Of a stretch of 64,000 nt of DNA, positions 1 through 64,000 are shown piece after piece (within the stretch, counting starts at the first letter, position 1; every line of letters begins with the position of its first letter). The DNA comes from Sporopachydermia quercuum. Lineage: Eukaryota > Ascomycota > Sporopachydermiomycetes > Sporopachydermiales > Sporopachydermiaceae. The notes beneath the pieces were generated by a model. It did no database searches. It was not told the origin of the DNA and saw only the letters and a list, made by a program, of their open reading frames with translations. The stretch covers positions 434,001 to 498,000 of the forward strand of contig BCGN01000006.1 in NCBI GenBank assembly GCA_001599295.1, read 5' to 3'. The position numbers and the translations under genes are program-made.

Positions 1-2061
1 ATGAAAGAAGATCCGAAAGCAGTTGAAGGTGCTCTCAGATTCTTCAACAATTATATTGAGAACGACAATAACATGGGAATGGTCAAAGTAACTGGTGATA
101 GTACATTACCTACAAATGCTTCTTACACTATTCTCCAAAAAAAGAAGCCTGTAAACCATAACATAATTACCGCAACACCGATCACTCTCAATTCATCACC
201 TTCTTATCTTGCGGCACCTCAAACTGTTGAACTAAAGAGACCATCTGTCCCGGGTGACAGGTCTCAAAAAACATTCTCGCAATCATCTTTTTTGAATTCA
301 ACTGCACATACTATAAAATCTCCTGTTGATTTGACAGGTGCTTTTCCTTTCCTTACAAAGGCACCTTGCAAAGGTGGAAATGAAATGAAAAAAGTAACCA
401 GTTTAAATCCCGGACCAAGACCAGTAAATACGAAGAATCATAGCCAAAGTCCGTTAATGAGGCAGCATCCTAACCAGTTTGCTGACGAAAGGAAAAATAT
501 AGTAGCTGTTAGGCCGGCTCCTAGAGTACCTGATTTAGGTAAGTCAGCATTGCATCGGCAAGAGCACGGCACTTCCCCTATTAATAGATCGCAACAAAAT
601 CAACATATGCAGGAACAGAGGATCAATCAAACCACCTACGCTAATCAATACTCTGGTGTGTATAGCCAAACCGCTAAAAATCCAGAAAGTAATCAAACCC
701 AACATAAGGATCAATTGTCCTTAAAGATTTCAACAAATAATGATCAGCTATATTCTATGTCGAATCCTTACTTGAATTCCCCGTTCAATTCACCATCACC
801 TGGGGAGAGTAAACCTAGTTTTGAATCCTTCAATGGTAAGGAAAACGTTTACTTACAACGTGAGCCTACAAAACCTCTGCAACCTCTTCGTATTGCACCT
901 GCTGTGCCAGCTAGTCATTCGGTTACTCACCAAGGCTCGCCCAAAGAAGCATCACCTCTGGCTATTAGAAGGAATGATGCTGATAATGTCCCTTCTTATT
1001 CTCAGAATAATCAAACTCAAGCACTTAAAGTTCATACTGAAGTCAGCAGGACACCAGAAAATCAGACTAATAGAAAAGAAAGTAGTCGATCGGGGTCAAA
1101 TGATGCTAAAAATATGGCTAATCTACGTGCTTTAGTCAATAGGACTGTATTACCTCAAGATTTCTATCAGAGAAAGCAGAAAATTGGACAAGGTGCCTCT
1201 GGGTTAGTTTACGTGGCTGTGACGTTGAAACCTATTAGTATCAATAACACCAAATCTCATTTCAGAGTCGAGAAGCCTGTTGGATCAAAAGTGGCTATTA
1301 AACAAATGGACCTTAGCGCTCAGCCTCGCAAAGAACTTATAGTGAATGAAATTTCTGTAATGAAAGAAAGTCAGCATAAGAATATTGTCAATTTCTTGGA
1401 CTCATTTTTGGTACGAAATGAGAAAGAACTGTGGGTCATTATGGAATATATGGAAGGCGGGTCCTTGACAGATATCATTGAAAATAATCCACCATCTTCT
1501 ATCTCTGAAAGTCAAATGTCATATATCTGTAGAGAGACTGTTGAAGGATTGCGACATCTACATCATAACAATATTATTCATCGCGATATCAAATCCGATA
1601 ATGTTCTGTTAGACTCTAATGGAAATGTTAAGATAACAGATTTTGGTTTCTGCGCTAAATTAACAGGGCAAAGATCTAAGAGGGCTACAATGGTTGGAAC
1701 TCCTTACTGGATGGCACCTGAAGTTATTAGAAGGGACCAATATGATTCTAAAGTTGATGTTTGGTCTCTGGGCATTATGATTATAGAAATGATTCAATCT
1801 GAGCCTCCTTATCTCAACGAGGAACCTTTGAAGGCTTTATACATTATTGCAGCCAAAGGAACACCAAAGCTTGAAAAGCCAGAACTACTAAGTATGGCTC
1901 TAAAGTCGTTTTTGAGTATATGCTTGTGTGTTGATGTGAAATACAGAGCCTCAACTGATGATCTCATCAAACATGAGTTTTTGAGAAAAGCGTGTGATAG
2001 AAGACATTTGGCTCCACTTTTAGAGTGGAAGAATAGAAATGTTGACGACGACGACTTATAA
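1..2061 (+). CDS. CLA4: PAK-family protein kinase Cla4, 5' end cut by the window edge
   Basis: Cdc42-activated serine/threonine kinase of the Cla4/Skm1 branch, which acts in bud emergence, septin organisation and cytokinesis. The first visible residues (MKEDPKAVEGALRFF) look like the tail of a CRIB/PBD domain, so the ATG at base 1 is probably an internal Met; any PH domain and most of the CRIB lie outside the window. A Ser/Gln/Asn/Pro-rich linker covers about residues 30-385. The kinase domain (about 394-670) is complete: glycine loop GQGASG, VAIK lysine, HRDIKSDN catalytic loop, DFGF, activation segment TMVGTPYWMAPE and DVWSLG. The runs AIKQMDLS, PRKELIVNEI and FLSICLCVDV and the LLEWK tail are typical of Cla4 rather than Ste20. 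The Leu of DVWSLG is encoded by CTG. The stop is followed 170 bp later by the convergent GVP36 gene. Confidence 0.9.
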   Translation: MKEDPKAVEGALRFFNNYIENDNNMGMVKVTGDSTLPTNASYTILQKKKPVNHNIITATPITLNSSPSYLAAPQTVELKRPSVPGDRSQKTFSQSSFLNSTAHTIKSPVDLTGAFPFLTKAPCKGGNEMKKVTSLNPGPRPVNTKNHSQSPLMRQHPNQFADERKNIVAVRPAPRVPDLGKSALHRQEHGTSPINRSQQNQHMQEQRINQTTYANQYSGVYSQTAKNPESNQTQHKDQLSLKISTNNDQLYSMSNPYLNSPFNSPSPGESKPSFESFNGKENVYLQREPTKPLQPLRIAPAVPASHSVTHQGSPKEASPLAIRRNDADNVPSYSQNNQTQALKVHTEVSRTPENQTNRKESSRSGSNDAKNMANLRALVNRTVLPQDFYQRKQKIGQGASGLVYVAVTLKPISINNTKSHFRVEKPVGSKVAIKQMDLSAQPRKELIVNEISVMKESQHKNIVNFLDSFLVRNEKELWVIMEYMEGGSLTDIIENNPPSSISESQMSYICRETVEGLRHLHHNNIIHRDIKSDNVLLDSNGNVKITDFGFCAKLTGQRSKRATMVGTPYWMAPEVIRRDQYDSKVDVWSLGIMIIEMIQSEPPYLNEEPLKALYIIAAKGTPKLEKPELLSMALKSFLSICLCVDVKYRASTDDLIKHEFLRKACDRRHLAPLLEWKNRNVDDDDL

Positions 2062-2234
2062 TAATTTTATCTGGGTGTGAAAATATATATTTAATGATTT
2101 AATTGGGTTTTCTCTATACTCATCAACATTCTGTCGTAGGAGTTTAGTTATTATTATTTATAGTCTAGAAAGAAGAAAAAATCGGACACGAACTAAACCT
2201 TCTCAGAGAGAGCAATTGGAAACACTACACCAGA

Positions 2235-3461
2235 TTAGAGTAACTTTCCTAACTCTGCTTCTGCCTTCTCAATCTCTGCCAAAGCAGATTGATGGAATTT
2301 CTTCAGAATTCTAATGAAAGTAACTAACAAGTTGACTCCCTCCGCAGGCTCAATAAGTTTCTTCATTAAAGATGTAGCAGCAGCAGTGTGAGACACTAAT
2401 TCGTCTTCTGCTTCGTCAAGTTTAGGTTGAAACTCCTCAATATTTTCGGACTTTATTGACTTAGATTCAAATCTTAGGGCATCGAATGTGAGTCTTGAAT
2501 TCTCGACCTTCTTTCTTGCAATTGCTGCTTCATGAAAGGAGCCATCAAGAAGTTGGTGTAAAACATCATTGAACTCTGATTTTATAGAAGCATCTTGGGC
2601 CAATCTTGCGTTTCCAAGGTTTTCTTCAAGTTCGGCCAACACAGACAGTGCTTCAGCAAATGGAGATGGATCGGCCTCCTCTTTCTCTTTGTTGCCATTG
2701 ATAATCACTTCGGATGCCTTTGCGGATCTGCTGATAGCATGATTGAAAGTTTTGTGTTGAACATTAGATGGTGGAGCATTCAAAATTGCTTCAGCTTCAG
2801 ACGTTGTTGTTGCTAATGATAATCCTTGAACTTTCTCTGTCAAATTCTTGGAGAAGTCGGCCACAGACTCTCTCTGGCTTATTGTTAATGATGATTTCTT
2901 ACATAAAAATGTTCAAAACATCACATAAATAAATAAATAAAAGACAATAAAGATGACAGGTTGCTAACTTACAAGATTTGCTGGATAGTCGTAAGCCTCG
3001 TTCTCATAGTTTGAACTATATTGTATGTTAGTTGATAACTATCTTCCGGCGCTAGTCCCTGTACCGTTCGTATCTTCTCAAACAATCTGGTAACTAAGCA
3101 AAAACAAACAGTAACGACTGTTCACTTACGTGAGAGACAGAAGCTTTTTGTATACTGATCTCAAAGAATCGACCTCTCTTTCAAGATCAATGTATTCTTG
3201 AGGTAACTGGCTCTAGACATATGATATTATCGGTTAGTACTGATTCTCCTCTTGCCCTTTCTCTCTAAAGTTACAATAAAATCAACAACTTACAACATCA
3301 TCTGCGTTCCCTAATTTCTCCTGAATTAATCTTGAAGTTCTCTTAGCAAACGGAGTTACACTGGCTCCTAAGCCTTGGATTTCTTTGAATCCTTCATTTA
3401 AACCAGTTTGGAAATTATCAGCAATTGACTGAAGTGATTTGGGAAAGCTAAATGTTGACAT
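2235..3461 (-). CDS. GVP36: BAR-domain protein Gvp36, four exons
   Basis: BAR-domain protein of the Golgi and endocytic system; in yeast Gvp36 binds curved membranes and affects endocytosis and actin polarity. Spliced from exons 3461-3294, 3212-3130, 3015-2973 and 2873-2235, giving 310 aa (S. cerevisiae protein about 326). The introns are 81, 114 and 99 nt with GTAAGT donors. The first has a perfect TACTAAC branch site, the second CAACTAAC and the third a weaker ATTAAC. Joining the exons restores family blocks such as SQLPQEY, a short YDYP segment and LTEKVQGLSLATTTSEAEA, which fixes all junctions. The start is the first ATG, with a short amphipathic-looking N-terminus. Three introns is unusual, since the S. 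cerevisiae gene has none as far as I know. The protein is mostly helical and rich in Glu, Lys and Ala, as expected for BAR coiled coils. Confidence 0.88.
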
Positions 3462-4198
3462 GTTTCTAGCGTACTTTTTCTTTCAAATTACAATTAATTT
3501 TTCACAGTATTATGGTTCTATCAAATGAGAGAGAAACCTATATCAGTATAATATTCATTGTTTATATTCTCTTTGTCATTTTGTTATTTCATCTTCTCAA
3601 CATCCATAACATACATGCTTCCTTTTCCTCCTTCTCCTTATCTCGGATTTTAATTGAGACGGTCTGAATTTTACCTGCTCAGCAACATCTTGAATTCTCA
3701 GGGCCTTCTGCTGTAGTACGAAGAAAAAGGAGCCCCCGTGAAGGGTCTGTCTTGTTCTGCCACTTTTCTATGCACTAATGAACTAGAGATGAGATGTACT
3801 TCCAAAAAACCATCATGTGCCTCTCTGGGTGTTGTAGTTTGACGACTAGTACAATTTGTCTTCCAAATACTTAAAATTGAAGTTATATGTATGAATGAAC
3901 ATTTTGGGCTTATCTAAAAACCTACCTAAAAAGAAAGAGTGCAGGAGTCTGAATTACAGAAAATTTGATATTAATTAAATAAATGCACATGATAATTCAT
4001 TAAATCTATAAAAGCCAAAAGAAAAATTTAATAAAAGAATAACACCGTCGAACAAAATTAATGCAACATAATAAGGATATTAATTGATTGGCAACTTGAA
4101 TTAGGGATGATGAAAAAATATTAATGAAAGTTGCTTGAATGCAAAGGAAAGCTGATAAGACTTATTTATTATGTCCTAACTTTTGCTAATAGATGCAA
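3462..4198. other. Intergenic region, GVP36 promoter and TPO1-like 3' flank
   Basis: About 740 bp between the start of GVP36 and the end of the TPO1-like gene, both on the minus strand, so it should hold the GVP36 promoter. A GC-richer patch at about 3680-3790 is open in two frames on the minus strand for roughly 30 codons, but I recognise no product. The rest is AT-rich and shows nothing further. Confidence 0.4.
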
Positions 4199-6028
4199 CT
4201 AATCTGCATATTCATCTTTGGACAATTTGGCTCTGATATGAGGACCATATCTGTAGAAAGCAAATGGAATCAATACCATAGCCAAAGAGACGAAGGCTAA
4301 GAACCAACTTGCCCACTGTTTGCCCATTGCATGATACATTTGGGTCGTAAACAAAGGGAAAGCGGCACCACCAGCTGAACGAACAAAAACTTTAGCGGCT
4401 AAAGCAGAAGCAGCAAACTTAGCATAGGCATCAATAATATAGTTATTTACCGAGTAGTAAACCATAACCATACCATAACCGAAAGAAAGTCCAGCAGATG
4501 CAGGTCCGACCCAGATGATGTGCTTGTATGAGGTTGCACCTAAAATAAACAAGGCAATTGGAATGAAAGGAGCACCGATCATGGCACCAATCAAACGGTC
4601 TTCAGGAATAGGCTTTCTTCTCTTACATAAAAGAGCGTACTTCCTTTCGACAATTGGTGTAGTGCACAGAGCAAACATGGCACCAATCAAAATAGGAATA
4701 AACATTAACCCGATTATACCGTCATTGTATCCATAAAGTTCACCGAAAATAACTGGATATGCAAAGAAGAAAGCATATAACAAAGAGTAAATTAGAACCA
4801 CATAAAAGTTCATTAGATCTAACACAGGTTCTGTGGCAATCAAGTACAAAGGTCTAATCAAAACAGATTGTAACAACTCTTTGAATGATAGCTTCTTCGC
4901 TTCTTGTTCTGTCATGATCTTTTCATTACCTGTTTCTTTTCTCAATCTCTTGGCTCTCTTCTTCAAAATAACTGGAGCGTAAGTTTCGGGAATTAAACTA
5001 ACTAAAATCGTAATAACACCAGCAAATGCCATGTTAACCCAGAAAAATAAATCTAAACGACCTGAACCGATATTAATCCAACCGCAAACAATTGGTCCTA
5101 CAACTGGACCACAATAAGGAGCTGCTGCAAAGAAAGCAATGGCCAGACCACGCTCTTCTTTCGAGAAAATATCAGCAATTGTACCACCGACCAAACTAAG
5201 ACCTGAACTGGCGAAAACACCGCATAAGAAACGTGAAACCAAAAGGCCACCAATGTTTGGTGATAGAGCGCATGGAATGTTAAAAATTGTGTATAACGAC
5301 AAAGAAATGATATAAACAGGACGTCTACCAACTTGCTCTGAAAGGGGTGACCACACAAGAGGACCAACAGCAAAGCCTAAGACCATCAAAGAGCATGTTA
5401 GAATGGCAACTTCCAACGATACATTGTATTTTTCAGAAATCAAACCTAGACCACCAGTTACATTGGATGATCCAAATGCAACAGCAACTACTAGCATTGA
5501 AACAACACCAGTATAATACCACTTCAGCGTTGTTGACCAATTTTGTGGATTCTCTGGATCTTTCAGAAGGAATGTAACAAATTCAACTTCATTGTCTATT
5601 GGTTTCTGTTCACCTTGTTCTGCTGCTGGAACTGGTTTACCAGTTACCACTCTTCTGATTGAGCTTGTACGACCAAGAGACCTTAATGTTGCAACCGGAA
5701 CTAAACCTGTTTCAGTTTCTAATGTATATTCTTCTGGGAATAATGGATCTTGCACCATAGTGGGAGCAGAAAGGTCTGGTAAAGGCCTTTTTTGACTTAC
5801 ACCTGCGCTTTGTAATGTTTTCACAGTTTCTGCTGGTCTTAAAGAACTCATTCCGCTATAATTACTGTAGATACTCTGTAATTCATTTCCCCTGAATGCG
5901 TTCACATCGTCGGCTGTATCTGATGGTAAAAGTTCTTGAGGGTTGAAATCGTCTGGGCGTTGGAGCTTTTCTTGCTCAACCTCATCGCCGATTGAGGCTC
6001 TTTCTGTCGAAGAGTCACTATCTGACAT
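4199..6028 (-). CDS. TPO1: Tpo1-like polyamine/drug:H+ antiporter (MFS, DHA1 family)
   Basis: Major facilitator transporter of the DHA1 group, closest by eye to Tpo1, which exports spermine, spermidine and drugs at the plasma membrane. The protein is 609 aa with a cytosolic acidic and Ser-rich N-terminus of about 165 residues. Two blocks of six membrane helices follow, split by a basic loop around residues 350-385. Family marks are DPENPQNWS just before helix 1, WSPLSEQVGRRPVYI (the MFS loop 2-3 motif), GGTIADIFSKEERG and LIPETYAP at the end of helix 6. The open frame is intact. The Tpo1 label rests on overall similarity; Tpo2, Tpo3 or another DHA1 member is possible. A TATA box lies about 220 bp upstream. 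Confidence 0.82.
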   Translation of the reverse strand: MSDSDSSTERASIGDEVEQEKLQRPDDFNPQELLPSDTADDVNAFRGNELQSIYSNYSGMSSLRPAETVKTLQSAGVSQKRPLPDLSAPTMVQDPLFPEEYTLETETGLVPVATLRSLGRTSSIRRVVTGKPVPAAEQGEQKPIDNEVEFVTFLLKDPENPQNWSTTLKWYYTGVVSMLVVAVAFGSSNVTGGLGLISEKYNVSLEVAILTCSLMVLGFAVGPLVWSPLSEQVGRRPVYIISLSLYTIFNIPCALSPNIGGLLVSRFLCGVFASSGLSLVGGTIADIFSKEERGLAIAFFAAAPYCGPVVGPIVCGWINIGSGRLDLFFWVNMAFAGVITILVSLIPETYAPVILKKRAKRLRKETGNEKIMTEQEAKKLSFKELLQSVLIRPLYLIATEPVLDLMNFYVVLIYSLLYAFFFAYPVIFGELYGYNDGIIGLMFIPILIGAMFALCTTPIVERKYALLCKRRKPIPEDRLIGAMIGAPFIPIALFILGATSYKHIIWVGPASAGLSFGYGMVMVYYSVNNYIIDAYAKFAASALAAKVFVRSAGGAAFPLFTTQMYHAMGKQWASWFLAFVSLAMVLIPFAFYRYGPHIRAKLSKDEYAD

Positions 6029-6244
6029 GGTTGTGAATTATTTATAAAATTTAATTTTGGAATTCTTTTGTTCTCACCACTTCTAATATAATTATAAATG
6101 GTTATATTTCTTGTTGTATGTACGTTTGTAGTTTTTTCAATAAGTAATTGTATGTAGTTTTCACAACACCTGGTACTTTCTAATAAATCAGAACTAATAA
6201 TGTGTTTTCTATTGTCAACACCTAGTATTAATGGCGGGGCCCTC

Positions 6245-6252
6245 TTTATATA
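6245..6252 (-). promoter_or_regulatory. TATA box of the TPO1-like gene
   Basis: The minus strand reads TATATAAA, followed by a GC-rich stretch (AGAGGGCCCCGCC). It lies about 217 bp upstream of the start codon, a normal yeast distance. A TATA box fits a stress-responsive transporter gene. Confidence 0.5.
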
Positions 6253-7518
6253 TGCAATTTGACTATTTCAAATATTAAACCCTTGTGAGTGCTATTCTTA
6301 AAGTTTGACCAAGAAGGTCATTAAGGTATGGTCAAATTCTTGATTTTGTAACCGAGAATGTTAATAATTTTTCTTACTTCATCGCTTTCAAATTGATTTT
6401 CTGAATTGTACGCAAGATATTTTCAGATTGCTAAATTTATTTTCGGATGGAAGAGAGATTTTTCCAGATTTTGAACTTTATTGCTATGGTAAATCTTTAG
6501 AGTTGGCATGAGATTCTGCGTAAGTTCAGTGACTATGTGTACTAAAGTTTGTATTTAGCTACTTTTTCGAAGCTTAGAATCTAAAGTTAAATAGTTAAAT
6601 ATAGCGGGACAGGGTTTAGAGATGTTGCGAGTCTAATAAGGTGGATGTTAGATGCCGACATATTGTAAAATAATAAACGCTAGAATTAATCAATGTTGGT
6701 GGTTTCGGTTATTTATAGTATTTGTTTCACTGAAAATACTCGCATAAGTAACCTCAAGTTCAAGTAAGGTTCAATAGGCATAATCAACTCTCTTCAATTG
6801 ACTTTCCCTCTTCTATGCCATTTGATTTTCCACAGTGAAAGGTGTTTTTAAACATTGTCATGAAATTAATTCCTAAAACTTTCTGTATTCCTTCTTTTTC
6901 TTTCCAGTTGTGTAGATCTCCCAAACATAGCCGCACGGTTGACTTACATCTCCCATAGAAAGTTGGTTCTCAGGGCTTACCTGACGAACTTACTGCGACC
7001 GAACTTTGAGAACAGAGATAATCCATTGAATTGCTGATTCTATTAGGAGCACCATTATCTCATCCTANCGGCACCTTGTTTTCGATATAAAGGTTGTGAG
7101 TTCGATTTTTCACGTTTCAATGGCATTCATTGATTCATGTTTAACTTGGACTATTAATNTTGCTTCGTTGTGTGTTAAAACCAAAGTCCATATCCTACCA
7201 ATTTTCTGAGAGCTGGTGGAACTATGATTGTAATTACTTGCAACGGTTCCCAATTGTCTGTCGGCTGTTAGGCTTCTAGTAATCTAGCTTCTATTCTTGG
7301 CTCTTGGCCACTTAGGTTCCGTGGAGATCCGAAAATGACTTATACCAGATTGAATAAAGTTCACCATGAGCCACCACATAAGCTTTTTTTTCGATTCCGT
7401 ATAAGAACTCATAAAAAGAAATTTGCGCGGGCCGAATTTTCATACTCAATTGATAGAATAAAATTTGTAGAGTATATTCTTCATTCATTCCTTATTGTGG
7501 ATGGAAAAAAGTAAAAAC

Positions 7519-7540
7519 AAAAAAAAAAAAAAAAAAAAAA
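7519..7540. repeat. Poly(A) tract of 22 bases
   Basis: An uninterrupted run of 22 A on the plus strand inside an A-rich 40-bp stretch (about 7501-7555). It may be a nucleosome-depleting element or a simple expansion. No retrocopied gene is visible upstream of it. Confidence 0.85.
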
Positions 7541-8949
7541 GAAAAGACAAAAAGTGTGTCTTCCGTATGTAACTTTTTGAAGTGATGTCTATTTACTAAA
7601 CTGATCTATAGGTACGACGACGGACAGTAAAGGTTTGGGGAGAATGCTTTAAAGGGGTGCATCAGATAAGGAGTAGAATGGGTTCGGTAGATTATATTGT
7701 AAAAACAATATATTAGACCTACATACTAGAGTCCATATAGAACATCCTGGTTAAATTCCTGGTTATTTGTTCCTTTCTTGGTCTCAGGGGTTAATTTTGC
7801 AACGATATTGACTCCAGTAAGGGGTTCATACGATAAGGAAGAGTTCAAGCGGATTGATTNCTGTAATTTGCGGATTCAACGATCTGCAAGACTATAGCGA
7901 TCGTAAACCCTGATTTTATATTCAAGCCTATTGAACTAACGTCATTGCCCGTTGTCAATTGAGTTTTAATATGGAGGTTTCAAGGTAACTCTGTTTATCA
8001 TAGACGATTCAGTTGAAATCCTTTTAGTCCTCCCTCAATTGCCTCCAACTTTGTATTTAATTGCTCTGTTCATTTGCTCTGATTAGAGTTCTTCTTAACT
8101 CAACATTATATTTATATATACATATATTCGACAATCAGCTCCTGTTCTATGTTGTTAAAGCAAACGTTATATGATCTTACATAGATGATATTTCGATTTC
8201 ATTAAGAAGGAAGTGGTATGCTCTCTTGGTTCCATTCCTGGGTCCATTGTTGGTGTTTTTGAGATATTCTCATGATGTCGGAAGTAAGTTCCATTTTCGC
8301 CTAATATTGTCAATCATTAGGAGTTATTGTACTTGGTTTATTGAAATAATGTCCTTTGTTTGTCTGATCTCATCTGGGCAGTTTAACTGCTTGTCTATAA
8401 CTACCCGCAATCAATTTGCAATTGACTTCGTCGATTGACTTCAGTTCCAGTCTTGCAACAATTTGTTTTCTTGCTTTGCATGTGAAAATACTCCTTTGAA
8501 TACATAATACCTTATATTATCAAGCCTTACTTTTGCCGCCAGTGAAGTACAGCCTATATATTTTCAACTTTCACCTCAGCAATTCACCCAGCAAGTCTTT
8601 CATTCACTTCTACCTCCGTCCAAGGTCATTGTTATTATTGGGAGCAGCATGATTTAAGCTTTGCTACTTTCCCTGCATTGAGGATAAAGTTTATTTGTAC
8701 TCAACCCCAAGGTGAAATTGACTAACTTATGAAGTTACCATATCGGTCCTTGGTCTTTATCCATCTATTCATTTTACTCAACTATTTCGTATTTGGTCCT
8801 TTAAAATTCTGTTCCTGAAAAAAATGGCTCTTAGCGGATCATGTTGCTCGTGAGAGAAATATATGATTCTTTTCTTTATCACTTTGACATCACTCTGACA
8901 TATTGCTCTCTACTTGGTTTCAATGTGAAAGCTTACTCTCTCTATGTAT

Positions 8950-8968
8950 TGCAGGGGGAGCCCCTGCA
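8950..8968. other. Perfect GC-rich hairpin in a gene desert
   Basis: TGCAGGGG is followed by GAG and then CCCCTGCA: an 8-bp perfect stem with a 3-nt loop, six GC pairs in an otherwise AT-rich region. GAGATTTTTTCTG follows on the plus strand. It could be part of an RNA fold or a protein site; no gene starts or ends nearby. Confidence 0.7.
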
Positions 8969-10389
8969 GAGATTTTTTCTGTCCTTTTCAAGTTCTCAAA
9001 ACAAGGTATTCAGGCTCTTTTTTAGACAAACTCAGCCTTACCTGGCAGTTTTTTTGTCTATTTTTGTTGGTACGGTATTTTATCGACAGGTGCTCGTATT
9101 CCCAAAGCATGCCCACATTTTGGAGGCTCTGCCAAAGTTAACTTTTCTAGCATTGGGTCCCAGTTCACGGCTGCTTTACCTGACGTCAATTATTTGTTCA
9201 AGGACCCTTCCTGTAGTTAACCCGGTGATAATATGATCAACATGAGAACTGAGAAGATACACTTTTATGTTTCCTACGATGTGGCAATTTCTAACGACTA
9301 CTAGCTGTATTGTTTCAAGTAGGTCACTTTTGTCTACTCGGCTACCCAGCGGTTTCTCCACGGCATGTTCCTGATTGTAGGCTCTCCGTTTGAATCTAGT
9401 AGACCTTTTCGAATTTAGACCTCCTGAAACTATATGCACATATATGTATTGAGTATATAGTAGTGCTTTGTTTTCTTGTGTGTCCGTCCAACAACAAATG
9501 ATATAGATATTTATCTTCTGTCTTCAAGCAATTTGCTTTGATTCATCCTTCCTAACCAACCATAGGTATTGTCGAACAATTATTGACCATATAAATATAT
9601 ATAGTATGAAGTTTGCTTCCCAGAGGCTCCCATTCAAATCTGCTCCCCCTGTACATAACTGGAAATCATGATCACCTAAATTGGAGAGAACCTGTGCATA
9701 TGTTCTGCATGTAATTTTATTCTTATTTTCACAATTTGAAACGGAATTTGTATCAAGTGTGTGAACTGCACTATCTATCTGCTAAAGAACATAGTGAAAG
9801 GATAATTACCTCTCTTCTTTATTGCTTTTTAATTTTGGCTATTAGTATGATATAATTTACTAATCCTTCTCTAAGGCTACAAAAAGAGCACAAATGCTTC
9901 TCCTGCATATTTAGATGTTCCTGCAGCTTTTATGTATGCTGGTCGAAACTTTTCTCCTAGTCTNTCTCCAACCAAAAAAGTATAGCATATGTATGCAATG
10001 TACTATAATCTGGAACCAGATTACTCCCTGACTCAATTAAAAGCTTGTTGTAGCAACAAAATTTAGAAATTCATCAATATTAGTAATTGATTTTGCTCTT
10101 GGGACTCAAAAAACAAAGTTGCAGAAAGATTGACGAGATCTGGAGTTTTTTTTTTTCCCACTTAGCATCAACAGAATATACTAATACCTAGATACATATA
10201 TACTTGAATTGTCAAAGCCCTTTATCTGCATCACGCAGTCTCTATACTTAACGAATAATAAAGCTGTTCAACAAGGGCAATCAGACATCTGTCTGTCGTT
10301 AGTTGGGTTTTCATTTCACTTTTTTTTTTTTTTGAACACCAGATCGAACCAAGAATCAATTGCTCACGTCACAATCTTCAATCATCACT

Positions 10390-13134
10390 ATGGGCATCAG
10401 CTTCAAAAGGAAAAGTGCTACCTTTAATCAAGTACACGCTTTGACATCAGGTAAAACATCTGCATTTGCAAGTATTGCTTCGTTGGCGGAAATCAGCTCA
10501 TACACGTACGAGAAGAAGAAAAGAGAAGAAGTGTTCAAAGCAATCTCTTACAGACTTGAAGAATCAGAAGACAACTCAATACAGCTAGATAAAACACTGC
10601 GATTATTACACTATATAATTCTCAACGGCCATAATGCATGTGTTCNATTTGCTACTAAGTTCCTCAACTCAAAAATAAGACCCATATCATGGGATCCAAC
10701 TACAAAACCCTCGATAAAGCAGTTTGCCTCTGATATAGTGACTTTGCTAGAATCACCAGAAGAACTGAAAATCCAAAAAGACAACATCAGAAAAGGTAGG
10801 CCATTGAATGCTCCTCCTCCAAATGCTAATGCTGGACCGGTACCTAGCCAAAGCAACGCACAATATACACCGATTCTGCCAACCAGACCCGTAGGGACAA
10901 GCGGGGGTTATAACGAAAGTGGAAATGTCGTAAACGCCTTCGGAGGCCTTCGATTAGAGGAAGAGAGCCTGAACAGTTTTATCCCTGCTCGAAGTTACCA
11001 GAATTCATTTGCTGAGGACGAGGAAGACGAGCAATTAAGGGCAGCAATCGAAGCNTCAAAAAATACATACGAACAGGAGCAGAGAACTCATCTTAGCTAT
11101 TCGCCAGAATTAGCTTACGATGCCAGTAACAATGAGCCTGAACTAGACGAAGACGAGGAATTAAGAAAAGCCATTGAAGAATCTAAGAAAACGGCAGAAG
11201 AAGATGCCAAGGCGAGAGAATCAAGATTAAAAGAAGACGAACTAGCTATACAATATCTTCTGAAAACCAGCGAAGAAAAGAAACCGAAGATAGCCTATAT
11301 AAATGACAAACAACAAGAACTTGGAAGTATAATGAATTCGGCAACGCCAGCCAGTACGTTTGAAAACAATCCATTTGTTACCTCATCACCCCAAGGAACC
11401 AGTCAAACAGCTCCAAATATAACAGGAATAGTATCATCACCCGTGTTGCATGATGGATCACTGGGCTTCCCAGCTCCACCAACCCAAGCAAATTCTCCCA
11501 TAAAAAAACCAGTGATTACGGAAACACCTGATTTTCTTTCTGGAACTACTGCCTATGTTCCTCCTGTATCAGGATTTGTTCTTCAACCAAAAAGGAAAAC
11601 TTCATCCAACGTCTCTCATGCACCACCTTCTGCTAGTGNGGGTAGACCGTATCCAAACTTCACCGAACAAAATTCTAATCCTTTTGCTAACTATCAGCGA
11701 AATCCTACTGTCAATGATAGTAAGACCTACCCTCAAAACGTCAACCCTGTATTTACATCACCAGTGAACAATAACTATAATAATAGCAATAACTATACCA
11801 ACAATCCTGCACAGGTCAATAATCCTTTGAACAAGATTTACTCTGGCTCAACAATGCCTTCAACAGCACCATATCCTATTGATCCTATTTATGACCAGCC
11901 ATCTAATTTCGCACACACTTCTTCTACAGGGGCCACCAAGAGTAGTTATCCACTACAATCACCCTCACCATCACCGGCACATTCGAGTCAACAATCGACT
12001 AAAACGTCAACTGGCATCAGCTCTCCAATAATACCTTCCAATCAACACTATCAATCTCCTTCAGTTCCTTCTATTTCTGATTCCTATTTGTCATCCAAAC
12101 TCGGTGATACTGACAATTGGTATAGCACTGATGTCCCCAAGGATTCTTGCAAAGGTATGAACCCTGTTGGAGCGGGAAATGAACATGCATCTCCTACATC
12201 ACCAGGCGGTACTTATACACTGAAACATACACTGAATAAACCTCAATACGACCACTACAACCCTTTTACCAGCTCATTGGACCAAAGTAATAATAACGAC
12301 AGTAGCATACCTAATAATACAACAGGTTATACTTCAGCATCCAGACCAGAAGAAGTAACGAATCAGATATATAGACAGAATTATCCTGAAGGACCAACTG
12401 GTACTTTTAAAGCGAATTCCAACAATAACAATTCCAACTCTCAGGGTACTCACTATGCAAATAACGGTTATCATACAGGAATATATACGGGACCCCCATA
12501 CTGTGATGACACAAAAGTAGCAGGTCAGATTTTGTCACATACAACAGGACAAAGTCAAAGACAAATCCCAACCAGTAGTATTAGTACTAGTGCTCCTATT
12601 GCCGGACGTGTTTCTTCAGAAACAAGAATATCAACAGCAGCAGCACAAGCTTCGGAAAACTACAATGTATTTGCGTCAAATAATAATTCAAGCCTAGACC
12701 AAAGTAATAACATCAAATTTGCATCTCCATCATATTTTCCAGCAGAAAGCTTTATTGCTCATCAAGCAATTCAAACAACAGACGCCCCAGGTGCTACAGG
12801 ATCTCAAGGCACTCAAGCAGGAACATCAATTGCGAGCCTTGCTATTGATATACCTTCTAATTCTGCTCCTTATCCAGTATATTCAAGTAATAATCCTTTT
12901 GGTGAGTATATTGATCAGGAACCAGAATATGCCGTTGACAATAACAACAACTCTAGCAGTATGAGTGTGAATGCCACCGGTGGAACGAGCAACATCACAG
13001 GTATTGATTACTTATCTCCAGCTACAACAGGCAAACCAATGGATCCTCCTTATCCGGTTTTACCTGATCCTGAGTTTGCAGGTGAGTTTCATAACGAACA
13101 AGTGAAAGAGAAATTGAACAATAGTGACAACTAG
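10390..13134 (+). CDS. Large epsin-like endocytic adaptor (ENTH domain, UIMs, NPF motifs)
   Basis: Probable clathrin/ubiquitin adaptor of 914 aa. Residues about 10-140 resemble a divergent ENTH domain: an SIASLAEISSYTY helix, RLEESEDNSIQLDKTLRLLHYII in place of the usual WRHVYKAL-LLDYLI, then a lysine-rich end. Two ubiquitin-interacting motifs follow near residues 210-228 (DEQLRAAIE-SKN) and 252-268 (DEELRKAIEESKK), with a weaker third one after them. NPF motifs, which bind EH domains, lie near residues 325, 430, 623 and 835. The remainder is a long disordered Asn/Ser/Pro/Gln tail. S. cerevisiae Ent1 and Ent2 are only about half this size and end in a clathrin box, which I do not see here. 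The start is the ATG before GISFKRK; upstream codons in frame lack an ATG. Three N bases fall in the coding region. It could be the Ent1/2 equivalent or a separate ENTH protein. Confidence 0.72.
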   Translation: MGISFKRKSATFNQVHALTSGKTSAFASIASLAEISSYTYEKKKREEVFKAISYRLEESEDNSIQLDKTLRLLHYIILNGHNACVXFATKFLNSKIRPISWDPTTKPSIKQFASDIVTLLESPEELKIQKDNIRKGRPLNAPPPNANAGPVPSQSNAQYTPILPTRPVGTSGGYNESGNVVNAFGGLRLEEESLNSFIPARSYQNSFAEDEEDEQLRAAIEXSKNTYEQEQRTHLSYSPELAYDASNNEPELDEDEELRKAIEESKKTAEEDAKARESRLKEDELAIQYLLKTSEEKKPKIAYINDKQQELGSIMNSATPASTFENNPFVTSSPQGTSQTAPNITGIVSSPVLHDGSLGFPAPPTQANSPIKKPVITETPDFLSGTTAYVPPVSGFVLQPKRKTSSNVSHAPPSASXGRPYPNFTEQNSNPFANYQRNPTVNDSKTYPQNVNPVFTSPVNNNYNNSNNYTNNPAQVNNPLNKIYSGSTMPSTAPYPIDPIYDQPSNFAHTSSTGATKSSYPLQSPSPSPAHSSQQSTKTSTGISSPIIPSNQHYQSPSVPSISDSYLSSKLGDTDNWYSTDVPKDSCKGMNPVGAGNEHASPTSPGGTYTLKHTLNKPQYDHYNPFTSSLDQSNNNDSSIPNNTTGYTSASRPEEVTNQIYRQNYPEGPTGTFKANSNNNNSNSQGTHYANNGYHTGIYTGPPYCDDTKVAGQILSHTTGQSQRQIPTSSISTSAPIAGRVSSETRISTAAAQASENYNVFASNNNSSLDQSNNIKFASPSYFPAESFIAHQAIQTTDAPGATGSQGTQAGTSIASLAIDIPSNSAPYPVYSSNNPFGEYIDQEPEYAVDNNNNSSSMSVNATGGTSNITGIDYLSPATTGKPMDPPYPVLPDPEFAGEFHNEQVKEKLNNSDN

Positions 13135-14941
13135 TGGACAGTAAGTCATTGAATTGTTGTGATTAAAAACTCAGAGTTGATACTTTGGCTGATTCGGTAT
13201 ACTAATTAGTTTGGTACGATGCGGACGATTTTCTTTACATATTCAGTGCGGGGCTTACCGACTACGGTAGATATCTAGAATAATTTCTTGATCCTGAATT
13301 GATCCAATAACTATAGTGTACTGGAAAAATGGAAATGGATTGTTTCATCCAACTGGACCATCTTCGCTATGCTACTTCCGTTGTTTCTGCCGTCATTATT
13401 TCCAATAACTGTTGCGATTTCATCCTTATCCCCTGACATGGACCCAGTTTCAGGTCCCCGTCAGCGAGAGCTATAGGTGGTATATCAACTATTCATTATA
13501 CGTTAGTAGTTAGACTCTTCTTGAGAGCTCATATACTTATTTTGTGTAATATCGTCAAAGGGATCTTACAGTAAAGCTCTTCTGTTTGTTCGTAATACAA
13601 ACAGACAATACCTACAGTACAAGAATCAAATTCATTGATGAAAATCATTTATACTGGGAACATTACAACATTCATGAGATATCTTTCAATAGTTGGTTGC
13701 TTTTGGGAACATGCCATTGAATATGCAGACAAGTCGTTAGATGGCTTATTATTTTTTCAATGTGTTGATCTTGTTTTATTATATATCTTTTCTAAAATGG
13801 ATCGAATGGTATCAATCTAGCGAACGTTTTTAATTGGAATTTGTTAAAAATACACCGTTTCGATTTGTCGTAATGTTTCCTTAGATACAGTCTCTCGTTC
13901 TATCGTTGTATGGTTTTGTTTTCTAATAATAACAGATGAATACCGAGTAATAATATTTTGTTTAATCGGAACTGCTTTGTTTCTGGTTTGCTTCAAGAAG
14001 TAGTTCCTCCTGTAATTTTCTAAGCGAACTTAGGACTTGAACTTTTCAGATTAACTAACACACACGCAGATGACGACCATTATGATACAGCCTCTCAATC
14101 ATTTGGATCAATTAAATAAACTACGCATTTCAACAAATTACTTTCCTTATGTAGTAATTATGTAGTAATTGTACTATTATTTTATCGTATGGGAAGAAGC
14201 ACCTATGTTTATATATACATTTTTACTACTATTGCTCTACTATTGATCATACTCTATACGCCATAGTCTTTCTTACACTGTTTCACTTATCTCAACGGGA
14301 AATTCATTAATATACATTCTATCAACATCAAAACCATAAAACTCCATCTGTATTGTTGCTAGGAGGTTGATTTATTCAATAACCGATAGGATTTATATTA
14401 TTATTTATACCTCAATGAACTAATTGAAAGAAAATTTGCTAGAAGAAACCATTTAGGTATTGTTTGAGAGAAACTTTCACTCACGTACAGTTTGGGAACG
14501 AGGGCTTATGTCCTATTGGGTATTTGATCGGATTTATTAAAATAATAATTAGGATAATTTAAATATCTTTTAATAGATGTTTGATTATATTCATTATATT
14601 AACAAAGTGCTGTGTTTTTTGTTTAGTAAACAGTTGTACAACCTTTTTATTAATATATATTAACATTATAATAACTATTTATTTATTTTAATTATAATTC
14701 CAATTAAACCAAAAGAAAGGTATTTTAATTTTAAATCACCTAAACAAAAACCATGAATAAATAAAAAAAATAATAGTAGTAAAATTACGTTTACATTGTT
14801 GAAAATAATACATTATCTAAATTAGGCTGATTTAATTTAATTAATTCTATCTTAACTGTTTTATTATATAATTTTTCTAATCAACACCAAAGGATCAGCT
14901 TACCAAGAACACGCTAATGCATCTTTCATGAGTACCCGTCT
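13135..14941. other. Intergenic region between two convergent genes
   Basis: About 1.8 kb between the 3' ends of the epsin-like and HOL1-like genes, long for a convergent pair. The part nearest the HOL1-like gene (about 14550-14880) is extremely AT-rich. An 11-bp direct repeat (TATGTAGTAAT twice) sits at 14148-14169. Open frames are short and unrecognised. Confidence 0.5.
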
Positions 14942-17377
14942 CTACCATGTAGAATATAAACATTTCATCCACTCTTTCCTATCAGTCCAATAACGAGCAC
15001 ATTTACCATAATATATAGCAGGAAAAGCCAAGAGCATTACAAATAATTGAACACCTCCATAAGTTAAAAACGCAGTTCGGGGACCTCGAGCAGATATAAA
15101 CGAATTGTTGAAAATAGAAAAAATAAATCCAGTTACGTTCTTTGCTAAATTTAAAGAAACGAGGGTTTCTGAAGCAAACACTTTATAACTATCAACAGAA
15201 TACGTAATTGCAGTTGTTGAAGCAAAGCAACACCCAAACGATAATATTCCAAAAAATATAACTGGTACGATCCAATGATCACCATCCTCTATTGACCATC
15301 CAAATCCCATCAAACCAAGAGCTATAAGAACACTAGCAGGAAATACCATTAGTAATCTGAATTCTGGTTCATATACACCATTATTATGCTTGATCANTAT
15401 TTTGACTAGTGAATCTGATATTCTTCCTGCACTTAAAGATCCTAAGATGCCACCAGTGAAAGGTGAAACGTAAAATAAACCAATAGTGTCTTGAGAAAAA
15501 CCATAAGGCGTAGCTTCGAATAGATGCGAAATGCACTCAGAGATAACAATGAGCCATACTACTGCAAAAGTGTATATTAGTGATGCATATGAGATAGAAG
15601 GATATACTGCTATCAAAACGAATGGTCTTAATAACACTTTCCACCAGGAGTCGCTTGATAATCTGCCAACGTATAGTTTTGAGGATTCCATGAAACTTTT
15701 CATTGGAATGTTAGATGAGCTTGCAGAGAGAATTGATTCTCTCCTTAGAGAAGGTTTTCTATTAGCTGTGGATGTGCCCATATTCTGTGCACTATTAGTA
15801 TTGTTGATGAAGGAGTTTTCCTCTGGATTTTCATTGTTGGCTACACTGCTGCTCGGGGTGCTAGTCTTTTCACTAGCACTGTAGTATTCACTATTTCTAT
15901 GATGGTCACCTATGCTCTTTCCGATACCAACAGCCATATGACTCTCATCAATAGATCTATTAGTTAGAGCATTACAGACTTTCAAACTCTTATGAGAATA
16001 ATCATCTCTACTCACAGATTGAACTAGACGAGGATCAGCAAAAGAGTTCGCTCTATGTGAATTCAACGATGGTGTTCTAATTATATCTGCTTCTCTTGCT
16101 AACTCAGTTTCTTTCAATGACTCTTTATTGGGCACTGGAGTTCTATCGAAAAACGTCTCTGGAACAAATAAAAATAGAAGAATAATCAAAAGACCAAGGA
16201 ACATCGATAGGATCCAATATAGCCATGACAAAGTTAAGTACTGAAATATCAAACCAGATAGTAAGGGGACGATGTTTTTACCACCAAGTAACAGCATTGT
16301 ATAAATTCCAATTCTATAAGCTCGTTCGTGAGCAAAATAAATCTCAGCAATAGTTGAAGAAGGTAAAGATTCACATGGTGAAGCACCAATAGCCATGAGA
16401 ACTCTTGCTCCCATGAGAGATCCAAAAGAGTGAGTATTGGCTCCCCAGATAGCTCCTAGCAAGAATACTCCTGACCATAGTAAATACACTATTCGTTTTC
16501 CGTATAAAACAGCAGTTGGTGATGCTAACAGTGCACCAAAACCAAGAGCAAGCATGAAACCTCCAACAAGATAAGAAACTGTTGAAGGGGATGTATGGAA
16601 TTCCACAGTCAACGATGACAATGCAGCAGCAAGAATTGGTGTTTGACCTCCTCCCAGGAATGATAGAAACCCTACAATGAGAAGTTCTAAATCTCTTCTC
16701 CAGATTGGCCAATTTAGNGGATCATTAGGGTTATTTCTAGGCTGTGGAAAAAGAATAATGCCGCCTTTTGTCCTCTTTAGTTCAGTATTGGTGTGACCGT
16801 TCTTGTTATAGGAAATTGTACGGCTGTTATTCTCAAACTCCACTTGCTTAATTCTGGTTGGAGAAGTCGTGGTTTCATCAGTATTAGTATTATTATTGAT
16901 TCTGGTTTTGATGTTACTAATACTATCACTATTGTTGACACTATCAACTTTTAAGTTTCTAGTTGCATTTTCTCCAGGTCCAATATCAGTGTCAGCATTA
17001 ATATCAATATTATGACCATTGTATTTATTTTTAGCTGACTTCATCCTATCTTCTATCCTACCATCTAGCGCGCCATCTTTTGGTCCAACTTCACTATTAT
17101 CATTTGAGAGAATTGGTGTCATATCATTAAAGGAACTAGAAGCTATTGCATGATTTGCAATAATGCCACTTGACAAATTTCGGTCGCTATCATTAGCATT
17201 GGCATTATCCTTACCCTTATCCTCATCCTTCTTCTTATCATTACGATTTATGCTGTTGTTTGAAGTTAAAGGGGTTGGAGTACTAGTTGTTAACGTTCTA
17301 TGTAATCCAGACAGCATTACTACTGTCCCAGTGACAAATTCTTGTGTACCTGGCTGTTTGATCCATTTCGTTCTCAT
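14942..17377 (-). CDS. HOL1: Hol1-like MFS transporter with long N-terminus and central loop
   Basis: Plasma-membrane MFS transporter of 811 aa. The block GGIILFPQPRNNPND-LNWPIWRRD (broken by one ambiguous base) matches the Hol1 signature just before helix 1, and VPETFFDRTP after helix 6 plus NNGVYEPEFRLL before helix 9 also fit. S. cerevisiae Hol1 is a polyamine and cation importer of about 586 aa. This protein is longer because of a low-complexity N-terminus (about 220 residues rich in Asn, Asp and Ser) and a Ser/Asn-rich cytosolic loop of about 160 residues between the two six-helix halves (about 410-575). Two N bases make two residues uncertain. The ATG used here overlaps the stop of an upstream ORF. 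The Met at residue 21 is an alternative start. Hol1 against its Hol2-type relatives cannot be settled by eye. Confidence 0.75.
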   Translation of the reverse strand: MRTKWIKQPGTQEFVTGTVVMLSGLHRTLTTSTPTPLTSNNSINRNDKKKDEDKGKDNANANDSDRNLSSGIIANHAIASSSFNDMTPILSNDNSEVGPKDGALDGRIEDRMKSAKNKYNGHNIDINADTDIGPGENATRNLKVDSVNNSDSISNIKTRINNNTNTDETTTSPTRIKQVEFENNSRTISYNKNGHTNTELKRTKGGIILFPQPRNNPNDXLNWPIWRRDLELLIVGFLSFLGGGQTPILAAALSSLTVEFHTSPSTVSYLVGGFMLALGFGALLASPTAVLYGKRIVYLLWSGVFLLGAIWGANTHSFGSLMGARVLMAIGASPCESLPSSTIAEIYFAHERAYRIGIYTMLLLGGKNIVPLLSGLIFQYLTLSWLYWILSMFLGLLIILLFLFVPETFFDRTPVPNKESLKETELAREADIIRTPSLNSHRANSFADPRLVQSVSRDDYSHKSLKVCNALTNRSIDESHMAVGIGKSIGDHHRNSEYYSASEKTSTPSSSVANNENPEENSFINNTNSAQNMGTSTANRKPSLRRESILSASSSNIPMKSFMESSKLYVGRLSSDSWWKVLLRPFVLIAVYPSISYASLIYTFAVVWLIVISECISHLFEATPYGFSQDTIGLFYVSPFTGGILGSLSAGRISDSLVKIXIKHNNGVYEPEFRLLMVFPASVLIALGLMGFGWSIEDGDHWIVPVIFFGILSFGCCFASTTAITYSVDSYKVFASETLVSLNLAKNVTGFIFSIFNNSFISARGPRTAFLTYGGVQLFVMLLAFPAIYYGKCARYWTDRKEWMKCLYSTW

Positions 17378-17450
17378 GGTTGGTTTGATAGAATTGGGCT
17401 GTTGATTACATATAATGAATAAGGGTGCTTGATCATTTTGTTAGTATCAT
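17374..17450 (-). promoter_or_regulatory. Chain of upstream ORFs leading into the HOL1-like start codon
   Basis: Reading the minus strand, uORF1 (17450-17433) encodes MILTK and ends in TGA. That TGA overlaps the ATG of uORF2 as ATGA. uORF2 (17436-17374) encodes 20 residues beginning MIKHPYS and ending LSNQP; its TGA in turn overlaps the main start codon as ATGA. A start-stop pair, ATG TAA, lies at 17411-17406 in another frame. The S. cerevisiae HOL1 mRNA is known to carry a short uORF ending Pro-Ser-stop that makes translation polyamine-sensitive; here uORF2 ends Pro-stop. One caution is that uORF1 contains TACTAAC, so part of this region could be a 5'-UTR intron, although I find no good donor upstream. 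Confidence 0.5.
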
Positions 17451-18223
17451 TTGATACTTTATGATTGATTGACTGTATGTTTACTTTGCTATCGGGAAAT
17501 CTATCGTCGGTTTGTCCTAACTGGAATATAAAGCTGCGTGATAGAAACAAAAAGCCTTCCGGTCATTCCTCATGCAATCTCTCTTTTATAATACAGTCCC
17601 TTTGCCTATACACAAACATCTAATGGAAATCTCTCAAAATGCGTTCCATTTACAATCTTATTCACTACTTTCTACTGTCAGCCTTCCAAAAACTAGATTT
17701 CTTCAAATGGAATCCAATCTTTATCTCCTTTGTCAAATCCATTTCTCCATTAAGAATCATGTACTAAGACAAGAAATTTAATGATCAATTCTCATATACT
17801 CTTCGATGCCCTCCTGTTCCCAGTACTGTTAAGCAAATGTCCCATAACATAGAGCCGTCTCAAACCCTGTTACACAATCTCCTTGATATCATTAAAGGGG
17901 ACAATTATAGATGACATTATCAAAAATGCTGCAATGCCTCAACTTTTGCTGTAAAATTGTCCATAAACAGCATGTATATCCCAATTAGGGAGCGCCCAGT
18001 TTTAAGAATTTCAATCAAATCACAAAACGGTAACTTTCAAAAAGTACAAACCCCAAACGTATATGGTACAAACCCCATTGAATTAAAGAAAGAATTTTGT
18101 AAACAAGCGAAGAAGTCAATAAGGATGTATTTATTAGCATTATCATAGAAAAAGAAAGAAAAAAAGGTATTAAATAAATATAAAGAGCTCGAAAAGACCA
18201 CAACTAAGGACATTNAAAAAGTA

Positions 18224-18229
18224 ACGCGT
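18224..18229. promoter_or_regulatory. MCB box (ACGCGT), distal
   Basis: ACGCGT, the core site of the MBF complex (Mbp1-Swi6), 736 bp upstream of the SKG3 start. It is one of two copies in this promoter. Confidence 0.4.
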
Positions 18230-18842
18230 GAAAGAAAGAAATCAAGGGATGTAATAATATACGTAGTTTCTTGATCCTTTTTGTTTGCTAATATTACCAC
18301 TTTGTCTCGTTGCCAGCGTTACGCTAAGTTAGGTTACGAGTAGTCGCAAGAAAGCCTGACAGAAACAGTACAGCGGGAGGTTGATCTACTAGACGAATAG
18401 AAGACTGGTCGCGTTAGTTTGCTTTGATCTGATTTGAACAATAACGGAAACAGAAGCAGTTGGTTATAGTCTTTTTGAAGTACAAGTGAATGATAAGGAG
18501 AATAAGTTCTGATTTATCAGATCTCAGTTGAACTACAAATTAGTATTGATGAAAAAAGCTTAGACAGTTGGAAGTGGGCTCCCCAGTAAAAAAAAGACAT
18601 TTCAAATTAATTTGATTGAGATTCCAGGTCAGATTTCAACAATTGAAGAATGGAAATGAATAGAAAAGAGTGAAATAAATAACAAATCAAGGACAAAACA
18701 AAATATAATCGAGCATTCTAAACCGTTCAAACGAGGATTCAAAAAACCCAGCATAGAGGAAGGGTATCATCAAGAATCGATGAGAAACAAGCAAAACAGA
18801 TCATTATTATCATAAAAGTTCATTTAGTTAACTTATTTACCC

Positions 18843-18848
18843 ACGCGT
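18843..18848. promoter_or_regulatory. MCB box (ACGCGT), proximal
   Basis: The second ACGCGT, 117 bp upstream of the SKG3 ATG. Its sequence context is CCACGCGTTT. It suggests G1/S control by MBF, but a six-base match alone is weak. Confidence 0.45.
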
Positions 18849-18964
18849 TTATTGATCTGTTGTTGTTATACTCTGTCTCACAACAACAACAAACACACAT
18901 AAAAGCATACATCTGAGTTTTATTTTTGTTTAACCTATTTGACAAAACTCACTAGCGTTGCACG

Positions 18965-21900
18965 ATGGGAGTTTTCACCACCAAGGGTGGATCCAAACGA
19001 TTCTCTCTGAATAGTCAACACAGCGTGGAGATTAGCAGAGAACGAGAAACTTCAGGCTCAGGTTTACCGCCGCCAGAAGATCTGGGCCCAGAATTGAACC
19101 CAATCGTTACTCTGTTGAACTGCCAAAACAGCAGAAAATACTTTTCAGGTTATTTCATGCTCTTGTGCGATCTCAACGCAGACGGCCAACCTGCTGAAAG
19201 GAAATGGAATGAAGTGTATGGCGTGCTGACAGGCACTCAACTAGCTTATTGGAACACCGGAAGTATTGGATCTAAGGAAAGATTTGATGCTTCTAAACCA
19301 AACTACATCAATTTCACCGATTCTAGTTTCAAACCTATTGAAGTGTTGCCGTCTCCGAACGGTGATTTGCACAACCTAATTGTCGTATCTACTACATTGA
19401 AGAATAGATTTTTGTTGCAGTATTCCAATGTGGAAGATTTCACCACTTGGTACGCTGCTTTCCGTTTGTCAATTTTTGAACTCACATCCCTACAGGAAGC
19501 ATATTCAGCTGCATTGCTTTCGGCAAGAGGCACACGATTGAAAGACATCAGGGTCATTCTTGCTGAGACTAAATTCAGACGCGAAGAATGGGTTTCTGTT
19601 AGATTTGGCTCGGGAATGCCTTGGAAAAGATGCTATGCTGTAATAACACCTTCAGAACATAAAAGAAATCCAAAGAAACAATTAAAGAAGAAACACTACG
19701 GTACGATTCAGTTCTACGAGGACGAAAAGAAGTCCAAGAAGAATTCTATGGCTCAAATTACTAGTGCTACATCTTGTGTAGCTATCTATCCACAATCACC
19801 AGTACTCATTGACCAATCAACACTGCTGAAAATTAAAGGCGATATTTGCTTTGGAAAATCCAAAGAGCCAAAAGAGGCATCTATATTCTTAATGCCAGAA
19901 CAGCATCCTTCTGTTGCAGGATTTGAAACACTTATTCGTTTTTTAGTGCCAGTGTTGGACATTTTCCATTTATACGGTCGTCCAACACGATTGATCTCAG
20001 ATAAAACTAACCCAGAGTCCTTACTTTTTGCCTTGCCAGTATTACCAAAATGTCATTATCTTACACTTGAAGATACTAAGGATCTATGCAAACGTCAAGG
20101 ATATCAAAATTGGTCATCTTCTCAATGGGATGAAGCATTCAAACAAATTCTTTCCTCGAAGCTTCAAACAGGCTACGAAGGTTGTGGTAGTCTTTCTTCT
20201 TTTGGTGCTACCATCCGTAACCGAGCTTTAGGAGCTGCAAGCCCTTCGCCAGTGGGTCATCCTGACGCGGTGTCTAATCTAATGAGAGTTCAGAATGAAG
20301 CTTTACAACAGGGAAACGGAAATGGTCTTCACAGCGGTGCTCCAGTTACTAGAGTGTTAAGCAATGGCCAGGCAAGTATCAGCACTGGCTCATCATCAAG
20401 TCTCTCAGAATTAAACCAAGCCAACAACTCCAAGCAATTAAGATACGCAGCCTCACCTTTGAGACAGCAGTTTTCATCAAATGATGATATCGATGAAAAA
20501 AGAGCAGCAGGCAGAGGTGCACCATATTCTGGTAGTAATAACAGTAGCAGGTCTTTAGGTTCTGTTGAGGACTCTATGGTAGCTTTGAGCTTCACCAATG
20601 ATAATAATAGTGCTAGCAGCAACTACAGACAGCAAACTGCAAGTGCTGGAGACAATAGCAAATTAGGAGCACTAGGAACCCCACCATATCCTATCAATGG
20701 AGGTATAGGTGTTGGTCCTCTTGCAGCTGTTGCTGGCTCTAAACAGCTGAACCCTTCAAAATCAAACGAAAGCTCCAACTACAGAAATAGACAGCAATTT
20801 CAACAACAAGGCAATAGAGACGCGGAGGCTTCTTCAGGTGCTATAGGGAGTCCTATACCTAGTAACAGTGAACAGAGGAATCCATATGCCCACTCAGCAG
20901 GCAAATCACAGTATTCAGAAGAACCAGTAACACGAGGTGCAACAGTAGCAACTGCATCTTTAGGCGGACCTCTAAGTGGACCAGAGGATATGGGTTCTCA
21001 GTCTCAAGATCTATCTGGAGGGACATACGGACAACCTCAAGGTCAATATTCATCGCCAACTGAATCTGAGTATGTAAGGAATCAGACTGTTGCCAGCCAT
21101 AAACCAATGGGTCAGCAGCAGCAACAGGATAGACCAGAATACCGGAACAATGGTGCCAACAACATTAGCAGTTCTAATGGGAGACCCCTATACAATGCTG
21201 ATGGATATAATACTGATATGAATATGCCTGCTCCTAAACGGGGTCCCCTGCAACCAGGACAACCGCCACCGCAAAGAAATCAATCTTATGAAATATATGT
21301 TACCCCCACCCCTACTACGAACGTCAATAATGTTCCTTATAGCAACACACATGCATCTCAACAACAGCAACAATCAGTGCTACCAAAGCATCAGCAGCAG
21401 GCTGAAGGTTCATATCCACATAACCAACCAATTCAACTCCAACCTCAGCAAACTCAGCAACGAGGACCTTTCCAACACGAATATCGTCAGAACCAATTAA
21501 AGCAGCCTCAAGGTGCGTACAACAACATTAAAAAGCTGGCGACTCCACCTAAAATCTCCACGAAACCATCGCAAAGTCCTCCACCGCAAGCAGATATGCA
21601 TGTTCCTGTGCCCATGCAGCAACCCGCTTATCAAACAGGTTATCCCTCTGGCGATATGAACTATGGATACTCTAACGAAGGCTCACGACCCCCAGGTCAA
21701 GGATACCATGGACATCCAGGAAAGGGTCCTCAAGGATTTACTTCCCTTCAGCAGCCAAGGTTTGTTGAGAGACCACCAGGAGCAGGACCTTATGGTTCAT
21801 CTTCAGGGCAATACAACAACAGCTCGCAATCTTCGTTACCTATGAAACCTGGATACACGAAGAATAGCTCTTTCTCAAAAGCCCAAGGACATCCAGGCCA

Positions 21901-22411
21901 ATTCCAACAGCCACCCCAACAACAGCTACCNTATCAACAGGTAAAGCAATACCCTCAACCTAGTCCTGGTGCTGGTCCTCAAGGAATTCCTATGCCGAAC
22001 TCCCGCCAAGATTCTTACAGTAATCCAAACATTCCTAGACAGCAAAATGGTCCTCCAATTGATCATGGTGCCTCTGGCTACGAACAATATCCCCCACAAC
22101 GAAGGGCTCCTCAGGGGCATAGCTATCAAAACCAACCCATTCCACCCGGAGATATTGGCTACCCTTCGCCATCTTTAAGTCAGCACCAAAGAAGGCCACC
22201 GCTTAACAGTGGGTTAGGGTCTAGCTCAGGCTCAAATTTTGGATATATCTCAACTTCCCATGGAAGTTTCGGATCATATGATCAAAAGGGGGTTCCTGTG
22301 GGACCAGCATCAGCAGTTCCGAATAGTCCATATGCAGTTGCAGCTCAAGCTTCAGGGCAGAATAAAATGAGTAAGAATCAATCAAGGCGAAACAATCTGT
22401 TGGGTGGATGA
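18965..22411 (+). CDS. SKG3: PH-domain protein of the Skg3/Caf120 family
   Basis: 1148-aa protein matching the paired yeast genes SKG3 and CAF120. Caf120 is found with the Ccr4-Not complex, and both proteins localise to the bud neck or cortex. The first PH domain spans about residues 55-175 (KYFSGYFMLLCDL, RKWNEVYGVLTGTQLAYWN, FTTWYAAFRLSIFE). A second PH-like region lies at about 205-340 (EEWVSVRFGSG, PWKRCYAVI). A conserved block with HYLTLEDTKDLC and NWSSSQWDEAF continues to about residue 400. The last 700 residues are a disordered Gln/Pro/Ser/Asn-rich tail with poly-Gln runs. The species appears to have one gene where S. cerevisiae has two, so the choice of name is arbitrary. One N falls in the tail. 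No intron is needed. Confidence 0.85.
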   Translation: MGVFTTKGGSKRFSLNSQHSVEISRERETSGSGLPPPEDLGPELNPIVTLLNCQNSRKYFSGYFMLLCDLNADGQPAERKWNEVYGVLTGTQLAYWNTGSIGSKERFDASKPNYINFTDSSFKPIEVLPSPNGDLHNLIVVSTTLKNRFLLQYSNVEDFTTWYAAFRLSIFELTSLQEAYSAALLSARGTRLKDIRVILAETKFRREEWVSVRFGSGMPWKRCYAVITPSEHKRNPKKQLKKKHYGTIQFYEDEKKSKKNSMAQITSATSCVAIYPQSPVLIDQSTLLKIKGDICFGKSKEPKEASIFLMPEQHPSVAGFETLIRFLVPVLDIFHLYGRPTRLISDKTNPESLLFALPVLPKCHYLTLEDTKDLCKRQGYQNWSSSQWDEAFKQILSSKLQTGYEGCGSLSSFGATIRNRALGAASPSPVGHPDAVSNLMRVQNEALQQGNGNGLHSGAPVTRVLSNGQASISTGSSSSLSELNQANNSKQLRYAASPLRQQFSSNDDIDEKRAAGRGAPYSGSNNSSRSLGSVEDSMVALSFTNDNNSASSNYRQQTASAGDNSKLGALGTPPYPINGGIGVGPLAAVAGSKQLNPSKSNESSNYRNRQQFQQQGNRDAEASSGAIGSPIPSNSEQRNPYAHSAGKSQYSEEPVTRGATVATASLGGPLSGPEDMGSQSQDLSGGTYGQPQGQYSSPTESEYVRNQTVASHKPMGQQQQQDRPEYRNNGANNISSSNGRPLYNADGYNTDMNMPAPKRGPLQPGQPPPQRNQSYEIYVTPTPTTNVNNVPYSNTHASQQQQQSVLPKHQQQAEGSYPHNQPIQLQPQQTQQRGPFQHEYRQNQLKQPQGAYNNIKKLATPPKISTKPSQSPPPQADMHVPVPMQQPAYQTGYPSGDMNYGYSNEGSRPPGQGYHGHPGKGPQGFTSLQQPRFVERPPGAGPYGSSSGQYNNSSQSSLPMKPGYTKNSSFSKAQGHPGQFQQPPQQQLXYQQVKQYPQPSPGAGPQGIPMPNSRQDSYSNPNIPRQQNGPPIDHGASGYEQYPPQRRAPQGHSYQNQPIPPGDIGYPSPSLSQHQRRPPLNSGLGSSSGSNFGYISTSHGSFGSYDQKGVPVGPASAVPNSPYAVAAQASGQNKMSKNQSRRNNLLGG

Positions 22412-24384
22412 TATTGAGGTCAAAATGATGCATGATGTACATATTGCTAGATCCTTGGCTGATCTTGAATAGTTTACCATGCGCTCCGGTTGCTCTGGTA
22501 TTTCTCTTCTTTGGATATAATCCCGACACCTGTGTCAGGATGTATGTACAGAGAATAGAGAAGACGTTGGCCGTCACTGTTTGCTCTTCCAATTAAGTAT
22601 AGAACACCATCGGTAATGAATGAATAAGTGAGCTGAGGTAGAGTGCACTTCAAAAGGCAGTTCAAAAGGTAGCTATTGCAAGACTGACTATCACGAATTA
22701 TTTATGAAACTATATTTTGCTTCCTTTTTCATTTGACGTTATGAACAGTAATTAGTGGCCTCTTAACATGTGATTTTATTGGCTATTGATTCAGTGCTGT
22801 TGTACTATAGTGTACTCTATTGTACTATGCTTCCAATTCACTATATATTCTACTGTTTTGAATTTCATTGTATCTATACTATTACAGTTGAGTTGGCTTA
22901 ATCTTGATTTATTTTGGTATATTTCAGTTTATTTTAATTTATTGGAATTCGTTTCATTTTCTTTCCTTTCGTTCCCTTTTGATATAATCTCTTGTATTAC
23001 TAGTCTGAGTTTTGTTTCATGATGTATGTATGTCTGTATAATAACTAATACACTTGTAATATATATAAATGTGATGAACAAGCTAAGCTGGTTTATTAAA
23101 GTAGCATGAATACTTCAAAAGAGAAAAAAGAGAAATGGATCACTTATCTATTGATTCATCTACTATCAATTCATTTACAGTATTTAGGAATTTGTTGTAT
23201 TGTTCGTTTTCAATTGAAAGTCTGTTAACAAACTGGTAAAATGTATGCAAGAAATTAAATAAAAATATCATTTGATGTTCATTTAATCTAGACTATCATA
23301 GTCTTAGTCACTGAAGTTTGATTATATAATGTACTAAATGTATCTAGCTTCACTTCACATCTAAATAAATCAGCAAATTTGCATTGTAAATTCTACAATT
23401 TGGAGTATTTATGGACAATAGGATGTTGTGTTGATTAATTACTATCACATCACTTGAAAAAGATGTAACTGTACTCAAATCTCACATTCAATCTAGCCTC
23501 TTGCTTATTCGATGACCAGTAAATGTTTGACATCAAAAAGCATCCAGCTCAAGGTCAGCTATGAAAACGTTTGACCGAGCGAGGAACAAGGCATTAAGGA
23601 ACAGAAAAAAAAGAAATAATGAAAAATAAAATAAAGGTGAAAGGTAGGCGATGGACTGAACAATTCAAATGCGAGACTATGAACCAAGTTATATCATTAG
23701 TTCCTTGCTACGATTAGACTTGACAGCTTTAAAATTGTTTGTTAGTATTGAGTGATTTCCATTATTCAAACGTTAGTGCTACCTTTAGAGTGGCTAACTA
23801 TTCAGTGGTTTCTCCATTCCGTTGTTCAAGTTTACTTCTATTCCAGGTGTTGCAAGTACTTTGAATCAGTAAGAAAAAAGCAATTTCGAAAGGTGCGATT
23901 CTTATAAAGAGTGCAATTCATCTTCATGACAAATATAATACAAATGCGACATAGTACTATGCATGGATAGATGCGTGATTATTTTTGATCATATGACAGT
24001 TAAGCCAATGTTCTTTCTATAATGCACCAGCCAGGCTTCATTATGTTATTACGTCCGTTGGTTTCACAGATACGATATCTTTGTGTGAATATTGGCCGAA
24101 TATTTTGATTGGAATCCATCTTTCAGCATAGTTCACGCTATTGTTATCGTACCTCGCACAAAAAATCAATGATTCGAGCTTTTCATGCTTGCCTTGGCTT
24201 TTCATGACATTATCCCGTTATATGTGATGATAACATACTTATCAAACAGTTATGTCATTGATTGGGCCAATGAATTGCTAACTCTTCATCTAATAAAAAG
24301 AAAAAAATACCCTCAACCAATCATCAGCAAACTAGCCATCATACAGAGGGTAGCTTACAGTTCTCTTGTTGAAATCACCAAAAT
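22412..24384. other. Intergenic region between convergent SKG3 and MBP1
   Basis: Nearly 2 kb between two 3' ends. It is AT-rich with only short open frames of no known kind. I see no RNA gene or repeat here. Confidence 0.5.
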
Positions 24385-27300
24385 CTACACAGTATCAACT
24401 GCTCTCCTCAGAAACCCAACTATTCTTGCTGTATCGACATTAACAGGATCACTTTCCACTGCCTGAACTAAACCTTCTAATAGTCCATCTACCTGATCCT
24501 CTGCCACACCAGTGCATAAACTGACAACTTTCCTAAACTTGGCCTCTAATTCAGCAGATCTCATTTTCAGATCGTCTTTCAGCTTCACAAGTCCTGCCTG
24601 GTTCTGCTTGTATGCTTCTACTCGAGCTTTTAGTATTCTAACAGGAGGTAAATCAGGATAGGAAGCCAGCGAACCTGAGAGCTCGATATAACCAGTGTTT
24701 GTTGACTGACCAGATAGAATTGCTTCATGTTGCATTGCAACATGATTATAAATAGACCAAACTCTGAAAGGTTCATCTGCGTCAATTTCAATCTTGGCAT
24801 TAGGATTTTCATTTTCATTGTTGTTGTTACTACTGCTATTCATGTATGAGGAAGAACTAGGTAGATCCTTTACTGATGCCATTGAAATATCAGCATCGGT
24901 GTCAGCACCTGCACCTGCGCCTGTGCCTGCATTATCACTATTATCACCATTATTACTGTTATTACCGTGTTTATTCCCAGAAGTACTAGTATTTCTATCA
25001 GTAGTATTAGCCACGCTAGCATTAATATTACCTTCAGTAGTATCATGACCTCCATTCAGTAGAGCAAACTTGCGAGATTCCTCTTGAATGGCACGATCAA
25101 GATTCTGAGACCGTTGTTGCAATTCCATGAGTTCTATGCTTAAAGCCTTTAAGTTCTCGTATTTTTTTCGTGACTCTGCTATTTTCCCTGATGATACAAC
25201 TAACTGTTCTCTCATCTCTTTAATAACTTCTTCTTTGCTTGCGAGTTCGGATTGGAAGTCTCCCGAAAGTGAATCCAGCATTGTTTTCATTGATTTGAGC
25301 ATATCCTGCGATTTCTGTACTTTGTCAAATGGATTATGGGCAAACGCTCGCTTTTTACTCTCATTGGCACTGCTGCTTCGCCGTTCTGATGCTATTGATA
25401 AAGAATTACTTTTGCTCAATTGCCTAGAAACACTATCAATGCCAACTCTCACCCCATCGAAAAGACCAGAAGGGCGGAAATTAGATATATCTTCGCCATT
25501 AATAACAATGCCAAAATCAATTGGCTTTAACCCAGCTCGGTTAGGTATTCCTGTGTCAGCACCTACTTCCAAGAGTTGTTGAACAATGGACTTGTTGCCA
25601 ACAATAGCTGCCAGATTCAAACTCGTATCTCCATTTTTATCCTGGTAATTCACAACTTCGTTCATGAACTTAGTGAAGTTGAAAGGGGTTCTTTCTATTG
25701 TGGGCCCTCTGGTGACAATCCATTCAAGAAGAGATGAAAGATAGTATCTTGAAGCATCTGATCTACCCTTAATACCTGAAGTAACAGCAATGTGATGGAG
25801 CACTGTTCTTCCCATTTGGTCAACCAGATTGATATTAGGATATAAAAGGTCTAACAATTGAGGAAATGTACATTGGTCTAGATTATTTGTTACTAGCACA
25901 GCTTTTACCAAAGGCGTTTCACCCACAAAGTTACATCTTAGTCTGTTGGCACCATGCCTGACTAATTCTTCTACCAGGGAGATTCTACCTAAGGCCGCAG
26001 CCCAGTGTAAAGCAGTATGACCAAGGTCGTCAATAGGGATATCAAAGTTAATCGCTGAGATTTTATCCTCAGAATGAAAGATATCTATCAAACGGTCTTT
26101 GTCGTTGGTCATGAATATTTTGGTGATCATCTCTTTAGAATGGTAAAAGTTTTCGACAGAATCCGGGTTCAATGGTTCTAAGCCATAAGGAAAATATGGG
26201 TTGTCCATGTCATGATCAAATACTGGTACTGGATAAGTAAGAGTACTAGTGCTCTGCAGATGTTGTGATGATATAATCTCAGGTTTGGACGAAATGCCAG
26301 TAGCATTATTATTGGTGGTATCATTGTTTGGATCATCGGTAGGTGTTTTGGAACCATCCACTAAGTGATCATTAGCTGAAGTAGTAGAGCTCTTCAGAGT
26401 GTCCATTCTGGAGGACGCCAATGGTTGGTAGGATTGATAAGATTCTTGGTTGTTCTCAGAATGATTGGTACTGGTGAATTTAACACTGGGATCGGAATTT
26501 CTTGAAGCAGCAGACATCGAATCAGATGACATCTGCTGAGATACATCTCTACCTTCGGACATAAGAGCTGTGTTGACTGTAGCAGAAGGTATAGAATCAA
26601 CAGTGCTAGTATTGTTGTTACTGTTATTATTAATGTTGCTACCTTCATTTCTTGCGAGCGCTATCAAACCACTTTGTTTCTCAGATAGACTCTTTCTTTT
26701 CTTAGAACCTACTATTTGCTCTTTAATAGGTGTCTTTGTCGAATGGTTGTTCTCATCATAGTGTAACAATGGTGAGATCAAATCAAAGACTTTATAGTGC
26801 TGAGCTATTTCAACACCACGTTCCAATGGTACCCATGTTCCTTGATATTTACCATATCCACCTTGGATCTTTTCGTAAGGTGTTGTTCTAATTTCTCTCT
26901 CAATAATGCGGGTTCTTTTTGTTTTGTCCAAACCAGCAGCCTTGAGAATTTGAGTGACATTAACCGTATTATCGGACACTCTTTTCATAACAGTAGCACT
27001 ACTGACAGCCATTTCGTATACTTCAATGCCTGAATAGATAGCCTTATATATTCTTCCAGGAATTTGGTTTGCGTCTGAGGACTCTTCGTTTAGATTGGAT
27101 CCTATCGATGAATCTTCTGACAGAGCACCAAATGAGTTAGTAGAAGACGCACTTGGAGAGGGATTATTTCCTGGTATTAATTCACCGTTATTGTACATTT
27201 CTTTTAGGACGTTGAACTGGCCTTGAACATGTCGTACTTGGTTTTCATTGGCTGTGGAAGAGTTTGAAGTAATATGATCTTGAGGTGTGCCGTTATTGAG

Positions 27301-27630
27301 GGTGTTTGCTTGCATGTTTATGCTTGAGTGCCTGCTATGCAAGTGTCGCTGCTGCGGCTGTGGTTGTGGCTGATATTTATTACCTCCAATTGAGGTGGCT
27401 TGAGCCAACTGATCATGAATATCAGACATTGATAAACTAGCTTTCATTGATGGTTCCTTTGGAAAGTTCTTCCTTTCAATTTCGTGGGAATCATCCATAA
27501 TTAGATTATTATCTTCATTATACCCGCCAGAACCAGTATTGGACATTTGATTATCTCCTGTGTTGTATGTGGAGTTAATATAACCAGAATTTGTGTCAGA
27601 GGTATGGTCATTTATCTTTAATGATGACAT
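24385..27630 (-). CDS. MBP1: Mbp1, DNA-binding subunit of the MBF G1/S transcription factor
   Basis: 1081-aa nuclear transcription factor. An APSES/KilA-N type DNA-binding domain lies at about residues 190-290 (YSGIEVYEM, VNVTQILKAAGLDKTKRTRI, EKIQGGYGKYQGTWVPLERG). Ankyrin repeats lie at about 530-715 (GHTALHWAAALG, GETPLVKAV, GRTVLHHIAVTSGIKG, NGDTSLNLAAIVGN, KPIDFGI). A coiled coil at about 770-855 precedes the Swi6-binding C-terminus. The ankyrin block follows S. cerevisiae Mbp1 closely (NNLD-CTF, LLDLLYP, LVDQMGRTVLHH), favouring Mbp1 over Swi4. The basic KKRK stretch at about residue 310 may be a nuclear signal. N-terminal and linker regions are Asn/Ser-rich. The start is the first ATG. 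Two MCB boxes, its predicted targets, lie in the SKG3 promoter. Confidence 0.88.
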   Translation of the reverse strand: MSSLKINDHTSDTNSGYINSTYNTGDNQMSNTGSGGYNEDNNLIMDDSHEIERKNFPKEPSMKASLSMSDIHDQLAQATSIGGNKYQPQPQPQQRHLHSRHSSINMQANTLNNGTPQDHITSNSSTANENQVRHVQGQFNVLKEMYNNGELIPGNNPSPSASSTNSFGALSEDSSIGSNLNEESSDANQIPGRIYKAIYSGIEVYEMAVSSATVMKRVSDNTVNVTQILKAAGLDKTKRTRIIEREIRTTPYEKIQGGYGKYQGTWVPLERGVEIAQHYKVFDLISPLLHYDENNHSTKTPIKEQIVGSKKRKSLSEKQSGLIALARNEGSNINNNSNNNTSTVDSIPSATVNTALMSEGRDVSQQMSSDSMSAASRNSDPSVKFTSTNHSENNQESYQSYQPLASSRMDTLKSSTTSANDHLVDGSKTPTDDPNNDTTNNNATGISSKPEIISSQHLQSTSTLTYPVPVFDHDMDNPYFPYGLEPLNPDSVENFYHSKEMITKIFMTNDKDRLIDIFHSEDKISAINFDIPIDDLGHTALHWAAALGRISLVEELVRHGANRLRCNFVGETPLVKAVLVTNNLDQCTFPQLLDLLYPNINLVDQMGRTVLHHIAVTSGIKGRSDASRYYLSSLLEWIVTRGPTIERTPFNFTKFMNEVVNYQDKNGDTSLNLAAIVGNKSIVQQLLEVGADTGIPNRAGLKPIDFGIVINGEDISNFRPSGLFDGVRVGIDSVSRQLSKSNSLSIASERRSSSANESKKRAFAHNPFDKVQKSQDMLKSMKTMLDSLSGDFQSELASKEEVIKEMREQLVVSSGKIAESRKKYENLKALSIELMELQQRSQNLDRAIQEESRKFALLNGGHDTTEGNINASVANTTDRNTSTSGNKHGNNSNNGDNSDNAGTGAGAGADTDADISMASVKDLPSSSSYMNSSSNNNNENENPNAKIEIDADEPFRVWSIYNHVAMQHEAILSGQSTNTGYIELSGSLASYPDLPPVRILKARVEAYKQNQAGLVKLKDDLKMRSAELEAKFRKVVSLCTGVAEDQVDGLLEGLVQAVESDPVNVDTARIVGFLRRAVDTV

Positions 27631-29413
27631 TTATTCTCAATTATTGTTTGTTATTGCTGCTAATATGTAATGAAATTTATGTTAAAGAGAGGGTGAGGTA
27701 GTTGGGAGATACATATGACGTAATCATTAACTATTCCTCGCTTGTCAATTAATGGTGAATGGCTGATATGGTTAGACTGATGAGAAAAAATAGTATGGAA
27801 GTNAGCCAAATGGTTGTCCATACAAGTTAGTGAATCAAGTGCAATTTGAAAGTTATGAAGGGTATTAAGAGCCTGTTCAATCAAGTATTACAATTGACAT
27901 GTACTATACAACTCTTGTGATAGTGCAGCTCATTCACTACAATACAATACAATATAGAACAATGACAATGAAAATGAAAATGAGAATGAGAATGATAGTT
28001 TCCTCAAGTTATTCAATCAATCAATAAGAATATCTGGAATAACAAGTCAATTGTGTATCTATTTCAATTTATTTCCAACTCTATCATTCGCTATTTTTCC
28101 TTTTCCTATTATCACCTTCCATGCTCGCGATTCTCTCCGTCCCTCGCACAATAATGGGCACGAGGGAGGAAAAGCAAGCAAAATGAGAGTGAAAACTGCG
28201 AACGGGAAAGAAAGTGGTGTATGTCCTACAGAAGTAAATTGTCCTGGACCTTAATGGGAGGACAAAGTGGACAGAAGGATGTTAGTGTTAAAGGGGTAGG
28301 TAGAGAGAAAGTCCTTGATTGACATTATAAGGGAGAACTAGTTATAAAGCTGATATAAACAGTGATATTTAATTGAGCATCTTTTTTTCATTTTGTTTGA
28401 AATGATTTCGAATTTCGAGTACAGTACCGTGGACGAAGTGAAGACTGGCGGGCAGATTGCATAGGAAGAGATCAATTATTGTCCGGTAACACAAGATAAT
28501 AGGTGAGAAAGTGAAACGGAAATGATAAGAGTAAAATGATGAAACAGTATGAGTGGGTTATGTAAATAATCTGTATAATTAATTGATATTTGTTGGAGAA
28601 TTGTGCCATGAAGTAGCCTATTACGCTTTTTGATTACAATGAAGACTTTAGTTCTGGATTCACTTAGGCAAGATGCGGTAAGGGTAATGAAAAGTTTAAC
28701 TATATCGGAAATGATATCAAAATTTTGGGTTCCCTTTCCGATAAAACACAACTCAATTGATGTATGACTAAGATATCTCCAAACGGACAATCATTTACTC
28801 CTGCTCAAAGTTTTATGGCTTCTTGCAGAGATTCTGTATGAAATTTTAATGATTAATTCGAGATTTACCCCATCTCCATCTATAATCGGAATGAAGTTTA
28901 TCGCTTTCGATCTGTTCTGGGTCTATTTGGAAGAATCGCGACATATGGTAATTTTGTCCGCTCAGCATAATGATCATTCTTCATAACTGCAACTGACTCT
29001 AAAAAGACTAAAAGCAACTATTTTGTAGTCCTTATCTTATTGTTTCTAAAAGGTTCATCTAATCAATCATCAAACTCAAGAATATTGGATTTTTTTGATT
29101 CATTCATTGAGTAGTAAAACGTATAGCCGTCCCTTGGAGTCTTATCAACGTCCGGTGTTTCGATTTTCACTGTCCCTTACCTATCCGATAACGGCACTAG
29201 AAACCTTCATTCTATGCGGTATCTCATCCTAGTGTGACATGATGATATGTTCATAATTAATTGATTCTAAATCTGACTTGCTTGTAGCAATTGAGATAGC
29301 AACTAGTCCTCAGCTGATCAATCATATATCAGTAGTCTTCCTGGGGTGATTGATAGAAACGAAAACATTGGTGTGTTTTGTTGTTATCAATCAAGAACAG
29401 AATCGTAGTAATC
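27631..29413. other. Divergent promoter region, MBP1 and VTA1
   Basis: About 1.8 kb between divergent starts. It contains a GAATGA/GAAAAT simple-sequence patch near 27960-28000 and nothing else I can name. Short open frames here show no familiar motif. Confidence 0.5.
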
Positions 29414-30646
29414 ATGTCAGAGCTCCCTTCAACTCCAGGTGAATTGAAGTTCATTCAACCATATATTGCAAGAAGTAAGGAGGTAGAGAAGGCAAATCCT
29501 ATTATATCATATTTCTGTAAATTATTTGCAGTTCAACAAATTCTGAACAAAAGTTTGCATTTGAAATCTCAAGAGATTGCTAGCTATGCCGGAGCTTTGC
29601 TTGATAACATTGAATATCTAAAGAATAATGAACCCAGCTTAACAAGTGAATATGGCAAAGAAATTTTGAATGATGATTTATCAGCGTTTGTTTATATAGA
29701 GAATTTTGCTCAATCAGTATTTGGAAAAGCCGATAAAGATATAAGGAATCATGATTGTTCAAAGTAAGTATATGTGCTTTTGAAGATATCTAATCGATTG
29801 GATAGATGATTGCAATATATTAACAATGTGACTCATAGACAAACTGCAGCTGCTCTTTTTGCTGCATCGATATTCTACAGTTTAACGGCACTGTTTCCAA
29901 TTGAAAACTCTGAGTCTTCGCTAGAGGAAGTAAACTCAAAAATCAAATATGCTAAATACCATGCAGCTCGAATTTTAAAAGCTATCAAAGAAGGAACAGA
30001 TCCCAATGACTATGAGTTACCAGAAGAAGAGGAAGAAAAACAAGCAGAAGCAGAATTAGAACACGGCAATAATGTTAAGGATAACAATGATCTAGAAGAT
30101 GCTACAAATGAGTCCGTAGAATCATATGGCTCGAAACCAAAGGAAGAACAAGTGTCAAAAGCTGAGATTAACCAAGTTATAGACGAAGCAATTAAAGGAT
30201 CATTTAAGCCTGGTATGACTATTTATGATATAGAGGATGATGCTACGGTTGCTATCAATAGTCTCTCAATTGATAACTCAGTTCCTACGGTGTTACCATC
30301 ATTCCCAGCGCCACCAAGCTCTGTAGATGGTAACAACCCTGAACTATGGGTATCAGATTCAAGTTCTCAACCTCAATCACCTAAGCTACCTCATGTCCCT
30401 CGAGCTCCATCAGTCCCAACGACAGCCCCTACGACGCCTCCCCCTGTGTCAAAAGCTAAACCTTCGTCAGAGATCCATATAACTAAGGAGAATGTTCAAC
30501 GCATTGTTGATGAATCTGAATTATACTCAACTGTTCAAAAGCATGCCAAGTTTGCCATCTCAGCATTAAACTATGAAGATGTTCCTACAGCCAAGAAGGA
30601 GCTTTTAACTGCTTTGGCCCTGTTGGAAAAGAACGCTCAGTTCTGA
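29414..30646 (+). CDS. VTA1: Vta1, activator of the Vps4 AAA-ATPase, two exons
   Basis: Cytosolic regulator of Vps4 in ESCRT-III disassembly at multivesicular bodies. Exons 29414-29763 and 29839-30646 are joined across a 75-nt intron (donor GTAAGTATAT, branch ATTAACA, acceptor CATAG), giving 385 aa. The junction reads CSK-QTAAALFAAS and restores the second MIT-like repeat, matching the family pattern after FGKADKDIRNHD. The N-terminal double MIT region spans about residues 1-180. A Pro/Ser/Glu linker follows, and the C-terminal Vps4-binding VSL domain is at about 345-385 (VDESELYSTVQKHAKFAISALNYED, AKKELLTALALLE). The ATG is the first in frame. The linker makes it a little longer than the S. 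cerevisiae protein of about 330 aa. Confidence 0.87.
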
Positions 30647-31242
30647 TTATGTAATATTATATTACGTGACATGAAATATTATAGTGTTTCGTAAGTTCAT
30701 GACCAAGACTGTGTTATTGAGCTCGTCTGTTGGTTAATAGTAATGTATATTACTGAATAAAAGCTCCTTCTCTATGAATATATATTTACCTTTTCAATTT
30801 GCTGTACAGTTACATTTACTTGTCTTTGTATCAAGCTTTGTTAAATACTTTCTCTCTCACCTAACCACGCTTCTCTATATTTGATGATTACGTAATCTTT
30901 GGTTTTTGTCTTCCCTGTTTGCCCTTCTACCACTTCGCCCAGAGCATATCAAGATATAATGACTATATTTACCTACTCAAGTAATTATCAGAATGAAATT
31001 TAAACCCGTGAAAAATTTTAATATTCCACATGAATAAAGTACAACACAACCGCATGAGAAGACTCATTCGATCAGTGAGAGGAACAACATATTATGACCA
31101 TTAGGAAACAAAGCTTATTGTTTTGCATAAAGCTAGTCAAATATTCTGATTGGTAGAATAATTGCTTGTTGAAAGCTGCAGTTGTGGAATTACTACAAAA
31201 AGTGTGTCACCAACCAAGCGAATCAAAGAATCTTTAATAAAC
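30647..31242. other. Intergenic region, SUI2 promoter
   Basis: About 600 bp between the VTA1 stop and the SUI2 start, both genes on the plus strand. AT-rich; I see no defined element. Confidence 0.5.
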
Positions 31243-32178
31243 ATGAGCACAACTAGTTGTCGATTTTACGAGAACAAATTCCCAGAGGTCAATGACCTAG
31301 TAATGGTCAACGTTCAGCAAATTGCTGATATGGGAGCCTACGTGAAGTTGCTTGAATATGATGGAATTGAAGGTATGATTCTGTTGTCAGAGTTGTCCAG
31401 ACGTCGTATTAGAAGTATTCAAAAGTTAATCAGAGTTGGACGTAATGAAGTTGTGATTGTCCTTAGAGTTGACAAGGAAAAAGGATATATTGATTTAAGT
31501 AAACGACGTGTGTCACCAGAAGAAGCTGTGAAGTGTGAAGAAAAATATAACAAGAGTAAAGCAGTGCATTCGATTCTCCGTCATGTTGCCGAAAAGCATA
31601 ACGTTCCTCTTGAAACATTGTACCAAACCATCGGATGGCCATTGAGCCGGAAGTATGGACATGCTTATGATGCCTTCAAGATTGCTATAACTGATCCTGA
31701 GACCGTTTTTGAAGGAATTGAACCACCTTCTAAGGCCATTTTAGACGATTTACTTGTGTATATTTCCAGAAGATTGACACCGCAACCAACCAAAATTAGA
31801 GCTGATGTTGAAGTCACTTGTTTTGGCTATGAAGGTATTGATGCCGTGAAAAAAGCTTTGGCTGCTGCTGAAGATGTTCCCAACTCATTAAACGCCACTG
31901 TGAAGGTGAAGTTGGTCGCAGCTCCTTTATATGTCTTGACATGCTCTTGTTTAGATAAGCAAAAGGGTATTGAGATTTTGGAAGAATCAATCAAGAAGCT
32001 CACTGAAGAAATCACGTCATCTAGTGGTACTTGTAATGTTACTATGGCACCCAAGGCTGTCACTGCAACTGATGATGCTGAATTACAAGCACTGATGGAT
32101 AAGAAGGAGATGGAAACTCGACAAGTTGATGGTGATGATGATGATGACGACGAAATTGGATCAGGTGAAGAATTATAA
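31243..32178 (+). CDS. SUI2: Translation initiation factor eIF2 alpha
   Basis: Alpha subunit of eIF2, which brings Met-tRNAi to the 40S subunit and is the target of the Gcn2 kinase. 311 aa. The S1/OB-fold domain spans about residues 15-90 and contains LLSELSRRRIRS with the regulatory serine (residue 52 counting Met, the classical Ser51). The helical domain (to about 185) has KSKAVHSILRHVAE and LYQTIGWPLSRKYGHAYDAFK. The alpha-beta C-terminal domain follows (ADVEVTCFGYEGIDAVKKAL), and the protein ends in an acidic tail of Asp and Glu. The start at 31243 is the first in-frame ATG and gives the family N-terminus MSTTSCRFYENKFPEV. No intron is seen. Confidence 0.96.
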   Translation: MSTTSCRFYENKFPEVNDLVMVNVQQIADMGAYVKLLEYDGIEGMILLSELSRRRIRSIQKLIRVGRNEVVIVLRVDKEKGYIDLSKRRVSPEEAVKCEEKYNKSKAVHSILRHVAEKHNVPLETLYQTIGWPLSRKYGHAYDAFKIAITDPETVFEGIEPPSKAILDDLLVYISRRLTPQPTKIRADVEVTCFGYEGIDAVKKALAAAEDVPNSLNATVKVKLVAAPLYVLTCSCLDKQKGIEILEESIKKLTEEITSSSGTCNVTMAPKAVTATDDAELQALMDKKEMETRQVDGDDDDDDEIGSGEEL

Positions 32179-32343
32179 ATTATTACTCAATGAACTCATA
32201 GAAAGACACTTACATTCTACAGCTCCTCATATTACCCTTATAACTACTTACTCTTGGCGTGTTCCTTTATTTCTATGTGTAAGTGAAACAAATACAAATA
32301 AAAGTTAACGCATGGAAACCTCGTAAAGATTATAGTAATTTAA

Positions 32344-32673
32344 TTATTGTCGTTGTTCTATTTGTTCTTTATTCTTGATACTAACAAATTTGATTTGCGA
32401 TACTCCTGCATGTCGCATCGTCACTTGTTGCCCTTCAAATGTTCCCTGTAGTACCACCTTGTGTAATTCATCATATGCCTCATAGATATCTATGAGATCG
32501 TAATCTTTACAGCTGGGGAAGTGCTGAGGGAAAGAACACACTAAAGAATCTGAGGATTCATTTAAGCTGTGTTTAGATGAGTTCGATGGGGTTCTATGTA
32601 TCCTCACTTCTGGGTCGCTTTTAGGTAGTGATGAAGAAGAGGAGGATTTGTTGATTATTCTTTTGAAATTCAT
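32344..32673 (-). CDS. Small protein of unknown function (109 aa)
   Basis: A 109-aa open frame with its own ATG, convergent with SUI2 and ending 165 bp from it. The N-terminal half is Ser-rich and basic (MNFKRIINKSSSSSS, RTPSNSSKHSLNESSDS). The C-terminal half looks folded, with YDLIDIYEAYDELHKVVLQG and GQQVTMRHAGVSQIKFVSIK and a balanced residue mix. That composition suggests a real gene, though I do not recognise the family. The SSSSSS and RTPSNSS stretches could be phosphorylated. It is preceded by 1.5 kb without genes. Confidence 0.5.
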   Translation of the reverse strand: MNFKRIINKSSSSSSLPKSDPEVRIHRTPSNSSKHSLNESSDSLVCSFPQHFPSCKDYDLIDIYEAYDELHKVVLQGTFEGQQVTMRHAGVSQIKFVSIKNKEQIEQRQ

Positions 32674-34186
32674 ATTGAATTAAATGTGCGTTAGTTGTTG
32701 GATAAGTCGTGAACAGTAGAGGTATATGTGCGTATGTGTTCAATGTATAAAGCTGGATGGTAAAGCAGTCTTTTCGTTGCTGATCGTTTCTTTTAGCTCC
32801 ATTTTTTTTTGTGCTCTTTGCTATCGAGTGGATCATTTCCTATTTATTAACTAATATCTAGGTAATGGTTCTATGGTGTTCGTCGTTCAAATATTATCCT
32901 ATCGAGTGGAAAGCTTTATTGGATACATCAGTAAAGACAATTAGTTCCTTTTATATAATCCCAGACACTAGACTTGTGTCAAGTATGTTATAAGATAGAA
33001 GCAACTTTGTCCGATTGTAATGAATAGACAACAATATCTCAAAAGAAAAATAGCAAAACTAGCTGTAAAAATAAACCCCTCTCCTTATCCTCATATTTAT
33101 CTATAATTAAGATATCTCTGACTACAGCGTTTTAGCATTGTATTATCTAGGTCTCAGGTACCATATGATGCCAATTATGGGATGAGCCCAGCCACAAATC
33201 ACTACAGATAATATCACTAGTAGAAAAAATTACGGTCCGGTTACATCACTTTCTCGATTGCTATTTTGTACTATAATGTATAGCAATTTTCATTTTGTTA
33301 TATACATATATCCATACATTTGCATTGTGATCTCTTTTCTGTTGTATCATTGATTCGTTGGACTGATTTCACAGATTACTTGATATAATGCAAAAAAATC
33401 TGTACCTGTTTCACAGAAGTGCTGAGTTTGTTTGTAGTGAAGAACAAATTGAGTTTTCTCAGAGTCCAAATGTGGGTGGTTTTGTGATAAAGTTTGTTGC
33501 ATGTGAAAATAGAAAAAGTACAAAAATGCTGGGATTCGATGGAATGCGATAATGAGAAAATAAGCCTAGGAATGAGATTTCGATAATAATAAAAGGGTAG
33601 ATAAATACACCTATTTAAACGCCCGATTAAAATCGAATTATGAATTTTGATGGATACTGGGACAGTATGCTGCCGTTCCAAAAATAGAGCTTACGTAGAC
33701 TGAGAGGGGGTTTTCACAGTATAGGCGGTTCTGGGAGCATCATAAAAGCGTGAGGAAGCTCATCAAGAGGGGGCAAATACTATAGCGTATCTTATGATGC
33801 TTCTATTATGGAATAAAAGTAAACCATACGAATCAAGAGGCTGAAAAGATACGAAGGTTCAGGCTGACATTAATGGAACTAGAGTACAGGAACAAGAAGT
33901 GACTAAGAAAGGAAAATAAACAGACATTACAGAAATCAACAAGATATACACTGAAAAGAGACCAGATACTAGTTATTCAAACGTGAAATCGAACGACGAC
34001 TATAATAATTAAATATGGAATTGAACATGGAATTGAATACAGGATTGAATACGGAAGTATTCAAAGGATATACTTATGGATAATAAATAATTCAATTGAC
34101 TTCTTAACAGCAGTAAATCTCAGCAATCTTCCTATCGTACTTTTAACGATCTTTCCAGCCTCTCAAAGGCAATTACCATAAAATAA
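32674..34186. other. Intergenic region upstream of the 109-aa gene
   Basis: About 1.5 kb from the 109-aa gene to the twinfilin 3' end. Besides the 12-bp tandem repeat at 34015-34062 I see no defined element. A minus-strand open frame near 33376-33681 has no recognisable motif. Confidence 0.45.
34015..34062. repeat. 12-bp tandem repeat, about 3.5 copies
   Basis: Units ATGGAATTGAAC, ATGGAATTGAAT, ACAGGATTGAAT and a decayed fourth ACGGAAGTATTC, in exact 12-bp register, about 125 bp beyond the twinfilin stop. Confidence 0.75.
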
Positions 34187-35659
34187 TCAATGTCGTCGCT
34201 GAGGACCTTTAGGACGACTAAACCTGAGACTAGATTTTGATAAACCTGAAGAATGAGCACTGGCAGAGTCTGAACCTCCGGTATCAGAAACACCAGACTT
34301 GGCCGCCAGATCACTAAAATCAAGATCAGTTCCATCATGTGCTTCCATCTACGGCGACCTATAGTTAGTATGATAAACTGAACAAGAAACAGATACCAAT
34401 CTTCATCATGACACTTAAATAAATGAATGAACAAATGTAAGACATACCTCCTTAGTAACATCAATACCTAGTGATTTCAAGGTATTCACAACATGGATCC
34501 TGTTGGTTGCATACACCATTCTTTCCTTAACTTTTGCTCCTGATGGACAACTATAAACAAACACTACATACTAGTAGTTAGCAACAGGCATTCAACATCC
34601 ATTGAAATTGAAACTACTTTACCCACCAGAAGATCAAAATGTAACATACCAGAAAAACTAGGTTCTTTATAGACTGTATATATAGGGGAGTCGTCAGGGA
34701 TCTTACTGGACAATTCAGAGGCAGAACTAAGAGATTCAGATCTAAATAATGAAATGACCTCTTCCGGGAGTGTAATCTTGAATTGTAGAAGCTCCGATCC
34801 ACTTGACTGAGCCAACGACTGAATAGCATCTTTCAATTTATCTTCGAAATCAAAACCAACTCCGTTATGATCAGAAACAATAACACGAGTTCTCGCGGAA
34901 GATGTCCCTAACATTGAAACTACTTCATCCTCCTTAACGTGCTGTAAACTCTTCTCTTCAGCGGTCAAAGGTGCAGCTATAGCTTCATGAGCTTGAAATT
35001 GGTCCCAACCTTCTTTACTGACCTCGTCTAAGTCTGTCAAAAACAATTCAGTATGAAATCTAGAAGACCCTCCCAATTCTCTAATCAAGGTGATTCTAGA
35101 TGATGCGTATAACATTTTGCTCCGGACTGGAGCAGAATCAGGAACAAAAGAAATAAAGGCAATCTCTTCCGGACCATTAAGTTTATAAAGTATGTATCTA
35201 GCTTCATCCTTCTTCAAAAGTGTTTTTACAACAACAAAATCTTCTTCATAATTAGATCCACCTTCTACTATCTTATGAGGAACCATTGTTTCTACGCACT
35301 TGTTAGTGAACGTTCCTGTGATATAAGATGATATGACGGAATGGTCCAGAGGTATAAGGGAAACAAGGACCATAGTCAATTGAACCGAATTCCTATGGTA
35401 ATTGAAGAGATATCATATGAAAAAGAATCACAAGGAACTAACCGAGATTTTGCTATTATTCATCTTGTTTAATCACGGACATACCATTTTCAATTTTCAC
35501 GAGCAATGCTCTGCTTTTTCCATTGAGAAATTCTTTGAAAGAGCTTAAAAGCTCATCAGAAGCTGAATTAAGAATATGTTAACATCATCCTCAACTGTCA
35601 CAGAAAAACACACAAACAATCTATAAATAAATACCTTTGATACCTGATTGATTAGACAT
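34187..35659 (-). CDS. TWF1: Twinfilin, five exons
   Basis: Actin-monomer-sequestering and barbed-end-capping protein with two ADF-homology domains. Exons are 35659-35635, 35562-35485, 35291-34623, 34563-34448 and 34348-34187, giving 349 aa (S. cerevisiae about 332). The introns are 72, 193, 59 and 99 nt. The exon joins restore family sequence: MSNQSGIKASDELL, KIENETMVPHK, VVFVYSCPSGAKVKERMVYATNR, and the tail RFSRPKGPQRRH, which is the basic capping-protein and PIP2-binding end. Branch sites CACTAAC, GCTAAC and TACTAAC lie close to the acceptors. Intron 2 is itself open in frame with exon 3, so an unspliced reading wrongly adds about 30 residues. The first donor (GTATTT) is unusual; an alternative GTATCA donor 9 nt earlier would drop residues GIK. 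Confidence 0.86.
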
Positions 35660-36701
35660 AACGAAGGAAACAATTTCTATNTCCTGTGACAACCCTTGCA
35701 AACTATCTACCTCTATATGCCTCATCAGATGCAACAACGTTCAAGTAAGTGTTCAAACTCAAGAACCAATAGCAGCAAAGTAACTAAAAAGTGCCAACCT
35801 CAATTCCACACACTCTCAAATTTACCAGTTACTGAAAAAGACCTCTCGAACTATGACCACTCGTTTATCCACCATCCAAATCATCCATATCTGCCTAAAA
35901 CTCCTTGCTCCGAGCCTTTTCCATTATCACAAAACCAATGTCCCAAAACACATACCTAACTATGTAACTTTTTTTCTTTCTTTTTCCGTGGCACCCCCGT
36001 CTCAAAATAGGTATGATGAACACTCACAAAAAATTCCAATCATCACAAAAGCTTCCTATTTCGGCACAACATAAATATCTTCCCTTTTTAGATATACTAG
36101 TGATCTAATGGAGTTTTTTCGATATTGCAAGCAAGTGATGGATGGGGATAGTATAAGCAACTTGTAATTAAGGCGAGGATCAGAGGGAGACAGGGATCGG
36201 AGAGAAGGAAAGATGATGGAAATAAGATAAGAAAAGATTTTGAGTTGTCTTGGATGTAATCGGGATATTTTATAGGCAGAAGTTAATGGGATTTGTAGGA
36301 TTTGCTTTTGATAGGAAAGTATAGGGCCCCTTGATAAGAGATATACTATAACGGATCAACAACAGCAAGGAGTCGAATACAAGAATATTTGTCCGTTAAT
36401 TGTGCTGGTATTGCAAAGAGTGTGATAAGCTGCAGGTATCAAAGATTGAAATAAAAAAGAACGGACTGTTCTATTTCAACAACTCTATGCTTCGTTGATC
36501 TATTGATCCATTGAAATATCTACCTACTTATTCAAAACCGCACCTGCTTTTTGGGCTGAAATTGAAAACAAAGTTACTTTATTTGCTTACTATCCGTGTT
36601 AACCAAACAGATTACCAGGTAATAAAAGTTATGTTATTAGCAATCAAAAATACATCAATGAACAACATAGAATAGAACCTCTTTAGAACCACACACATAC
36701 T
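35660..36701. other. Divergent promoter region, TWF1 and LTE1
   Basis: About 1 kb between divergent starts, with A-rich and pyrimidine-rich tracts. I see no recognisable gene or clear regulatory cluster. Confidence 0.5.
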
Positions 36702-39700
36702 ATGGATCAATCAATTAAAATAGGGCAAAGAAAAGCCAAATTCAAAGCCAAAGAAATTAGAGACATAGAATTGAACTCCGCTTGTTTACTGATTTCAAAA
36801 CTCAGGTTTGGTTCTTATCGTGTTGATCAGTTTGATAGTAATGGATTCATAATACCCGATATTCAAAGGGAGCAAGAACACCAACATTTACATCAACATC
36901 AGGAGAAACCGGCCAAACAGTCAAATGAGCAAGAGAAAGAAAACGAACAGACAGAATCAAACGATGTATACATTGAAACACAATCAATCACTAGTTATTT
37001 AGACGTCTCTACGAGCCAACTTCTTATTCATATGACAAGTGAATCATGTTTAGATTTCACCCTGATGAATGATTTTTTCTTAACATATAGAAACTTCACT
37101 ACTAGTAAAGAAGTATGGGATCTCCTTGGAAGCAAACTATGCTGGGGTTTCATTCAAATAAACACCTGCAAGAATAGCAAAACTCAAACAATGGCTAGCA
37201 GAATCTGCATAAGGACTTTTACTGTAATTCGTCATTGGATTACCAATTTTTTCTCAGACGATTGGCTGAGCAACAAAAGGCTTAGAAAATCATTCACAAG
37301 TACTGTTGATTTATTATGGTCGCTATGCGCAATTGCAAGATCTAACAATAAAAAGCTTATGAAGTTCATACTAGTACACTTGAAAAGACAATGGTTAGAT
37401 CAAATCCAGCTTTACTACGGCGAGAGGGTATCAATGGAATCTGATACATTAGCTTATGGTGCTGCTTGTAAGACAATCTTAGTTCCTCGGGAATCGTTCA
37501 TTGAAAATGATGAAATAAGAAGTGGAAACGAGAACAGTCAATCAAATAATCAGTTACTATACAAATATCTTGACGATCTGTTAAATATTGGCTCTCAGTG
37601 TCATTTGGTTGACGGGAAATTCCCTTGTATGCAATCATCTAATGTCAAGGTGTCTTTGGTTGAAACTGAAGACGGGTATAAAATGATTGAGAGTATACCA
37701 GAAGGCGATAAAGTTAGTGGCAGTAATGTTGACAAAAGTAATAAGACAACTAGTATCAGGAAAGGGGCCAGAGGAAAGACAATTGACTATTTAGTTGAAT
37801 TGGCTATTGATGAGTTCAATAGATTGGAAAAGATAGTGAAAGCAAGACCAAGAGAAAGAGAAAGGCAGAAAGTGATCAATGATAGTATTGCTAGTGATGA
37901 TGAAAGAAGCATGATTGCTGGGAATAATACTAGTTACAATATTACTAGTAATAGGATTAATTCTAATAGCAATGACCAAACAACAGAATATACAGTTAAC
38001 ACTGCTACTTCTGAAAGCATTCACTTATCAGATATTCCGTCCTTTGTTGACGTTAGTTATAACGACCTTGATATACATATGGGCTCTAATTATTCCGCAA
38101 ATAATGCTGCATATAATAGTTCTGATAATAGGAACAACCTATTGAGAAAGCCAGCCATCAACAATCTAAACCAAATAAACACCAGTTCCAACAGTATCAA
38201 CAGTATGGGCAGAAGCAAAAATAATAATAGTATTGGATTCGATATATATACAGATTTTACTTTTGATATATCTCTTGATGGTATACATCACCAGACATTT
38301 GCTAGTCATGATGATAGTAATAAAAGCCATTTGATCAATAAAACACATTCGATACATTCGACTGATGTTTCGTACCAAAATCAGCTGTCAATACATGAAG
38401 ATGAAGGTGAGAATATCGTTGAATGTACTAGGAAATGTTCTAATGCGGATTACAACAATAAGAGTTGTAGTTTAAATGGCTCATCCGACTTTATACTTGG
38501 TCCTGATGGTGAACTCTATGAAATGTTTCCTGAACCAAACAGTACCAGTAACAGCAACAATTCTTTTGACTCATTAAAATCCGGTGACACAACTGAATCA
38601 ATGGTAGAAACAAGCCCAAGGAAAGGAAGTGTTGGTGCTGACTTGATTGGTGATATGTCAATAAAGGAATTGGAAAGGTTGAGTGAATTCCCAAGTATTC
38701 ATTATGAGAACAAAGAGATCGCAGTCTCTGAGACTTTGAAACTACTAGAAGGTAAAGTGAAGGATGTTTTCACCAATAATTTGATAGCAGATGGGTTTTC
38801 CAATAGTAGCATCGGATATAATATGAGTGGTGATAGTTATACTATGGACATGAGTGGTACTGGTACTAGTGTTACTTGTCCTTTGATGTCTTGTAGACCC
38901 CTGCCTCCAATCCCTGTGGAGGGAAATGAAGATACTAGCGAGAGAAATGGTACACCTACTAGTATTAATTCAGAGTCAAACACTTCTATCTCAGATTGTG
39001 ATATGGTTGTTAGTAATGGAAACGAGAACAGTGAAGAAGGTAGCTTGGTTACAAATATGTCTGATATTGAGGATATGGATATGATTATTCCAATGTCTAC
39101 TCGTGATGAAGTTCACAGGAGTAGCGATTTGATGAGGTCGTTCAATTCTGTTTCCGATGAAATGGGTGATTTGGGCAGTAGTTTAGAGATGTCGATACGA
39201 GAGAAAGAATATAAAAAGAATGATAACAAGCAATCAGTTAACGTTCAAGAAAGCATCCGGGGAAATATTCAGGAAAACAATCAAGAAAATACACAACAAA
39301 ACTACAAGGAATCTAACATTGTCAACTATTCATATCGAAGAAACAACTCTTCTGAAACTTCCAGTNCTCATTCGTTCTCAACCTCTGTCTCTAATCTATC
39401 AAGATCAACTGCATTTAGCCACGAGGTTGCTACTAATATTTCTTCTAATTCAAAAACTCATGTGCACGTTCCGTTTATTATGGAATACCCTCCAGACCAT
39501 ATAGTTCATGTGCTATCATTGTTAGAGAAAGAAAGCTTTCTCTCTATCCAATGGACAGAATTTTGTAATTTGAAAGCCGAAAAAATCTCCTCGCACCCAG
39601 TTAGAAGCTGGCTTGAATGGTATTTCATCCAAAAGGACCACTGGAAAGCAGATTTGAAGAAAAACGGCATTTCCGTATATATCTCACGATTCAATTTGAT

Positions 39701-40295
39701 GGTCAATTGGGTGATATCTCAAATCCTATTAACCAAAAATAACACCATTCGTGAGCAGGTGATCAAGCGTTTTATTGAAATAGCAGAGAAATCCTTTGAA
39801 CGTCAGAATTATTCAACATTTGCTCAAATCACACTGGCATTAAACTCAGAGTCCATTCTAACGCTCAATTATCAGAAGCATCAGATCGAAGGTATAACTA
39901 AGCTCATAGAGATAATGTCACCTACGAACAATTTCAAAAAGATGAGAAGAGTTATGCAGAATGCAGATAGAAAGAAAGGAATAATTCCGTTTTTAGGGAT
40001 ATATTTGAAGGATTTGGTTCAAACGGAAGAAACTGGCGGTATGAATGGAAGTAATATTACTCTTGGAAGTATTAACTTTACGGCTCAAAGGGCAACCGCA
40101 AAAATAATTACAGTTATCAGAGAATATATGAGTAGTTGTGAGAATTACGACAATAACTATAGGAAGCAAAGGCTTGGCGAAGGAATAGAAGTCGCTGATG
40201 AATGTATTAGCATGGACTTAAAAGCTAAGTGTATTTATATTAAGAGTCTTACTGATGAAGCAATGGAGGAAAAGTTGAGTGAGATATTAGCATGA
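36702..40295 (+). CDS. LTE1: Lte1-like RasGEF-domain protein of mitotic exit
   Basis: 1197-aa protein with the Lte1 layout: an N-terminal RasGEF-N domain (about residues 95-250: LLIHMTSESCLDFTLMNDFF, LTYRNFTTSKEVWDLL, RTFTVIRHWI), a long disordered Asn/Ser/Asp-rich middle of about 670 residues, and a C-terminal RasGEF domain (about 920-1195: PPDHIVHVLSLLEKESFLSI, LNLMVNWVI-like helix, FAQITLALNSESILTL, GIIPFLGIYLKDLV). In S. cerevisiae, Lte1 sits at the bud cortex and promotes mitotic exit through the Tem1/Bfa1-Bub2 pathway, apparently without needing exchange activity. Cdc25 and Bud5 are less likely given the absence of an SH3 domain and the match of the N-terminal block. One N falls in the coding region. 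A single uninterrupted frame. Confidence 0.8.
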   Translation: MDQSIKIGQRKAKFKAKEIRDIELNSACLLISKLRFGSYRVDQFDSNGFIIPDIQREQEHQHLHQHQEKPAKQSNEQEKENEQTESNDVYIETQSITSYLDVSTSQLLIHMTSESCLDFTLMNDFFLTYRNFTTSKEVWDLLGSKLCWGFIQINTCKNSKTQTMASRICIRTFTVIRHWITNFFSDDWLSNKRLRKSFTSTVDLLWSLCAIARSNNKKLMKFILVHLKRQWLDQIQLYYGERVSMESDTLAYGAACKTILVPRESFIENDEIRSGNENSQSNNQLLYKYLDDLLNIGSQCHLVDGKFPCMQSSNVKVSLVETEDGYKMIESIPEGDKVSGSNVDKSNKTTSIRKGARGKTIDYLVELAIDEFNRLEKIVKARPRERERQKVINDSIASDDERSMIAGNNTSYNITSNRINSNSNDQTTEYTVNTATSESIHLSDIPSFVDVSYNDLDIHMGSNYSANNAAYNSSDNRNNLLRKPAINNLNQINTSSNSINSMGRSKNNNSIGFDIYTDFTFDISLDGIHHQTFASHDDSNKSHLINKTHSIHSTDVSYQNQLSIHEDEGENIVECTRKCSNADYNNKSCSLNGSSDFILGPDGELYEMFPEPNSTSNSNNSFDSLKSGDTTESMVETSPRKGSVGADLIGDMSIKELERLSEFPSIHYENKEIAVSETLKLLEGKVKDVFTNNLIADGFSNSSIGYNMSGDSYTMDMSGTGTSVTCPLMSCRPLPPIPVEGNEDTSERNGTPTSINSESNTSISDCDMVVSNGNENSEEGSLVTNMSDIEDMDMIIPMSTRDEVHRSSDLMRSFNSVSDEMGDLGSSLEMSIREKEYKKNDNKQSVNVQESIRGNIQENNQENTQQNYKESNIVNYSYRRNNSSETSSXHSFSTSVSNLSRSTAFSHEVATNISSNSKTHVHVPFIMEYPPDHIVHVLSLLEKESFLSIQWTEFCNLKAEKISSHPVRSWLEWYFIQKDHWKADLKKNGISVYISRFNLMVNWVISQILLTKNNTIREQVIKRFIEIAEKSFERQNYSTFAQITLALNSESILTLNYQKHQIEGITKLIEIMSPTNNFKKMRRVMQNADRKKGIIPFLGIYLKDLVQTEETGGMNGSNITLGSINFTAQRATAKIITVIREYMSSCENYDNNYRKQRLGEGIEVADECISMDLKAKCIYIKSLTDEAMEEKLSEILA

Positions 40296-40873
40296 GGATG
40301 GGTAGGACAATGAGAGGAGATAAACGAGATGGATTTTACCAGGGATTTCATATCAGTAGATAGGTAATTAGTAGAAAATATCTATGGAATAACAAGGAAT
40401 GGATAGAGTAGATATCAGAAAACTCTCTATCACTTGAGAGTTTTCTAATTTTTATTATAGCGAGAGAGTCCCATAAATTACTTGAACAAAAATTCATAGT
40501 TCAATGTCTTCAATATTCGGTGAGTCATCTACGAAATAATTTTAACTGCATATTCCATTGATTACTATGCTTGTCAATTATTTCAAATCGCCGATCAAAG
40601 CTTTTCATGCGAAAGATTCAAAATTGATTCCAAAAAAACTGCATCATTATATTCAATTTACATTCAATTGTAGCTACTATAGTTAATTTTGGCTACCTCT
40701 GATGCTAAATGTTATTAAGACACTAATGGCTTTATACAGCCAATATCGAATTGCAGATTGTATTTTGGTATGAGAATCGAACATTTATAGAGTATCAATC
40801 ATGGTTGAATAAATACATTACTACAGATCATAAGTTAGAATTGTTTATCATATCCCGAATTACTGGAATTGCA
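40296..40873. other. Intergenic region between convergent LTE1 and pinin-like genes
   Basis: About 580 bp of AT-rich DNA between two 3' ends. A short hairpin near 40419-40447 (AAAACTCTC paired with GAGAGTTTT) could help end transcription. Nothing else is seen. Confidence 0.45.
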
Positions 40874-41947
40874 CTAATAATCCATTATCTCATCATTTCT
40901 ACCAATTCCTCCATTATTATTGCTTCTATCATTTCGATCAAAAGAACCTCTGAATGCTTCATTATATGGTGGATTCCTTCTTTCAGTAGTTAAAACCCTA
41001 TCGCTATTATTGTCATTATATATTCTGTTTTCTTGATCAACAATTGCATCATTATTATCATTATTACTATCGTTATCAGTATAGATATTTTTGTCATCAT
41101 CAATATTTTCGATGTCAACTGAGTTTCTTCGATATCCATGATCACTAGAGGGTTTATCTGCATTAACTGCATCAACTACATCAACAGAGATAGCGTCTAA
41201 ATCCCTATTTTCATAATTCTTACTATGACCATTCAATTGATTTTCTATTGTTTCTTCTTGATCAATATCTAGTTTGATAGGTAAATAATAGATTACTGGT
41301 TTAGTAGATGTGTGAAGCAGCTCCTCTTTCCTTCTCTCAGGTGCTTGCGAGAGAAAATCTTCTGAACCATATGAATGATCTTCTCTACTTCTGTTACTTC
41401 CTTTAAAGGAGTCGTTATCATCATAAGACCTACTTCTGCTTCTGGAGCTATTTATTGGTCTACTCCCTCTTCTTTTGTCTCTACTATCAGGGAACCAAAT
41501 ATCATGATCTCTTGTTGGGTCAAAACTCCTGCTTCTATTCCCATTTCTACCTCCGTTGATGCTTCCTCTTCCTCTTCCCCTTTCTCCGTTATCTCTATAC
41601 CTTCTAGGGTTAGAGAAAGGATTTGGTATATCTCGAGCTTGTTCTTCCATTAGCTTCTTTCTAGCTTCTACTCTTTCTTCTATTATCCTTCTTTTTTCCA
41701 ACACTGATATTTCATTACTGACATCACCATTATTATTACTATTACTGTTTCTAACGTCTTTCGATTCATTCAATGAGTTGATCAAATTACCAAACAAACG
41801 AGCTCCTCTTCCTCGCTCCGCTCTTTTCACATTCTCACGAGCTTTTCTTAGAGTATCGTCGGAAGATCTTTCATTGCGAGAACTGTCAGCAAAGGCCCTT
41901 TTTGGAGCCCCTGGTATGCCTGAATTGCCATTAGATTCTGCATCCAT
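40874..41947 (-). CDS. Pinin-like RS-domain protein, probable splicing factor
   Basis: 357-aa very hydrophilic protein. Residues about 33-110 carry the pattern of the pinin/SDK/memA domain: a basic helix, then RGARLFGNLINSLNE (compare R-R-FG-LLGTL in the family), then EKRRIIEERVEARKKLMEEQ. An RGRG patch and RS dipeptides follow (about 135-200: RSRSFDPTRDHDIWF, SRSRSRSYDDNDS), then YYLPIKLD. The C-terminal third is acidic and Asn-rich. Pinin proteins belong to the exon-junction and spliceosomal periphery, which would suit this intron-rich genome; I know of no counterpart in S. cerevisiae. The call rests on one short motif plus composition. An unrelated RS protein is possible. Confidence 0.55.
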   Translation of the reverse strand: MDAESNGNSGIPGAPKRAFADSSRNERSSDDTLRKARENVKRAERGRGARLFGNLINSLNESKDVRNSNSNNNGDVSNEISVLEKRRIIEERVEARKKLMEEQARDIPNPFSNPRRYRDNGERGRGRGSINGGRNGNRSRSFDPTRDHDIWFPDSRDKRRGSRPINSSRSRSRSYDDNDSFKGSNRSREDHSYGSEDFLSQAPERRKEELLHTSTKPVIYYLPIKLDIDQEETIENQLNGHSKNYENRDLDAISVDVVDAVNADKPSSDHGYRRNSVDIENIDDDKNIYTDNDSNNDNNDAIVDQENRIYNDNNSDRVLTTERRNPPYNEAFRGSFDRNDRSNNNGGIGRNDEIMDY

Positions 41948-43018
41948 GTTGTATACATATATTAGGCTATTATTATGTTGAGATGTGAATGTGGCTGCAG
42001 TGGTAGGGTAGGTAGTAAGTACTAGGGAATATCACAGAACCTAGGAAGTTTGGTTATCGTGTCTTTAATTGTAAGTTCAGTATTAAATAGTCAACGCTTG
42101 ATACTTTGTTTCTGACTGATTGTACTTTGCTGATACAAAATCTAAGCCTTTCTATGGTGATCTATTGTATTCTGTCATTTCCTGTAATTTAGTGCATTAT
42201 TCCCCAGTAATCACCTACAATCCATATCTTATATATCTTCCCGTATTATGCACAGTTTATATCTGACGAAACAGCTAATTACACTTCTTCTATTCATTAA
42301 TCAAGCTACTAATTCCCAGCAAAACTCATGAAGACGATTTGTTGATATACCATTTATTCCTTCCTTCTTTCTGTCTTTTGATTAGAAGCTGTGGCACAAA
42401 CACTACTAAGGCCAAAAACTCTGTAATAGGAATTTTTGACATATTGGGAAATCTATTTCTTAGATGGATATTAAGGTTAAAAGAGTTCACTCTACAGTTA
42501 TTAAATTATTACATAATCAGTAATCAGAACTTACAATTGTCAGCCTTTCTTTGGCTAAACCTTATATCCTAGTCAGGAAAGCTCATAGTAAGAAAATTTT
42601 TGCTANGAATTCCTATTGCAAGTAACGAAAAAAATGTTTACTGTGAGAAAGAGGATTGAAGATTGATTACAGATGATTAGATGTTTATCTAAAACAATGC
42701 TGGTCTATTGTTTTTTGGAGAGAAGAAGGAACAAATAGCGTGTGCAATACATTATTCAAATAATAGGTCATTGAGATCTTGGTTAATTGAAATATTAGAA
42801 AGAATTAAATTGTCACAGAAGAACCGGGTGAATATAGATGGTAGTTAAGAGGTATCAGTAGCTAGAATATATTAGCAAAGGAAAATCAAGTGAAAGGTTT
42901 TCTGAGAACTCTGAGAAGATTTATACAGAATTTTTTGGGTTAAAGGAAGGGAAATAAAAGGGTCATATAAATTATTCAAGGCACTAGAAGCTATCAAAGA
43001 AATAAGAAATAAGCAAGA
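41948..43018. other. Divergent promoter region, pinin-like gene and MAK16
   Basis: About 1.07 kb with one N. No known element is recognisable; short open frames are not convincing. Confidence 0.45.
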
Positions 43019-44042
43019 ATGTCTGATGAAGTAAGTACCATTTGAATGAGGTTAGGATAGAATAAGTTAAGTGCTTGTTGATAAGAGCAGAAACTAACCA
43101 GGAAACTAGATAATATGGCAAGTAATCAATCAGCAATTTTGTTCGTTTAAGCTGAAAACTACAAAAGAACAAAATTTTTGCAGAAATGAATATAATGTAA
43201 GCGGATTGTGTAGTCGTCAATCATGCCCATTGGCTAATTCACGATATGCTACAGTTAGAAACGTTGAAGGAAGACTCTACCTATACATGAAGACCATTGA
43301 AAGAGCCCATATGCCTAATAGATTATGGGAAAGAATAAAGCTACCTAAAGAATATTCTAAGGCATTAGAACAAATTGATAAACATTTAATCTATTGGCCA
43401 AAGTTTTTAATTCATAAATGTAAGCAGAGACTTACAAGGTTGACACAAGTTGCTATTACAGAAAGACGATTAACCCTCAAAGAGGAAGAACGTCATTATG
43501 TTGGTGTGAAGCCAAAGGTGAAACGACGAGAACAAACCAGAGAGAGAAAGGCTTTGGCTGCTGCTAAGATTGAAAAGGCAATTGAGAAGGAACTTTTGGA
43601 TAGGTTGAAATCTGGCGCTTATGGTGACAAACCGTTGAATGTGGATGAAAAGATTTGGAAGAAGGTTTTGAATGGTGTTGAAGAAACTGAAGGACTTGAA
43701 GAAGAAGAGTTAGAGGAAGATTCTGATTTAGAAGACGAAGAATCTGATTATGGTGAAGTTGAATATGTTGAAGCTGATGAAGATGATGAAGAAAACTTAG
43801 TTGATTTAGAAGATCTTGAAGCATGGCTTGGTGGTAGCGATTCAGAAGAAAATGCTACTGATAGTTCTGATGAAGACAGTTCAGAAGAAGAATCAGAAGA
43901 TGACGCTAAAGCTGGAAGTAAAAGAAAATCATCTGGTAAGAAAGCCGGAAAGAATAAGAGACCTAAAGGACCAAGAGTTGAAATTGAGTACGAAGAGGAG
44001 AGAGAGCCTATTACAAATTTGCAGGCACTTGCTCAATATTAG
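43019..44042 (+). CDS. MAK16: Mak16, 60S ribosome biogenesis factor, two exons
   Basis: Nucleolar protein needed for 60S pre-ribosome assembly and 25S/5.8S rRNA maturation; in yeast it acts with Rpf1 in early particles. Exon 1 (43019-43030) codes only for MSDE. A 79-nt intron follows (donor GTAAGT, branch AACTAAC, acceptor CTAG), then exon 2 (43110-44042); 314 aa in all. Splicing produces [20 protein letters not shown] followed by [24 protein letters not shown], which matches the family N-terminus with its putative zinc-binding cysteines. The frame without splicing would start inside that motif. [40 protein letters not shown] is near-identical to the S. cerevisiae protein. The C-terminus has long acidic runs and a [10 protein letters not shown] nuclear signal. 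Divergent from the pinin-like gene. Confidence 0.95.
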
Positions 44043-44485
44043 TGGGATAACTACACTATATGTATTGGATAAAAGGGGTTTTCATATATACTTAATGTTT
44101 TCATATTGCATTGCATTAGAAGAGCTTTCAACGTAGGAGAAAATGGTATTCGCTATATTGCAAAGTAGTTTGGTTCTGAATCTTCGTAGTAATCTTTAGA
44201 ATGTTCGAGTTAAGTTGTTACTATCTTGAGAAGCATTTTAATTTACTTTGCATTATGAAACAATAGTTTAAAAGCCGTTACAGCAAGGTCAGTAAGGTTG
44301 ATATGAGATCTTGAAACAAAAAGTATATCTCACGTATCACCAAACCCTCATACTTCGACTTTGGTTGGAAAATATTGAGTAAACTACAGTAATTATCTAA
44401 AAGAACGCTACTAAGCAAAGAAATTAAAACTAGATGATTGTTTTCTATGTAATTTTGATGATTAACTAAAGAACTTATATATTGT
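44043..44485. other. Intergenic region between convergent MAK16 and RPL43
   Basis: About 440 bp between two 3' ends. AT-rich, with no recognisable element. Confidence 0.45.
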
Positions 44486-45151
44486 TTATGCTTCAGCTAA
44501 TTCTCTGAGACGTCTGATAGTAGATCTGACAGTCGTAGCAGCAGGAGTGCTAATAAAATCGTTAGNAACAATTGAACAAAAAATGTTTACAATCAACTAT
44601 ATAATATTAATTATAACTTACGCTAAAGTATAAGCACCACCAGCGATGGTCTTACCACTGGATTGGTCGTACCAAACACCAACAGCTCTTCTCTTAACGG
44701 CATTCTTACCGGTGAAAGGAGACAAGTATCTGGCGTGTTGTTGAACTTCCAACTTCTTACATTGACGTCTTAAGGAAGAACCGTATCTCACACCGTATTT
44801 ACCGGTGATTCCAACCTTCTTAGTTCTCTTAGTCCTGAGATACTGTTAGCATTAATCCTGCAGGTGAATATTGAACTTATTTTGTAATATTCGTTGTATA
44901 TTTCTGAACGATCGAATATTGCTGAATATAAAAAACAATCACATATTTAGAAGATATGATTGAATTTCGTTTCTGAGTTTTGAAGGGACAGATCTTGAAC
45001 AATCTTCGTTATACTTGTGGAACCCAGTACAGTACCGGACTCCGTGCTGCCAAATAAACGTTGAATGTTTACTCTCGTTGTTTATTCCCATAATATCAAC
45101 ACTACAATATAATCAAAAAATCAGTTCTCGTCATTTAGTTAACACTTACAT
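44486..45151 (-). CDS. RPL43: 60S ribosomal protein L43 (eL43, L37Ae family), three exons, no zinc-ribbon cysteines
   Basis: Component of the large ribosomal subunit, 92 aa, the same length as in S. cerevisiae. Exon 1 is only the AT of the start codon (45151-45150). After a 315-nt intron come exon 2 (44834-44622), a 72-nt intron and exon 3 (44549-44486). The split AT/G start is also how the S. cerevisiae genes begin; the second intron is extra. [18 protein letters not shown] and the end [16 protein letters not shown] are standard. The middle is not: where the family has two Cys pairs forming a zinc ribbon (RYDCSFCG and WTCSCCKK in yeast), this reads RYLSPFTG and WYDQSSGK. All zinc ligands are gone while the neighbours VKRRAVGVW and KTIAGGAYT remain. 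The frame is clean, so this is not an obvious pseudogene. The one remaining Cys (RRQCKK) lies outside the ribbon. Confidence 0.93.
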
Positions 45152-46513
45152 TGTGATCTGGTTTGATGTTAGTAAAGTTGTTCAGATGATGAAATGTTTT
45201 GGTAAGTAGCCGAACAAAAACGAATGATAGTAAAACGCAATCAATGAAACAAACGATCTTTGTTGGACAGTTTTAGTTCTATAATTTAATTGAAAATCCC
45301 ACACAAGCTAGTACTAATTCGCCTTCTAAGAGTTATTCTCTTCACTCAACTATCGTCGCAATATCATTCATTGTTTCAGCCCAATTATATCAATCCCACT
45401 TACATAAAATTGTTCTTATATGAATCGTTATAATCACCGAGTTCTGGTTCAACAATAACTACAATTTAAACAAATTTCTCTTAAGAAGAACTTGTAATAA
45501 TAATAGCTATATGGGAATATGGAAAGCGAAACCAGGAATATTAGAATGGGATAGAATAGAATGCACTAGGATCCTTACTGAGAGTGTGGTGGCTACTGCA
45601 TCTACTGTTTCTCGACCAAATGTGCGTGGGTGGGTATCAATGAAAATTTACCAATAGTTATCACTCATAGAAATGTTTCTCATTCTTCAGTATAACTATT
45701 TCATTATTTCCTAAGTAGGACATCTATTTGATTGACCTTATTATTATATATCGAGTCAAAGCCCTTGAAAACTACACGTGATGAATATTAAATCTCTTTT
45801 CTTTCTCAATTTCTATTATTTAATTACATAAGCATTAATACCGTTAGAACACCTACAACGGTGCTTCTCCGACAAGTGGTTTTTGTATGGAGCTCCTTCT
45901 GGGCTGTGTCACGTTGATGCACAACAATATTCCAACTCCTTTTGATAGAACGATGGAAATTGTATTGGAGATTTAACTGATTCGAATACGGAGATTAGTA
46001 GTTATTATATACTTAAATCCTCTGTATTGTGATATTGATACTCTTTTGCTAATAACGGATGTGTTTTGCAAGAAGGAGCAGAGCAACTATTGGTGCTGAT
46101 CTCATTACTTTCTATCATATTGACTCTTCAGTGGATGATATTATTATAAGGAACAAAGCATAAACCACAGGCTGAAAGGGAAGGTTCTGTATTTTGTAGG
46201 GGTAGCTAAAAGTGTTTTATGTTTTCTTCAATTGTATTTCAATTGTAGCTAGCGGTTGTATCTACCAACGCACTCCGGTACCTATATAAGCGCTCTGGGA
46301 TATTCATCTCATCCTCATCTTACCTACTGCCTATCAATTGCTTTACAATCCATCTAATAAAAAAGTACAGAGTTACAGAAAGTTGCAATAAGATAACAGA
46401 GAGAAAAATTGGGACCGACCTCACCAAGTATTCAGCAGTTAATTACCTCAGATCTCTTTTAATTTGGAACATTCGGTTCGTCTAGTCTAATCAATCCTCC
46501 ATATCCTCTTACT
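45152..46513. other. Divergent promoter region, RPL43 and DRS2
   Basis: About 1.36 kb between divergent starts. A CACGTGAT E-box lies at about 45775-45782. A GTGCGTGGGTGGG stretch near 45623 faintly resembles a Rap1-type site. The DRS2 TATA box is at the right-hand end. No gene is recognisable. Confidence 0.5.
46283..46290 (+). promoter_or_regulatory. TATA box of DRS2
   Basis: TATATAAG, 231 bp upstream of the DRS2 ATG, in a GC-richer setting (CGGTACC before, CGCTCTGG after). Confidence 0.5.
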
Positions 46514-49500
46514 ATGTCAAGAAATAACCCATACGAAGGTGCCAACATAGGGAGAAATCCCTTTGACGGTTCCGACAGCGATGACGAATTTGATTTTGAT
46601 TTACTCTCGTCTTCAAATGCCAACCAAACAAATAAAACGTCTACGTCTGACAATGATCAGGGGCCTAATGTGGCGTTTGGTTTGACCAAAGAATCAAATA
46701 GCAATGTGAATCGCAACCAGGAACCAAACTATGGACAAGGCATGGATTTGAATATAAATGATCCTTATTACCTGGGGAATAATCAATCGTTACGACAGTT
46801 TGATAGTATTACTACCAGTGCCAATAATAATGAATTCTTTGATGATTTCGAAGACCCTTTCACCAATAACGCTAATGACTATATAACAGCAGATGATCGT
46901 GATGCAGTGCTACATCATGATGGTGATATTTACAACAGACCAAGTGGAGCTAGCACAGGGACTGGAAAAGGAATCTCTGGTTTTTATTCCAACCTGAAAT
47001 CCAAACTAGGTTTTGGTCACTCTTATGCTGGTGTTGATGTTCCTTTGACAGCTGGGACAACTAGTACAGGAATAGGTGCAGGTGCAGGTACTAGTAGTAC
47101 CAGTAACCCTTTTACTGATCCAAACACTCCTTCAGAGGAACCATCACAAGATTTCGACATCAGAAGACTGTTTGCTAAAATAACCGGCAAAGAAAATAAA
47201 TCCTACATGCCTACAGGCCCCAGAGAAATTTATCTTAATAATCCGACATCTAATCACATCCAAGGCTATGGAGACAATCATATCAGTACAACAAAATATA
47301 ATCTATTCACTTTCCTACCTAAGTTTCTTTTCGAACAGTTCTCCAAGTATGCAAACCTGTTTTTCCTCTTCACAGCAATTATCCAACAGGTCCCTGACGT
47401 TTCTCCTACAAATAGATGGACCACATTTATTACCATTTTAGTAGTTCTGGTAGTATCAGCAGTTAAGGAGATAGTAGAAGATGTGAAACGAGCCAATGCT
47501 GATAAGGAATTGAACAATTCCATTACTCAAGTGCTTGTTGGAGGTGAGTTTACCCCTAAACGATGGATCAATGTTGCTGTTGGTGATATCCTTAGAGTGA
47601 AATCAGAAGATCCTATACCTGCTGATATGATTCTTTTAACCTCTTCTGAACCAGAGGGGCTTTGCTATATTGAAACTGCAAATCTAGACGGTGAAACAAA
47701 TCTGAAAATCAAACAGGCATCGCCAGATACTTGTCACCTGCTCTCTCCAAGTGAACTAAGCCGTGTGGGAGGTAAAATTCTCTCTGAACAACCAAATAGC
47801 AGTTTATATACCTACGAGGGTGCCTTGCAACTTCAGCAAGGCGGAGTTACCAAGGAAATAGCTCTTTCGCCCGAACAAATGATTCTCAGAGGTGCCACAT
47901 TACGGAATACACCGTGGATTCATGGTATCGTGATATTTACTGGTCATGAGACAAAGCTGATGCGTAATGCAACAGCAGCACCAATCAAACGTACAGCTGT
48001 AGAACATCTAATCAATTTACAAGTGGTTTTCCTGTTTTCTATTCTTATCTTGCTGTCACTGGTATCCTCTATGGGCAACGTGATCAAAATCTCTGTATCT
48101 AAAGACCATTTGTCTTATCTGGCAGTGGAGGGTAAAAACTTAGCGGGCGTTTTTTTCAAAGACTTACTTACTTATTGGATTTTATACTCAAATCTGGTTC
48201 CTATTTCCCTGTTCGTTACTATCGAGGTAATCAAGTTCTATCAAGGATATTTGATAGGGTCAGATCTAGATATGTATTATGCAGAAACTGATACACCCTG
48301 TGTATGCAGAACATCTAGTTTGGTAGAAGAGCTAGGACAAATTGAGTATATATTCAGTGATAAAACTGGCACACTGACTAGGAACATTATGGAGTTTAGA
48401 TGCTGTTCTATAGCCGGTAAATGCTATATTGGTGAGATCCCCGAGGATAGAAAAGCTATTATGGTAGATGGTGTAGAGATGGGCTTCCATACTTTTGAAG
48501 AGATGCAACAGGAGCTAAATGGGGATAGTGGCCTGAAAATTGTGTCAGGTGGTAATTCAGATACCGCCCTAGTTATCAATGAATTCTTGACTTTATTGGC
48601 AACTTGTCATACAGTTATACCCGAAATCACTGATGAACTGGATCCGAAAATTGTAAACAACGCCCATCCCGATTTTAGAATCAAATACCAAGCAGCTTCT
48701 CCTGATGAAGGAGCCCTGGTTCAAGGTGCTGCTGACTTAGGGTATAAGTTCACTACTAGAACTCCACGATTAGTCACCGTTGAAGTAAACAACCAAAAGC
48801 TCAATTACGAATTGCTAAATATATGCGAGTTCAATTCCACCAGGAAACGAATGAGCGCTATTTTCAGAACTCCGGATGGTACTATTAAGCTCTACTGCAA
48901 AGGTGCTGATACTGTTATCCTAGAGAGATTGGTTCAAGACATTGAAAATCCTTTTATAGAAGCAACAACACGTCATCTAGAGGAATTTGCAGCAGACGGT
49001 CTTAGAACTCTTTGCTTGGCTACCAGAATTATCCCAGAGGAAGAATATAGCCATTGGAGTAGGATCTATGAAAAAGCGGCCTTAACATTGAACAATAGAA
49101 GCGAAGAGTTAGATAAAGCCGCAGAACTAATAGAAACGGATTTGTTCCTGCTAGGAGCTACAGCAATTGAAGACAAACTTCAAGATGGAGTTCCTGAAAC
49201 AATCCACACTTTGCAAAACGCTGGAGTCAAAATATGGGTTTTGACTGGTGACAGACAGGAAACAGCTATCAACATTGGACTTAGCTGTAAACTCTTGAGC
49301 GAGGAGATGAATTTGTTAATTGTTAACGAAACATCCAAAGAAGATACCAGAAGAAATATTGCCAGTAAACTAGCAGCAATCACCAGCCATCAAATCACGG
49401 CAGCAGAAATGGATTCTTTGGCTTTAGTGATTGATGGCAAATCATTAGGATACGCATTAGAACCTGATCTAGAACTAGACCTGTTGAAACTTGGCCAACA

Positions 49501-50662
49501 TTGTAAATCAGTGATCTGCTGCCGAGTCTCACCATTGCAAAAAGCCCTGGTGGTGAAAATGGTGAAAAAACATACAAAATCTTTGCTGTTAGCTATTGGT
49601 GACGGTGCTAACGATGTGTCAATGATTCAAGCTGCTCACGTAGGTATTGGTATCTCTGGTATGGAAGGCATGCAGGCTGCGCGTTCTGCAGATGTTAGCA
49701 TTGGTCAATTCAAGTATTTGAGGAAACTCTTACTTGTTCATGGGCTTTGGAGTTACCAACGACTTTCTGTAGCTATTCTCTACTCATTCTATAAGAACAT
49801 TGCCCTGTATTTGACCCAGTTTTGGTTTGTCTTTTATAATGTTTTTTCTGGTCAGTCTATCTACGAATCGTGGACAATTACATTCTACAATGTGTTTTTC
49901 ACTGTTTTACCACCTTTCGTTCTTGGAGTGTTTGATCAATTTGTATCAGCAAGACTATTAGATAGATATCCTCAACTTTACAAGCTAGGTCAGAATTCTA
50001 CCTTTTTCAACGTCAGGATTTTCTGGGGATGGATTTTGAATGGTGTGTATCATTCCATTATCCTTTTTTTTGGCGCAGCAGGTATCTATCGTTATGGTAA
50101 CGTTCAAGGCAATGGTCTTGTTTCAGGACAGTACCCTTGGGGTACAGCATTATTTTCAGCATGCGTGTTGACAACGTTAGGCAAAGCTGCCATTGTATCA
50201 TCTACTTGGACGAAATTCACTCTTGCCAGCATTCCAGGGTCATTTTTGTTCTGGGTAGTCGCCTTTCCTCCATATAGTGTGATTGCACCTTTGATCAATG
50301 TTTCTAAAGAATATAAGGGCGTTTTGGTTCAAGTTTACGGGTCCTTGAACTTCTGGGCTATGACACTTGGTCTTCCAGTGTTATGTTTGCTTAGAGATCT
50401 TGGTTGGAAGTACTACAGAAGAATGTATAGGCCGTTAGAGTATCATTATGTACAGGAGATTCAGAAATACAACGTGGCAGACTATAGACCTCGAATGGAA
50501 CAATTTCAGAAGGCTATTAGGAAAGTGCGTCAAGTGCAAAGAATGCGGAAACAAAGAGGATTTGCATTTTCACAAGGTGATGAAGGACAAGAGAAACTGG
50601 TCAGGTTGTATGATACCACACAGGCTCGTGGAAAGTATGGTGAATTGAAAGAAGCTACTTAG
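46514..50662 (+). CDS. DRS2: P4-type ATPase Drs2, phospholipid flippase
   Basis: 1382-aa trans-Golgi aminophospholipid flippase that moves phosphatidylserine to the cytosolic leaflet and helps form clathrin-coated vesicles; it works with a Cdc50 subunit. After a long acidic N-terminus with two NPF motifs come P4 signatures: YNLFTFLPKFLFEQFSKYAN entering helix 1, LDGETNLK in the actuator domain, PISLFVTIEV in helix 4 (the PISL motif of P4 enzymes), the phosphorylation site DKTGTLT, KGADTVI in the nucleotide domain, LTGDRQETAINIG, and GDGANDVSMIQAAHVGIGISGMEG. Further helices and a cytosolic basic tail follow, similar to the region through which Drs2 is regulated by Gea2 and PI4P. The Leu of DKTGTLT is encoded by CTG, which fixes the genetic code as standard at this codon. 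One frame without introns. Confidence 0.93.
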   Translation: MSRNNPYEGANIGRNPFDGSDSDDEFDFDLLSSSNANQTNKTSTSDNDQGPNVAFGLTKESNSNVNRNQEPNYGQGMDLNINDPYYLGNNQSLRQFDSITTSANNNEFFDDFEDPFTNNANDYITADDRDAVLHHDGDIYNRPSGASTGTGKGISGFYSNLKSKLGFGHSYAGVDVPLTAGTTSTGIGAGAGTSSTSNPFTDPNTPSEEPSQDFDIRRLFAKITGKENKSYMPTGPREIYLNNPTSNHIQGYGDNHISTTKYNLFTFLPKFLFEQFSKYANLFFLFTAIIQQVPDVSPTNRWTTFITILVVLVVSAVKEIVEDVKRANADKELNNSITQVLVGGEFTPKRWINVAVGDILRVKSEDPIPADMILLTSSEPEGLCYIETANLDGETNLKIKQASPDTCHLLSPSELSRVGGKILSEQPNSSLYTYEGALQLQQGGVTKEIALSPEQMILRGATLRNTPWIHGIVIFTGHETKLMRNATAAPIKRTAVEHLINLQVVFLFSILILLSLVSSMGNVIKISVSKDHLSYLAVEGKNLAGVFFKDLLTYWILYSNLVPISLFVTIEVIKFYQGYLIGSDLDMYYAETDTPCVCRTSSLVEELGQIEYIFSDKTGTLTRNIMEFRCCSIAGKCYIGEIPEDRKAIMVDGVEMGFHTFEEMQQELNGDSGLKIVSGGNSDTALVINEFLTLLATCHTVIPEITDELDPKIVNNAHPDFRIKYQAASPDEGALVQGAADLGYKFTTRTPRLVTVEVNNQKLNYELLNICEFNSTRKRMSAIFRTPDGTIKLYCKGADTVILERLVQDIENPFIEATTRHLEEFAADGLRTLCLATRIIPEEEYSHWSRIYEKAALTLNNRSEELDKAAELIETDLFLLGATAIEDKLQDGVPETIHTLQNAGVKIWVLTGDRQETAINIGLSCKLLSEEMNLLIVNETSKEDTRRNIASKLAAITSHQITAAEMDSLALVIDGKSLGYALEPDLELDLLKLGQHCKSVICCRVSPLQKALVVKMVKKHTKSLLLAIGDGANDVSMIQAAHVGIGISGMEGMQAARSADVSIGQFKYLRKLLLVHGLWSYQRLSVAILYSFYKNIALYLTQFWFVFYNVFSGQSIYESWTITFYNVFFTVLPPFVLGVFDQFVSARLLDRYPQLYKLGQNSTFFNVRIFWGWILNGVYHSIILFFGAAGIYRYGNVQGNGLVSGQYPWGTALFSACVLTTLGKAAIVSSTWTKFTLASIPGSFLFWVVAFPPYSVIAPLINVSKEYKGVLVQVYGSLNFWAMTLGLPVLCLLRDLGWKYYRRMYRPLEYHYVQEIQKYNVADYRPRMEQFQKAIRKVRQVQRMRKQRGFAFSQGDEGQEKLVRLYDTTQARGKYGELKEAT

Positions 50663-51564
50663 ACTTTAAGTTAGATAGATGGAATGATGTTGCAAATGTG
50701 TGCAGATGTGTATAGATTGTTAGCTTGTATGACTGAATGGAAGGTATGAAATACTAGCATTTACTAAATGAACAACGTTTTCATATTTCAGCGATTTGAT
50801 TGAAGGAGATGGTTCTATGTATGAAACAGAACGTTAACTCCAAAATTACCCAACTGTACCTACACCTTTGGTTCATCTTGCCAACAAGATGATACTCCAT
50901 TAAGTATGAGAATAAAGAAGCGACGCATGTTCACAAAGTGTTATCAAAGATATTATTCTACAACTGGTAAGACTATTCATCAAAAATACAGTACTAGATA
51001 AGCTTTTACTTCCATTAATATGAATGATTGTCTCAATATTAAATTGTTCTACTAAGCATGAATCACAGCATCCCATAACAGAGGGTAAATTCTGTGGGGA
51101 TTAGAAGCTTAAAAGATGAGATGGTAGGAGACGAGACTCCGTACTATATCACGTGTATTTTATAAGTTTCCCAATGATTGGTATCCATTCCGATAACTCA
51201 TTGACAGGATATATAACATAACTGGCTTCGGTTGGTAAGATGGAAAATAGTAGTAAGCCTGCCAACAGATTGGATTTATTAGCATTTATATATTTAATTT
51301 AGAACACCTCTCTAATTGATGAGGTTCTGGTATAGTAGGCATGCTGCAAGAGGGTTCAAATTAACATAATGAGTAGTAGGCACTCAATGGTATTAGACAT
51401 ACATATCTATGAACCATAATTCATTATTTATCAGCTCTTATTCATCAAATATACTATAACAGCTTCTATAATGAATTTTCCCCTTATTACTATCTTCAGA
51501 TACATCTTTTAATTGTTATTTTCACTATCCTCCCCATAGGTTCCCGTCATCTCAATTAACCCTT
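50663..51564. other. Intergenic region between convergent DRS2 and PRO2
   Basis: About 900 bp between two 3' ends, with an ATCACGTG E-box at 51148-51155. Nothing else is recognisable. Confidence 0.5.
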
Positions 51565-52911
51565 TTATAAATCCAATGAAACATCAGCGGGGTTCAACTG
51601 TTCATGTTTGAATTCTTTATCACCACCGGCACCAACGTAATCACCAGCTATTTGTCCAGTGCCCTTCATTATATATTGATAGCCAACTAATCCCTCTAAA
51701 CCAACAGGGCCTCTAGCATGAATCTTGTTAGTAGAGATTCCTACTTCAGTACCAAAGCCGTATCTGAAACCATCAGCAAATCTAGTAGATGCATTCCAAT
51801 AGACGCCTGAAGAATCAACACCTTTAAGGAATTGAGCGGCTTTTTCTTTACTTTCAGTGATAATACAATCAGTATGCTTAGATGAATGCCTGTTAATATG
51901 TGAAACAGCTTCAGATACTGATGGGATAGTAGTCACAGAGATATCAAGCGACAGGTACTCTTTATCAAAGGCATCATAATCAGCATCAACAACTTTTTCT
52001 GCTTCTTCGGAGGTAAGATACTTTGATAGAACAGGTTTCAATTCGGCAGTGACATGAAGAGTTACACCAGCTTTTATCAAAGCTTTAGCTACTGAAGGCA
52101 AAACAGTATCCACAGCTTTGCGATTTACTAGAAGCTGCTCTACAGCGTTACAACCGGCAGGGTAATTGGTCTTAGCATCAACGACAATTCTTTCGGCCAT
52201 AGAAACATCAGCATCTTCTTCAACATAAATAGAACAGATCCCGTCAGCATGGCCTAAGACTGGGATCTTGGTATTGGATTTAATATTTCTTACCAGAGCA
52301 TTGGAGCCTCTGGGGATCACTAAATCAATGAATTTATCTTGAGATAATAAAGCACCTACTTCTTCTCTAGTAGCAACCAGCTGAATAGCCTTAGCAGGAA
52401 CAGCTGTAGAAGCCAATGACCTGCTTACAACAGAAGCCATAGCTTGGAAAGTGTGAAGAGATTCTTTACCGCCTTTTAGGATAGCAGCATTACCTGATTT
52501 AATAGCCAATGCAGTAATATTGGCGATAACCTCTGGACGAGACTCGAAAATCACCAATAGAACTCCTACAGGGCAAGTGACACGATAAAGATCAAGGCCA
52601 TCGTCAATTTTAGTTGCCAATGTAATCTTTCCAATAGGATCTTCTAGCTCAGCAACATCAAGTATACCTTTAAGCATAGTTTCGTATTTATCACCTTTTG
52701 AAAGATCCAACCGTTTTATTAATGAAGAACTAAGGTTATCTGATTCTGCTGCTTTCATATCAAGCAAATTTGCAGCTATAATCTCATCTTTGGCTTCACT
52801 AAGTCCTTCATAGACAGCTTTTAGAGCATTTGTTCTCTCATCATTAGACAGTGTCTTAAGAATTGTGGAGGCTATGTGCGCATCCTGGGCAATTTGTTCA
52901 GCGTTTGTCAT
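51565..52911 (-). CDS. PRO2: Gamma-glutamyl phosphate reductase
   Basis: Second enzyme of proline synthesis from glutamate: NADPH-dependent reduction of gamma-glutamyl phosphate to glutamate semialdehyde, in the cytosol. 448 aa (S. cerevisiae 456). Aldehyde-dehydrogenase fold: GVLLVIFESRPEVI and ALAIKSGNAAILKGGKE in the cofactor domain, DLVIPRGSNALVRNI, and the catalytic cysteine in NYPAGCNAVEQLLV. The C-terminal STRFADGFRYGFGTEVGISTNKIHARGPVGLEGL is the family signature. The stop and start agree with family ends. It diverges from the CSN3-like gene across a promoter with several E-boxes. Confidence 0.96.
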   Translation of the reverse strand: MTNAEQIAQDAHIASTILKTLSNDERTNALKAVYEGLSEAKDEIIAANLLDMKAAESDNLSSSLIKRLDLSKGDKYETMLKGILDVAELEDPIGKITLATKIDDGLDLYRVTCPVGVLLVIFESRPEVIANITALAIKSGNAAILKGGKESLHTFQAMASVVSRSLASTAVPAKAIQLVATREEVGALLSQDKFIDLVIPRGSNALVRNIKSNTKIPVLGHADGICSIYVEEDADVSMAERIVVDAKTNYPAGCNAVEQLLVNRKAVDTVLPSVAKALIKAGVTLHVTAELKPVLSKYLTSEEAEKVVDADYDAFDKEYLSLDISVTTIPSVSEAVSHINRHSSKHTDCIITESKEKAAQFLKGVDSSGVYWNASTRFADGFRYGFGTEVGISTNKIHARGPVGLEGLVGYQYIMKGTGQIAGDYVGAGGDKEFKHEQLNPADVSLDL

Positions 52912-53849
52912 CCTGATTTTTCTTTTTCTTTTCTTTTATTCTATTTGATAAACTTTTGTTAATATACAGTAAAATATATGCATAAATATATTTAATATAT
53001 CTAACATTGTTTGTCCTATTTACTACCTGTAGCTATGTATGTAATGAAAAGGAATCTCAAAGGCTTTGCTTATAAGGATTTTTAGGTAGTCAGTCATCTT
53101 GAAGAATTGTTCCTTAAGAATTTGGTTTGAATCATTTATAGTGAACAAGTTTTCTTTCGAACTGAGCAACTTGATATCACGTGATCGGATTAATGATTGG
53201 TTAATATAGAATAGAGGGAAATAAAAGAGATAAATAACGATTAATAGAGAGCTAAACATAAATATATTAGGGTCAGAGTACTGGAGAACTAGTGACTTTG
53301 TTATTCTTATGAAGGGCCAATTTTAAAGACCAAGAATGAAGAAATTGGTTGATATCTAAGAAGTGAAAGTGTGATAGTTATGTTGGATGATGGATGATGG
53401 ATAGTAGTCCAACTCTACAAGGTGAGGCTAGATGTAGAGATGTAGAGCTCTAAATGGTATAGAAGTTGTTAAATTTTCAAGAGACATTGAAATAAACTAC
53501 TCCAAACATTTAGTTCATATTGAAATTGCTTGTAGTTTCATTATTCTCATCATTTCTAGTTTCATTTCTAGTTTCATGTCTAACTCTCCAAAACATGTGA
53601 CCATATCAACCTAAAATCTAAGTCACATGTCATTAATTTTAACACGTGACTTCCCCATATCTGTGCCATCTTCATTTCCATCATTGTCAGAATCACCAAC
53701 AGCTCTTTCTTATCATCAACTGCCTCAACAGCATCAGTAGCTATTTAAAAACATATTTAGCTCACTTCTATTAACGCTTATATTTGAGTTCTCAACAGCA
53801 TTCAACGCCATTATTAATTTGATGCCAAAAGGGCCACCATCTCAGAAGT
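52912..53849. other. Divergent promoter region, PRO2 and CSN3-like gene
   Basis: About 940 bp. It contains four matches to the Cbf1-type octamer RTCACRTG: one palindromic ATCACGTGAT at 53176-53185 and three clustered at 53594-53650. A degenerate GATGGAT/GTAGAGAT patch lies near 53390-53445. No gene is recognisable. Confidence 0.5.
53594..53650. promoter_or_regulatory. Cluster of three Cbf1-type E-boxes
   Basis: CATGTGAC at 53594-53601, GTCACATG at 53622-53629 and CACGTGAC at 53643-53650 all match RTCACRTG on one strand or the other, within 57 bp and 200-255 bp before the CSN3-like ATG. Such octamers bind Cbf1 and related bHLH factors. The function of the cluster is inferred. Confidence 0.5.
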
Positions 53850-55189
53850 ATGGACCAACTTATCACACTCCTCCAGGCAGGCGAAATCACTCAGCTAAAA
53901 AGCCAAATAGAACAACTGAATTATCAGCAGCTATGGGCGCTTTTATCTCATGTCCGACTGAGGAACCCATCCTGGACGTTTATTATTTCCCAAATGGTGA
54001 GGCAAGATGTCAATGGGGCATTCTTATTTGACTCTTTGACGCCAGTAATGGAGGATTATCTGTACTATATTAACATTGATGAGATCCCACAAGTTAAAGA
54101 ACAATGTAAGTTTGATGAGAATGTGAATGATGAGAATTCATGCATAAAAGGAGCAAATACTAACAAACAATATTAGTTGCATTAATAATAAGAACCTATG
54201 GCCAACTAGGTATTACCTGGAATAAACATGATATAGTATCAGCTATCTATAGAAAATTCCTTCGACGGATCCCTCACAGTACTACAAGACTGAACCCTCT
54301 TCATAGGTTTTCAGGAGTTCCAGAGATTTCAGAGGCTGATGCTATAGTAGAAATAGCTCCAGAATACGGAACAAATGCTCAAGACGCATACTGCTATTTC
54401 TACCAACTAGGGATTATGGGTATCACTAACGAGCTTCCTGCATGCATAGGTCTACAAAGCATGGAAATAGCAGTGCAGTTTGCATACAGAGGTACCGGAA
54501 GCACAGTACAGTATGATTCTATGAGACTGATAGAAGCATATGTGTTGAATTGGCTTCTGGCTGGGTGTGATGGCATAGACACTGAGACTGATAAAATGGT
54601 GAAAGCCATATGCAAGTATTCTGGTGTGAAAGATTCAGTAGGAGTTGATCTGATTCAAAAATATCTTTCTGATGATGTCTCGGGTCTAATAAGAGTCTAT
54701 GGAAATGCAGAAGGGCAAGTACTAGGAAATGTACCGTTGAGAAATCTAGTTAGGAGGGTAATAGCAAGAATGAGACTGAAGGCCATCAATGTTCTCTCCC
54801 GGGTTTATACGAGTGTTTCTATGGAAGAGTTATTAAACGACGAGAAACTGAGCCCATTTGAAGGTTTAGAAGGTCTTCCCGGGCTTGAAGAACTGTTTGG
54901 TGATGTAGAAATTGTCGATTTCAGTAGTGCAGATCTTCGTAAAAGACTACAGCTGAATAGAATACGAAATATGGATGATATGAGACGGAGTATAGGCAAT
55001 CTTCTTGGCGGGGTAGACCATTTGAATCTCAGGAGTGAGAAAAGGGGAGATACAATTCGGAAGGGAAGTGTATTAAATGAAGAGGTCTCACAGGGTGAGG
55101 AAGACGATGAAGATGAAGAGGCTGAGACTGAAGAAGATGACTATCAGAGTGAAATGAGCCAACGACAGTTAGACGATGAGCTTGATTGA
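53850..55189 (+). CDS. PCI-domain-like protein resembling COP9 signalosome subunit 3, two exons
   Basis: Exons 53850-54105 and 54177-55189 joined across a 71-nt intron (donor GTAAGT, perfect TACTAAC branch, acceptor TTAG) give 422 aa, almost the length of animal CSN3 (423 in human). The order of features also fits CSN3: a helical N-terminus; NPLHRFSG where CSN3 has a LTSIHADL-type segment; AYCYFYQLGIMGI in place of FLCYYYYGGMIY; MRLIEAYVLNWLLAG in place of MLESYKKYILVSLI; and a winged-helix-like NLVRRVIARMRLKAINVLSRVYTSVSMEELL matching the GLVKQ-LSSLY-KNI-RLTKTFLTLSLQDMA region. The tail is acidic. Similarity is patterned rather than strong, so another PCI protein is possible. The signalosome removes Nedd8/Rub1 from cullins; S. 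cerevisiae has only a reduced version. The ATG at 53822 is in another frame and would make a short overlapping upstream ORF. Confidence 0.55.
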
Positions 55190-58152
55190 GGTGACGGTAG
55201 AAACTGAATCAATAATGAACAATTGAATTTCAATTACATATACTGATAAGATGGTAACATATGAATACAACTATTGGGATAGTGTGCAAAATGATGCCTA
55301 GTAATTGAATAAGGATCACGTCCCTAATAGTACGTTGAACAGAGCCTATTAGTAACTGTTGAATCGACTTCGATTGATGATGTGAACAACTCGTTGATGT
55401 AATTGTTCTAGTTGAACTTTAGATTACACAATGTAATCAAAATGTAATCACTAAAGCTATACAGATAACAAGCAGTAAAACAACTTCCTCACTGATCTTA
55501 CTGATGTTACGATAAAGCAAATCCAAATGCTAGTTCTCTTTGGTCATTCGAAAACCAGACATGTAAATCCTCGGGCAACTGAATGAAATCAATAGCAATA
55601 ACTAGGACTACTATACTGGATAACTTTCCTTCATGAAACCATAAGGAAGAAACAGTGTATCATGAGAGGAATAGTGTTTCAGCAATACTGTTAATACTAG
55701 TACTATTATTGACCCTACTATTGATCTTATTCTTATCGTTTTATTATTTTTCTTGCTATTTATACCCTGGCAGTATCAATAGACACCAACTAAAATGATA
55801 GCATGTATTATTAATGAAGATGGAGTTTTTCAGGATAACTTAGTATGGCTTATATGCTAGTTTGTTCTTGCTTGGACATCTGAATGGCACATACGAGCGG
55901 ATAGATCTAGATGTATGCCAAACCAGCAAGAACAAGGAGAACAATGTGAGAAAGTTAGAATTAGCAAGAATAAGACATGCGGTAAATAATTTATGGTAAA
56001 ATCTGTTTATTGATGATTATTATAATTAAATTAATATAGATTATTTTAGTATGATCAACAACCAGACCCTTTTGCCGGATGCTGAATAATACTGTCATCT
56101 TGGTCATCGGAACAACCGATCGGAACCTGCCGGATCACTATCTATGCTTGATAGTATAAGTAGGCTGTGTTTCCCGAGTTGTCAGCCCCATAAGGTAGTA
56201 GCTTTCACCTTTCTTATGAACATGAAGAAACGAACCGTTAGTTTATCCGAAAGTTTAATCAGAGTTTAGCCATTCCGAAAAAGTATAGATCACGCGGCTT
56301 CCCCCTAGTGAGTCTCTAATGTGGGGTTCCATTCCAAACCCGGATTAATTATGTTAGGGATCACTGTGTGGAATAAAGCCGAGAAAACCTGAATTGAGAC
56401 GTGAATTGGGGAATATGAGCAAATAAATGAACATATAAGAGACAGATAGTTATGATAGATTATGATGTTACTCAGATGGTTATTTACATGTTTGATTAGA
56501 CGATCTAATTACCAGACAAGTTAATGAATGGAGGAAAGCAAGCGCTGTGCTGTAGATAAATATGATAACTATGGTTCATCAAACGTGAATGAAATGGAAA
56601 AGAAGGCTTTGATTCTTTTTAAGGCTATTCAATCGTCTCATCATTCAATGAACATGTATATTGAAAGTACGGTAATCAAATTGTATAAAGGCAAACTAAT
56701 TCCCAACTAGCAGAGCACTTCAACATAATAAACTGACCCGTTTTCTCATCGTTTTCGACAAGTAAAAGTAATACAACCACCTATATATACTTGGGTGATA
56801 TGAAGGGCCATTTGATCCCCCACGAAAGTAACTAGCCGGATAACTGTAGAGTAAATGTGTGGGAATAATAGTCCCGATGAGATACTAGATTGAGACTCAA
56901 AGTGTGTAAAGAGTCTTTGTGGGAAAAACCCGGAAATAATGATACGAAGAGTTGAGGGACTGGTTGGTACCCCGATGGTCTATTTCGGGTCAATGTGGTC
57001 CCTTGAAGGTGAGATATCATATGAAATTGAAGAGATTGTATGCATTGAATGAAGAAGTAATCAATGATTAATCATTTCGGTTGAATAAAATCGAAAAAAA
57101 TACGGAAAACATAGGTTTANCTTAGTGACTCTACTTAACTACGTAATAGTGGCAGAGTTGGTTTCAGTATGCAAATCTGTTAAGATTGAAAGTAGTATAT
57201 AAATGTCGCATTGATTATAATGAGTGATGTAAGTGAGGTCCTACCTAACGATGGACCCCACATCAAGGGTCTGGATTGGTTTCATTAGGCCTTGAGTAAA
57301 GAATGAGGATCTAGGGAATCTAGTCCCTTACCCCAAATGCTCTCTCGAGAGTCTATTTGAAGCATTTCTTTTCAACCGTTTTTCTTTTAACGAGGTTTCC
57401 CTCACCATTGCTAATTTCATCATTATTTAAAACGTAATTCATCAGAGATTCTATAGTTTTATATTGTCTATATTTACAACATTGGATATTATCATATCAA
57501 GACAAAAATTTCAGCATAAGGTCAACGGCTCACTTTATTTATATGCAATTTACTCTTTCACTGATGCAACCTTTTCTCAAGTACAAAAGGCAATACCAGT
57601 GAGACTAGCAGAAGCCTGAGCCCACAATCTACTATGCGATAATACATTTAATGGTTACACCAATCATATAAATAAGGTAACCTTTGTTCACAATTAATCA
57701 TCAAGTTCTTGAATTCCACTTCTTTAGTTATAACTTCTCTTCTTCTCTCTATCAATAATTATCTATCAATTTATGCCTCATACTTTATATGTATTGTACT
57801 ACTCATTATTGATTATTTTCTCTCAGACCCTCTTCATTACTCATCCTCATCTCAACAAAAAAACAGACCCTCATATTAATACGCCTAGAGAATTAAAGTA
57901 TAAAATTTTCCATCCTTTCTCACTTTTATGCCGGGGTACCAAAGGAGGTTCTTTTTCTTTTATCCTTAGGAGGTTATGATTTAATTATTATATATAATGG
58001 AAAAGGTTCACTTATTTTTAGTAGAATTCGAGTTTTTTCCCGTGAAATCAAACAAATAAAGAGATTTTCTTTTATTTTTGTTGATTGATTGTTTATTTGG
58101 TTAGACAACTATCTGCCTTGAACTATATTGTAGATAGGATAAATATCATCAT
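55190..58152. other. 3-kb gene-poor region with a GC-richer patch
   Basis: Second-longest region without a gene, between the CSN3-like gene and TKL1. The ends are AT-rich. The block at about 56050-57370 is richer in GC and has many short palindromes, for example ATCGG/CCGAT near 56125 and CTCTCGAGAG near 57345. Two parts (about 56365-56410 and 56855-56900) share an imperfect core beginning TGTGTGG-AATAA and ending ATTGAGAC. This could be old mobile-element debris such as worn solo LTRs, but I find no ends, coding remnant or target duplication to support a family. No tRNA is seen. A 60-codon open frame at 56528-56710 is unrecognised. The last 300 bp, rich in CT, are probably the TKL1 promoter. 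Confidence 0.4.
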
Positions 58153-60846
58153 ATGAGAATTAGCCCAGGGATTGGTAATTCTGTTACAAGTAGATTAAGA
58201 AGATTTTATACAACAATGTCTTTCACTGAAGTTGATTTAAAGGCAGTGAATACCATTCGTCTTTTGGCTGTAAGTATTCAGATTTTAGTGAACTTAGACG
58301 AAGGAAATATGATGTTAATAGAGAGAAGACGACATAAAGAAAAATGTGGTTGCAATTGAGTGAGTCTATGGGGAAGCATGGCGAATGGAATGGCAAGAAC
58401 AAGAGCTGGAACAGGTAGGAAAACGGACGTTTTCAGTAGAAGAATAGAAGATTAGAAGAATAGACGAATTGGAGACAATCTGATGGTACAATAGTTGATA
58501 TTCTTAGTAGTTGTATTGGATTACCATCTTCAATCAATCAATCAATAGTTGTACATTAGAAGTTCACGCAATCGGATAGCATTATATTTATAATGTATGA
58601 ACTTGCGTGATCATTCATAGCTAGATTGACAACCATTTTATCATTTATGTTCATTTCAAATGTTAGTTTTCTTTCGTCTCCACTGTATAGATTATTGAAA
58701 GCCGCCTATTGCTACTGCTATGATATCACCAAGATCTAGCCATGACTTTCTACGATTGCCATGATTTTGTTACCTTTGATATTCATCACTATTTCCCTAA
58801 TGATAATTAATACTGATTGAACCAATTACTAACTGCTAAAACTTACAGGCTGATGCCACCGCTAAGGCTAATTCAGGTCATCCTGGTGCCCCCATGGGTC
58901 TAGCACCTGCTGCCCATGTGTTGTTTAACAACTACCTTAGGTTCAACCCAAAGAACCCTGAATGGTTAAACAGAGATAGATTTGTTCTTTCAAATGGTCA
59001 CGCTTGTATGCTCCATTACACGCTTCTCTATCTCTTTGGCTATCCATTATCTCTTGATGATCTTAAATCCTTCAGACAACTTCATTCCAAGACTCCAGGT
59101 CATCCTGAAGCTGAAACTCCTGGAATTGAAGTCACCACAGGTCCTTTAGGTCAAGGTATTTCCAATGCTGTTGGTTTAGCTATTGCTCAAGCTAACACTG
59201 CTGCTAGATATAATAAGCCTGGTTATGAATTAATCAACAATTACACCTATTCTATCTTTGGCGATGGTTGTATGATGGAAGGTGTTGCTTCTGAAGCATG
59301 CTCTTTGGCTGGTCATTTACAGTTAGGTAACTTGATTACTTTCTACGATGATAACCATATTTCCATTGATGGTGATACTAATGTTGCCTTTACTGAAGAT
59401 GTCACCAAGAGACTTGAATCCTATGGATGGCACGTTATTTGGATTAAAGATGCTGACACTGATTTAGGAGCTATAGCTGCAGCTATTGAAGAATCTCAAA
59501 AGGTTAAGGATAAGCCATCTTGTATCAGACTGACCACCACTATTGGATTTGGTTCTCTTTTACAAGGAACTCATTCTGTTCACGGAAATCCTTTAAAACC
59601 TGATGATATCAAGCAATTGAAGACCAAGTTTGGTTTCAACCCTGAGGAAAGTTTTGTTGTTCCTAAAGAAGTTTCTGACTTATATAGCAAGAAGATTAGT
59701 GCTGGTGCTCAATATGAAGCTGAATGGAACGACCTTTACGCACAATATCAAGGTGAATATCCTGAATTGGCTGCTGAATTATCAAGAAGAATTTCTGGTG
59801 TTTTACCTGATGGTTGGCAAAAGGCTTTACCTGTTTATACACCTAGTGATCCTGCCGTTGCATCAAGGAAGCTTTCTGAAATTGTTTTGGAAAAGATTTT
59901 TGATGAAGTTCCTGAGTTGATTGGGGGTTCTGCCGATTTAACTGGTTCTAACTTGACTAGAACTAAGAAAGCCATTGATTTCCAACCTCCTTCTACTGGA
60001 TTAGGTGAATACGCTGGAAGATATATTAGATATGGCGTTAGAGAACATGGTATGGGTGCTATTATGAATGGAATTGCTGCTTATGGCGTAAATTTTATTC
60101 CTTATGGTGGTACTTTCCTTAATTTTGTCTCTTACGCTGCTGGAGCAGTCAGACTTTCTTCATTATCCCAACATCATGTAATCTGGGTTGCTACCCATGA
60201 CTCCATTGGTTTAGGTGAAGATGGACCAACCCATCAACCTATTGAGACTCTTGCTCATTTCAGGGCTTTGCCCAACACAATGGTCTGGAGACCTGCCGAT
60301 GGTAATGAAACCTCAGCCGCTTATTTGAAGGCTATTGAAACAAAGCATACACCATCAATCCTTGCTTTGAGTAGACAAAACTTGCCTCAACTTGAAGGAT
60401 CATCTATTGAGAAAGCTGCTAAAGGTGGTTACATTTTGGTTGATGTTGAATCACCAGATGTGGTCATTGNTGCTACTGGATCTGAAGTTGCATTATCTGT
60501 AGATGCTGGTAAGAAATTAGCAGAAGAAGGTATTAAGGCTAGAATTGTTTCTTTACCAGATTGGTTCACTTTTGATAGGCAATCAGAAGAATATAAACTA
60601 AGCGTTATTCCTGATGGTGTTCCAGTATTGAGTGTTGAAGTTATGGCTACTAATGGATGGCAAAAATACTCTCACGAACAATTTGGTATCAATAGATTTG
60701 GTGCTTCCGGTCCTTATAAGGATGTGTATGAATTCTTTGAATTTACACCTGAAGGAATCGCCGATCGTGCTAAGAAGACTGTTGAGTTCTATAAGGGTGT
60801 TGAACTCAAGTCTCCATTGAAGAAGGCTTTCCATTCTATTACCTAG
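58153..60846 (+). CDS. TKL1: Transketolase, two exons, possible mitochondrial and cytosolic forms
   Basis: Thiamine-diphosphate enzyme of the non-oxidative pentose phosphate pathway. Exons 58153-58269 and 58849-60846 are joined across a 579-nt intron (donor GTAAGT, TACTAAC branch, acceptor TTACAG). From the inner ATG at 58216 the protein is 683 aa and starts MSFTEVDLKAVNTIRLLA, like the S. cerevisiae enzyme (680 aa). An in-frame upstream ATG at 58153 adds 21 residues (MRISPGIGNSVTSRLRRFYTT): no acidic residues, four Arg and a cleavage-like RRFY/TT, as in a mitochondrial presequence. Family blocks include KANSGHPGAPMGLAPAAH, LSNGHACML, TTGPLGQGISNAVG, the ThDP motif starting GDGCMMEGVASEA, RYGVREHGMGAIMNGI and GEDGPTHQPIETL. 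The end HSIT is not a peroxisomal PTS1, arguing against dihydroxyacetone synthase. One N falls in a VI-ATGSE motif. Confidence 0.93.
58564..58610. other. Two-tier hairpin inside the TKL1 intron
   Basis: TCACGCAA (58564-58571) pairs perfectly with TTGCGTGA (58603-58610). The enclosed loop holds a second perfect inverted repeat, CATTATA with TATAATG (58580-58595). It lies in the middle of the intron and could bring the splice sites closer or form an RNA element. I see no clear snoRNA boxes. Confidence 0.55.
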
Positions 60847-62186
60847 AGATAAGTCAACGATTTTTTGATGGATGTTAGAATTAGTTAGTTANTTAGTTAG
60901 TTAGTTAGTTAGCTAGTTAGTTAGTTCGTTAGTTTATTAGTTAGTTAATGTTGAGTAAGTTAAGATATACAGATAATATATTAATGTATGCTATATTAGA
61001 AGGTACGTTTGATATAGAATTCGACTTATTGTAGTTATTGATGTTGGTACCTGATATCTTGATTGTATGATTATAGATATGAATATGTATGAAGACGAAT
61101 ATGATAGTGACAAGATAAGATGTTGGATAAACTCAAGAAGGATGATCATTTGATATAACACAATTAAACGCTGGGAACCTACAGGTAACTTTTGTTTGAT
61201 GTTTATGGCATGACGACGATTACTCTTACATTGGATAACTCTTATTAACTGACTGATCCATCTTCTAATGGAATGCGCCTTATGGTACAAACAGGTATCT
61301 TATCTTTTATATAACTTATTCAAGTAATGGAGAAATTTATCTTAAATTGCTTTCAAAGCTCTCTAGACTTCAAATCAACAGCCAATCCAGTTAAACTTCC
61401 TGAGAGAATAAAAAGAATAAAAAGAAAAATGATTTGGATCCAATTGGTATTTTCATTGATGGATGTTTCGATCAAATTAATGAATGAAATTAACAGCATA
61501 CGCACATAACTATGAATAATCTTTATCACAAATAGAAGAGAGACAGAAAAGCCATCAATGAAGTTACTTCCGTGACAATACATTTCCACACCAATGTAAT
61601 TCTAGAGTCTAATATTTAATATACACATATGTGTTTTCATTCAATGTGTTATTGTTAGAAAGATGAAAAGTAAGATAATAATAATAGATTAACACCCTAC
61701 CAAGTTATCTTCGGGATAATGAATATAAATCATCATAATCTAATGCAACGTTATGAAGTTATAGTATGATTGATATTACATTCTATTACATTCTGTTACA
61801 CTGTTTTATCGCAATATATTCTACATTACTAAACTGGTACATTGGAGTTAGACAATAAGTTGAATCACTTGATAAACGTACAATTCAACTCAGTTTTCAA
61901 TAAATGGCAAGTGATGTAATACGAGTCAAATTGATATTTTTTTTCCCTTGCCATCAATCAATGTTCAGTTCCAGAATTCAATGGCAGACAAGTGGAAACT
62001 CTGGTATTACTTTATTGCTGCGGTTATTATATAGTGCGACAACAACTACTACTTTCAGTAAACACCAAGTTACTATAGACTAATTGTATACTAACCACAT
62101 CTTNTAAACTTCCACTGTATATCTAATTATATTATAGAAAATCTAACTTAGCATACGACAAACATAAGCGAAAACAACTTCGTCAT
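60847..62186. other. Intergenic region between convergent TKL1 and MET10
   Basis: About 1.34 kb between two 3' ends, with the TTAG microsatellite just after TKL1 and one further N at 62104. Short open frames are unremarkable, and no RNA gene is recognisable. Confidence 0.5.
60881..60947. repeat. TTAG tetranucleotide microsatellite
   Basis: About 16 imperfect copies of TTAG, starting 35 bp after the TKL1 stop, with a few substitutions (CTAG, TTCG, TTTA) and one N. It lies in the TKL1 3'-UTR or just beyond it. Confidence 0.85.
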
Positions 62187-64000
62187 CTAATAAACTTCTA
62201 GTACATATCTTCCAGCTTCCTTCAACTCTTCAATCTCTCTAGCTGAATCAATCTTGTCTCCCTTACTTTCAGCATCCTTTTCAATAACCTCAGATAACAC
62301 TTGAGTAACATCAGGAACAGGCCAAGTAGGACCACATAAATAAAAGCCACCCTTCTTAGCAACAAAAGCATCAACCAACTCATTCATTGACTCTCTAATC
62401 TTATCTTGAATATAAACCTTGTGAGGTTGATCTCTTGAGAAAGCAGCACCAATATGAGTAATGATTCCCGCGTCTCTATAAGCTTCCCACAATTCACCAT
62501 ACAAATATTCTTCCTTTTGATGTCTTGAGCCTAAGAATAAGTAGATTTCACCAATTTCATGACCTTCGGATTTCTGTAAAGCTCGTTCTTCAACAAATGC
62601 TTTGAAAGGTGCTAAACCCGTACCTAAACCAGCCATAATAACAGGCTGGCTTGGTAATGGTGGTAACTTCATAACTGAAGGTTTAACACTGACAACTAAT
62701 TCACTACCAACAGAAAGTTCCGATAAGTATTTAGAGCAATGACCAAATCTCTTTCTACCTTTAGAATCAACCCAATCGACAACGACAATAAGTAAATGAA
62801 CTTCATTAGGATGAACCCTTTGAGAAGATGCAATAGAATATTCTCTTCTCTTTAAAGGAGCAATCAATTTAACCAAATCAGCTAAAGAGGGTCTCGCAGA
62901 GCTGAACTCTTCGAGAATATCAGCATAAGTACTACAATCGACTTCAGTTCTTTGCTTCAACTCTTCAGCGCCAGCTCCTGAGACCAGTTTTTCTAAATGT
63001 TCCTTCTCAGCAGCTTCTTTAGCAAATGGAGCCAATCCTTCATAGAATCTCTTTGGTGGCTTACCAAACAAATCAATGTTTTCTGAAAAGGCCTGTAAAA
63101 CAGTTCTGGTTTCTAAAACATCGGCATTGTCTCTGGCGGGAACATTAATCAGTTCATTCTCATCAAGACCATATAAAGCAAGGAAATCTTTGACCATAGC
63201 CAGGTCGTTCCTACCATGGATACCTAAAGCTTCACCAATGGCATATTTAAGGCCAGTACCAGAGATATCGAATTCGATTTGGAAGATATTTCTGTCGTAG
63301 TAAGCAGGAGTGACCCGTTTGTTTTCTTTCACTTTAACAATGAAATTTTCAACTGGTAAATCAGGTCTCAACGAGGATTGAACCCCATAGGCTTCTCTAA
63401 AAGTGAGTTTCTTGGCAACTTCATAAGCAGAGGAGCATTCGACAGGTTCAACCTCAGGAATGCGTTTTTCGTTAGCTTCAAAGGAAGAGGAGTAAGGGAA
63501 AGAGGGAAGATTAGGAACAAACTCAACCTCAGTCTCAGTTTCATCCTCCTCAGCCTCAATAGCCAAAGAGGCCCATTCCGGAACTACAGGCAACTCAACC
63601 AAGCCAGTATCAGTTACCTTATCAACCAAAGTAGACAAAATAACTGCCAAAACTTCAGTATCGTTACCATTAGCTGTAACAAGCTTAGGTAAGATCTTAT
63701 CTTCTAAACCAGGATAGGCAAGCTTCCAGAAGGCGATTTGTGTAGCCATATTCTCAGTACGGCCTTCAGTTTCAGGATGTTCACCAATGGCTTCGAAATC
63801 NAGAACAAATAACTTGATATTCTTCAGAGCCAAATCTCTACGGAGACTAGAAGGTAAAGTTTCCAAGTCAATGCTCTTGGAAACACCAGTGAGAAGCAAC
63901 AAAGAGTTAGGAGCAGCATGCTTAATGACATCGAAATGCTTCAAAATGTCAACAGATGATACTAGTGTGAAGTCAATAACTTCAGAAACTGATTGGAAAG
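62187..64000 (-). CDS. MET10: Sulfite reductase flavoprotein subunit Met10, 5' end cut by the window edge
   Basis: Alpha (flavoprotein) subunit of assimilatory NADPH-sulfite reductase, which passes electrons from NADPH through FAD to the Met5 subunit to make sulfide. About 604 C-terminal residues are present and the frame stays open to the window end; the family is about 1035 aa, so some 430 residues are missing. Visible parts are the end of the pyruvate-ferredoxin-like region (TENMATQIAFWKLAYPG), the FAD-binding domain with KRREYSIASSQRVH, GHCSKYLSELSVG, and the NADPH domain with MAGLGTGLAPFKAFVEER and YLFLGSRHQKEEYLYGELWEAYRDAG. The C-terminus has GGFYLCGPTWPVPDV and ends AGRYVLEVY with the usual terminal aromatic. 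One N lies near the left edge of the protein. The true start is beyond the window. Confidence 0.94.
   Translation of the reverse strand, partial: FQSVSEVIDFTLVSSVDILKHFDVIKHAAPNSLLLLTGVSKSIDLETLPSSLRRDLALKNIKLFVXDFEAIGEHPETEGRTENMATQIAFWKLAYPGLEDKILPKLVTANGNDTEVLAVILSTLVDKVTDTGLVELPVVPEWASLAIEAEEDETETEVEFVPNLPSFPYSSSFEANEKRIPEVEPVECSSAYEVAKKLTFREAYGVQSSLRPDLPVENFIVKVKENKRVTPAYYDRNIFQIEFDISGTGLKYAIGEALGIHGRNDLAMVKDFLALYGLDENELINVPARDNADVLETRTVLQAFSENIDLFGKPPKRFYEGLAPFAKEAAEKEHLEKLVSGAGAEELKQRTEVDCSTYADILEEFSSARPSLADLVKLIAPLKRREYSIASSQRVHPNEVHLLIVVVDWVDSKGRKRFGHCSKYLSELSVGSELVVSVKPSVMKLPPLPSQPVIMAGLGTGLAPFKAFVEERALQKSEGHEIGEIYLFLGSRHQKEEYLYGELWEAYRDAGIITHIGAAFSRDQPHKVYIQDKIRESMNELVDAFVAKKGGFYLCGPTWPVPDVTQVLSEVIEKDAESKGDKIDSAREIEELKEAGRYVLEVY

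Follow-up and report, generated by a model that had tools for sequence, protein, structure and literature searches.

According to the available part of PMC13090322, nine ribosomal proteins with CxxC motifs are conserved across eukaryotes, and bacteria have a pair of S14 proteins of which the C-minus form, with a zinc site devoid of Cys, is used at zinc shortage and the C-plus form keeps the ligands. For ribosomal protein eL43, the accessible portion of PMC2788216 places the protein against uL2 and rRNA domain II. The corresponding portion of PMC6928942 states that Saccharomyces cerevisiae Rpl43 contains zinc in a 1:1 ratio, that replacement of its four Cys by Ser abolishes zinc binding (called unpublished data there), and that this 4C-to-S mutant enters pre-60S particles and does not support growth. 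Zinc-less eL43 (e.g. HVO_0654) has already been published for archaea: in the available part of PMC8305020, Haloferacales are described as lacking the eL43 zinc finger and Natrialbales as having it only very rarely.

Here we describe a yeast eL43 gene that encodes none of the four zinc ligands, located in a stretch of 64,000 nucleotides of Sporopachydermia quercuum DNA (hereafter the window). No zinc-less eL43 of a eukaryote was found in the literature searched, and the eukaryotic case is new here, as far as found. The available text of PMC6321566, on microsporidia, reports that eS31 retains its four Cys there and makes no mention of L43 or L37a.

Gene structure and family membership of the eL43 locus

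The window contains a complete three-exon gene for eL43 (RPL43) on the minus strand at positions 44486-45151, with a predicted product of 92 amino acids (Table 1). The splice sites were inferred from consensus sequences together with the protein alignment. The interval given in the initial annotation, 44486-44834, comprised exons 2 and 3 with the 72-nt intron between them and missed exon 1 at 45150-45151. Both former zinc knuckles lie in exon 2 (44622-44834, minus strand), which encodes the two Cys-less stretches, [10 protein letters not shown] and [11 protein letters not shown]. A single N, at 44566, sits in intron 2 at the likely branch site, TNCTAAC.

Table 1. RPL43 and other features located in the window (window coordinates)
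Feature	Positions	Strand	Remarks
RPL43 exon 1	45150..45151	-	AT of the start codon; joining to 44834 gives ATG ACT AAG = MTK
RPL43 intron 1, 315 nt	44835..45149	-	donor AT/GTAAGT, branch-like TGCTAAC, acceptor CAG/G
RPL43 exon 2	44622..44834	-	last base of ATG, residues 2-71, two bases of codon 72; open frame; PF01780 match
RPL43 former knuckle 1, residues 39-43	44708..44722	-	SPFTG replacing CPFCG
RPL43 former knuckle 2, residues 56-61	44654..44671	-	YDQSSG replacing NCNSCS of P0001, the closest homolog among the matches listed
RPL43 intron 2, 72 nt	44550..44621	-	GTAAGT...TAG; GC/C ACT joined in frame
RPL43 exon 3	44486..44549	-	C-terminal part and stop codon
MAK16 (60S assembly factor)	43019..44042	+	PF04874; adjoins RPL43 tail to tail
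snR36 (H/ACA snoRNA)	23421..23594	-	Rfam RF01242, 88 bits

The spliced protein matches Pfam PF01780 (Ribosomal_L37ae) with 116.7 bits against a cut-off of 21.9 over profile positions 1-85 of 85, a whole-length match above the curated cut-off that places it in the family. It lacks the C4 zinc ribbon formed by C39, C42, C57 and C60 in other members, but this site does not define the eL43 family, because Cys-less archaeal members are still named eL43 in the part of PMC8305020 consulted. Compared with canonical yeast eL43 (Rpl43A/B, YL37a), the length and both ends are unchanged, as previously claimed together with conserved flanks, and 72 of 80 residues outside the knuckles are identical to P0001 whereas only 4 of 12 inside them are; the difference is the missing C4 site. 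The Cys-rich N-terminal part of the neighboring MAK16 lies in another frame upstream, and its 5' end appears to be split by an intron.

Replacement of the zinc ligands and alternative readings of the locus

The four ligands (yeast numbering) are replaced as C39S, C42T, C57D and C60S. A homolog search returned 617 proteins at E <= 0.001, and our residue counts rest on 120 of these that were listed. All 120 have Cys in all four ligand columns, where the window protein has Ser, Thr, Asp and Ser, which bears out the first description of this locus as having lost every metal ligand and fits its remark that a zinc-free eL43 would be unusual in a eukaryote. Two Schizosaccharomyces entries have two additional residues between C57 and C60. 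The second zinc motif of yeast, given earlier as WTCSCCKK, has to be corrected to WTCSSCKK, as in P0056 (an entry named S. paradoxus).

Six residues of the window protein, S39, T42, Y56, D57, Q58 and S60, occur in none of the 120 listed homologs, and all six are inside the knuckles. Were six such residues scattered over 92 positions, all of them would fall within the 12 knuckle positions with a probability of about 1.3e-6, a figure for which the knuckle limits were set post hoc, four of the six residues being the Cys positions through which the gene was noticed in the first place. Judging from the alignment, the change is local, and elsewhere the protein evolves under ordinary constraint. A search with residues 34-75 for relatives sharing the Cys-less stretch returned only P0001, which is Cys-bearing. 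No annotated close relative was seen; the best PRO2 match was 69% identical, and in a single-gene PRO2 tree of 18 rows the window came out next to Magnusiomyces, Nadsonia and Yarrowia, at modest support (87/81). From the four replacements, we infer that the eL43 of this yeast probably functions without bound metal.

The initial annotation had left two options, that the lineage has lost the metal or that the gene is one of two paralogs, the other still carrying the cysteines. In a fast first-look search of the 16.4-Mb, 12-contig genome, no second RPL43 was found when the query was the family profile, the window protein (E up to 10) or the Cys-bearing P0001 (E up to 10); all three queries reached only the window locus, supporting the former possibility and not the latter. 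All nine C4 ribosomal proteins sought were located, so the assembly is not badly incomplete, and the eight other than eL43 gave one cytosolic locus each. A second locus in the uS14 search (L009) was taken, on the basis of its sequence, for a putative mitochondrial protein. The window gene could still be imagined as a zinc-sparing C-minus paralog for times of zinc shortage, with a C-plus eL43 elsewhere, in analogy to the bacterial S14 pair, whose C-minus member also has a zinc site without Cys. Unlike in the bacterial case, however, the Cys-bearing partner was not found here by any of the three queries, and the single cytosolic loci of the other eight proteins likewise argue against such a pair, making this explanation very improbable. 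L31, L33 and L36 are further bacterial ribosomal proteins with C-minus paralogs.

Alternatively, the metal site could have been rebuilt through other ligands, such as D57, the new Ser and Thr residues, C26 and H34. One Cys (C26) and one His (H34) do remain in the protein, but C26 is also present in Cys-bearing homologs, for example P0001-P0004, and H34 is invariant in 32 aligned sequences, so neither residue is new. Moreover, zinc is coordinated poorly by Ser and Thr. We consider a rebuilt site to be no more credible than a hidden paralog.

The codon usage of the gene bears on whether it is in use. Codon adaptation of eL43 was 0.733, compared with 0.668-0.753 for six other ribosomal proteins (leave-one-out) and 0.252-0.565 for the 17 long open reading frames of the window; the reference consisted of the exons of these six proteins and is small, with eL43 scored against six and each of the others against five. 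The zinc region by itself (residues 37-66, 29 codons scored) reached 0.819. Judged by its codons, eL43 has the pattern of a highly expressed gene, and the altered part is without a sign of decay. A search for shared promoter words upstream of seven ribosomal protein genes gave nothing convincing, with four of the seven stretches lying upstream of an inner exon and thus mixing intron and promoter. The domain of Puf6, an eL43 chaperone (PF08144), is present in the genome and does not discriminate between the readings. A decaying or unexpressed copy, with the working Cys-bearing gene missing from the assembly, might be entertained because the assembly may be incomplete and parts of it can be masked as N. 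Against it stand the ribosomal-gene codon usage including the altered part, the intact frame and splice sites, the confinement to the knuckles of the residues absent from the 120 listed homologs, and the presence in the assembly of nine out of nine C4 ribosomal proteins sought. This possibility is, if anything, slightly less probable than the two preceding ones.

The codons now found at the ligand positions, TCT, ACC, GAC and AGT, are at least six base changes away from Cys codons. Although the window has 21 scattered single N bases, a sequencing or assembly error is practically negligible as an explanation, because these changes are all in frame, none of the N bases falls in an RPL43 exon, the neighboring residues 56 and 58 are changed as well, and the frame is otherwise intact, just as the clean frame described at the outset. 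The 21 isolated N bases, about one per 3 kb, are perhaps masked heterozygous sites.

The reading we prefer, with a probability of roughly 0.85, is that the window encodes an ordinary eL43, the sole copy found and presumably expressed, which has lost zinc binding and whose knuckles are now metal-free beta turns.

Zinc sites in other ribosomal proteins

Two simple descriptions of zinc use in this genome were considered and rejected. Zinc loss across all ribosomal proteins is incompatible with eL37, eL40, eL42, eS27, eS26 and eS31, six C4 proteins that retain their Cys (for eL42, the first Cys pair was read by eye from a stretch apart from the rest). Zinc loss confined to eL43 fails because uS14 and eL34 are each down to one Cys. 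The cytosolic uS14 (L010, G000 C6:221481-221582, plus strand) has one Cys of four left, with the replacements C24T, C39G and C42A; it has a weak PF00253 match, was spliced by eye and reads ...[30 protein letters not shown].... The assignment of L010 to a mitochondrial protein was rejected, as splicing by eye gave the cytosolic uS14. The eL34 protein (L092, G000 C9:864088-864330, plus strand) reads KCGDTG...SRSANAVK, also with one Cys of four left.

Comparable losses are found in yeast ribosomes of known structure. One Cys is kept in uS14 of PDB entries 3j80 and 6uz7 (QCRISGSH...NIDRQSF) and in that of 9axt from S. pombe (QCAHTGRR...NISRQSF). The eL34 of 6uz7 (KLLA0C08371p) reads KCGDTG...SKSANAVK, with replacements nearly identical to those in the eL34 of this genome, and the three other eL34 chains shown (8oeq, 9g1z and 7pzy) keep KCGDCG...SRCANC. 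We take the KLLA names in 3j80 and 6uz7 to denote K. lactis. The eL43 of the 6uz7 ribosome keeps all four Cys. Like zinc-less uS14 (3j80/6uz7, 9axt) and eL34 (6uz7), the window eL43 is a cytosolic ribosomal protein of a yeast in which a C4 site has been lost; it differs from these two in that one Cys of four is kept there and none in eL43. Since yeast ribosomes with zinc-less uS14 were solved, zinc-site loss is survivable in principle. Going by the sequences compared, loss of the uS14 and eL34 sites occurs in at least one other yeast, whereas eL43 has lost its site in no other yeast seen here, and it is this loss that distinguishes the genome in the data seen. That two yeasts share the losses in both eL34 and uS14 would merit a survey.

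Among the eL43 homologs, P0090 from Neocallimastix is a single predicted protein with both a uS14 part (PF00253) and an eL43 part (PF01780), which may be a fusion of gene models; its uS14 part seems to be without two of the zinc-site Cys (CCRVTENR...NLCRQAF).

Comparison with haloarchaeal eL43 and possible compensation

A scan with a Haloarcula protein yielded at least 91 relatives, and the 80 loci retained from them are a sample of haloarchaea rather than a survey of archaea; among these matches listed, 47 are Cys-bearing and 33 are Cys-less. In the 33 listed Cys-less proteins, position 57 is Asn in 32 and Asp in one, and positions 60 and 61 are Thr and Gly throughout. Position 56 is Val or Ile in 20 of the 33 and Lys in 12, compared with Gln or Glu in 43 of the 47 listed Cys-bearing proteins, and G61 is also found in 26 of these 47. 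Knuckle 1 has a four-residue deletion in all 33. The deletion and the knuckle 2 motif common to these 33 proteins (L059-L091) suggest one or a few loss events. Several Cys-less records are, going by their titles, from a Halobacteriales or Haloarculaceae archaeon (e.g. L059, L065, L076 and L091); in the available part of PMC8305020, all Halobacteriales keep the eL43 zinc finger.

The window eL43 resembles the haloarchaeal zinc-less proteins in having no Cys ligands and in the haloarchaeal-type N/D-x-x-T/S-G sequence at knuckle 2, which is N/D-x-x-T-G there and D-x-x-S-G (DQSSG) here. Residue 60 is Thr there and Ser here, and residue 56 is often Val or Ile there and Tyr here. At knuckle 1 the two differ, because the four-residue deletion of the haloarchaeal proteins is absent from the window protein, which keeps the length with SPFTG. 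Across the 17 open reading frames of the window, 16 of 10974 positions match [ND]xx[ST]G, so the match at knuckle 2 is unlikely to be due to chance, with the reservations that the motif was noticed after seeing the sequences and that G61 is not confined to Cys-less proteins. From the general behavior of beta turns, N/D/S-x-x-S/T-G would be expected to favor a type I turn with a G1 bulge, near the geometry of a zinc knuckle but without metal. It looks as if knuckle 2 of the yeast protein and that of the haloarchaeal proteins have converged on a metal-free turn. Any such convergence is limited to knuckle 2, as the haloarchaeal knuckle 1 is shortened, and the yeast loss presumably had a separate origin, because Cys-bearing yeast eL43 proteins are far closer relatives.

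Because the 4C-to-S mutant of S. cerevisiae fails to support growth (PMC6928942, in the part available), plain loss of the zinc site would be expected to be lethal, and some compensation is implied in this yeast. We propose that the compensation would lie in eL43 itself, with Y56, D57, Q58, T42 and G61 as candidates, or in its partners. Under the preferred reading of a metal-free eL43, both knuckles would have been rewritten as [S/D]-x-x-[T/S]-G beta turns, SPFTG and DQSSG. These turns may keep the same small beta domain in shape through side-chain hydrogen bonds, helped by Y56 as an additional hydrophobic residue. The protein would then occupy the normal eL43 position of the 60S subunit, adjacent to uL2 and close to the E site, with its function unchanged.

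To model the region, exon 2 was submitted to AlphaFold2 with 31 relatives, and the Cys-bearing P0001 served as a control. The model of the window protein has strands at residues 45-51, 54-57 and 63-65, of which the last two flank the former knuckle 2, with a pLDDT of about 80 over residues 42-61; P0001 has strands at 47-51, 54-57 and 63-65 and a pLDDT of 81-83 over residues 41-60. Mean pLDDT values of 62 and 67, respectively, indicate moderate confidence in both models. The top PDB matches in Foldseek were ribosome chains, the first of them Rpl43 (3j6x_83), with a poor overall superposition (TM score of about 0.55 and r.m.s.d. values mostly around 10-11 Å). These models show compatibility with the fold and not stability without zinc, because the aligned relatives are Cys-bearing.

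We find it somewhat probable, with less assurance than for the metal-free state of the protein, that this yeast is a eukaryote whose sole eL43 is metal-free and has taken its own route to the haloarchaeal turn at knuckle 2; this would be part of a site-by-site loss of zinc from a yeast ribosome in which the eL43, uS14 and eL34 sites have gone and six of nine C4 sites are kept. If this is true, the zinc of eL43, reported as needed for growth of S. cerevisiae, would be dispensable by way of a small, defined set of substitutions. The natural Cys-less eL43 of this yeast would provide a ready test of the substitutions by which a ribosomal zinc ribbon can become independent of its metal, and it would allow one to ask whether archaea and yeasts arrived at a common solution. 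Genome surveys could then establish in which order yeast ribosomes lost their zinc sites.
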